Below, piece by piece: positions 1 through 28,428 of a DNA stretch of 28,428 nt. The notes beneath the pieces are model-generated. The model had not been told where the DNA came from. It searched no databases and saw nothing but the letters and a program-made list of their open reading frames with translations. The stretch is taken from positions 1-28,428 of the IMG/VR virus record IMGVR_UViG_3300041409_001217; one strand, 5' to 3'. The DNA is from a virus. Each line of letters starts with the position of its first letter. Position 1 is the first letter of the stretch. Position numbers and translations under genes: made by a program.

Positions 1-444
1 ATGTTCGATTACTGTCGCTTCAGGTGGAAGCTCTGGAGGAACGAGCGGATGAGGCGCGCGGCCGACGGAGAGTACGAGCGGAAGCTCAGGGAGCTAAGGG
101 CGAGGAAGGCACCCGAGAGTGAGATTGATGAACTTTCGAGCGGAGCTATGACCGATGATTACGAACTCGATGATGAGGTGCACGAGCTGCATACCGATTA
201 TCTGTTGGCACAGTCTCGGCGGTTGATGCTTGAGCGGCCCGACTGGAAGGATGAAGAAAGGTGGACACAGGGAATTGTGACTGGCCGTCGCCATCTGACG
301 AAGAAGGGCATCTCGGAACTTAGGGCGGCGATCCGGTCGGAGAGGAAAGCCGCGCGGGAAACGCTCCTAATGTGGGTACCTGGGATAACCGGAATCCTCG
401 GCCTCATCGTCGCGCTCGTAGCGATCTTGGCGGGGAAGAAGTGA
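1..444 (+). CDS. Hypothetical protein with C-terminal membrane anchor
   Basis: 147 residues. The first ~115 are highly charged (many Arg, Glu and Asp) and probably helical. A single hydrophobic segment at about residues 122-143 is followed by a short basic tail (AGKK), which fits a C-terminally anchored inner-membrane protein with a cytoplasmic head. The central 'HTDYLLAQSRRLML' stretch and the following 'TGRRHLT...ELR.AIR.E' pattern resemble a widespread proteobacterial hypothetical family; this is from memory of the family. No catalytic motif is visible. The start codon is the first base of the window, so its ribosome binding site cannot be seen. It lies on the strand opposite to the phage structural genes and is probably a host or accessory gene. 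Function unknown. Confidence 0.75.
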   Translation: MFDYCRFRWKLWRNERMRRAADGEYERKLRELRARKAPESEIDELSSGAMTDDYELDDEVHELHTDYLLAQSRRLMLERPDWKDEERWTQGIVTGRRHLTKKGISELRAAIRSERKAARETLLMWVPGITGILGLIVALVAILAGKK

Positions 445-486
445 GATTGCGGTTATCCCCAGCCGCTTCATCTGCTCTTCACGCGG

Positions 487-497
487 CATGGTATATT
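487..497 (+). promoter_or_regulatory. Putative extended -10 promoter (CATGGTATATT)
   Basis: CATGGTATATT carries a TGn extension directly before the hexamer TATATT. It matches the same word found on the minus strand upstream of several phage genes (17726-17736, 18970-18980, 21624-21634, 23793-23803). No good -35 box is visible. A start near base 504 would transcribe the hairpin-rich region that follows. Assigned by pattern only. Confidence 0.4.
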
Positions 498-503
498 GTG
501 CAG

Positions 504-599
504 ATGCTAAATGGGATTGATGATGAGGTTAGTGTTCGTGCGCAAGCTCGTCAGGGGCGCGTGAGCACCAACGTCATTCCCATGACGGCATCGACATAG
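504..599 (+). CDS. Possible 31-residue leaderless ORF
   Basis: An ATG lies six bases after the -10 hexamer ending at 497, the same spacing as at the portal gene. The ORF encodes 31 residues, starting MLNGIDDEV and ending MTAST, and stops with TAG at 597-599. There is no Shine-Dalgarno. The ORF overlaps the start of the structured RNA candidate, so the ATG may be coincidental. Low confidence; no family recognised. Confidence 0.15.
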   Translation: MLNGIDDEVSVRAQARQGRVSTNVIPMTAST

Positions 600-750
600 A
601 CCCTCGTTCGTAAGAGCGGGGGTTGCGTCGTTATTGAGGTTGGTTTGGAGCCGCGGATATGTACGGGTGGCAAGTAGGCGAAAGCCGAGGGCTTCAATTC
701 CCGCCAGAGTGATTAGGCTCTGGCACGCGGCTCCCAGCCAACCTCCCACG
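504..750 (+). ncRNA. Candidate structured non-coding RNA
   Basis: The stretch lacks a convincing gene and contains several strong helices. Bases 572-577 pair with 582-587 around a 4-base loop. Bases 599-609 pair with 614-624 (11 pairs including G-U) around a GTAA tetraloop of the GNRA type. A long helix pairs 636-655 with 726-745: eight pairs, a small internal loop, then nine pairs. Inside it are GGC-GAAA-GCC (677-686) and a 7-bp stem (703-709 with 718-724). A promoter-like word at 487-497 lies just upstream on the same strand. I do not recognise the RNA class. It could be a regulatory leader of the DUF4393 gene at 1043, an independent RNA, or a remnant of a larger ribozyme or intron. Confidence 0.4.
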
Positions 751-825
751 TTTATCCCGCGCCTTCGGTTCGGCCACACGAAGTAAAACAGGCCGCCAAA
801 AATTCAAAGCTCTCGTACAGGTACA

Positions 826-880
826 GATGCAAACGCAGGGAAAAAGACGCCGACTGTCTCCCTGCCATTGAATCTGCATC
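826..880 (+). other. Nested hairpin in the non-coding stretch upstream of the DUF4393 gene
   Basis: GATGCA at 826-831 pairs with TGCATC at 875-880. Inside that, GCAGGGA at 835-841 pairs with TCCCTGC at 859-865, leaving short internal loops on each side. The loop bases CCGACT (850-855) could also pair with AGTCGG near 971-976. It may be a second domain of the 504-750 RNA or part of the DUF4393 leader. Nothing else recognisable was seen between 751 and 1042. Confidence 0.35.
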
Positions 881-1042
881 GGTGCGCGGGAGTACGGTTC
901 AGGACTGGCTACAGAGGACTTTGCCTGAGACCTTACAAGCGGGATGATCTCATAGTTTGCTTGACTGCCTTTCAGAGGTAGAGTCGGTCTGTTGGGGCGG
1001 CTGCATTGGATAGTGTACGGCGCGCTTAATTTGAGGGTTGAT

Positions 1043-1726
1043 ATGGACGACCAGACCATCAGAGAGAGTGCCAAGGCTGCTCGCGCCGTCGCAAAGACCA
1101 CGGGCAAGGTCGTTGATGCTGGTCGCTACGTCGGTCGGTGGTTCAATACGGTGTTCGGCCGGGCGATCGTCAATACGGTGGACCTGTATTGGACCGATCG
1201 AATGGTGGCGAAGCGAATTGAAGCGGCGATCTATGATTGGAAACGACTTCAAGAATTGTTCGCCAATGCGGACGCTGATCTAAAGTGGAAAGGACTGAAG
1301 CCTACGAAGGCGTTGGCTCCTAAAATCGCGATACCGTTGATTGAACACGCGACGATGGAAAACGAGAGGAGCTTGCGCGTGCTCTGGGGGCGGCTGCTTG
1401 CGAGCGGTGTGAGCAAGGGAGAGGAAATAAATCGAACGTATGTAACGGTGCTGGGTGAGTTGACCGCTGCTGATGCAAAAGTTCTCAAATCGATGTTCGA
1501 GGAGTGGCAGACCCTCAGCGAGAAAAAAGAAAAATGGGATGGCCACGTAGTTAGTTACCAGTCGGGGATTGAACGAGAAAATGCGCCGCCTGACACATTC
1601 GTAAAATTCAACAGGCTCGGTCTGGTTCGGCCAGCATGGGTTGGTCTGATGATCTACGATCCCGAAGGCGAGAATGAATATGGGTTCTTATCCCGGCAGA
1701 CAAGAAGAAGTAGCTGTCCCGGGTGA
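1043..1726 (+). CDS. DUF4393 / Abi-alpha-like protein
   Basis: 227 residues from ATG at 1043, chosen over an upstream in-frame start because GAGGG lies five bases before it. The middle of the protein follows the DUF4393 (Abi-alpha) pattern: an amphipathic N-terminus ending near 'DRMVAKRIEAAI', a 'KGLKPTKALAPKIAIPLIEHATMENE' type block, then '.LRVLWGRLLASGV' and a block ending 'ELTAADAKVLKSM'. Members of this family have been linked to abortive infection, but the mechanism is not established. The gene is monocistronic, is preceded by a 598-base non-coding stretch with strong RNA structure, and is followed by a hairpin terminator. It faces away from the virion operon, as expected for a lysogeny-expressed accessory gene. 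The family call is a pattern match made by eye. Confidence 0.7.
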   Translation: MDDQTIRESAKAARAVAKTTGKVVDAGRYVGRWFNTVFGRAIVNTVDLYWTDRMVAKRIEAAIYDWKRLQELFANADADLKWKGLKPTKALAPKIAIPLIEHATMENERSLRVLWGRLLASGVSKGEEINRTYVTVLGELTAADAKVLKSMFEEWQTLSEKKEKWDGHVVSYQSGIERENAPPDTFVKFNRLGLVRPAWVGLMIYDPEGENEYGFLSRQTRRSSCPG

Positions 1727-1793
1727 TTTAACGACCGTCCGATTCACGCCGTTCGGCGAGAGCTTCTGTAAGGCAATAGGGCTGGTCAGAACC

Positions 1794-1830
1794 AAAAGGA
1801 GCGCCAAACGACGCTCCTAGGTGCCTTTTT
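1794..1830. terminator. Bidirectional intrinsic terminator
   Basis: AGGAGCG at 1797-1803 pairs with CGCTCCT at 1812-1818 around an 8-base loop. On the minus strand the stem runs straight into TTTTGG; on the plus strand a TTTTT run follows at 1826-1830. It separates the convergent DUF4393 gene (+) from the last gene of the virion operon (-). Confidence 0.75.
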
Positions 1831-1844
1831 GAGGCTCTGGCAGC

Positions 1845-2012
1845 CTATTGGCTGTAGCCGTTGGTCGCTATCGCGCGGCGCACTCCCAATAGGGAGAGGC
1901 CCGCCCATACCATGGCCGTCGCAGTCGGGACATCGATGATGCCCAAAAACCAGCCGGCTCCTCCTCCGAGGATGGCGAGTACCGCCATCGTGTACGTTAG
2001 ATATCCTTGCAT
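1845..2012 (-). CDS. Small two-helix membrane protein, holin candidate
   Basis: 55 residues from an ATG at 2012. A longer reading frame exists upstream, but its first 14 residues are not hydrophobic or conserved in style, and the internal ATG begins directly at the membrane segment. There are two hydrophobic segments at about residues 4-24 and 28-44, a short hairpin turn containing 'IIDVP', and a basic C-terminal stretch (GVRRAIA). Two short transmembrane helices and a position at the 3' end of the virion operon, next to another small membrane protein, fit a phage holin or antiholin. No specific family was recognised, and the lysin gene is ~16 kb away. No Shine-Dalgarno is visible; the start context is TTATG. 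Confidence 0.5.
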   Translation of the reverse strand: MQGYLTYTMAVLAILGGGAGWFLGIIDVPTATAMVWAGLSLLGVRRAIATNGYSQ

Positions 2013-2098
2013 AATATTTGTGTCGCTAGCTGCTAATGGCGAGCTTCTGCCCACCGTTCCTCCCTCTCGGAATCATCCGACCGACCAAGGAAGGAACG

Positions 2099-2329
2099 CT
2101 AAGCGGAAGCCTTGAGGACGAGAAAGAGCAGCGAGCCGATAATACTGGTGAGCATCAAGCCAACGCATCCGTAAACGAGAACCTTCACCGGCCAGAACTC
2201 TTCCTGCGTGACGAAATTCGCGGTCATCTTTTCGAGCTGCTGGTTCATGATGAGTACCAGCGTGCGTAGCTCGATGAGCAGGTCGTGGTCTGTTTTGTAT
2301 TCCATCAGGTCTTTGGGTTCGGTGGGCAT
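2099..2329 (-). CDS. XhlA-like small membrane protein (holin or holin partner)
   Basis: 76 residues. An N-terminal ~48-residue amphipathic region rich in charged residues ('LIELRTLVLIMNQQLEKM') is followed by one strong transmembrane segment at about residues 51-73 and a very short tail. This layout is typical of phage hemolysin XhlA-type proteins, which assist holin-dependent lysis. The family assignment rests on layout only. It sits 86 bases upstream of the other small membrane protein, so the two could form a lysis pair. The start is in the context AATATG without a Shine-Dalgarno. Confidence 0.55.
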   Translation of the reverse strand: MPTEPKDLMEYKTDHDLLIELRTLVLIMNQQLEKMTANFVTQEEFWPVKVLVYGCVGLMLTSIIGSLLFLVLKASA

Positions 2330-2420
2330 ATTGCGCGATTTAGAATCGGGTGTACGCTGATGAGATGTTCGTATTTTTAATCGTGCTGGCCTTGTTGTGG
2401 TTGGTCGGTGTCATAAGCGG

Positions 2421-3740
2421 TTATCGGGGCTGAACGATATCGCGCACCTTTTTAGCGCCCTTGTCGCCCAGAAATTCTAGGCCGCTTCCCGTCTTGTAGA
2501 GCACCTTGCCTGCCGTGGTAGCGATGGGGGTGACAGCCTTGTCCATCACCATTTCCCATACCTGTTTTGTCAGGCCCTTTGACCGCAGAGGGTCAACGGA
2601 ATTGATGCCGGCTTCCTCGATGCTTTTGAGGTTGCCGTAGTCGATGTAGGCTTGCTTGATTCCCCCGCCCAATTCCTTGTGGATCAGCGCTCGAGCTTTT
2701 TGTGCGGCCATGTTGCGGACCTCATTGAGTGCGCCGGCAATAGGCTGTCCTTTGTACGCCTTCTCCGGGACGAACTTGGCCCACCCTTCCTTGTATGCTT
2801 GTAGCTTCTCAAAGCCGATGTTGCTGACCTTGCCGAAGTCCTGCTGGAATGAGCCGAGCGCATTGAGGAGCGTCTGTCTGCGGCTGAGATCCGCGTTGCC
2901 CTTGATGATGTCGTTCTTTAGCTCTGCGATGAAGCCGGGCATGTTTACCTTCGTTTTCGTGGCCCGAAGGGCGGGAGCGATCGTGCCATGCCACAGCTCC
3001 TGCGAAACGCGCTTTGCGTGAACGCCAAGCTGCCATTCTGTGCCTGGCTGTAAGAGGCGGACAGCCGTGTTCGCTTCGGTCGTAGGGGCTGTGGCGGTGG
3101 ATGGTTCGTTTGCCCCGGTGACGAGGTTCTTGACCCGGCCGAAAAGCGTTGGCTGGCTTGCTTGATACGATTGGAGTGCCTGCCGGGTTGGCACTTCCAT
3201 ATTGACCCCTATTCCTGTTGATTTCTCGCCAGCAGATTTGAGAAGCGCTCCAGTGCCCGAGGCCGCTGCTCGGCTGGCATCTACGGTTGCCGTTGCAGCC
3301 TTGGCGGCTACAGGACCCGCCGCCTTGGGTCCGGCGACGGCTCCAGCGATCTCGTCGAGGTTGGCAACGTCTCCCGCTACCCGGCTTGTCGCTTCTCCCG
3401 CATTCGAAAGCGCGAATTTCTGAACGGCCGGATGGTCGGAGAGCTTATCGCTGACGTAGCCGAGGAGTTTTCCCAAGGGCGAGAAAACCGGCGCGAGCGG
3501 TGATGTCGCCGTTTCAATCGCTCCCGCGCCTTGCTTTGCAGCGCCCTCTATGAGGTCAACGGGGTTCTTGGCCGTTTGGATTTGGCTGGCGCCCGCCTTC
3601 ACCTTGTCGATGCCTGACTGTGCCGCGGTCCCTACTCCTTGGGCATATCCGGGCTTTGTTTCCGGCGCGTGGATGGTCGTCGTAACAGGTGGCGGCGGGA
3701 CCTTCCCTCCAAAAAACGATTGTGCGGTAACGGTAGCCAT
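2421..3740 (-). CDS. Phage virion-associated protein (possible internal/ejection protein)
   Basis: 439 residues. The first ~240 are low in complexity and rich in Ala, Gly, Thr and Pro, with repeated 'AAKAATA'-like segments. The C-terminal ~200 look helical and globular, with alternating charged and hydrophobic residues. There is no enzymatic motif. Similar Ala-rich proteins with a globular helical C-terminus are found in the tail/ejection modules of environmental podovirus-like phages; this is inference from composition and position. It follows the 540-residue coiled-coil protein by two bases (stop TAA at 3743, ATG at 3740), so translation is probably coupled. Its 3' end overlaps a tiny + strand ORF that I do not accept as a gene. 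Confidence 0.55.
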   Translation of the reverse strand: MATVTAQSFFGGKVPPPPVTTTIHAPETKPGYAQGVGTAAQSGIDKVKAGASQIQTAKNPVDLIEGAAKQGAGAIETATSPLAPVFSPLGKLLGYVSDKLSDHPAVQKFALSNAGEATSRVAGDVANLDEIAGAVAGPKAAGPVAAKAATATVDASRAAASGTGALLKSAGEKSTGIGVNMEVPTRQALQSYQASQPTLFGRVKNLVTGANEPSTATAPTTEANTAVRLLQPGTEWQLGVHAKRVSQELWHGTIAPALRATKTKVNMPGFIAELKNDIIKGNADLSRRQTLLNALGSFQQDFGKVSNIGFEKLQAYKEGWAKFVPEKAYKGQPIAGALNEVRNMAAQKARALIHKELGGGIKQAYIDYGNLKSIEEAGINSVDPLRSKGLTKQVWEMVMDKAVTPIATTAGKVLYKTGSGLEFLGDKGAKKVRDIVQPR

Positions 3741-3742
3741 AT

Positions 3743-5365
3743 TTATTGGATGAGAGTGATAGTTCCGTCGGCGTTGACGCGGCCTTGCTGTCCCTTGTCG
3801 TTGGTTACGATCTGCCCGACCGTGTAGCTCTGACCGCCCAGCTTGACGGTCGAGTAACCGTAAATTGCGACGTTATGCGTTTGGAGAGTTGTGTCGAGCT
3901 TGCCTGAAAGAGACGACTTGAGACTGTCAATTTTGGTATCTCCGCTTGCGCCGAGGAATAGTGATTTGTTGAAATTGCCGGGCAGTTTTGCGCTGTAGGT
4001 CGCTTCTTCCGTTGCGGAGATAGCCGCCCCAGTACGAGCACGAGCGAGCAGGTCAACTATTTCGCTACGCAGATTCTGGTACTGCTGTTCGCCTTGGGAG
4101 GGTGCGACAGCGTTCTTTATGCCAGCGAGAAGGCCATGGTGGTAGCTATCGTACAGGGTCTTGGCGTCATCAAGCTTCTTTTGAAGATCACGCAGCGCTG
4201 CGATTCCATCGGTCTGTGTGGCTGAGAGATTGTTCGGCGCGATGCCCGTCACGTTGCTGACAAGCGTGCCTTCAGGCTTCGGCAGTTCCTTGGCGACTTG
4301 CGAGACAATTCCGAACGTACCCTTTGGAAGACCGGCGGGAATTTTGCCATCGCTCGCGTACTGCTGTGCAAACGCGAGGATTTGCGAGGGGTCGGCGGTT
4401 GCAGCTGCGGAATCGTTTTTGGCTTTTTGCTGATCGATTGCGAGTTGCGCGAGTTTTATATTGTTGTCGAACTCCTGTTGGGTCTGGTCGTTCCTGAATT
4501 TTGCTCCAAGCGAGGTCCCGGCCGCCGCGATAGCTTCATCGGGCGTGGAAGCGTTTTGGATGGTTCGGAGGGTGACCGCATCGGCTCCGTTTTGAGCGGC
4601 CGTGAGCATGGTTTGGTAAATCGTTTTCTGGTCGTCCTCTTGCTTCGTAAGAAGCCGCGTCCGTTCTGCGAGAGCCGCCGTCTGTTTAACAGCCTGCTTC
4701 TTCTGCTCCATGTCCAGCAATGGCGTGATGGCAGCTAGCTGAGCCTGCTGCGCCGCGAGCTGTGCTTTGAGCGGGTCGAATTTCGCCTTTACTGCGGCAT
4801 CTACTTGGTCTTGAGCCGTGCTCAGGTTTCCATTTGCCGCATTGAGCATCGCGGAGACGCCGAGCTGCTGGATGGTGTTGTTGCGTAGGTCTGCCGTCTG
4901 GAACGGCGTCACCCCTCCGACAGTAGCGCCTCGTCCAGAAAATTCGTTCTGTACGGCGAGCGGAATAGCGTCGGCCTGGCTCTTCAAGGTGTTCAAACGA
5001 GATGTCAGGTCAGTTACAGTCGCCTTCTTCCCGGTGAGGTCATTCGCTGTCTCTTGTGACGTTCGAAACGCTGTCTCTCCGGCCAAGTCGGCCGCTGTCC
5101 TGCTTTCGGCGATGGTCGTGTCCTTGAACTGGTTATCAAGCGGTGTGTCGGATGTATTGAAAATGCTGTCGAGCGTCGGGATGGGCGGTGCAGCGGGAGT
5201 AGAAGTTTGCGCCGGCTGCGGCAACGGCGGGAGTGCCGGCGTCGAGAGGACGTTGGCAGAAATGGGAGCGGGTTGCTGGCCGGTGATCTGCGAGATGTGG
5301 GCGGCGCCAGCGGCAGAAAACGGGTCAACAGGGCCGTCTTTTGGAAGAGTAGTGTCGGTTGCCAT
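3743..5365 (-). CDS. Long Ala/Gln-rich coiled-coil virion protein
   Basis: 540 residues from ATG at 5365, one base after the preceding gene's stop; a longer upstream frame overlaps that gene and is rejected. Residues ~1-70 are Pro/Ala-rich. Residues ~75-360 are dominated by coiled coil with many Gln, Ala, Asp and Leu ('LKAQLAAQQAQLAAITPLL'). A C-terminal beta-rich tail ('GYSTVKLGGQSYTVGQIV...RVNADGTITLIQ') resembles small beta-hairpin caps on phage structural proteins. It could be an internal ejection protein or a short tape-measure analogue. The absence of transmembrane segments and of tail-tube genes favours an ejection or internal protein. The function is inferred. Confidence 0.55.
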   Translation of the reverse strand: MATDTTLPKDGPVDPFSAAGAAHISQITGQQPAPISANVLSTPALPPLPQPAQTSTPAAPPIPTLDSIFNTSDTPLDNQFKDTTIAESRTAADLAGETAFRTSQETANDLTGKKATVTDLTSRLNTLKSQADAIPLAVQNEFSGRGATVGGVTPFQTADLRNNTIQQLGVSAMLNAANGNLSTAQDQVDAAVKAKFDPLKAQLAAQQAQLAAITPLLDMEQKKQAVKQTAALAERTRLLTKQEDDQKTIYQTMLTAAQNGADAVTLRTIQNASTPDEAIAAAGTSLGAKFRNDQTQQEFDNNIKLAQLAIDQQKAKNDSAAATADPSQILAFAQQYASDGKIPAGLPKGTFGIVSQVAKELPKPEGTLVSNVTGIAPNNLSATQTDGIAALRDLQKKLDDAKTLYDSYHHGLLAGIKNAVAPSQGEQQYQNLRSEIVDLLARARTGAAISATEEATYSAKLPGNFNKSLFLGASGDTKIDSLKSSLSGKLDTTLQTHNVAIYGYSTVKLGGQSYTVGQIVTNDKGQQGRVNADGTITLIQ

Positions 5366-5366
5366 A

Positions 5367-5633
5367 TTATGATGTGAGGCCGAGGGCCTGTAGCACGCTG
5401 ATAACGTTGGCAAGGGTCGTAGGGGCAGCTTGGCGGACCACCGGCGTTGCGCCAAAGAATCCGATCTTCTGGTCCGTCGCGGTTCCTATCTTCGTCCCTG
5501 TCGTGCGGCCTGCTTGAATGTTGCGGCCGTCCATCATTTGAAGGTGCTGTTTCAGTGAAAGCTTGCTCGCGCCATATCCGAAACGCGCGGTCAATTCTTC
5601 GCTTATGAGCTGCCTGATTTTATCCTCGTCCAT
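5367..5633 (-). CDS. Small phage structural protein with GTKIGTAT...KIGFFGATP motif
   Basis: 88 residues from ATG at 5633. The N-terminus is helical and the middle is Gly/Thr-rich: 'TTGTKIGTATDQKIGFFGATP'-type sequence followed by 'VVRQAAPTTLANVISVLQALGL'. This signature recurs in small phage tail or fibre-associated proteins and at the C-termini of larger ones, where it is thought to form a short beta structure (recalled family pattern). It overlaps the end of the upstream propeller-like gene by 14 bases and nearly abuts the next gene, so it is part of the tail operon. No Shine-Dalgarno is visible; the start context is CATATG. Confidence 0.6.
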   Translation of the reverse strand: MDEDKIRQLISEELTARFGYGASKLSLKQHLQMMDGRNIQAGRTTGTKIGTATDQKIGFFGATPVVRQAAPTTLANVISVLQALGLTS

Positions 5634-7098
5634 ATGGTTTTTTATCATTGCGCTCGATGGTGCCCTCAAGCCCGGTAATTATCGCACCTCCTGTTGATTC
5701 TGCACGGAACTGTATCTCATTGAAGGTGGGGACAAGCCCGGTCCCGTCGCTCACGATGGAGAGTGTGCTTTCTCCTGCGGTCGATTGCGCTTTCAATGTC
5801 GTCCAGCTCGTATCTCCGACCTTGCGATATTTGAGCGTGACGCTCGCACCTGATGGAAGCGGCTCGAATGCGACGGTCGCTCCGATAAAAGAGCTTTGAA
5901 CGTCCGGCGTACCGATGATGTCGGTTTCGAGGATAGACGTGTAGGTGTAATTGCTCTGGTCATCGGTGCGATTCACCGAGCCATCGGCGGAATGGGCTAA
6001 CCACCAAAAATTTCCCGTCTTGTAGATGCCCTGATAGCGCACTCCATCGCCGATAGCGTCCGCTTCTGCCTCGCTGATCTCAATAGCTACGTTTCCGCGG
6101 GCGTCTACGGACCAGATGCCGTGCATCATGGCGCCATTGCGGTAGAACTCCAGGGCGAAATGCAGCTTGTCGTCGATAACGATCTTGTTCCCGTCGAAGT
6201 AGGAGCTGCCATCGGTGACGAACTCGGCGACTGTCTTTGCCTGCCCGGTTGACGCCTGTTTGATGATGACTTTGCCTTGGCTGTGGCTCGCTTGCGATTG
6301 AGTGAAGAAGTCGGTGACCCCTACGAGAATGCCTTCGAGGTTAGCGAGGTGAATGAGATCCCCGCTGCCCCAGTCTATTTTGGCGGACACCGTGGAAAGC
6401 GAGCTGTCGCGGTCCCACAGGAAGACTGTCGAGTTGCCGAAGCCGGTCTTCGATTTGCAGCCGATAGCAAGGTAGTCGCCAAGGTCTGTCCCAGATGTAA
6501 TAACGAGGTTATCCGGCAACGTGAGCACAAGCCCATCCCACGTCGTGTTATTCAGGCGATACACCTTGTTGTCGATGAAAAAGTACGCGCAATCATCGCT
6601 CGGGTGATGAACAGGCTGCGCGACGTTGGTGTAGGCAATGGCCTGGTAGGCGTCGTTGAAACTCGGATTGACGCCGCCCGGAGCCGTGAGGTCGCCATAG
6701 CGCCAAATCTCGTTGCCGGCATGGAAGCCGTACAGATAATTCTTGTAGTGGAAGAACGCTCGCGTATCTCGGGAGCCGCCCGATGAGACGTTGCCTACGG
6801 GCGTGCCCCAGGTATCGGTGATGATATTTCCTGTCGTCGTGCCTTTGAGAAAAATGCCGGGGAGCGAAGTGTTTAGCTTCACGCCATATCCGAACAGGGC
6901 GTATCCCGTGAGCCAAGGCGCATACATGAACTTGGCAATGCTGAGCGATTTATCCTCGTCAGCCTTCGTGTTGAACTGCGGCACGAGGCGGTGCGGATAG
7001 ACCTTGAAATGTTGTACGCGCCCGACGCCACTCGGCGAGCGTAGATCGGCACTCATGCCTTGGTCAAAACGGGTGATGCGAAACGTTTGCTGTACCAT
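5620..7098 (-). CDS. Beta-rich tail protein, propeller-like (possible nozzle/stabilisation protein)
   Basis: 492 residues from ATG at 7098; the eight upstream in-frame residues are left out because the ATG follows the upstream stop by a few bases. The sequence is beta-rich with repeated short Trp/Tyr/Phe-containing strands such as 'FFHYKNYLYGFHAGNEIWRYGD' and 'AYFFIDNKVYRLNNTTWDGL', the look of a beta-propeller. The C-terminal ~120 residues form a separate beta domain ('GASVTLKYRKVGDTSWTTL'). In short-tailed phages a propeller-like nozzle protein closes the tail, and position and fold style fit that role. This is structural inference, not a family match. An AGGAG is present but touches the ATG, too close to act as a normal Shine-Dalgarno. 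Confidence 0.55.
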   Translation of the reverse strand: MVQQTFRITRFDQGMSADLRSPSGVGRVQHFKVYPHRLVPQFNTKADEDKSLSIAKFMYAPWLTGYALFGYGVKLNTSLPGIFLKGTTTGNIITDTWGTPVGNVSSGGSRDTRAFFHYKNYLYGFHAGNEIWRYGDLTAPGGVNPSFNDAYQAIAYTNVAQPVHHPSDDCAYFFIDNKVYRLNNTTWDGLVLTLPDNLVITSGTDLGDYLAIGCKSKTGFGNSTVFLWDRDSSLSTVSAKIDWGSGDLIHLANLEGILVGVTDFFTQSQASHSQGKVIIKQASTGQAKTVAEFVTDGSSYFDGNKIVIDDKLHFALEFYRNGAMMHGIWSVDARGNVAIEISEAEADAIGDGVRYQGIYKTGNFWWLAHSADGSVNRTDDQSNYTYTSILETDIIGTPDVQSSFIGATVAFEPLPSGASVTLKYRKVGDTSWTTLKAQSTAGESTLSIVSDGTGLVPTFNEIQFRAESTGGAIITGLEGTIERNDKKPYGRG

Positions 7099-7102
7099 AC
7101 TC

Positions 7103-8554
7103 CTATGATTTTGTCTGATCACGCCACGTGGTCGCGGCCTTCACCGCATTATCCCATACGCTCGCAGCCGATTTCCTGACGTTCGTCCAAAAGATGTCGG
7201 TGCCGTTACGCAGCAGACGGAACGCGACGGTCAATGAGATGCCTTCGGTGAATGTGCGAGTGTAGGCTGACGTGTGCGCGAACACGTCGGTGAGAGTGAA
7301 GACCTCCACTAATGAGCGACTGGAAGTTTTGAGGAGGGTCGCTGTTGCGGTAGCGGCCTCGGAGAGTGATCTGGAAAGCGTGCGGCTAAGCTGGTCTGTC
7401 ACTGAGAGGAATTCGGTGACGACCTTGCCCGGCGTTCTTAGAAGTACGTCTGCTAGGGTAATCGCTTCTGTGAAGGTGCGAGAGGCTGTCTTAAGAAATG
7501 TACCCGTGATGGTGACTGCTTCAGACAATGAACGTGAGGCCGTTCTTTGGATGGTGTCGGCGAGAGAAATGACCTCGGCGAGAATCTTGTTGGGAGTTTT
7601 AAGTAGCGTGTCGGAAGTTACAATGGCTTCGGCGAATGAACGGCTCGCTGTTTTTATCAGCGTATCCGTGTTCGTGATCGCTTCGGTTAGCAGACGCGCG
7701 ATGGAGCGGATAAATGTATCAGAGACAGTGATGGCTTCGGTTGCATCCAGCGGTTTTGTTCGAAGGCCAGAGAAGACGTCGCTGGTGGTGAAGGCCTCTA
7801 AAAGTGCCCGTGACACTGTTCTTATCAGGGTGTCAGAATTGGTGATGACCTCGGTGAGTGTCCTTGTGGCGACTTTCAGCAGCGTTGCGGTAACCGTTAC
7901 GGCTTCCGATAGCGTTCGCGTTGCGGTCTTGAGGAGAGTGTCTGAAACCGTGACGGTATCGGTGAGCGTCTTTGTCCAGGCGGTGCCGCCCGGGGGAGAT
8001 AAGGTCAAAAGCGCAAGTGCGGCAGGCCCCGAAGCAGACTGATGGATTGTTTCGCTTGTAGAAGCGGGCGGAGTTATCGCGCCATTCGAATCTCCTATTC
8101 CGCGAGCAGCGCCAGCGCCCGTTCTGACGGTAAATGTCGTTCCAGCATTTTGATTCCCCCCGCCGAGCGTATATGCGGCTATTACCCATGAATTATCAGC
8201 GACCGGCGTGATCGAGTTCGCTAGAGAAGTTCCCGTAGTGTTGCTGGTGCTATTCGAGTTGTCAGGTTGGGTAGAGCCCGTGCCGGTGTATGATGCGACG
8301 TTTCCGTTCGTTCCGTTCAGGTCAATTGTGAAACTTCCGGCGGCAGCATTGGCAAGAACGTACACGTGTATCCAGACAGAGCTTACGCCGCGCTGTTGGG
8401 TGAGTACGAAACTCATAGCCGTTCCGTTCCACGTCGCTCCGGGCGGGGTTGAAGATGTCGAGACGACAATGGCCACAAGGGTAATATTCGAACCTGTCGC
8501 GGTGAAGGTTGCCGAACTGGCTACTGAGGCTGCGTTATCAAATGCTATTGCCAT
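7103..8554 (-). CDS. Repetitive tail-fibre/surface protein with 18-residue repeats
   Basis: 483 residues. Residues 1-~190 form a Ser/Thr/Asn-rich beta-sandwich-like head ('ATWNGTAMSFV', 'VWIHVYVLANAAAGSFTIDL'). Residues ~195-448 consist of about 13 copies of an 18-residue unit with consensus R(T/S)(L/F)(S/T)EA(V/I)T.(S/T)DTLLKT(A/P)(S/T). The C-terminal ~35 residues (RKSAASVWDNAVKAATTW) look helical. The regular Leu/Val/Ile spacing with Thr and Ser at turns suggests a beta-solenoid. A fibrous adsorption or host-binding protein is likely from repeat architecture and location among the tail genes. Specificity cannot be inferred. Confidence 0.6.
   Translation of the reverse strand: MAIAFDNAASVASSATFTATGSNITLVAIVVSTSSTPPGATWNGTAMSFVLTQQRGVSSVWIHVYVLANAAAGSFTIDLNGTNGNVASYTGTGSTQPDNSNSTSNTTGTSLANSITPVADNSWVIAAYTLGGGNQNAGTTFTVRTGAGAARGIGDSNGAITPPASTSETIHQSASGPAALALLTLSPPGGTAWTKTLTDTVTVSDTLLKTATRTLSEAVTVTATLLKVATRTLTEVITNSDTLIRTVSRALLEAFTTSDVFSGLRTKPLDATEAITVSDTFIRSIARLLTEAITNTDTLIKTASRSFAEAIVTSDTLLKTPNKILAEVISLADTIQRTASRSLSEAVTITGTFLKTASRTFTEAITLADVLLRTPGKVVTEFLSVTDQLSRTLSRSLSEAATATATLLKTSSRSLVEVFTLTDVFAHTSAYTRTFTEGISLTVAFRLLRNGTDIFWTNVRKSAASVWDNAVKAATTWRDQTKS
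7211..7972 (-). repeat. About 13 degenerate tandem 54-bp units inside the fibre gene
   Basis: The DNA encoding residues ~195-448 of the 7103-8554 protein repeats with a 54-base period (18 codons). Units have diverged at the DNA level while keeping the protein pattern. One unit near residues 260-275 carries a short insertion (around SGLRTKPLD) that shifts the register. Confidence 0.7.
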
Positions 8555-8567
8555 AAGATTTTATGCG

Positions 8568-8591
8568 CGGCTCCCCTCGCAAGAGGAGCCG
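8568..8591 (-). other. Intergenic hairpin without a T-run
   Basis: CGGCTCC at 8568-8574 pairs with GGAGCCG at 8585-8591 around a 10-base loop, between two tail genes. Neither strand has a T-run directly after the stem, so it is not a classical terminator. It may be a processing or mRNA-stability element. Confidence 0.4.
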
Positions 8592-8604
8592 AAACAAAAC
8601 CCGA

Positions 8605-9207
8605 TTAGGACATTTTTATCTTCCAAGTGATGGCGAGCGAGTCGCCGTTCACGACGTTGATTGCCGAGAACACTTGGCGGCAGAGGAGCGTGCCGCTCGA
8701 GGATGCGTTCAAGACGCCCGATTCCGTGACTGCTACCGTGCCCGTAACCGTGAAGGTCTTGACGATCTGCGCGGTGTCGTTCGTAACCGTTGTGGTAACG
8801 AGCGAAACGGTGCCTGCGGCGCGCGATAGGCCCGACGTGGCGGTTTCGGTCTGCAACGTGGTGTCCGCGACGTTGGCTGCGGTCGCCCCTGTTCCTACAG
8901 CGATGTAAGTAGCCGCTGCCGGCGAGCCTGAACCATTCAAGAGTCCGGCGGCGAGCGCAAAGCCAGCGTTGGTGATGAGATTGCCGATAACCTTGCTATT
9001 GGCCCAGCGTCCCATGAAGGGAGTAAGGAGCGGTGCCGCAATGCTGTTAATCCACTGAGGCGAGAGGATGCCTGTTTTGAGAAGCGCCTTGCATAATGCG
9101 TTCTCTTGGAAGATCGGCTTGATGTTGCCGTTCTTGTCGCGCAGCACGTACTCGACGTTGTCCGCCGAGCGAAGCTGCGGAAATGCGACCAATGTTTTGG
9201 TGCTCAT
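8605..9207 (-). CDS. Phage tail-associated protein
   Basis: 200 residues. The central motif 'ITNAGFALAAGLLNGSGSPA' followed by 'TYIAVGTGATAA' and a repetitive Thr/Val-rich C-terminal half ('VTNDTAQIVKTFTVTGTVAV...ESGVLNASSSGTLLCRQVFSA') is a pattern I recognise from tail or tail-fibre-adjacent proteins of many phages, where the C-terminal half makes an immunoglobulin-like beta fold. No enzymatic motif. The start ATG overlaps the upstream stop (ATGA, 9204-9207), giving tight translational coupling, and there is no Shine-Dalgarno. It lies directly upstream of the repetitive fibre gene, so it may join fibre to tail. Confidence 0.6.
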   Translation of the reverse strand: MSTKTLVAFPQLRSADNVEYVLRDKNGNIKPIFQENALCKALLKTGILSPQWINSIAAPLLTPFMGRWANSKVIGNLITNAGFALAAGLLNGSGSPAAATYIAVGTGATAANVADTTLQTETATSGLSRAAGTVSLVTTTVTNDTAQIVKTFTVTGTVAVTESGVLNASSSGTLLCRQVFSAINVVNGDSLAITWKIKMS

Positions 9208-9497
9208 ATTTCATTTATTTCTAATCCTGTAATGACCTCTCCGACCTGGGAGGCGTTATCGAGTCCCGCTTGAAGCTCTTTGGCTCCTTCGTGGCGCTCT
9301 ACAGCGTCCTTGTAGACCGCGAGGGCGCTTTGAAGCGTTGCCGTGATCTCTTCCGCTGTTGCGGCAAGGGGAAACGACTGGTGCCGCTCCATGAGCAGCA
9401 CGCCTTCATCGTCCACGATCGTATAGGGCACGCGCTGAAGCGTCTGCCCGCTGTCGTGGTCTTGGTACTGCTCTACTTTTCCTACGATCAGTCTCAT
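9204..9497 (-). CDS. Small phage protein, unknown function
   Basis: 97 residues. A beta-rich N-terminus ('MRLIVGKVEQYQDHDSGQ') is followed by a predicted helix of charged and Ala residues ('ATAEEITATLQSALAVYKDAVERHEG'). No recognisable motif. It overlaps the next gene by four bases (ATGA) and lies 22 bases after the connector-like gene. A tail assembly chaperone or head-tail joining factor is conceivable only because of its position. Start context CGTATG, no Shine-Dalgarno. Confidence 0.55.
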   Translation of the reverse strand: MRLIVGKVEQYQDHDSGQTLQRVPYTIVDDEGVLLMERHQSFPLAATAEEITATLQSALAVYKDAVERHEGAKELQAGLDNASQVGEVITGLEINEI

Positions 9498-9519
9498 ACG
9501 TTAAATTGCTAATTGATAA

Positions 9520-10266
9520 TCACACCGCACACCGCTGGCTCCCGCTTATGCGTTTCCGCCTTGGGTGTCGTGCTGCGTTCTGCTGCTCAAGCTTCGCCTC
9601 TTGTCTAGCGATCTCTTGCTTTAGTTCGCCAATGAGGATGCCGTTGTCGGGCTTGTGGACAGCAATGTAATCCTTCGATGCATGAAGGGCTAAAAGAGGA
9701 TGAAATGGCTCCGGGATGCCCGGTCGAGCAGTAAGAGTGCTTGCGCTGAAATACGAAGGTGACCGTTCGAAGAAGATTTTGAGGCCGTTCGTCGCGTTGT
9801 AGTTCGGAACTGCGCCGAGGAAGAGTGCCGAGCCACGTTCAACGTACTCCGTGGGAATGCCGACATACGTTGGGGCCGGATTGAGGATACGGTTTGCGTG
9901 ACCGGCTCCTACCGGGACGCGCTGAAGCTCGATGTACTCGGTAGCCGTAGCGCTCTGCAGGACGAAGGCGCTCACGACGTTCAGTATCGAATTGCCGACT
10001 TCATCCTGTATGGCGCTGTAGTCCTGCTGGCCGCTCACAATGTTCGTCAATGCCATCGGATAATCGACTTGGTTCGGATCGTCCCATCGCATCGTGTCAT
10101 CAACAGAGAAAACCAGCGGCAACACCTTGTCGTCGGCTCGGTTTAAGCGGTTCACGAACACCTTAAGGAGGGTTGAATTGCCCGAAATTGCCGCATCGCC
10201 AAGATTGGTCCAGAACTCGCATTCTTGGATGAGGCCATTCTTGTTCGTTGCGTCGGAGAGAATCAT
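9520..10266 (-). CDS. Connector/neck-like structural protein
   Basis: 248 residues. Features seen: an N-terminal 'LIQECEFWTNLG' helix, a 'SVDDTMRWDDPNQVDYPMA' block, 'TNIVSGQQDYS', 'GLKIFFERSPSYF', and a C-terminal 'HPLLALHASKDYIAVHK' helix followed by a charged coiled coil ending in a basic tail. The same order of motifs occurs in head-to-tail connector or adaptor proteins near the capsid genes of environmental short-tailed phages (recalled pattern). Position downstream of the capsid gene and before the tail genes agrees. The start follows the upstream stop by six bases without a Shine-Dalgarno. Confidence 0.55.
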   Translation of the reverse strand: MILSDATNKNGLIQECEFWTNLGDAAISGNSTLLKVFVNRLNRADDKVLPLVFSVDDTMRWDDPNQVDYPMALTNIVSGQQDYSAIQDEVGNSILNVVSAFVLQSATATEYIELQRVPVGAGHANRILNPAPTYVGIPTEYVERGSALFLGAVPNYNATNGLKIFFERSPSYFSASTLTARPGIPEPFHPLLALHASKDYIAVHKPDNGILIGELKQEIARQEAKLEQQNAARHPRRKRISGSQRCAV

Positions 10267-10272
10267 AGGTGA

Positions 10273-10653
10273 TTAGGCGGGGGTGTTCTTCTTTCGAGGA
10301 ACGGGCTGGCGCCATTTGTCGAAGCTCTTGAAGCTCTCTTTGAACTCTTCAAGGCCTTCGGTGACGATGAGCTGTACCTTGCCGTCCTTGATCTCGGTCG
10401 TGACGGGTAGTTCGAACTCGGTAAGCTCTGCTTCAGCGATCTCGCGAACGCGATTGATGATGCGAAGCTTGATATCGTTTACCTTGGTGGTCTGCTCGGT
10501 CATCGCCTCCATCAGCTTTTCATGCTGCTTGGCGAGCGCTTCCATTTCAGTTGCGAGCTGGCGGCCTCCCTCTACGAGGCGACCCTTCTCCTCGACCATT
10601 GCCAGAAGCTCGGCGTCCTCTATGGGGATCTCGCGTTGATATTTATCGGCCAT
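10273..10653 (-). CDS. Coiled-coil phage protein, unknown function
   Basis: 126 residues. Residues ~10-80 are a strong coiled coil rich in Glu, Lys, Leu and Ala ('LATEMEALAKQHEKLMEAM'), followed by a short beta segment ('ELPVTTEIKDGKVQLIVTEG') and a basic end (PRKKNTPA). No enzymatic motif. The gene overlaps the 63-residue gene upstream by 11 bases, so the two are probably translated together. Position between capsid and connector genes suggests a small head or neck component. Confidence 0.55.
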   Translation of the reverse strand: MADKYQREIPIEDAELLAMVEEKGRLVEGGRQLATEMEALAKQHEKLMEAMTEQTTKVNDIKLRIINRVREIAEAELTEFELPVTTEIKDGKVQLIVTEGLEEFKESFKSFDKWRQPVPRKKNTPA

Positions 10654-10834
10654 ACACTTTTTTGAGGATGCTGCGGCTTGTCTCGCCGCTGGCGATTACG
10701 TTGCTAGGCTCGGTCTGAGGCTGCGGATTGTCAGTGTTGAAGGTCGGCTCGGCCGCGCTTATGGACGGATTGATGAGGACAGCTTCACGTTTGATGTTGC
10801 TGCCAAGGACTACTTTGATCGTTGATTTTGCCAT
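10643..10834 (-). CDS. Small phage protein, unknown function
   Basis: 63 residues. It begins with a basic beta-like segment (MAKSTIKVVLGSNIKR), has an acidic/Pro/Asn-rich centre, and ends in a basic 'SRSILKKVYGR'. It has the size and position of a minor head protein. It is the first gene after the interlocking stem structure that follows the capsid gene, and it overlaps the next gene by 11 bases. No Shine-Dalgarno is visible. Function unknown. Confidence 0.5.
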   Translation of the reverse strand: MAKSTIKVVLGSNIKREAVLINPSISAAEPTFNTDNPQPQTEPSNVIASGETSRSILKKVYGR

Positions 10835-10846
10835 GATGAGTTTATT

Positions 10847-10889
10847 GCCAGTTCATCTCGCCCCGCTGGAACTGGCGTCCGGGGGCGAG
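10847..10889 (-). promoter_or_regulatory. Interlocking double stem (pseudoknot or attenuator) after the capsid gene
   Basis: Read on the minus strand, CTCGCCCC (10889-10882) is complementary to GGGGCGAG (10864-10857), and GCCAGTTC (10876-10869) is complementary to GAACTGGC (10854-10847). Each stem is a perfect 8 bp. Their arms alternate 1-2-1'-2', which is the topology of an H-type pseudoknot or of two mutually exclusive hairpins. Connecting loops are 5, 4 and 2 bases. The element starts ten bases after the capsid TAG stop (10900-10902) and ends 12 bases before the next ATG. No T-run follows, so it is not a plain terminator. Confidence 0.65.
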
Positions 10890-10899
10890 AGAAACAAAC

Positions 10900-11781
10900 C
10901 TACACCGCCGAGACGATCTCGACGCCGCCTGCATCCCGGTTCTCGATCACCCCGTAAAGGATGTCGGCCGTGCTGAGCGTGCCAAGATATTCAGGAATGT
11001 AGTTGGACTGTAGGCGAACGCCCATTGCGTCTTTCTGGCCCGGAAGGGGAGAAGTGGCCCAATGGATCGAGTCGGGTACAGCCAGCGCACCTGAGTAGTC
11101 TGCGTTGGTGTTGATCTTTTGGATAAGTGTCGAGGTGACAACCGGGCGGCCGTAGATGCCGCCGATAGCGCCTTTGATGACCGGGTCGGCCCCGTCCGTA
11201 TTGAACTTGAGGGCGAAGCGGTCAATCGACATGAGGTCGGTCCACACCGTCTTCGGGTGTAAGAACCATGCGGCTTCCTCGAAGTCGGCATTTGCCGTCT
11301 CGAGGGCTGCGATGCAAGAGCGCACAACGGCGTCCGTGAGGGCGACCGTCGTGGTGCCCTTCGAAGTCGAGAAGCCATGGAACAAGGTCGCAATCGCGAC
11401 TTCAAGCTTTTTAGCCGCCGTAAAGGCCGCGTTCTTGATGTAACGCTGCTGCGTGTTGTAGGACTTCTTGACCTGAGCTGCCTCCTTGTCCTCGATCATG
11501 AACGAAACTTCGAACCACTGGTCTACAGTGAGGGTCTGCTTCGTTTCGGTCGGGGAGTTCAGCGTAACGGCGGTCGCGTTGGACTTGGCGTTTGCCGACA
11601 TCTCCGTGAGGTTCGGGGTGTAGAGAGCATCGGCTCCTTCGGCCAGTTCGTCGCTGCGGTTCGTGAAGAACGCAGCCATCTTGAGCTTGGCGCGATAGAA
11701 GTCGTTTATCTTTGATCCCCAAATCTCCGGGATGAGTTCAGCGAGGTCTGCCGCTGTGAATGTATCTGTAGGAAATGCCAT
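10900..11781 (-). CDS. Major capsid protein (HK97-fold type)
   Basis: 293 residues. The N-terminal 'AADLAELIPEIWGSKINDFYRAKLKMAAFFTNRSDE' pattern, the 'TLTVDQWFEVSFMIEDKEAAQ' beta segment, the helix 'YIKNAAFTAAKKLEVAIATL', and the C-terminal 'DAMGVRLQSNYIPEYLGTLSTADILYG' stretch follow the spine-helix and P-domain organisation of HK97-fold capsid proteins lacking a long N-terminal delta domain. The gene lies directly downstream of a scaffold-like gene, as expected. It ends in TAG and is followed by an unusual double-stem RNA element. No Shine-Dalgarno is visible before the ATG. Read-through of the TAG would add only 29 residues. Confidence 0.85.
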   Translation of the reverse strand: MAFPTDTFTAADLAELIPEIWGSKINDFYRAKLKMAAFFTNRSDELAEGADALYTPNLTEMSANAKSNATAVTLNSPTETKQTLTVDQWFEVSFMIEDKEAAQVKKSYNTQQRYIKNAAFTAAKKLEVAIATLFHGFSTSKGTTTVALTDAVVRSCIAALETANADFEEAAWFLHPKTVWTDLMSIDRFALKFNTDGADPVIKGAIGGIYGRPVVTSTLIQKINTNADYSGALAVPDSIHWATSPLPGQKDAMGVRLQSNYIPEYLGTLSTADILYGVIENRDAGGVEIVSAV

Positions 11782-11831
11782 GTAAGTGAAGTGAGCGAAT
11801 AGTGCCCGGCATCACTCAACGGATTGATGCG

Positions 11832-12422
11832 CTACTTCCCCATTCTCTCTTTGGCGAGTTGCTTGTGCTCCTCGTCGCTGAGGCCAGGCGTATTGAGTGA
11901 CTTTTTGACAGTCGCTCTTGAGCCACGGGACGCGGGAAGCTGAGCGGCTTGCTCTTTCGCTACCTTGTCGCGCTTGGCCTTCCAGTCTTTGAAGAGGTCG
12001 TTGTCGAGCGCTTGGACGGGTGTGCAGTTTTCAAGAACTGCCACCTTCTTCGCGTGTTCAAGTTCCTCTTCCGAGTAACCCTTGGCGATGACAATTGCCT
12101 CGTCGCGGGTCAGGGAAGCGGGTTCTGCGGGCTTGTGCTCTTTCGAACTTTCGGCCTGCTGAGAACCATCGGGCTTCTTTTGCCACTGCTTCGAGTCTTT
12201 GTTGAACTCGTAGCCCTCCTTTTCGAGGAAACGGTTGGTGGCGTTAAGCTTGCCGCGATAATTCTCTTGCGATTGTCCTTCCTGCTGCTGGTCGCCCTGT
12301 TGGGTGTCCTGCTGCTGGCCGTTGTCCTGATCCTGTTGATTGTTATCAGCGTTCTCAGTGGACTGGTCGCTACCGTTTTCTTGCGAGAGGTCGGTGTCCT
12401 CTGTTTCGTGTTCGTTTGCCAT
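11832..12422 (-). CDS. Scaffolding-like protein
   Basis: 196 residues from ATG at 12422 (MANEHETED); an upstream in-frame extension includes the promoter word and is rejected. The first ~55 residues are extremely rich in Gln, Asp, Glu and Asn ('QQDQDNGQQQDTQQGDQQQE'), the middle has a short folded part ('ATNRFLEKEGYEFNKDSKQW'), and the C-terminal third is helical and basic ('DLFKDWKAKRDKVAKEQ'). An acidic disordered N-terminus with a helical basic C-terminus directly upstream of the capsid gene is typical of phage scaffolding proteins. The assignment is by composition and position. Confidence 0.65.
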   Translation of the reverse strand: MANEHETEDTDLSQENGSDQSTENADNNQQDQDNGQQQDTQQGDQQQEGQSQENYRGKLNATNRFLEKEGYEFNKDSKQWQKKPDGSQQAESSKEHKPAEPASLTRDEAIVIAKGYSEEELEHAKKVAVLENCTPVQALDNDLFKDWKAKRDKVAKEQAAQLPASRGSRATVKKSLNTPGLSDEEHKQLAKERMGK

Positions 12423-12474
12423 GTAGACAAAGATTAGGCCCTTTTGTCGGAGTGGGCTGAACTCGAATAATAGA

Positions 12475-12500
12475 AGTGTACCACACCGTTTGAGCGTCAA
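12475..12500 (-). promoter_or_regulatory. Putative promoter of the scaffold-capsid unit
   Basis: On the minus strand, TTGACG (12495-12500) is followed after 14 bases by TACACT (12475-12480), which has a TGG extension. The spacer is shorter than the usual 16-18, but the TGn element could compensate. The start of the scaffold gene lies about 50 bases downstream. Confidence 0.4.
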
Positions 12501-12503
12501 GCA

Positions 12504-13037
12504 CTACAAGGTGTGGATACGATACGCGACGTCGATCGTGAGCGTGACATCGCCTGCGGCGTTACCTCCCCACTCGCCGTCGCCTGTGTTGTGGAGGACA
12601 AGGGCTTGGTTCGCTGCAGCGCTGTACGCCGCTATGGCGTCGATCTTAGCAAGTGCATTCGTAACCGTAGCTGCGGTCTGGTCGATGAAGCCTGTGCATT
12701 CGATGGTCTGCGATACGGCTGCACCTGACCCATCCGTGAATTTGACGGCCATGTTGTCGGCCGATTCTGTGAGAGCGTTCGCGCCACCGTTGTTCTTGAT
12801 GACCGCGGAAACGAATTCGAGCACCTTGCCTGCTCCCGGAGCAGCCACAAGCGTCTTTGGAGCCGCACGGAGAGCTTTGAGTTGAGCGTTGGTGACGGTG
12901 ACGCGAGCCACATTCAACATGCCCGAAAGGTCATAGATCGTCTTGCTGCCGTCGTCGGTCGCCGTAGCGCCGGGAGCAACGAAGTCGATCTGCGTGCCGG
13001 AGCCGACCTGCACGCCGTTAAGGAATTTTGTAAGCAT
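12504..13037 (-). CDS. Phage structural protein (decoration or minor head protein candidate)
   Basis: 177 residues. The block 'VTVTNAQLKALRAAPKTLVAAPGAGKVLEFVSAVI' followed by 'LTESADNMAVKFTDGSGAAVSQ' and 'GFIDQTAATVTNA' is a recognisable pattern shared by many phage proteins encoded near capsid genes. It is beta-rich with a Gly/Asn-rich C-terminus ('WGGNAAGDVTLTIDVAYRIHTL'). No enzymatic residues are evident. A decoration or head-surface role is plausible from its place between portal and scaffold genes. The AT-rich leader contains no Shine-Dalgarno, and the start context is CGTATG. Confidence 0.6.
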   Translation of the reverse strand: MLTKFLNGVQVGSGTQIDFVAPGATATDDGSKTIYDLSGMLNVARVTVTNAQLKALRAAPKTLVAAPGAGKVLEFVSAVIKNNGGANALTESADNMAVKFTDGSGAAVSQTIECTGFIDQTAATVTNALAKIDAIAAYSAAANQALVLHNTGDGEWGGNAAGDVTLTIDVAYRIHTL

Positions 13038-13080
13038 ACGAAGTAAAAAATGAATTCTATTAAATCGACCTCATTGTAAC

Positions 13081-13302
13081 TCAGACAGCGCCCGGTTTCG
13101 GTCGCTGGTTGGGTTTCGGTGTGAATAACTCGTTCAGCTTCTTGAACGACTTGGAAATGATATCGCGCGCTTCCTTCAAGGCATCTGTGTTCTTGCCGGA
13201 GTAGACCCGCAACAACGCCTCCTCATTCAGCGTGTCCATGATGAACTCAGCCCATTCCTTTTGAGCGGCCTTGTCCTCGAAAAATGCTTTGAGGGCTTTC
13301 AT
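13081..13302 (-). CDS. Small phage protein, unknown function
   Basis: 73 residues, helical and rich in charged residues ('MKALKAFFEDKAAQKEWAEF', 'KEARDIISKSFKKLNELF') with a Pro-rich basic C-terminus. Its ATG overlaps the portal stop codon (ATGA, 13299-13302), so it is probably translationally coupled to the portal. No motif recognised. Small helical proteins in this slot are often minor head or portal-associated proteins. Confidence 0.55.
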   Translation of the reverse strand: MKALKAFFEDKAAQKEWAEFIMDTLNEEALLRVYSGKNTDALKEARDIISKSFKKLNELFTPKPNQRPKPGAV

Positions 13303-15041
13303 GCCTGTTGGCCGGCCGGCAGCACCTTATTGATGTTGCTTACAGCCGGCTTGGGAGCCTGAGCGATGGGCTGTGCGGAAGAGAGGGGAAACGTTGCGGC
13401 CGATAGGCCCGACACTTCCATCATCTCTTCAATGATCGGAACGCGCTGCGGGTCCATGGGATCGAGGGCCGCAAGAATCGTCGCAAGTGAATTGAGGCGC
13501 CGCTGATCGTCCGACATTTCGTCGGTGATATCGAAGCGAACCTTCTCCTTGATCTTCTTGAGGGTGATGTAGCCGGTGGGAATGTGGAGGGTGCGGTTAT
13601 TGCCGTCCTTTGCGAGCTTCGCGTCCACCTCTGCATGGTAGCCAGCGTGCATTTCGGACGTGACGTGTTGCCCCGGAGGAAGGGTGAGGATGTCGTTGAT
13701 GACCTTTGGCGTGACGTGCGCGTTGCGTATCGCCTCGTCCAAGGTCGCAAGCTCCTTCGATGAATAGGCTGCGGTGAGCGTGTGGCCCTTATTGATCTGC
13801 TTTACGATGAACTGCAGGACCCAATCCACGATTATCTCTAAAAGGAAGAAGCCATCTTGGTCGCGGCGCTTGTTGAAGATGGATGCGCCCTGCGCTGCCT
13901 GTAACTGTAGGGAAATGCCCGGCGTGCTGGCCTTCGGCTCCTCCCCTGTCATGCCCGGATAAGCCGACTGATCGCGCTGCATGTTCACGAACCAAGCGTC
14001 AACGATGTTCTGGAATTGCGGAAGCGTGGTCGGCGCGAGCGAGACGGGCTTGAAGAATTCGTCGGCCTCAAGCTCTATCATCTCCCCGTTCATGAGCGCC
14101 TGCCCGTTCGGAATGTTCTTCTTGTTCGTCGTGATGATGACCTTGCCACCAAGAGACATAGCCTCGCGCTCGTCGAGGACGTTTTCATTGGTCGCTATCT
14201 GAGGCTCAAAGACCTCCTCCCACACGCCAAGGCCCATATCCCTGCCCTCAACCTCCTTGCGGGCATCGTGCTTGTAGCGGCTCTCCTTGAGCTTGTTCTT
14301 GTAGAGACAGAACTTCTTGTCCGAGACGGCGGCGACGATGACGTTGTAAAGCGCGATCTCGTCGTTATCTTCCTCATCCTCGTAAAGGTCGCTGTATTCA
14401 AATTCTCCTTCGATGTCCCAAATCTCGATGCGGTTCTCGCCCTTGGTCGTCTTGTCTTTCTTGGCAGCATCAATCGCGGCGTCGATAGCAGACACACCCT
14501 CCTCGTCAACTTCGTTCCAAACGCCCGCCTTCTTCTTGAGGTCCAGTGCGGTGAGGTAATGTTTGTCGATCTTGGGGCCGCCTGCGATGTCGCGCGGGTC
14601 AACGATGGTGTTCTCCCATTTGACAGGCTCGATAATCAGCTCGTCGGCCGTCTCCGTTTTTTTCAACAGCACGGACCCGTATTCGGACTTCTTGCGCTGG
14701 TAGTCGTCGATGGTTTTGCCGAAGTTGTTGTCCTTCATCCACTGCTGAAGCTCTTTGTTGACGATGAGCGAGAAGATGTGGTCGCCGTCGGTCGCGTGGG
14801 CTTCTATGGACTTGCGGTCGATGTTCTTGGCTCGCCACTCAAGGTCAACGATTGCATTGCCGATGTTGCGGAACCTTTGCTGCTCGTCGCTGGCCTGCTT
14901 CCTGAAATACTTTGAGAGGATGTAGTGCGTGATCTGCCGCACCGTCTTGTGCATCGAAAACTCGATGTCGCCTGAGATAGTGATTGTACCCGTCTCGTAC
15001 TCCTTAATGAGGTCGTCAAGCTGCGTGTAGAACGCTTTCAT
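13299..15041 (-). CDS. Portal protein
   Basis: 580 residues from ATG at 15041 (MKAFYTQLDD). The sequence shows a helical N-terminal clip region ('RFRNIGNAIVDLEWRAKNIDRKSIEAHATDGDH'), a central part in which 'VKWENTIVDPRDI' is followed by 'EIWDIEGEFEYSDLYEDEEDNDEIALYNVIVAA', and a C-terminal helical crown with the 'LDEAIRNAHVTPKVINDILTLPPG' and 'DQRRLNSLATILAALDPMDPQR' segments. Length, the acidic middle region and the position between the terminase genes and the scaffold-capsid unit support a portal. The ATG lies six bases after a TACACT hexamer, so the mRNA could be leaderless. A + strand gene separates it from terL, unlike the usual terL-portal adjacency. Confidence 0.75.
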   Translation of the reverse strand: MKAFYTQLDDLIKEYETGTITISGDIEFSMHKTVRQITHYILSKYFRKQASDEQQRFRNIGNAIVDLEWRAKNIDRKSIEAHATDGDHIFSLIVNKELQQWMKDNNFGKTIDDYQRKKSEYGSVLLKKTETADELIIEPVKWENTIVDPRDIAGGPKIDKHYLTALDLKKKAGVWNEVDEEGVSAIDAAIDAAKKDKTTKGENRIEIWDIEGEFEYSDLYEDEEDNDEIALYNVIVAAVSDKKFCLYKNKLKESRYKHDARKEVEGRDMGLGVWEEVFEPQIATNENVLDEREAMSLGGKVIITTNKKNIPNGQALMNGEMIELEADEFFKPVSLAPTTLPQFQNIVDAWFVNMQRDQSAYPGMTGEEPKASTPGISLQLQAAQGASIFNKRRDQDGFFLLEIIVDWVLQFIVKQINKGHTLTAAYSSKELATLDEAIRNAHVTPKVINDILTLPPGQHVTSEMHAGYHAEVDAKLAKDGNNRTLHIPTGYITLKKIKEKVRFDITDEMSDDQRRLNSLATILAALDPMDPQRVPIIEEMMEVSGLSAATFPLSSAQPIAQAPKPAVSNINKVLPAGQQA

Positions 15042-15047
15042 GCTTGC

Positions 15048-15053
15048 AGTGTA
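15048..15053 (-). promoter_or_regulatory. Putative -10 hexamer (TACACT) six bases before the portal ATG
   Basis: TACACT on the minus strand, then GCAAGC, then ATG. A start 6-7 bases after the hexamer would give a leaderless portal mRNA. A separate portal promoter makes sense because the + strand gene at 15111-15806 separates the portal from terL. No clear -35 box is seen. Confidence 0.3.
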
Positions 15054-15110
15054 CAGCACGGATGGAGCATTCTGCGGTTGTCAATGGGGATAAGGGGACA
15101 AGAGTCGCGA

Positions 15111-15806
15111 ATGCTCAGCAAGAAAGCGAAAGGCACCGAAGGCGAAAAGAAGAGCGGATTTACCGCGAAGGATTGGGTCGCGGTTACGATCTCTGTGTTG
15201 GCTCTGTCAGTCTCGGCAGGGAGCGCGTATCTGAACGCCATTCTAAAGGTCGAGCACGTCAGTTTGACAACGCGCTACTCGCCATTCGTGAAACGGATCG
15301 GTGACAAGCTGGTAACCCGCAATGAAGAAAATAGCGTTGTCTTCGTCAATTCGGGAAACCGCCCTGTGGTGATCTTCGGTCTAGATGTACTGTTCATTCA
15401 ACACCCGGATCGTCTTGCTTTCAATTGTTACGGCGACTCAAGTGAGGCGGCCGAAGGCCAGTTCGAGACAAACTTACTACCGTTTGTCGTCAAGGAAAAT
15501 GAGATCGCCATTAAATCATTCAAGATCGGCGCGCGCCATCCCTATGGCCGAAGAAGAGAAGAAGGGCCGGACTCCAATTCATTCGCAATTATGGAGGAGC
15601 TGAAAGCTCGGACACACGTTCCTGTCGAGGTTTGTTTCGATGTCGAGCTTTCGACACCATCGATGCAGAGGCATTCGCAACGAGTCTCTGTCCATAAATA
15701 CGATGTGGGCGAACAATACTCGTTTTCCGGGGACGATGTGGCTGAGCATTTTTCGAATCAACCGAGTATTCTCGTCGATCGAAAGCTGAATATTTTTTGG
15801 TGGTGA
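15111..15806 (+). CDS. Membrane-anchored protein inserted between terL and portal (moron candidate)
   Basis: 231 residues from ATG at 15111; an in-frame ATG at 15084 is possible. A short basic N-terminus (KKAKGTEGEKKSGFTAKDW) precedes one transmembrane helix at about residues 23-44 ('WVAVTISVLALSVSAGSAYL'), then a ~185-residue domain with beta character, including 'NSVVFVNSGNRPVVIFGLDVLF' and 'ARTHVPVEVCFDVELS'. No enzymatic motif. The 'VNSGNRPVVI' feature resembles extracytoplasmic Ig-like accessory proteins. It is antisense to the packaging-capsid operon, and its stop codon abuts the terL stop with no gap or terminator. This is the typical appearance of a horizontally acquired lysogenic cargo gene. 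Function unknown. Confidence 0.65.
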   Translation: MLSKKAKGTEGEKKSGFTAKDWVAVTISVLALSVSAGSAYLNAILKVEHVSLTTRYSPFVKRIGDKLVTRNEENSVVFVNSGNRPVVIFGLDVLFIQHPDRLAFNCYGDSSEAAEGQFETNLLPFVVKENEIAIKSFKIGARHPYGRRREEGPDSNSFAIMEELKARTHVPVEVCFDVELSTPSMQRHSQRVSVHKYDVGEQYSFSGDDVAEHFSNQPSILVDRKLNIFWW

Positions 15807-17096
15807 CTACACACCCCTCTGCTGCATCTTCCGCATCGGTGCCCGCCTGTTCATATCTCGCACCGACCGATCATAAGGCGCGTTCGTCTGCCCGGTCGCA
15901 TCCTTCAACAATTCGAAGTACATCCGCATAACGAACGTGTCGCCTGTGTCGGGTGAGCGTCCTAGCGCCTCCCGCACCTCCTCCTTCGGTATAACCTTGA
16001 GCTTGCCGTCCTTGTCCATGTCCTTCTGTCTGATCTGCGCGAACTCCTCCGCGATCTCGTCCTGGTCCCCTGCGGGCTTGGCGGCGATCTTGTGCGTTTC
16101 GACCAGCTCGGCGAGCTTGAAGGCACATTGAGCCTTCAAATGCTGGAACGGCGCTATCTGCCGCTTCCCCTCAAGGTCCAGCGCTGCCGTCGGAAGCATC
16201 TGCCTGCGGATCATGGTGCGCGTAGGGATAGGGCTGGAAGCCGCTACAAAGCCCTTCACGCCCTGCATCTGGTCCACTACGCCTCCACCTACGCCATCTT
16301 CGTCTACGATGATGTGGGAGTAGGGAATGCGCTCCGTGGCGGCGAACTCCCGGATGAGCTGGATGGTCTTGTCCGTCCCCTGCTCGCTGTAGCTCTCGCG
16401 CCGGTAGCTCTCCAAGCCATCCCAGAAGTTGAGCACAGTCTTGTCGCGGCCGTACCGGGCAACGTCCACGCTGAGATACTTCTGCCCGTCCTTGATGACC
16501 GTGTTGGTGAACATGTCCCGGACGTTGTCGAAGTGCATGATCGTGCCGGCGTCGTCGCCATAATCCCAGTTACCGTCGCGCAAGCGCTCGCGCATCGTCC
16601 TGTCGGCGATCTCATTGAGCTGTGCGCCGTACTGTTCTGCGGTGTGGGGGTTATCGGAATAGAGCGCCTGAATGAAAGCGTACTCGGGAGGCAGCGTGCC
16701 ATCCCGTGAGGGCTTGTAGAAAACACGGTACGGCCACTTCTTGGACGGGTTGCACGACAGGCCGAACTTAGGATACGGCGTGATGTCCGCTTCCCCTCGC
16801 ATGACCCGATGGCGCCCGATGCGGGATTTGAGAACGTCGAACGCCTTGAAGTGCCACTCTTGCACCTCTTCGCCGAAGCCGTGGCTGTACTCGGTCGAGC
16901 CGAAGCGGTCGTAGTCGGGATCTGTGGGCTTGTAGGAAACGTCCAGTAGGTCGATCGTGCTGCCGTTCTTGAAGCGGATAACGTTGTACTTGCCGTCAAG
17001 CTGCCAGTCGCCTCTTGGAATCTTGTGATGAGCGCAGACCTTCGTCCAGGTAATGAAGGTCGAGTTCATGAGCCGCTTAAGCTCATTGCGGGCCAT
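15807..17096 (-). CDS. terL: Terminase large subunit, 3' part lacking the Walker A region (probable pseudogene)
   Basis: 429 residues from the first ATG after an in-frame TAG (17118-17120). The frame is continuous with the upstream fragment at 17118-17276, which holds the Walker A motif; read together they would give 489 residues, a normal TerL length. Motifs here: 'GFGEEVQEWHF' in the Walker B region, 'LSCNPS' (ATPase coupling type), and the nuclease acidic residues in 'LSVDVARYGRDKTVLNFW' and 'IIVDEDGVGGGVVDQM'. TerL cuts and pumps phage DNA into the prohead. Without the Walker A segment this form could not hydrolyse ATP, so packaging would depend on suppression of the TAG. The gene itself ends in TAG, which argues against recoding. 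Confidence 0.8.
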   Translation of the reverse strand: MARNELKRLMNSTFITWTKVCAHHKIPRGDWQLDGKYNVIRFKNGSTIDLLDVSYKPTDPDYDRFGSTEYSHGFGEEVQEWHFKAFDVLKSRIGRHRVMRGEADITPYPKFGLSCNPSKKWPYRVFYKPSRDGTLPPEYAFIQALYSDNPHTAEQYGAQLNEIADRTMRERLRDGNWDYGDDAGTIMHFDNVRDMFTNTVIKDGQKYLSVDVARYGRDKTVLNFWDGLESYRRESYSEQGTDKTIQLIREFAATERIPYSHIIVDEDGVGGGVVDQMQGVKGFVAASSPIPTRTMIRRQMLPTAALDLEGKRQIAPFQHLKAQCAFKLAELVETHKIAAKPAGDQDEIAEEFAQIRQKDMDKDGKLKVIPKEEVREALGRSPDTGDTFVMRMYFELLKDATGQTNAPYDRSVRDMNRRAPMRKMQQRGV

Positions 17097-17117
17097 GAAG
17101 CCGCGGGAGCCCGGATA

Positions 17118-17276
17118 CTAATAGGCCCAGACCAGAAGCCACTCGCAGTAGAGCCAGGTCTTGCCGCCGCCAGCGCCGCCGCCAAAAAGAAGAAACCGCG
17201 TTATCGCATCAAGCAGCTTCTCCCACGCAAGCTCCTGCTTAGCCGTGGGCCGGATCGTCGGCGTTAGGGTTTTCAT
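17118..17276 (-). pseudogene. terL: Terminase large subunit N-terminal fragment with Walker A, ended by TAG
   Basis: 52 residues from ATG at 17276 (MKTLTPTIRPTAKQ) in the same frame as the downstream terL part. It contains the Walker A motif 'GGGAGGGKTW' and the usual following 'CEWLLVWAY', then TAG where relatives continue into 'YPGSR...RNELKRLM'. One base change (for example AAG or CAG to TAG) explains it. The start overlaps the terS end by 38 bases; later starts would still precede Walker A only if non-ATG. Confidence 0.75.
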
Positions 17277-17718
17277 TGCGAAGGAAATTGAAGCCGACGA
17301 CGGCTACTTGCTCCCCAAGGCTGGAGAGGTCGAGCTTGTCGCCGAATTTCTTAGGAAGCACTTTGGACAGATACCACTTGCGCGTATCTACGCGGAGGCG
17401 GGAGCGTTGGATGTGCTCACTATCTAGGGCGTCAAAGGTCGAGCCGTCCTGACGCTCTCGTTCCATGTAGTCGTTGGTGCCGTCGTCGGCGATCTCAAGC
17501 AGCTCCTCGAACATAAGCTCCGCTTGAATGTTGCGGGCCTTCTCGTATTGCTCCCAAAACTCTTTCTTGTCCTCGTCAAGTAGCCACCGGAATATGGTGG
17601 ATGCTGAGGGCATGTCCTCGTCTTTGACGATGGTCCTGACGCTCTCGCCTTCTGCGATTCGCTTGCAGATTTTCTGCGCCAAAACCTTCGTGTATTTTGT
17701 TGGGCGGCCACCGGCCAT
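17239..17718 (-). CDS. terS: Terminase small subunit
   Basis: 159 residues. The N-terminal 'GRPTKYTKVLAQKICKRIAEGES' and 'MPSASTIFRWLL' form a helix-turn-helix DNA-recognition domain. The central 'FWEQYEKARNIQAELMFEELLEIADDG' helices are the oligomerisation region, and 'RSRLRVDTRKWYLSKVLPKKFGDKL' is the classic end of this terminase small-subunit family. TerS recognises the packaging site and recruits TerL. It directly precedes and overlaps terL. The ATG lies seven bases after an extended -10 word, so its transcript may have almost no leader; no Shine-Dalgarno is present. Confidence 0.85.
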   Translation of the reverse strand: MAGGRPTKYTKVLAQKICKRIAEGESVRTIVKDEDMPSASTIFRWLLDEDKKEFWEQYEKARNIQAELMFEELLEIADDGTNDYMERERQDGSTFDALDSEHIQRSRLRVDTRKWYLSKVLPKKFGDKLDLSSLGEQVAVVGFNFLRNENPNADDPAHG

Positions 17719-17725
17719 ATGCCCT

Positions 17726-17751
17726 ATTGTACCATGTCACGCGAATGTGAA
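17726..17751 (-). promoter_or_regulatory. Putative promoter of the packaging/virion operon
   Basis: CATGGTACAAT (17736 to 17726 on the minus strand) includes a TGG-extended -10 TACAAT. A TTCACA (17746-17751) lies 14 bases upstream as a possible -35. The terS ATG is only seven bases after the hexamer, so transcription would begin at or next to the start codon. Confidence 0.45.
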
Positions 17752-18002
17752 GGATTGCCGCGCGCAGCGGCCGCGGGCAGACCCGTCCGTGGGCGCTAAA
17801 TCAGAAAATCTCTAAGAATCATATAGGTCTTAGGGTATGACACAATCTTGCCACTGTTCGCCGCTGCCGGCGCCGCATATCGCCAAACGTTGATAGCTCA
17901 GCCCAAACCGAAAATAACCCTTGCGCGGATTCCCAGTTTGTCCCTCCATACCTCCATTGGAGGTGGCCATCTCAAAGAGCAATTTTGCTGAGAGGTGTGC
18001 CC

Positions 18003-18146
18003 ATGATCCAGTTAGCTAGGAGGCTCTCTCGAAAGAAACACGAATTCTTCACGCAGCCGGAACATTCAGCTTTCGATGTAATCGCTCATCGAATGCCGAA
18101 GTGCGTGTGGCTTCATCGTGGTTCGAAGGAGGAGAGCTGTGCCTAA
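18003..18146 (+). CDS. Small basic ORF, unknown function
   Basis: 47 residues from ATG at 18003, preceded by GAGAGGTG with a 5-base gap (a usable ribosome binding site). The product is basic ('MIQLARRLSRKKHEFF') with no membrane segment or motif. It overlaps the next small ORF by eight bases and contains that ORF's Shine-Dalgarno, so the two may be coupled. The 284 bases upstream (17719-18002) hold only the terS promoter, a short palindrome at 17950-17964 and nothing else I can recognise. Confidence 0.35.
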   Translation: MIQLARRLSRKKHEFFTQPEHSAFDVIAHRMPKCVWLHRGSKEESCA

Positions 18147-18279
18147 AAACGACCCGCCCGAATTCTCATTTCAATTCTTCCCGCCTAGGATAAATGCCAA
18201 GGGCATTGAAGCTGTGCGCCCTATCGCGTGGGCCGTGAGCCTTGCTGTGGTCTGCTACGCGGTCAGTTGGTTTTTTTGA
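18139..18279 (+). CDS. Small single-helix membrane protein with GTG start
   Basis: 46 residues from GTG at 18139. A perfect AAGGAGG Shine-Dalgarno ends six to seven bases upstream. The first ~28 residues are polar (PKNDPPEFSFQF..), followed by a hydrophobic helix at about residues 29-46 ('AWAVSLAVVCYAVSWFF') that ends the protein. It overlaps the 3' end of the convergent M23 lysin gene by 17 bases. A single C-terminal transmembrane helix next to a lysin allows a lysis-related role, but the opposite orientation makes this only a possibility. Confidence 0.5.
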   Translation: MPKNDPPEFSFQFFPPRINAKGIEAVRPIAWAVSLAVVCYAVSWFF

Positions 18280-18961
18280 GTTTGGCCGTCAACTCTGCCA
18301 GCTCCATCTGCAAAAGATGGCCAAGCTGTGTCAGCAGTCCCACGGCCGTTTGAGCATCTTGCGCGTAAAAGCCATTGAAGAACTGCGTCGGGTCGAACGA
18401 GCTATTCGCTTCGTTCCTATCCGCGTCCTCAAGCCAAAATCCATTATTCAAAAAGCGATACGCCTGCACTCCTGCGGGAGCGGGCAACGCGTGATCCATT
18501 TCCCTTCGCCATTGCGTGTGACAGTGCGGCCCTGTTGAGAAGCCTGTGTTGTCCCCGATAGCGAGTAGATCACCCGCTTTTACATACAGCCCCTCGGGGA
18601 CGCTGATGCTCTCACAGTGCAGGAAGTCAACGAGGATGCGATAGGTGCCCGCTGCGAAATCAAATATGACGCTATTAGGCGCAGTGCTCTTGAATGCCGG
18701 GAATGCTAGAGGCTCGGATAGCAAGCTGACGAATACGCCGCCGCCGTTAGGCTGCCACTGGCCGTTCTGCTTCGTCGCTACTCGGATTATCTGTCCATCG
18801 AAAGGCGCGTAAATCTTGCGGTCGGGTGCGAGTGCCAAGTCAAGCCCGTTGTGTCGCGTGAAGCCGAACTGGGAATAGGTTGACGGAGCGAACGTGCCCC
18901 ATGGCTGGTTCACGATGTGAGGCTTGGTGGGTTTGAAGATGTCGGGCTTCGGCGCGTCCAT
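18263..18961 (-). CDS. M23-family peptidase, probable phage endolysin
   Basis: 232 residues. The M23 metallopeptidase signature is complete: HNGLD (H37, D41) and the HxH motif at H146-C-H148 within 'GPHCHTQWRR', with an intermediate H115. Beta strands with 'IYAPFDGQIIRVA' and 'EGLYVKAGDLLAIGDNTG' match the lysostaphin-like fold that binds zinc and cuts peptide cross-links in peptidoglycan. A C-terminal helix of ~45 residues ('VGLLTQLGHLLQMELAELTAKL') is added. No signal peptide is present, so export would need a holin. The ATG lies eight bases after an extended -10 word (leaderless-type start). The holin candidates are ~16 kb away at the end of the virion operon. Confidence 0.8.
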   Translation of the reverse strand: MDAPKPDIFKPTKPHIVNQPWGTFAPSTYSQFGFTRHNGLDLALAPDRKIYAPFDGQIIRVATKQNGQWQPNGGGVFVSLLSEPLAFPAFKSTAPNSVIFDFAAGTYRILVDFLHCESISVPEGLYVKAGDLLAIGDNTGFSTGPHCHTQWRREMDHALPAPAGVQAYRFLNNGFWLEDADRNEANSSFDPTQFFNGFYAQDAQTAVGLLTQLGHLLQMELAELTAKLKKTN

Positions 18962-18969
18962 ATACGCCT

Positions 18970-18980
18970 ATTGTAACATG
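18970..18980 (-). promoter_or_regulatory. Putative extended -10 promoter of the lysin gene
   Basis: CATGTTACAAT on the minus strand: a TGT extension before TACAAT (18970-18975). The hexamer ends eight bases before the lysin ATG, as at terS. No clear -35. Confidence 0.4.
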
Positions 18981-19060
18981 GCAGAAATCTCGAGCCGCAA
19001 CCACTGGTCGAACACCGAGCAGCGGGATATGATTGGCCTTTTAATCGGGAGGCTGGTCCG

Positions 19061-19369
19061 ATGAGTTGGAGCTGTTCAATACATTTGAGAAGCGAAAGTG
19101 GCGATCCGCTGAGCAATTATAAGATCCTCGTCTTGTTTTCTGGCTTCATAGGGTCATCGGCTACGGAAACTACGGACGGTGACGGCGTCGCTCATTTCGA
19201 GAACGAATATGCTGACGGCCCTCAGAGCGTGGATACGATTGCCACGTATCTCGGCATGTTTGGCGGAACGGAGGTAGTGTTGACTTCGTCGATCAGCATC
19301 GACGACGGAGAAAGCCTGTCATTCACCATTCCTGATGATGAGTTTAGAGATGCGTCGGACCTTCCCTGA
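19061..19369 (+). CDS. Small beta-rich protein, unknown function
   Basis: 102 residues from ATG at 19061, with GGGAGG eight bases upstream. The pattern 'SIHLRSESGDPLSNYKILV' followed by 'TDGDGVAHFENEYADG' resembles a small beta-sandwich of the carboxypeptidase-regulatory/Ig-like type, in which a Gly-Asp loop 'TDGDGVAHFE' connects strands. There is no signal peptide and no catalytic motif. It is an isolated + strand gene between the lysin (divergent) and the VRR-NUC gene (convergent), so it is likely accessory cargo. Confidence 0.5.
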   Translation: MSWSCSIHLRSESGDPLSNYKILVLFSGFIGSSATETTDGDGVAHFENEYADGPQSVDTIATYLGMFGGTEVVLTSSISIDDGESLSFTIPDDEFRDASDLP

Positions 19370-19377
19370 GAGGTGGT

Positions 19378-19698
19378 TTACAGTCCCGCTCTTTGAACGT
19401 CATCGATCGAGCGCGCGATGATGTAAACCCCGCCATGCTTCTCAATGTCGCTTCCTAGTTCTTCTTGCTCTGGTGACAGTCTCCCCTTCTCTGCTTTAAC
19501 CTCGATGCCGTAGAACGTACCCCCGTGAATGAGGCAGATGTCCGGCCATCCTCGGCGCGTGTACTTGGGGAGCGCACGGAACGCGCCGCGTGTCTTGTCG
19601 TAGATCGGCGAGTTGTTCGTGCGGGAGAAGAGATAGCCCTTGAGGGCCAGGTAGTCGCAAATCGCGGCCTGTATCTCTGTCTCTTTGGTCTTGGGCAT
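19378..19698 (-). CDS. VRR-NUC domain nuclease
   Basis: 106 residues from ATG at 19698 (MPKTKETEIQ); a longer frame to 19740 is possible. The VRR-NUC pattern is complete: an N-terminal 'E.EIQAAICDYL' helix, 'SRTNNSPIYD', 'RRGWPDICLIHGGTFYGIEVKAEKGRLSPEQ' with the PD (52-53) and E-x-K (66-68) catalytic residues, then 'HGGVYIIARSIDD'. These are PD-(D/E)XK-type nucleases common in phages, usually acting on branched or replicating DNA. It probably functions in phage DNA metabolism. A TATAAT-type promoter lies upstream at 19785-19793. Confidence 0.85.
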   Translation of the reverse strand: MPKTKETEIQAAICDYLALKGYLFSRTNNSPIYDKTRGAFRALPKYTRRGWPDICLIHGGTFYGIEVKAEKGRLSPEQEELGSDIEKHGGVYIIARSIDDVQRAGL

Positions 19699-19784
19699 TC
19701 CGCCCGAGGCAAGGGGGTCATCTTGCCTGCCGGCGGACAACTATGAGTCCGACGAGGTCGGACGGAATACCGAGGACTGGGAGA

Positions 19785-19793
19785 ATTATAGCA
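19785..19793 (-). promoter_or_regulatory. Putative consensus extended -10 promoter for the VRR-NUC gene
   Basis: TGCTATAAT on the minus strand: a perfect TATAAT with TGn extension. The nuclease gene starts ~87 bases downstream. No matching -35 hexamer is seen. Confidence 0.5.
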
Positions 19794-19836
19794 GATGCGC
19801 GTGAGGGCTAACGAGGAGGTGAATTGAGGATGTGGA

Positions 19837-20067
19837 TTACTTTTTTTGCAGGCCGCTTAGATTTGTCCGCGCCGTATTCCAGTTTCCAGTGCTCATGCAC
19901 ACGGCCATCGCCTGCTTGCAATCTGCCGTACAGCTCCCGGAATCTCCAATTGCTTTGCAGAACCTTCCGCATTTTCCATTCAACTCGGAGCAGCTCTTTC
20001 CTGTCATCTGCGCCATGCTTGGCGTGGAGATTAAGGCGATTAGTACGGTCGCGAGAATGAGGCGCAT
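19837..20067 (-). CDS. Secreted Cys-rich small protein
   Basis: 76 residues from ATG at 20067, chosen over an ATG four codons upstream because GGAGAAAG precedes it. A signal peptide is clear: MRLILATVLIALISTPSMA followed by QMTGK. The mature part has six cysteines in a C-(7)-C-(3)-C-(8)-C-(3)-C-(7)-C layout within about 33 residues, suggesting three disulfides or a helical hairpin. Similar short Cys-rich exported proteins are common in Bradyrhizobium-type genomes (recalled). It has no recognisable phage role; it may be host cargo. Exact function unknown. Confidence 0.65.
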   Translation of the reverse strand: MRLILATVLIALISTPSMAQMTGKSCSELNGKCGRFCKAIGDSGSCTADCKQAMAVCMSTGNWNTARTNLSGLQKK

Positions 20068-20089
20068 TGCTTTCTCCATCGTTTGTAAC

Positions 20090-20455
20090 TTAACGCTCCG
20101 AGAGGTTCACCATCAGCGCCACAAGTGAGCGACGAAGCCGCTGGTCAGTGATTTTGTCGAAGGCTTCTGCGAGCTTGAAAGCATCGCGCCGTCCGAGAAG
20201 CTGTATGGGTGCAGTCGTATGCCCCGATACTCCCTTCGCCCCTTCATAGAACGTCGTCACAGGTACCTTGAGAAGGCTGGCGACGGTGAGTAGCCGTCCT
20301 GCGCTTAACCTGTTCGTGCCCTTCTCGTACTTCTGAACCTGCTGAAAGGTGACGCCGAGGTGTCCGGCCATTTCGACCTGGGACATACGCGCAGCGTTTC
20401 GATGGAGTCGCAGGTTCGCGCCAACAAGTACGTCGTTCGGATGGGGTGCCTTCAT
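20090..20455 (-). CDS. XRE-family repressor
   Basis: 121 residues from ATG at 20455 (AGAGG about seven bases upstream); the longer frame to 20725 is rejected. The helix-turn-helix is plain: 'GANLRLHRNAARMSQVEMAGHLGVTFQQVQKYEKGTNRLSAGRLLTVASLL' at about residues 11-61. The C-terminal 'EAFDKITDQRLRRSLVALM' block is typical of alphaproteobacterial XRE regulators. It is divergent from the serine recombinase, with 213 bases between, and an inverted repeat overlaps its own ribosome binding site. Probably the lysogeny or maintenance regulator, autoregulated through the intergenic region (inference). Confidence 0.8.
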   Translation of the reverse strand: MKAPHPNDVLVGANLRLHRNAARMSQVEMAGHLGVTFQQVQKYEKGTNRLSAGRLLTVASLLKVPVTTFYEGAKGVSGHTTAPIQLLGRRDAFKLAEAFDKITDQRLRRSLVALMVNLSER

Positions 20456-20460
20456 TGTGC

Positions 20461-20478
20461 AACCTCTGTGAGAAGGTT
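20461..20478. promoter_or_regulatory. Candidate repressor operator
   Basis: AACCT at 20461-20465 and AGGTT at 20474-20478 form an inverted repeat with 8 bases between, immediately upstream of the repressor ATG and overlapping its Shine-Dalgarno. Size and place suit an autoregulatory operator, but a single short repeat is weak evidence. Confidence 0.3.
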
Positions 20479-20550
20479 TGCATAAAAGCAGAAATCTTGA
20501 ATTCTGACGCACCTGTAAAGCACTGAAATTGCTTGGAATTTGGTAGACTA

Positions 20551-20590
20551 CCTGAATGGGTTCCATGCACGCGGCACAACCGCATTCAGG
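20551..20590. repeat. Inverted repeat near the recombinase, candidate res-like site
   Basis: CCTGAATG (20551-20558) and CATTCAGG (20583-20590) are perfect 8-base inverted arms 24 bases apart, about 80 bases upstream of the serine recombinase start. Resolvases of this type usually act on res sites beside their own gene, built from inverted arms. Alternatively it is a regulatory operator. Confidence 0.4.
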
Positions 20591-20668
20591 GCTAAAACAC
20601 TCGCGATTCCGTATTTTTTCAATCTCACCACAACTGCCCCTTGCAGAATTCAAGATATTTGCCGGGCT

Positions 20669-21220
20669 ATGAACCTCTACGGCTATGCCCGAGTCAGTAC
20701 CAACGGACAGGCGCTCGACGCTCAAGTAATGCAGCTTGAAGCGGCCGGGTGCGCTCGAATCTTTCGAGAAAAGGTCAGTGGCGCAAAGACAGACAGGGCA
20801 GAGCTAAAGAAGCTGCTGCGCTCCCTTCGTGTTGGCGACCTCGTACTGGTCACGCGCCTAGACCGCCTCGCCCGGTCAACCCGCGACCTTCTCAATATCC
20901 TCGCGCTGGTAAGTGACAAGAGCGCGGGCTTCCGTTCCCTCAGTGACGTGTGGGCCGACACGACGACGGCGCACGGCAGGCTCATGCTGACGGTCCTAGG
21001 CGGGCTGGCAGAGTTTGAGCGTGAGCTGATTAAGTCCAGGACGGCGGAAGGCAGGGCTAGGGCTGTGGCGATGGGCGTGCGCCTCGGTCGGCGCCCTAAG
21101 TTGGATGAGGAGCAGCGCAAGGCTGCGTGTGAGCGTAAGCAGGCGGGTGAGGACGTGGCGTCGATCGCGCGGGACTACAAGGTGTCTGATTCTACGATAT
21201 CGAGGCTTCAGTGCGGGTAG
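20669..21220 (+). CDS. Resolvase/invertase-type serine recombinase
   Basis: 183 residues from ATG at 20669; a longer frame upstream runs through the intergenic region and is rejected. The catalytic domain is complete: 'YGYARVSTNGQ' with Ser10, 'LVTRLDRLARSTRDL' with the paired arginines, and 'GRLMLTVLGGLAEFERELI', ending in a C-terminal DNA-binding helix-turn-helix ('EDVASIARDYKVSDSTISRL'). This class performs site-specific resolution or inversion, for example resolving plasmid dimers. It is divergent from the XRE repressor. No large serine integrase or tyrosine integrase is in the window, so this may be the element's own multimer resolution system. No Shine-Dalgarno precedes the ATG. Confidence 0.85.
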   Translation: MNLYGYARVSTNGQALDAQVMQLEAAGCARIFREKVSGAKTDRAELKKLLRSLRVGDLVLVTRLDRLARSTRDLLNILALVSDKSAGFRSLSDVWADTTTAHGRLMLTVLGGLAEFERELIKSRTAEGRARAVAMGVRLGRRPKLDEEQRKAACERKQAGEDVASIARDYKVSDSTISRLQCG

Positions 21221-21263
21221 CGCCGTATCGCGTCTCTGAAAGCTGGGAGCATGGTCTATTAAA

Positions 21264-21578
21264 TTATGCGAGCGTTTCTGCCTCGCGTTCTATCTTCTCG
21301 ACATCCTCCCCCTTAGCGGTCATCTCGTCCCTAGAAGCCATAACGACTTCAGGGAAGCAGAGTTGTCCGATCCATGAGAGCTGTTCTGAGAACGCAGACT
21401 TGATGAGGTCTTTCGTCGCTTTCAATTGTCGCTCGTCGAGAATTGCGGCGTCGATAACCGTGAGAACCTTGCCCTGCAAGAAGCTCACTTGGGATTCAAT
21501 CGCTTCGTAATCGAGTGGTGTTCGTTTTGTCGGGATACCGGTCGTGGCACCGCGCGTTCTAATGGTTGTGTCTGACAT
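21264..21578 (-). CDS. Conserved-looking small phage protein, unknown function
   Basis: 104 residues. It begins with a Thr/Arg-rich stretch (SDTTIRTRGATTGIPTKRTP), then a helical region ('YEAIESQVSFLQGKVLTVIDAAILDERQLKATKDLIKSAF') with a regular hydrophobic pattern, and ends in a charged tail. It has the look of a small helical replication/recombination-region phage protein. It follows a promoter word and a terminator hairpin, forming its own transcription unit, and converges on the recombinase gene with a 43-base gap. Confidence 0.55.
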   Translation of the reverse strand: MSDTTIRTRGATTGIPTKRTPLDYEAIESQVSFLQGKVLTVIDAAILDERQLKATKDLIKSAFSEQLSWIGQLCFPEVVMASRDEMTAKGEDVEKIEREAETLA

Positions 21579-21623
21579 GACGTGACTTGACTTATCTCCC
21601 AGCTTTCAAAGAACGATGCACTA

Positions 21624-21634
21624 ATTCTACCATG
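21624..21634 (-). promoter_or_regulatory. Putative extended -10 promoter
   Basis: CATGGTAGAAT on the minus strand, followed by TAGTGCAT. It has the same form as the word at 23793-23803. It lies directly after the terminator of the upstream gene (21639-21664) and about 46 bases before the 21578 start. Confidence 0.4.
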
Positions 21635-21638
21635 TTAA

Positions 21639-21664
21639 AGAGAGGCCCCACATTTGCGTGGGGC
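21639..21664 (-). terminator. Intrinsic terminator of the 21670-22214 unit
   Basis: GCCCCAC at 21645-21651 pairs with GTGGGGC at 21658-21664 around a 6-base loop; on the minus strand the stem is followed by CTCTCTTTAA. It lies five bases after the stop of the 21670-21867 gene. Confidence 0.55.
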
Positions 21665-21669
21665 GTAAG

Positions 21670-21867
21670 TCACTTCTTGCGGCGCGGGGCTGTCACTTCT
21701 TGGACCAGCTCGCGGGCGATCATCAGGCACACGCTCATGGCTGAGCCGTAGGGTCCCTTCGGACTCTCGCGGCTAAAGAACGGCGCTCGCCAATAATACC
21801 AGTACGGTCCGCGCTTCTCGACGTTGTAGGCGGGAAGCGAAATGACGTGCGGAGTTTTGTCGAGCAT
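21670..21867 (-). CDS. Small phage protein, unknown function
   Basis: 65 residues from ATG at 21867, two bases after the DUF3768 stop; a longer upstream frame overlapping that gene is rejected. It contains 'GPYWYYWRAPFFSRES' (aromatic-rich) and a helix 'YGSAMSVCLMIARELVQEV' with a basic end (APRRKK). No family recognised. The tight spacing implies co-translation with DUF3768. Confidence 0.5.
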   Translation of the reverse strand: MLDKTPHVISLPAYNVEKRGPYWYYWRAPFFSRESPKGPYGSAMSVCLMIARELVQEVTAPRRKK

Positions 21868-21869
21868 GG

Positions 21870-22214
21870 CTAGTACTCGTCCGCGCGCATCAAGACCCAA
21901 ACCCGCTTCGTGATTGTCGGGTCGCTTGGGTCGTCCGAGAGGTAGCGTTCATCAACATCGTAGTAGTCGCATTTGCCGATGTAGCTAGAACCCTCGACAT
22001 CAAGAAACACCATGTCATGCTCGCCGTGCGGGTCGTTGTCCTCGTTGAAAGCGTCGAAGGAGCGGAAGGCTTCGACCACTTTGGCCTTCTCAACATCGGG
22101 AAGGGCGGCGACACCGGCGGTAATCATAATCCTGCCGCCAGTAAATCCCCTGCGCACTTTATCGTTCAGCTCACGAATGCGGGCTAGTTTGTCGGGTGAA
22201 GCAACGTCGTTCAT
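21870..22214 (-). CDS. DUF3768 protein
   Basis: 114 residues from ATG at 22214, with a strong CGGAGG seven bases upstream. The family pattern is clear: 'RIRELNDKVRRGFTGGRIMITAGVAALP', 'AFRSFDAFNEDNDPHGEHDMVFLDVEG', 'CDYYDVDERYLSDDPSDPTITKRVWVLMRADEY'. DUF3768 occurs mainly on alphaproteobacterial plasmids and prophages; its function is not known. Its Shine-Dalgarno is complementary to a segment 47 bases upstream (see 22221-22292), so translation may be switched. It heads a two-gene unit with the 65-residue gene. Confidence 0.8.
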   Translation of the reverse strand: MNDVASPDKLARIRELNDKVRRGFTGGRIMITAGVAALPDVEKAKVVEAFRSFDAFNEDNDPHGEHDMVFLDVEGSSYIGKCDYYDVDERYLSDDPSDPTITKRVWVLMRADEY

Positions 22215-22220
22215 GATTTT

Positions 22221-22292
22221 CCTCCGTTGGGCTAGCGGCGCACTCGAAGGAATGCGGCGCAGAACAAAACGGAGGTGCCTGGGGAGATTATA
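22221..22292 (-). promoter_or_regulatory. Promoter and Shine-Dalgarno-sequestering leader of the DUF3768 gene
   Basis: On the minus strand TATAAT (22292-22287) overlaps the stop codon of the upstream gene. A start near 22280 gives a leader whose first bases CCTCCGTT (22275-22268) are perfectly complementary to AACGGAGG (22228-22221), which is the DUF3768 ribosome binding site. Between the arms lie two direct GCGGCGCA repeats (22235-22242, 22254-22261). When paired, the Shine-Dalgarno is hidden; disruption would open it. Confidence 0.55.
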
Positions 22293-22521
22293 CCGCGCCT
22301 TGTAGCGCGTCCCGCTGTACCCACACCGTGAGCACTCGTTCGCCGTTCTCTATCTCAATTTTCCAAGAGAACGCGAATCCAGCGAAGATAAAGAGACCTT
22401 CGTCGTGCAAGCTGTCCGGCTCGAAGCGATTGTATCGTGCCAGGACACAGAGCATGCGGCCGATGATACGGTCCTCGATATCGTAAGGGCCGTGACGTAC
22501 CTCAATGCGCCCGCCCTTCAT
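22288..22521 (-). CDS. Small phage protein, unknown function
   Basis: 77 residues from ATG at 22521 (MKGGRIEVRHGPYDIED); a long upstream frame overlapping the zinc-ribbon gene is rejected. A GGACGGAG lies directly before the ATG. The sequence mixes helix ('DRIIGRMLCVLARYNRFEPDSL') and beta strands ('LFIFAGFAFSWKIEIENGERVLTVWVQ'). No motif recognised. It follows the zinc-ribbon gene by 20 bases and is probably co-transcribed. Confidence 0.5.
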   Translation of the reverse strand: MKGGRIEVRHGPYDIEDRIIGRMLCVLARYNRFEPDSLHDEGLFIFAGFAFSWKIEIENGERVLTVWVQRDALQGAV

Positions 22522-22541
22522 CTCCGTCCGCAGTAAGTCGT

Positions 22542-22724
22542 TCAGGCCGATGTCAAGCTCTCGGTCTTCGCTTCTTCCGCATACGGCGTGATGTGGCGCT
22601 TGCTGCACTTCGGGCATGACGTGGGAAACCGTGTAAGGAGCGGCACGCGCAGGAACGGCACGCTGTGGTGACGAAACCAAACGTGGTCGCACTTGGGACA
22701 ATGATACCAAAATTCTTTTTGCAT
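22542..22724 (-). CDS. Zinc-ribbon protein
   Basis: 60 residues. Two CPKC knuckles ('HCPKCDHVWF' and 'SCPKCSKRHITPY') separated by ~24 residues form a classic zinc ribbon. Such tiny proteins are common in phage accessory regions and may bind nucleic acid or protein; nothing more specific is visible. Only a weak ribosome binding site is present. The frame shares no bases with its neighbours, and the coding pattern supports it over the overlapping longer frame on the same strand. Confidence 0.6.
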   Translation of the reverse strand: MQKEFWYHCPKCDHVWFRHHSVPFLRVPLLTRFPTSCPKCSKRHITPYAEEAKTESLTSA

Positions 22725-22784
22725 CCGCGCATGATGCGTCGAACGGTGGGGGTGTAAACGGTGAGGATGATTGGCGATTAGGCT

Positions 22785-23318
22785 CTATGATGAGCGTTGA
22801 GCGGCTATGCGAGAAGGTATCACCTTGCCGTGATTTGGATGAAAGCCGTACATCTTGTTTGCCGTCTTCCTTGCACGACATGCCTCATCAAAATCTTTGA
22901 ATAATCCGAGATGTTTAGTCTTTCCATCGACAGATATTTTTGCCAGCCAGCGATTTAAGCGGGGAAGCCAGCTAACCCCTGTGAACAGAACGCCCTTACG
23001 CCGTGTTTGATTGCGAGCGTTATGTACCGGTTGGACGAGACGAAGATTCTCTGGCGCATCATTATGACGGTTGTGGTCAATATGATCGATTTGGAAACCC
23101 GGAGGAATGTGAACTTTATTGAAGAGCATCCATATCAAACGATGCGCGTAAGATGGTTCGCCACACAGGGTAATTTGGAGGTATCCGTCGAGGCTTCTGC
23201 ATCCAGCTAGATCACCAGCCTTGCGCGGGCCTTTGGCAACTTTCCAACGTAGACGTTTGACTGTCGGGTCGTAGTAGAGTTGCGAGCTTAGAACACTAAG
23301 CGACAACTCCATGCGCAA
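22785..23318 (-). CDS. HNH endonuclease with AP2 DNA-binding domain
   Basis: 177 residues; a start two codons downstream is equally possible. An HNH_3-type core is visible: 'HRLIWMLFNKVHIPPGFQIDHIDHNRHNDAPENLRLVQPVHNARNQ', with the catalytic His in 'DHIDH' (H79) and following Asn residues. It is followed by an AP2-like domain ('TGVSWLPRLNRWLAKISVDGKTKHLGLFKDFDEACRARK'). This is a free-standing homing endonuclease layout frequent in phages; such genes spread by cutting alleles that lack them. Its start overlaps the upstream gene's end by 23 bases. No intron or intein is attached. Confidence 0.85.
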   Translation of the reverse strand: MRMELSLSVLSSQLYYDPTVKRLRWKVAKGPRKAGDLAGCRSLDGYLQITLCGEPSYAHRLIWMLFNKVHIPPGFQIDHIDHNRHNDAPENLRLVQPVHNARNQTRRKGVLFTGVSWLPRLNRWLAKISVDGKTKHLGLFKDFDEACRARKTANKMYGFHPNHGKVIPSRIAAQRSS

Positions 23319-23721
23319 TAAGCTTATTTTCTAAGAGGTAGATGAGCATCTCGGCACGGGCGTCGGCTTCGGTATCTGCCTCGCAAGAGCAAATAAGGGA
23401 TTTTGTAGAGTCGGGTTCATATAGGTTCACATATCCGACTTCCCATTTTCCAATCCTATCGCATTCCAAGAAACTCATGCCGCCGTCAGTGATGCTTTGC
23501 GGCAACATCTCCCCAAGCTCTGCGACGGTGAAGGCAGAAATCTGGTCCCAATTCGCCGTATCTCCGCCGGGAGTGCTTAGCTTTTCAAAGGGCCAGCAAA
23601 CCCAACGCAAGTCTGGAAGATGCGTTGGCCGCGCCCAAAAGAAATAACTCTCCTGCTTCACTCCCAATTTCTCAAGCTTCTGCGAAAGCGCCCTGCAACA
23701 AACCTGCTGTTCTAATTCCAT
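23296..23721 (-). CDS. Conserved-looking phage protein, unknown function
   Basis: 141 residues. The order 'SYFFWARP', 'WVCWPFEKLSTPGG', 'DQISAFTVAELGEMLPQSI' and 'CEADTEADARAEMLIYLLENKLI' recalls a family of small phage proteins that contain 'FTVAELGEMLP' and 'EADARAKMLIYL' blocks. No catalytic motif; mixed alpha/beta. It is the first gene of the unit that starts at the 23793 promoter word and overlaps the HNH gene. Function unknown. Confidence 0.6.
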   Translation of the reverse strand: MELEQQVCCRALSQKLEKLGVKQESYFFWARPTHLPDLRWVCWPFEKLSTPGGDTANWDQISAFTVAELGEMLPQSITDGGMSFLECDRIGKWEVGYVNLYEPDSTKSLICSCEADTEADARAEMLIYLLENKLIAHGVVA

Positions 23722-23792
23722 GATGTTCTCGCTCTACAGGTGTGCCGCTTGTGAGAAGCACACCAACAGAACGCACAAGCTGATATGCGTAT

Positions 23793-23803
23793 ATTCTACC
23801 ATG
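23793..23803 (-). promoter_or_regulatory. Putative extended -10 promoter
   Basis: CATGGTAGAAT on the minus strand, then ATACGCAT. It is almost identical to the word at 21624-21634. It lies directly after a terminator hairpin and about 70 bases before the 23721 start. Confidence 0.4.
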
Positions 23804-23833
23804 TAAAAGAAGAGCCGCCACAAAGGACGGCTC
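23804..23833 (-). terminator. Intrinsic terminator after the primase-like gene
   Basis: GAGCCG at 23812-23817 and CGGCTC at 23828-23833 form a stem; on the minus strand it is followed by TTCTTTTA. It ends transcription from the 23851 gene immediately before the next promoter word. Confidence 0.6.
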
Positions 23834-23850
23834 AGGTGGGGGACAAGCCC

Positions 23851-24345
23851 CTAGAACAACTCGACCGTCTCGACCTTCTTTTCATCCATCAGGGATGCGA
23901 GCTGTTCGAGCATCTGTGCGCTGATGGGTGCGAGAAAGGCGACGACGTTCTCCATTCCCGCTTCGAAGGCGGTCAAGACTTGGAGCGGATCTCGGACAAG
24001 GTACATCTCGCCCGCCTGTGCGCGGTCGGCTGCGAATATGACCGAGTGCGGGTCAAAGCCGTTCGGAAATAGCAGCTTCGGTGATTGCTCGTCCGTTACC
24101 GCAATGCCGACGTACGCAAGGAGCGTTCCCTGCCGGTCGTGGATTGGCACGGCGAACCTGCCGCGCATAATTCCCTTCGGGCTGTAGCCCGCGCCCCACG
24201 CCTTCGCCGTTTCAACCGATACGCCCAAGGCCTGCACCGTTTCATGCTCCGGCTCAAGGTAGCTCAACGATTCGAGTTTCTTGCCGTCCCGGTGAGCCGC
24301 AGGCGCAGCCGCTTTCGGCGGCGGGCTGGCTTTCTCCTCGGCCAT
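23851..24345 (-). CDS. Primase-like protein, Toprim-like part (5' end broken by an in-frame stop)
   Basis: 164 residues from the first ATG downstream of the zinc-finger part. Primase-like features: 'AWGAGYSPKGIMRGRFAVPIHDRQGTLLAYVGIAV' and 'SPKLLFPNGFDPHSVIFAADRA', typical of the DnaG core region leading into Toprim. The Toprim motif, normally VEG..D, is here 'LVRDPLQVLTAFEAGMENVVAFLAP': the catalytic Glu is replaced by Arg and the Asp by Gln, so catalysis is doubtful. Similar degenerate versions occur in CHC2 proteins of alphaproteobacterial mobile elements (recalled). The likely role is in plasmid/element replication together with the neighbouring relaxation and coupling genes. Confidence 0.7.
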   Translation of the reverse strand: MAEEKASPPPKAAAPAAHRDGKKLESLSYLEPEHETVQALGVSVETAKAWGAGYSPKGIMRGRFAVPIHDRQGTLLAYVGIAVTDEQSPKLLFPNGFDPHSVIFAADRAQAGEMYLVRDPLQVLTAFEAGMENVVAFLAPISAQMLEQLASLMDEKKVETVELF

Positions 24346-24630
24346 CCCGAACTGCTGCTCTAGGAAGGCTGCGGCGTCCCGTTGCGTCTGTCCTCGGATG
24401 TGGGCGGTTAATGCAATACAGTCCCCGCCCTTTCCTTGGGAAAAACAGTAATAGGAGTTTTTGTCGCTGTTGATTGCCAGCGCCCTATCGCCGCCGTTCC
24501 TACAAGCTGGGCATGGTCCGCGATACTGCGGCCCGTGCTGCTTCAGCGTGAGTCCAAGAACGGGTATCAGTTGCTCGATGCGAATCCGTTCTTAGATCTT
24601 GATGAAATCGACGAATGCGGCCGTTGTCAT
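24346..24630 (-). pseudogene. CHC2 zinc-finger part of the primase-like gene, with TAA at codon 13
   Basis: An ATG at 24630 follows a near-perfect AGGAGGTGAAC ribosome binding site. The frame reads MTTAAFVDFIKI, then TAA (24592-24594), then continues without interruption into a zinc-finger segment and on into the 23851-24345 part. Relatives read 'KIKE' at the stop, so a single AAA-to-TAA change explains it. Zinc ligands are C40 and C43 in 'GPCPAC', C62 in 'YYCF', with C71 in 'GGDC' possibly replacing the usual fourth ligand. Intact, the product would be 259 residues. No ATG, GTG or TTG occurs between the stop and the finger, so re-initiation there is unlikely. Confidence 0.75.
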
Positions 24631-24855
24631 GTTCACCTCCTGTGAATGTGCAAGCCGCTCGTAATCATACCGCATGGTAAGATGACTTGAGGTATCGAGC
24701 GTGGAGTCGTGGGGTAAAGCGTTCTGCGGTTAATCAGGCACACTTTTGGTTGAAAAAACCTCCGGAACAGAGCGCCTTTGTTAGCAAGTGCTAGCACCCA
24801 CGGCCCCGCGTTCGATCATGAACATTCGCATAGCGCGGGAGAAAGAGAGCACTCA

Positions 24856-25110
24856 GTGAGTACAGATACGGACACTCGCCCCGTGCGGCGTGGTCAACAG
24901 ACGGCGGAGAAGCGCGAAGTGGCGTTTTACTGCCGGGCAAAAACTGGTCCCGGTCCCCGGGATTGGTCGCCGGTCGGAGTGGCATTCGCCCGGAAGAACA
25001 ACGAGCCGGGCTTTACCGTCAAGCTCAACACCTTGCCAATTACTGGTTGGAACGGCGCGATGGTACTGGTCCCTCCGTTCGTGAACGACGACGAACCCAT
25101 CGACGAATAG
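24856..25110 (+). CDS. Small conserved mobile-element protein, unknown function
   Basis: 84 residues from GTG at 24856, chosen over an ATG at 24778 because a purine-rich GAGAG lies six bases before the GTG and the longer N-terminus is low in complexity. The pattern 'REVAFYCRAKTGPG..DWSPVGVAFARKNNEPGFTVKLNTLPITGWNGAMVLVPP' matches a small beta-rich protein often found on alphaproteobacterial plasmids and prophages. Its function is unknown. It is the only + strand gene in this part, ends at a strong terminator, and converges on the replication-relaxation gene. No gene is seen in 24631-24855. Confidence 0.55.
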   Translation: MSTDTDTRPVRRGQQTAEKREVAFYCRAKTGPGPRDWSPVGVAFARKNNEPGFTVKLNTLPITGWNGAMVLVPPFVNDDEPIDE

Positions 25111-25120
25111 GCCGATGGTC

Positions 25121-25147
25121 GAGGCGGGCTTCGGTCCGCCTCTTTTT
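25121..25147 (+). terminator. Strong intrinsic terminator with UUCG tetraloop
   Basis: GAGGCGGGC at 25121-25129 pairs with GTCCGCCTC at 25134-25142 (nine pairs including one G-U) around a TTCG loop, followed by TTTTT at 25143-25147. It ends the small + strand gene 11 bases after its stop. Confidence 0.85.
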
Positions 25148-25994
25148 ATATAAAGCAAAACGGCTCCTGCCTCCCTGCCCGTTGCCATTTCTGTCTAACC
25201 GCCCAATCCGTAAGTTTAGGGATGCGGTCGATGTAGCGGTTGTAGTCGATGTGGGTGAAGCCGAATTGAGCCGCAAGTTTATGGTCGAAGCCGCGCTCGT
25301 CGATTACTCTCTTCAACACTTCGATCATGGAATTGCAGCGCACCGGGTCAACGGTGATAAATAGAACCATCGCGTCCTTGAGCCTGCGTTCAACGATGAG
25401 GTCAAGGTACTCAATCATCTTGCCTGATATTTTCGTGGTGTTCGGGCGGTTGGAGTAGAGCGTTTCGCTGTCAACGTCGGCTTCTAAGAATACGAGATGA
25501 TTATCCAGGCGGAAGGAAGGCCAGTCGGGGCGGATGTGAGTTTTGACGGGTTCAAACGAGAGCGGTAAATTGTGTTTCCGCGCTCCTACCTCGAATGAAG
25601 CTGCACAGATGCAGCGCATGAGTTCATGAGCTAGGCGGCGGTCTTCAATCGCCGCGTCTGAGGCTCCGGTGACATGGAGTTCTCTTTCGCCTTTCTTTCC
25701 GAGGCCGAAAATGAGTGGCCGGAAATTATTTAGAGGTTGTTCGGGTTTGCAGACATAACCCTCAACGGCCAAGTCCCGCAGGCGGTCAAGCCCGCCCCAT
25801 CTGCCTCTGTCCAATAAGGATGTGATGTAGCTTGAAGGAAGGCGGCGGTACGACCACGGCTCACGAGTAGCGTAGTCAGGACTAAGAAGCTGGAGGATTG
25901 GAAAATCAGAGGCGACGAATTGGAACGGCTTAGGCTTGCCGTCTGGGCCGCGCTTCGGCTTGTTGTTCCAACGTGAGTTGCGCTTGCTCTCCAT
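25146..25994 (-). CDS. Replication-relaxation family protein
   Basis: 282 residues. The N-terminus has winged-helix-like elements ('LLDRGRWGGLDRLRDLAVEGYV'). The central 'RPDWPSFRLDNHLVFLEADVDSETL...TKISGKMIEYLDLI' is the signature of the Replic_Relax family (PF13814): PD at 156-157, E171 and D173, K188, which together look like a PD-(D/E)xK-type active site. Members are encoded by plasmids and integrated elements, next to coupling-protein genes, and are linked to replication or DNA relaxation. The pairing with the VirD4-like gene upstream is the usual context. No Shine-Dalgarno is visible; the start is CATATG. Confidence 0.75.
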   Translation of the reverse strand: MESKRNSRWNNKPKRGPDGKPKPFQFVASDFPILQLLSPDYATREPWSYRRLPSSYITSLLDRGRWGGLDRLRDLAVEGYVCKPEQPLNNFRPLIFGLGKKGERELHVTGASDAAIEDRRLAHELMRCICAASFEVGARKHNLPLSFEPVKTHIRPDWPSFRLDNHLVFLEADVDSETLYSNRPNTTKISGKMIEYLDLIVERRLKDAMVLFITVDPVRCNSMIEVLKRVIDERGFDHKLAAQFGFTHIDYNRYIDRIPKLTDWAVRQKWQRAGRQEPFCFI

Positions 25995-26088
25995 ATGCGG
26001 AGGATAGACGAGTCAGTATCCGCAGGTAAGGCGACCACGTTTGCTATGCGTCGCTATGCGGAATGCTCACGAATATTTTAACACGCAA

Positions 26089-28428
26089 TTACCACAGCCT
26101 GTCCGACTTCGGTGTCTCTGGTGTGGATTGAGGGGTGGGTTTTGCTGGTGCGTAGTCCTCAAATCTTGGCGACGGCGGTTTGCGTTCTGCTGGGGATGAT
26201 AAGCGAGCGGCGTTCTCTTCAAGCATACGGCGGTGAGCATCGCTGCTCATTTGCCGCTCGCGTTCTAAGTTTCCGAAGGGAATAGAGAGAGTGAAAGGAT
26301 GCTTCGTCAGGCCACGAACGTAGCAAGCGAATCGAGCTTCTGTCAGGGTCTTGGTCTGCCGTGCGAGAAAATCGGGATCGCAGCGCATATCTCGCGCTAC
26401 ATAGCTGATGTCCACGCCTTCCGGCCGTGAAGCGTATTTTATGCTTGTGTTGGTGGAAACGGCAGAGCGAACCTTATCAGTCATCCCGGTGCCGTGCATT
26501 TCCTGATGGGCCAGGGTGACGGCTAAATTGTATTCCCTCGCGAGCCGCAACAATTCGGGCGTCTTTTCATCGTCGGCAAATTCCTGAAACTCGTCGATGA
26601 TCAGATGCGCCTGATGCCATTCGTTCCTCGGGATGGTGAACCGGGCAAAAGCAGCATTAAGCGTAAGCGAGATGATGTAGCGACCGAGGAGCGTTGAGGC
26701 GTCGCTGCCCATGACATTCATAGAGGTGTTGACGAGAACGATAGAGCGGTTTTGCAAGCAGTCGAGGATGTCGAGCCTACGTTCCCTCGCCTCGAACATC
26801 CTTAGAAACTCCGGATGCTGCAACACTCCGTAGATGCGGGCTTTTATCTGCTGGCGCGTTTCCCGATAGTTCGAGCTAAAAAACTCATTGCGGAAGAACC
26901 GCTGCGACATTTCATCTAGCCGGCCGATGAAGGGCGCGAATTTACAGTCCGAATATTTCTGCCCCTTTGCGTCGTCCGTGCGGGTCGGGTCGTCCATCAA
27001 ATCTATAAGAGTATGGATGGTCGATTCCATATTGAACATCAGCCGGACGGCATAGCCAAATGGCGTTGCCTGCTTGTCTGTCAGTGCGGAGCCGGTGCTT
27101 GAAAAGATGAACCCGAACGTCCCTATCGCTTGGTTCTCAATGCGCCGTCGTTGATCGTCCGACCACATCCTGTTCCACTTGGAAGCGGCATGAAACATAT
27201 TCAAGGCAGGCGGCGGGCTGTGCGTAGGATCTACGATTACGAGCCTGTCCCTGAGTCGTCCTGTTTCGGGGTTGAACACATCGAGTGATTGCAGCCGTTC
27301 TATCATCAGCCCCTTGGGGTCGATGATGACCATGCTGGGAGGATTCGGCTGGGCAAGGTCTTTGAGTATTAGGTGCTGAATGAGAGTTGTTTTACCTGAA
27401 CCGCTCGGACCGAGAATGTGCGTATGCTCGGAGCGGAAGCTGTCGGGCATGTGTTCGTATGCCTCGCGGCTTTCGGATTCCAAGGCTTGTTGCTCTCGTT
27501 CCTCGCGCATTTCTTCCTCGTCCTCAGCGGTTTTTTCTTCCTTATAGCGTTGAACAAATGCGTCGTACTCACGGCCGAGGATAAAACTTGGTTTGCTTTC
27601 AATCTCTCTTATGTGCCTTTCATAATTGTAAGGCAGGATCGCGGCTGTCGGATCGTCTACGACTTCCTCTTCGCCTTTCGACCCCGGGGGTCTGTGACGA
27701 TTGAGAGCAACTTCTTGGCACCGTGCTGTATCGAAATGCGGTCCTGTTTCAGAAATGAACTCATTTGACCCGCTTCCGAAATCCTTCCTCAAGGGCCGAT
27801 GGCACTGGTAGCAGAAGTGCATCGGATGTTTTGGGTCAACGGCTAATAATTCTAAGCGTCGTTTTTGGAGTTCTGCCGTTCTTTTGGCCATGCGCTCATT
27901 CAGCTCGCGGCTGCTCTTTCGAGATGCCTCTTGTCTGATGGCGTATTCTCGGTCGCCTCGCTCCTTCTCCTGCGCTTCCCTCTCAAGCTTAGCGACCTTC
28001 TCGCGGTAATCAGAAAGGCACTTACGTTTTGCTTGTTCGTGTAGCGAGGCCATAAGAGCTTCAGCTTCGTGCCTGGGCTTATCCGTCATTCGTTTGTGCT
28101 GGATTACAATCGGATGATTTTCGGCTTCTCTCTCGCTCCAATCTTGCCAGTCATACGGAAGCTTGCTTTCACAACGGAAGCGTATTGAGGCGCAGAGACT
28201 TTCGTATCGTTTGTTGATAGTGATGCGAGCGTGCACGAGCATTTCGGAGAAATCTTGCGGCCTATTATCGGCCAGCTCGCCTTCAATCCGGTAGTTGACT
28301 GTGCATTTGTCGAGGGCGGATTGAAAATGCTCCGAGGAACAGAAAGCTGGTCCATCGTCGCCATAAGGACGAATCAAATTCGCGGGTCGAGTGAAACAAA
28401 ACGAGCAATATGGAGAGAGGTCGGCCAT
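26089..28428 (-). CDS. VirD4/TraG-like ATPase
   Basis: 779 residues; its ATG is the last base of the window. Layout: an N-terminal zinc-knuckle-like part (CSFC...C, residues 8-30), a long charged coiled coil (~110-200), a second CxxC (206-209), another charged coil (~285-325), then a P-loop ATPase with Walker A 'GPSGSGKT' (340-347) and Walker B 'LIIDEFQEF' (609-617). 'VTLAHQEMHGTG' and 'SAVSTNTSIKYASRP' (about 637-669) are typical of VirD4/TraG/HerA motor proteins. Such ATPases bring DNA to a type IV secretion channel or move DNA during replication. No other T4SS genes are in the window. Confidence 0.75.
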   Translation of the reverse strand: MADLSPYCSFCFTRPANLIRPYGDDGPAFCSSEHFQSALDKCTVNYRIEGELADNRPQDFSEMLVHARITINKRYESLCASIRFRCESKLPYDWQDWSEREAENHPIVIQHKRMTDKPRHEAEALMASLHEQAKRKCLSDYREKVAKLEREAQEKERGDREYAIRQEASRKSSRELNERMAKRTAELQKRRLELLAVDPKHPMHFCYQCHRPLRKDFGSGSNEFISETGPHFDTARCQEVALNRHRPPGSKGEEEVVDDPTAAILPYNYERHIREIESKPSFILGREYDAFVQRYKEEKTAEDEEEMREEREQQALESESREAYEHMPDSFRSEHTHILGPSGSGKTTLIQHLILKDLAQPNPPSMVIIDPKGLMIERLQSLDVFNPETGRLRDRLVIVDPTHSPPPALNMFHAASKWNRMWSDDQRRRIENQAIGTFGFIFSSTGSALTDKQATPFGYAVRLMFNMESTIHTLIDLMDDPTRTDDAKGQKYSDCKFAPFIGRLDEMSQRFFRNEFFSSNYRETRQQIKARIYGVLQHPEFLRMFEARERRLDILDCLQNRSIVLVNTSMNVMGSDASTLLGRYIISLTLNAAFARFTIPRNEWHQAHLIIDEFQEFADDEKTPELLRLAREYNLAVTLAHQEMHGTGMTDKVRSAVSTNTSIKYASRPEGVDISYVARDMRCDPDFLARQTKTLTEARFACYVRGLTKHPFTLSIPFGNLERERQMSSDAHRRMLEENAARLSSPAERKPPSPRFEDYAPAKPTPQSTPETPKSDRLW

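Follow-up and report, generated by a model that had tools for sequence, protein, structure and literature searches.

In phage T7, the sole terminator of the phage RNA polymerase sits after the major capsid gene (PMC6068830); this terminator, T-phi, follows gene 10A (PMC6068830, PMC5592923). The RNA element described here resembles T-phi in being a single element directly behind the major capsid gene that would limit the genes downstream, but T-phi ends transcription, whereas here a U-run is lacking and the relatives that bear a terminator are without the element. A phage pseudoknot operating at a start region is found in the gene 32 leader of T4 (PMC535899). That operator is likewise an mRNA pseudoknot tied to a start region; however, it lies at the 5' end, spans about 28 nt and is bound by gp32, while the present element consists of three long helices, is intercistronic and has no known protein partner. 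The element shares the A-B-A'-B' order of arms with H-type pseudoknots and differs from them in an outer clamp (P0), a junction (L3) of 0-1 nt and an apical sub-helix with a bulged A, so its stacking must differ from that of the coaxial H-type. The STAXI motif (PMC2864571) was also discovered as a pseudoknot by genome comparison, but that motif occurs in tandem copies close to genes for DNA handling, whereas the present element is single and stands beside capsid genes. No Rfam family matched at the gathering score, the only matches being sub-threshold ones to miRNAs, and a literature search, with most subscription papers outside its reach, found no description of the element.

The capsid gene boundary in the window

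The sequence studied, referred to as the window, is a 28,428-base IMG/VR virus record with the capsid gene and the element on the minus strand. The window capsid shows distant similarity to that of Pf-WMP3. The original prediction placed two perfect interlocked 8-bp stems after the capsid stop. Both stems are real and B has 8 bp, but A extends to 9 bp, and a third, outer helix, P0, had been overlooked. The helices follow the capsid stop in the order P0-A-B-A'-B'-P0':

10900-11781, minus strand: major capsid gene (phrog_267 major head protein, E 2e-17), stop codon TAG at 10902-10900
10893-10900, minus strand: 5' arm of P0, GGTTTGTT, beginning with the final G of the capsid stop TAG
10882-10890, minus strand: 5' arm of A, TCTCGCCCC, pairing with A' over 9 bp
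10877-10881, minus strand: L1, CGGAC
10869-10876, minus strand: 5' arm of B, GCCAGTTC, pairing with B' over 8 bp
10865-10868, minus strand: L2, CAGC
10856-10864, minus strand: 3' arm of A (A'), GGGGCGAGA
10855, minus strand: L3, a single U at the A'/B' junction
10847-10854, minus strand: 3' arm of B (B'), GAACTGGC
10839-10846, minus strand: 3' arm of P0 (P0'), AATAAACT, followed by CATC (4 nt) and then the next ATG
10643-10834, minus strand: downstream gene of 63 aa, with its ATG at 10834

On the minus strand, the dinucleotide TC separates the 5' arms of P0 and A, and the arms A-B-A'-B' have the 1-2-1'-2' order of a pseudoknot, as had been proposed. The window's own B' carries no clear Shine-Dalgarno (SD) stretch. 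The downstream gene belongs to the largest cluster of such genes, which accounts for 76 of 105 element-bearing relatives. When the 120 nt behind the stop were dinucleotide-shuffled 5000 times, an interlocked perfect 8-mer pair never arose; neither a second such pair elsewhere in the window nor further copies of the element elsewhere in the contig were found. A search for relatives of the window capsid in bacterial genomes found none. At one contig end (25146-28428, minus strand), a weak replication-relaxation ORF (PF13814) and TrwB/FtsK-like ORFs represent plasmid-like genes in this phage record.

Recurrence and covariation among related phages

Four capsid-profile searches for relatives yielded 275 gaps behind the capsid gene, 155 of them distinct. 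The refined scanner, on whose cut-offs all counts depend and which by design excludes A or B below 6 bp and P0 below 4 bp, assigned the element to 107 distinct gaps, an intrinsic terminator to 25, both to none and neither to 23. Several of these 23 are visible near-misses, and five show a reduced form. The reduced form (L100, L101, L103, L105 and L110) reads ATTGTTCC-hairpin-GGYTCGGAAATAATATG, i.e., P0 with a plain hairpin and without B, and is interspersed with full elements on the tree. Most relatives thus retain the arms, whose absence from homologous phages would have spoken against the original prediction.

The shuffle controls led to rejection of a chance origin: the three-helix motif had no hit in 2.28 Mb of shuffled sequence from the relatives, in addition to the 0/5000 in the window. 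Shuffled gaps reached the cut-off in 6 of 6420 cases, the best of them scoring 46.5, where the observed median was 55. With a strict scanner, both strands of every locus in the first set (1.52 Mb) yielded 49 hits; the capsid gap holds 40 of them, and most of the others are the same elements read on the opposite strand.

The architecture is kept while the sequence changes. The 107 elements have helices of 7.5 +/- 1.5 bp (P0), 9.6 +/- 1.7 bp (A) and 7.9 +/- 0.9 bp (B), and L3 is absent (0 nt) in 79 and a single nucleotide in 23. These elements are not independent, owing to the common ancestry of the relatives, yet nearly all of their arms differ, with 100 distinct arms for A, 86 for B and 72 for P0. 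Even L003, with a capsid 87% identical, has a largely different gap sequence and an identical architecture. The end of P0' falls between -4 and +6 nt of the next ATG in 81 of 107 elements, and the distance from the capsid stop to the element ranges from overlapping to more than 90 nt. In L015, an additional ORF lies between the capsid gene and the element. Where an insert splits the capsid gene, the element still sits behind the true capsid end. This insert (L055:6001-7619, also in L050) carries a LAGLIDADG ORF (Pfam PF00961) and interrupts the gene near residue 212, the L055 capsid resuming at ~7335; it had no Rfam intron match at the gathering score. L021 and L022 have identical capsids, but a replacement of about 8 nt across the P0 and A 5' arms breaks both helices; this difference is either a natural variant or an assembly error.

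In a structure-blind MAFFT alignment of 11 rows, picked for equal geometry and hence favouring clean counts, 99% of the base-pair cells pair, compared with 33-48% for slid partners, and 19 of 27 pairs are altered on both sides. Covariation is present in all four helices, P0, A, the inner 3-bp A2 and B; next to A2 lies a 3'-side bulge, mostly a single A. Two of the helices cross, and each is kept by compensatory change. The complementarity of the arms is a product of selection, as the covariation in the relatives' gaps attests. Among pairs flanked by Watson-Crick pairs, G-U exceeds A-C in P0 (41:6) and A (64:29), indicating a function on the mRNA strand, as sense-strand RNA, while B is almost purely Watson-Crick and gives no strand signal (G-U to A-C 8:6). 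The P0 core UUGUU/AACAA and the bulged A are partially conserved, no loop position exceeds ~65% identity in the 107 elements, and no nucleotide is invariant across the family. A self-cleaving ribozyme or riboswitch was rejected, as strongly conserved core nucleotides were not found. On these sequence comparisons, a conserved three-helix structure after the capsid gene is very likely.

A capsid-blind scan by sequence pattern detected the element in L383 behind a different major head protein, phrog_1357. Within that family, the element occurs in 10 of 34 distinct gaps and a plain GC hairpin in most others; one extra scanner hit, L437, looks spurious. Of the 12 elements located purely by sequence pattern, 11 lie immediately behind a capsid ORF from one of the two families or are separated from it by a single short ORF. 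A second pattern scan, in which some contigs repeat, gave six elements, five of them directly behind a phrog_1357-family capsid ORF; the ORF upstream of the sixth (L501) was not identified. The P0 core UUGUU/AACAA is common to both lineages, which hints at exchange or a common origin.

Candidate functions of the element

The gap behind the capsid gene may also hold a terminator, as annotated at the same place in the cultured relative Bacillus phage Page, and the capsid tree requires at least six changes of terminator state. The element itself was rejected as an intrinsic terminator, having no U-run and with 0 of 107 element gaps also scoring as terminators. Among 24 terminator-class gaps, 14 have a -10 box beginning 12-14 nt ahead of the next gene's ATG, a position that would yield a leaderless mRNA; a TATAAT box at this distance is seen in L142, L155, L161, L065 and other gaps of the class. 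In the element class, promoters before P0 show no excess over shuffles in a scan to which phage-polymerase promoters are invisible. SD-like tetramers precede the downstream ATG in 46 of 106 gaps with the element and in 0 of 24 with a terminator, compared with 10 of 104 capsid starts, and overlap B' in 78 of 90 cases; just 43% of the relatives with the element have such a stretch, and purines are generally abundant in the 3' arms. The genes behind the element fall into several clusters without detectable mutual similarity. Together, the variable downstream genes, the anchoring of P0' and the terminator/promoter pattern suggest that the element and a terminator plus promoter are alternatives for keeping downstream expression below that of the capsid.

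By comparison, P0, A and B emerge as conserved interlocked helices predicted where the capsid gene meets the next gene on the capsid mRNA. We give about an even chance to the proposal that they form a cis-acting intercistronic RNA that keeps the next gene's start region locked and its expression below that of the capsid. Hairpin A would present loop B, B' would pair with this loop, and P0 would clamp the fold into a closed pseudoknot. The closed knot would lock the downstream start region, with the spacer held in P0' and the SD-like stretch, which many relatives have, in B', and ribosomes on the polycistronic message would make far less downstream protein than capsid. The knot may additionally guard the capsid message at its 3' end. 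In relatives without the element, termination after the capsid gene and a restart from a promoter would give the same outcome. Of the roles raised in the original prediction, setting the ratio of capsid to downstream protein fits best.

Whether the helices could coexist was gauged with a rigid-helix model with phosphate linkers, a feasibility check and not a structure, in which P0, A and B close simultaneously at the window's lengths. Closure is lost with a rigid A of 11-12 bp and loops of 0-2 nt, and is restored by letting the top of A open or the bulged A act as a hinge. An incomplete run over the length of B, suggestive only, gave residuals of 2.2 at 8 bp and 9.1 at 9 bp. A true pseudoknot with all helices formed together is possible, since the coarse model admits the three at once. 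The classic coaxial H-type fold was rejected, as L3 is too short to cross stem 1. The original prediction suggested that alternating hairpins may be the better model. Two such hairpins could act as a switch timed by the ribosome or RNA polymerase, with A forming in the free RNA and B forming once a ribosome sits on the 5' arm of A. Such a switch would suit the short distance, ~15 nt or less, between capsid stop and P0 in about half the relatives and the choice of the A hairpin alone by RNAfold, which is unable to score the knot. We nevertheless consider it improbable: the A and B arms have no bases in common and compensatory changes keep both, the distance from stop to P0 reaches 90 nt and more, P0+B is predicted to be ~5 kcal/mol weaker than P0+A and is the weaker state in 92 of 107 elements, and simultaneous closure is sterically permitted in the model.

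Locking of the start region is the preferred mechanism, and protection or processing of the 3' end, which may act jointly with it, is the main rival. The knot would then chiefly protect or form the 3' end of the capsid message, by stopping 3'-5' exonucleases or by serving as a site of RNase processing, its proximity to the start being secondary. This reading accounts for much of the comparative pattern, as the same slot is occupied by terminators and, in most gaps of the second family, by plain GC hairpins, and the free sequence with kept structure resembles RNase III sites, where structure is kept while sequence varies. It is rather unlikely as the chief role, however, as P0' keeps its place relative to the next start codon and not to the capsid stop, and a simple hairpin would do for protection, yet B and P0 are retained. 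By analogy with the T4 gene 32 leader, a pseudoknot adjoining a phage start codon might instead be an operator through which a protein of phage or host origin keeps the next gene repressed, and the partial conservation of the P0 core and the bulged A would agree with this; with no invariant nucleotides in the family and mutually dissimilar clusters of downstream genes, such an operator is quite doubtful. The symmetry of the interlocked inverted repeats and the lack of strand preference in B would be expected of a DNA-level site for packaging, recombination or an origin, but the marked excess of G-U over A-C that P0 and A show on the mRNA strand and the constant orientation of the element relative to the capsid gene make this very unlikely. 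Least credible is a read-through signal extending the capsid protein, to which the UAG and downstream pseudoknot of the window had pointed. The predicted gain of 29 residues is correct for the window; among element-bearing relatives, however, the stops are UAA in 61, UAG in 44 and UGA in 2, the spacing varies, and the next in-frame stop lies within 10 codons in 72 of 107, so that neither a fixed leaky stop nor a fixed spacing is seen and the extension is mostly short.

Implications for capsid messages

A bolder proposal, which we regard as speculative and unlikely, is that this viral RNA splits one message in two. The clamped knot would block nucleases at the capsid 3' end and set or make the downstream 5' end near the AUG, replacing a terminator plus leaderless promoter in two capsid lineages. 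If true, the message-dividing knot would be a new class of viral RNA. The element represents an RNA family absent from Rfam, with strong covariation support and an association with the major capsid gene in many uncultured phages. As it swaps with terminators in evolution, it would offer a direct handle on coat-protein stoichiometry without transcription control.
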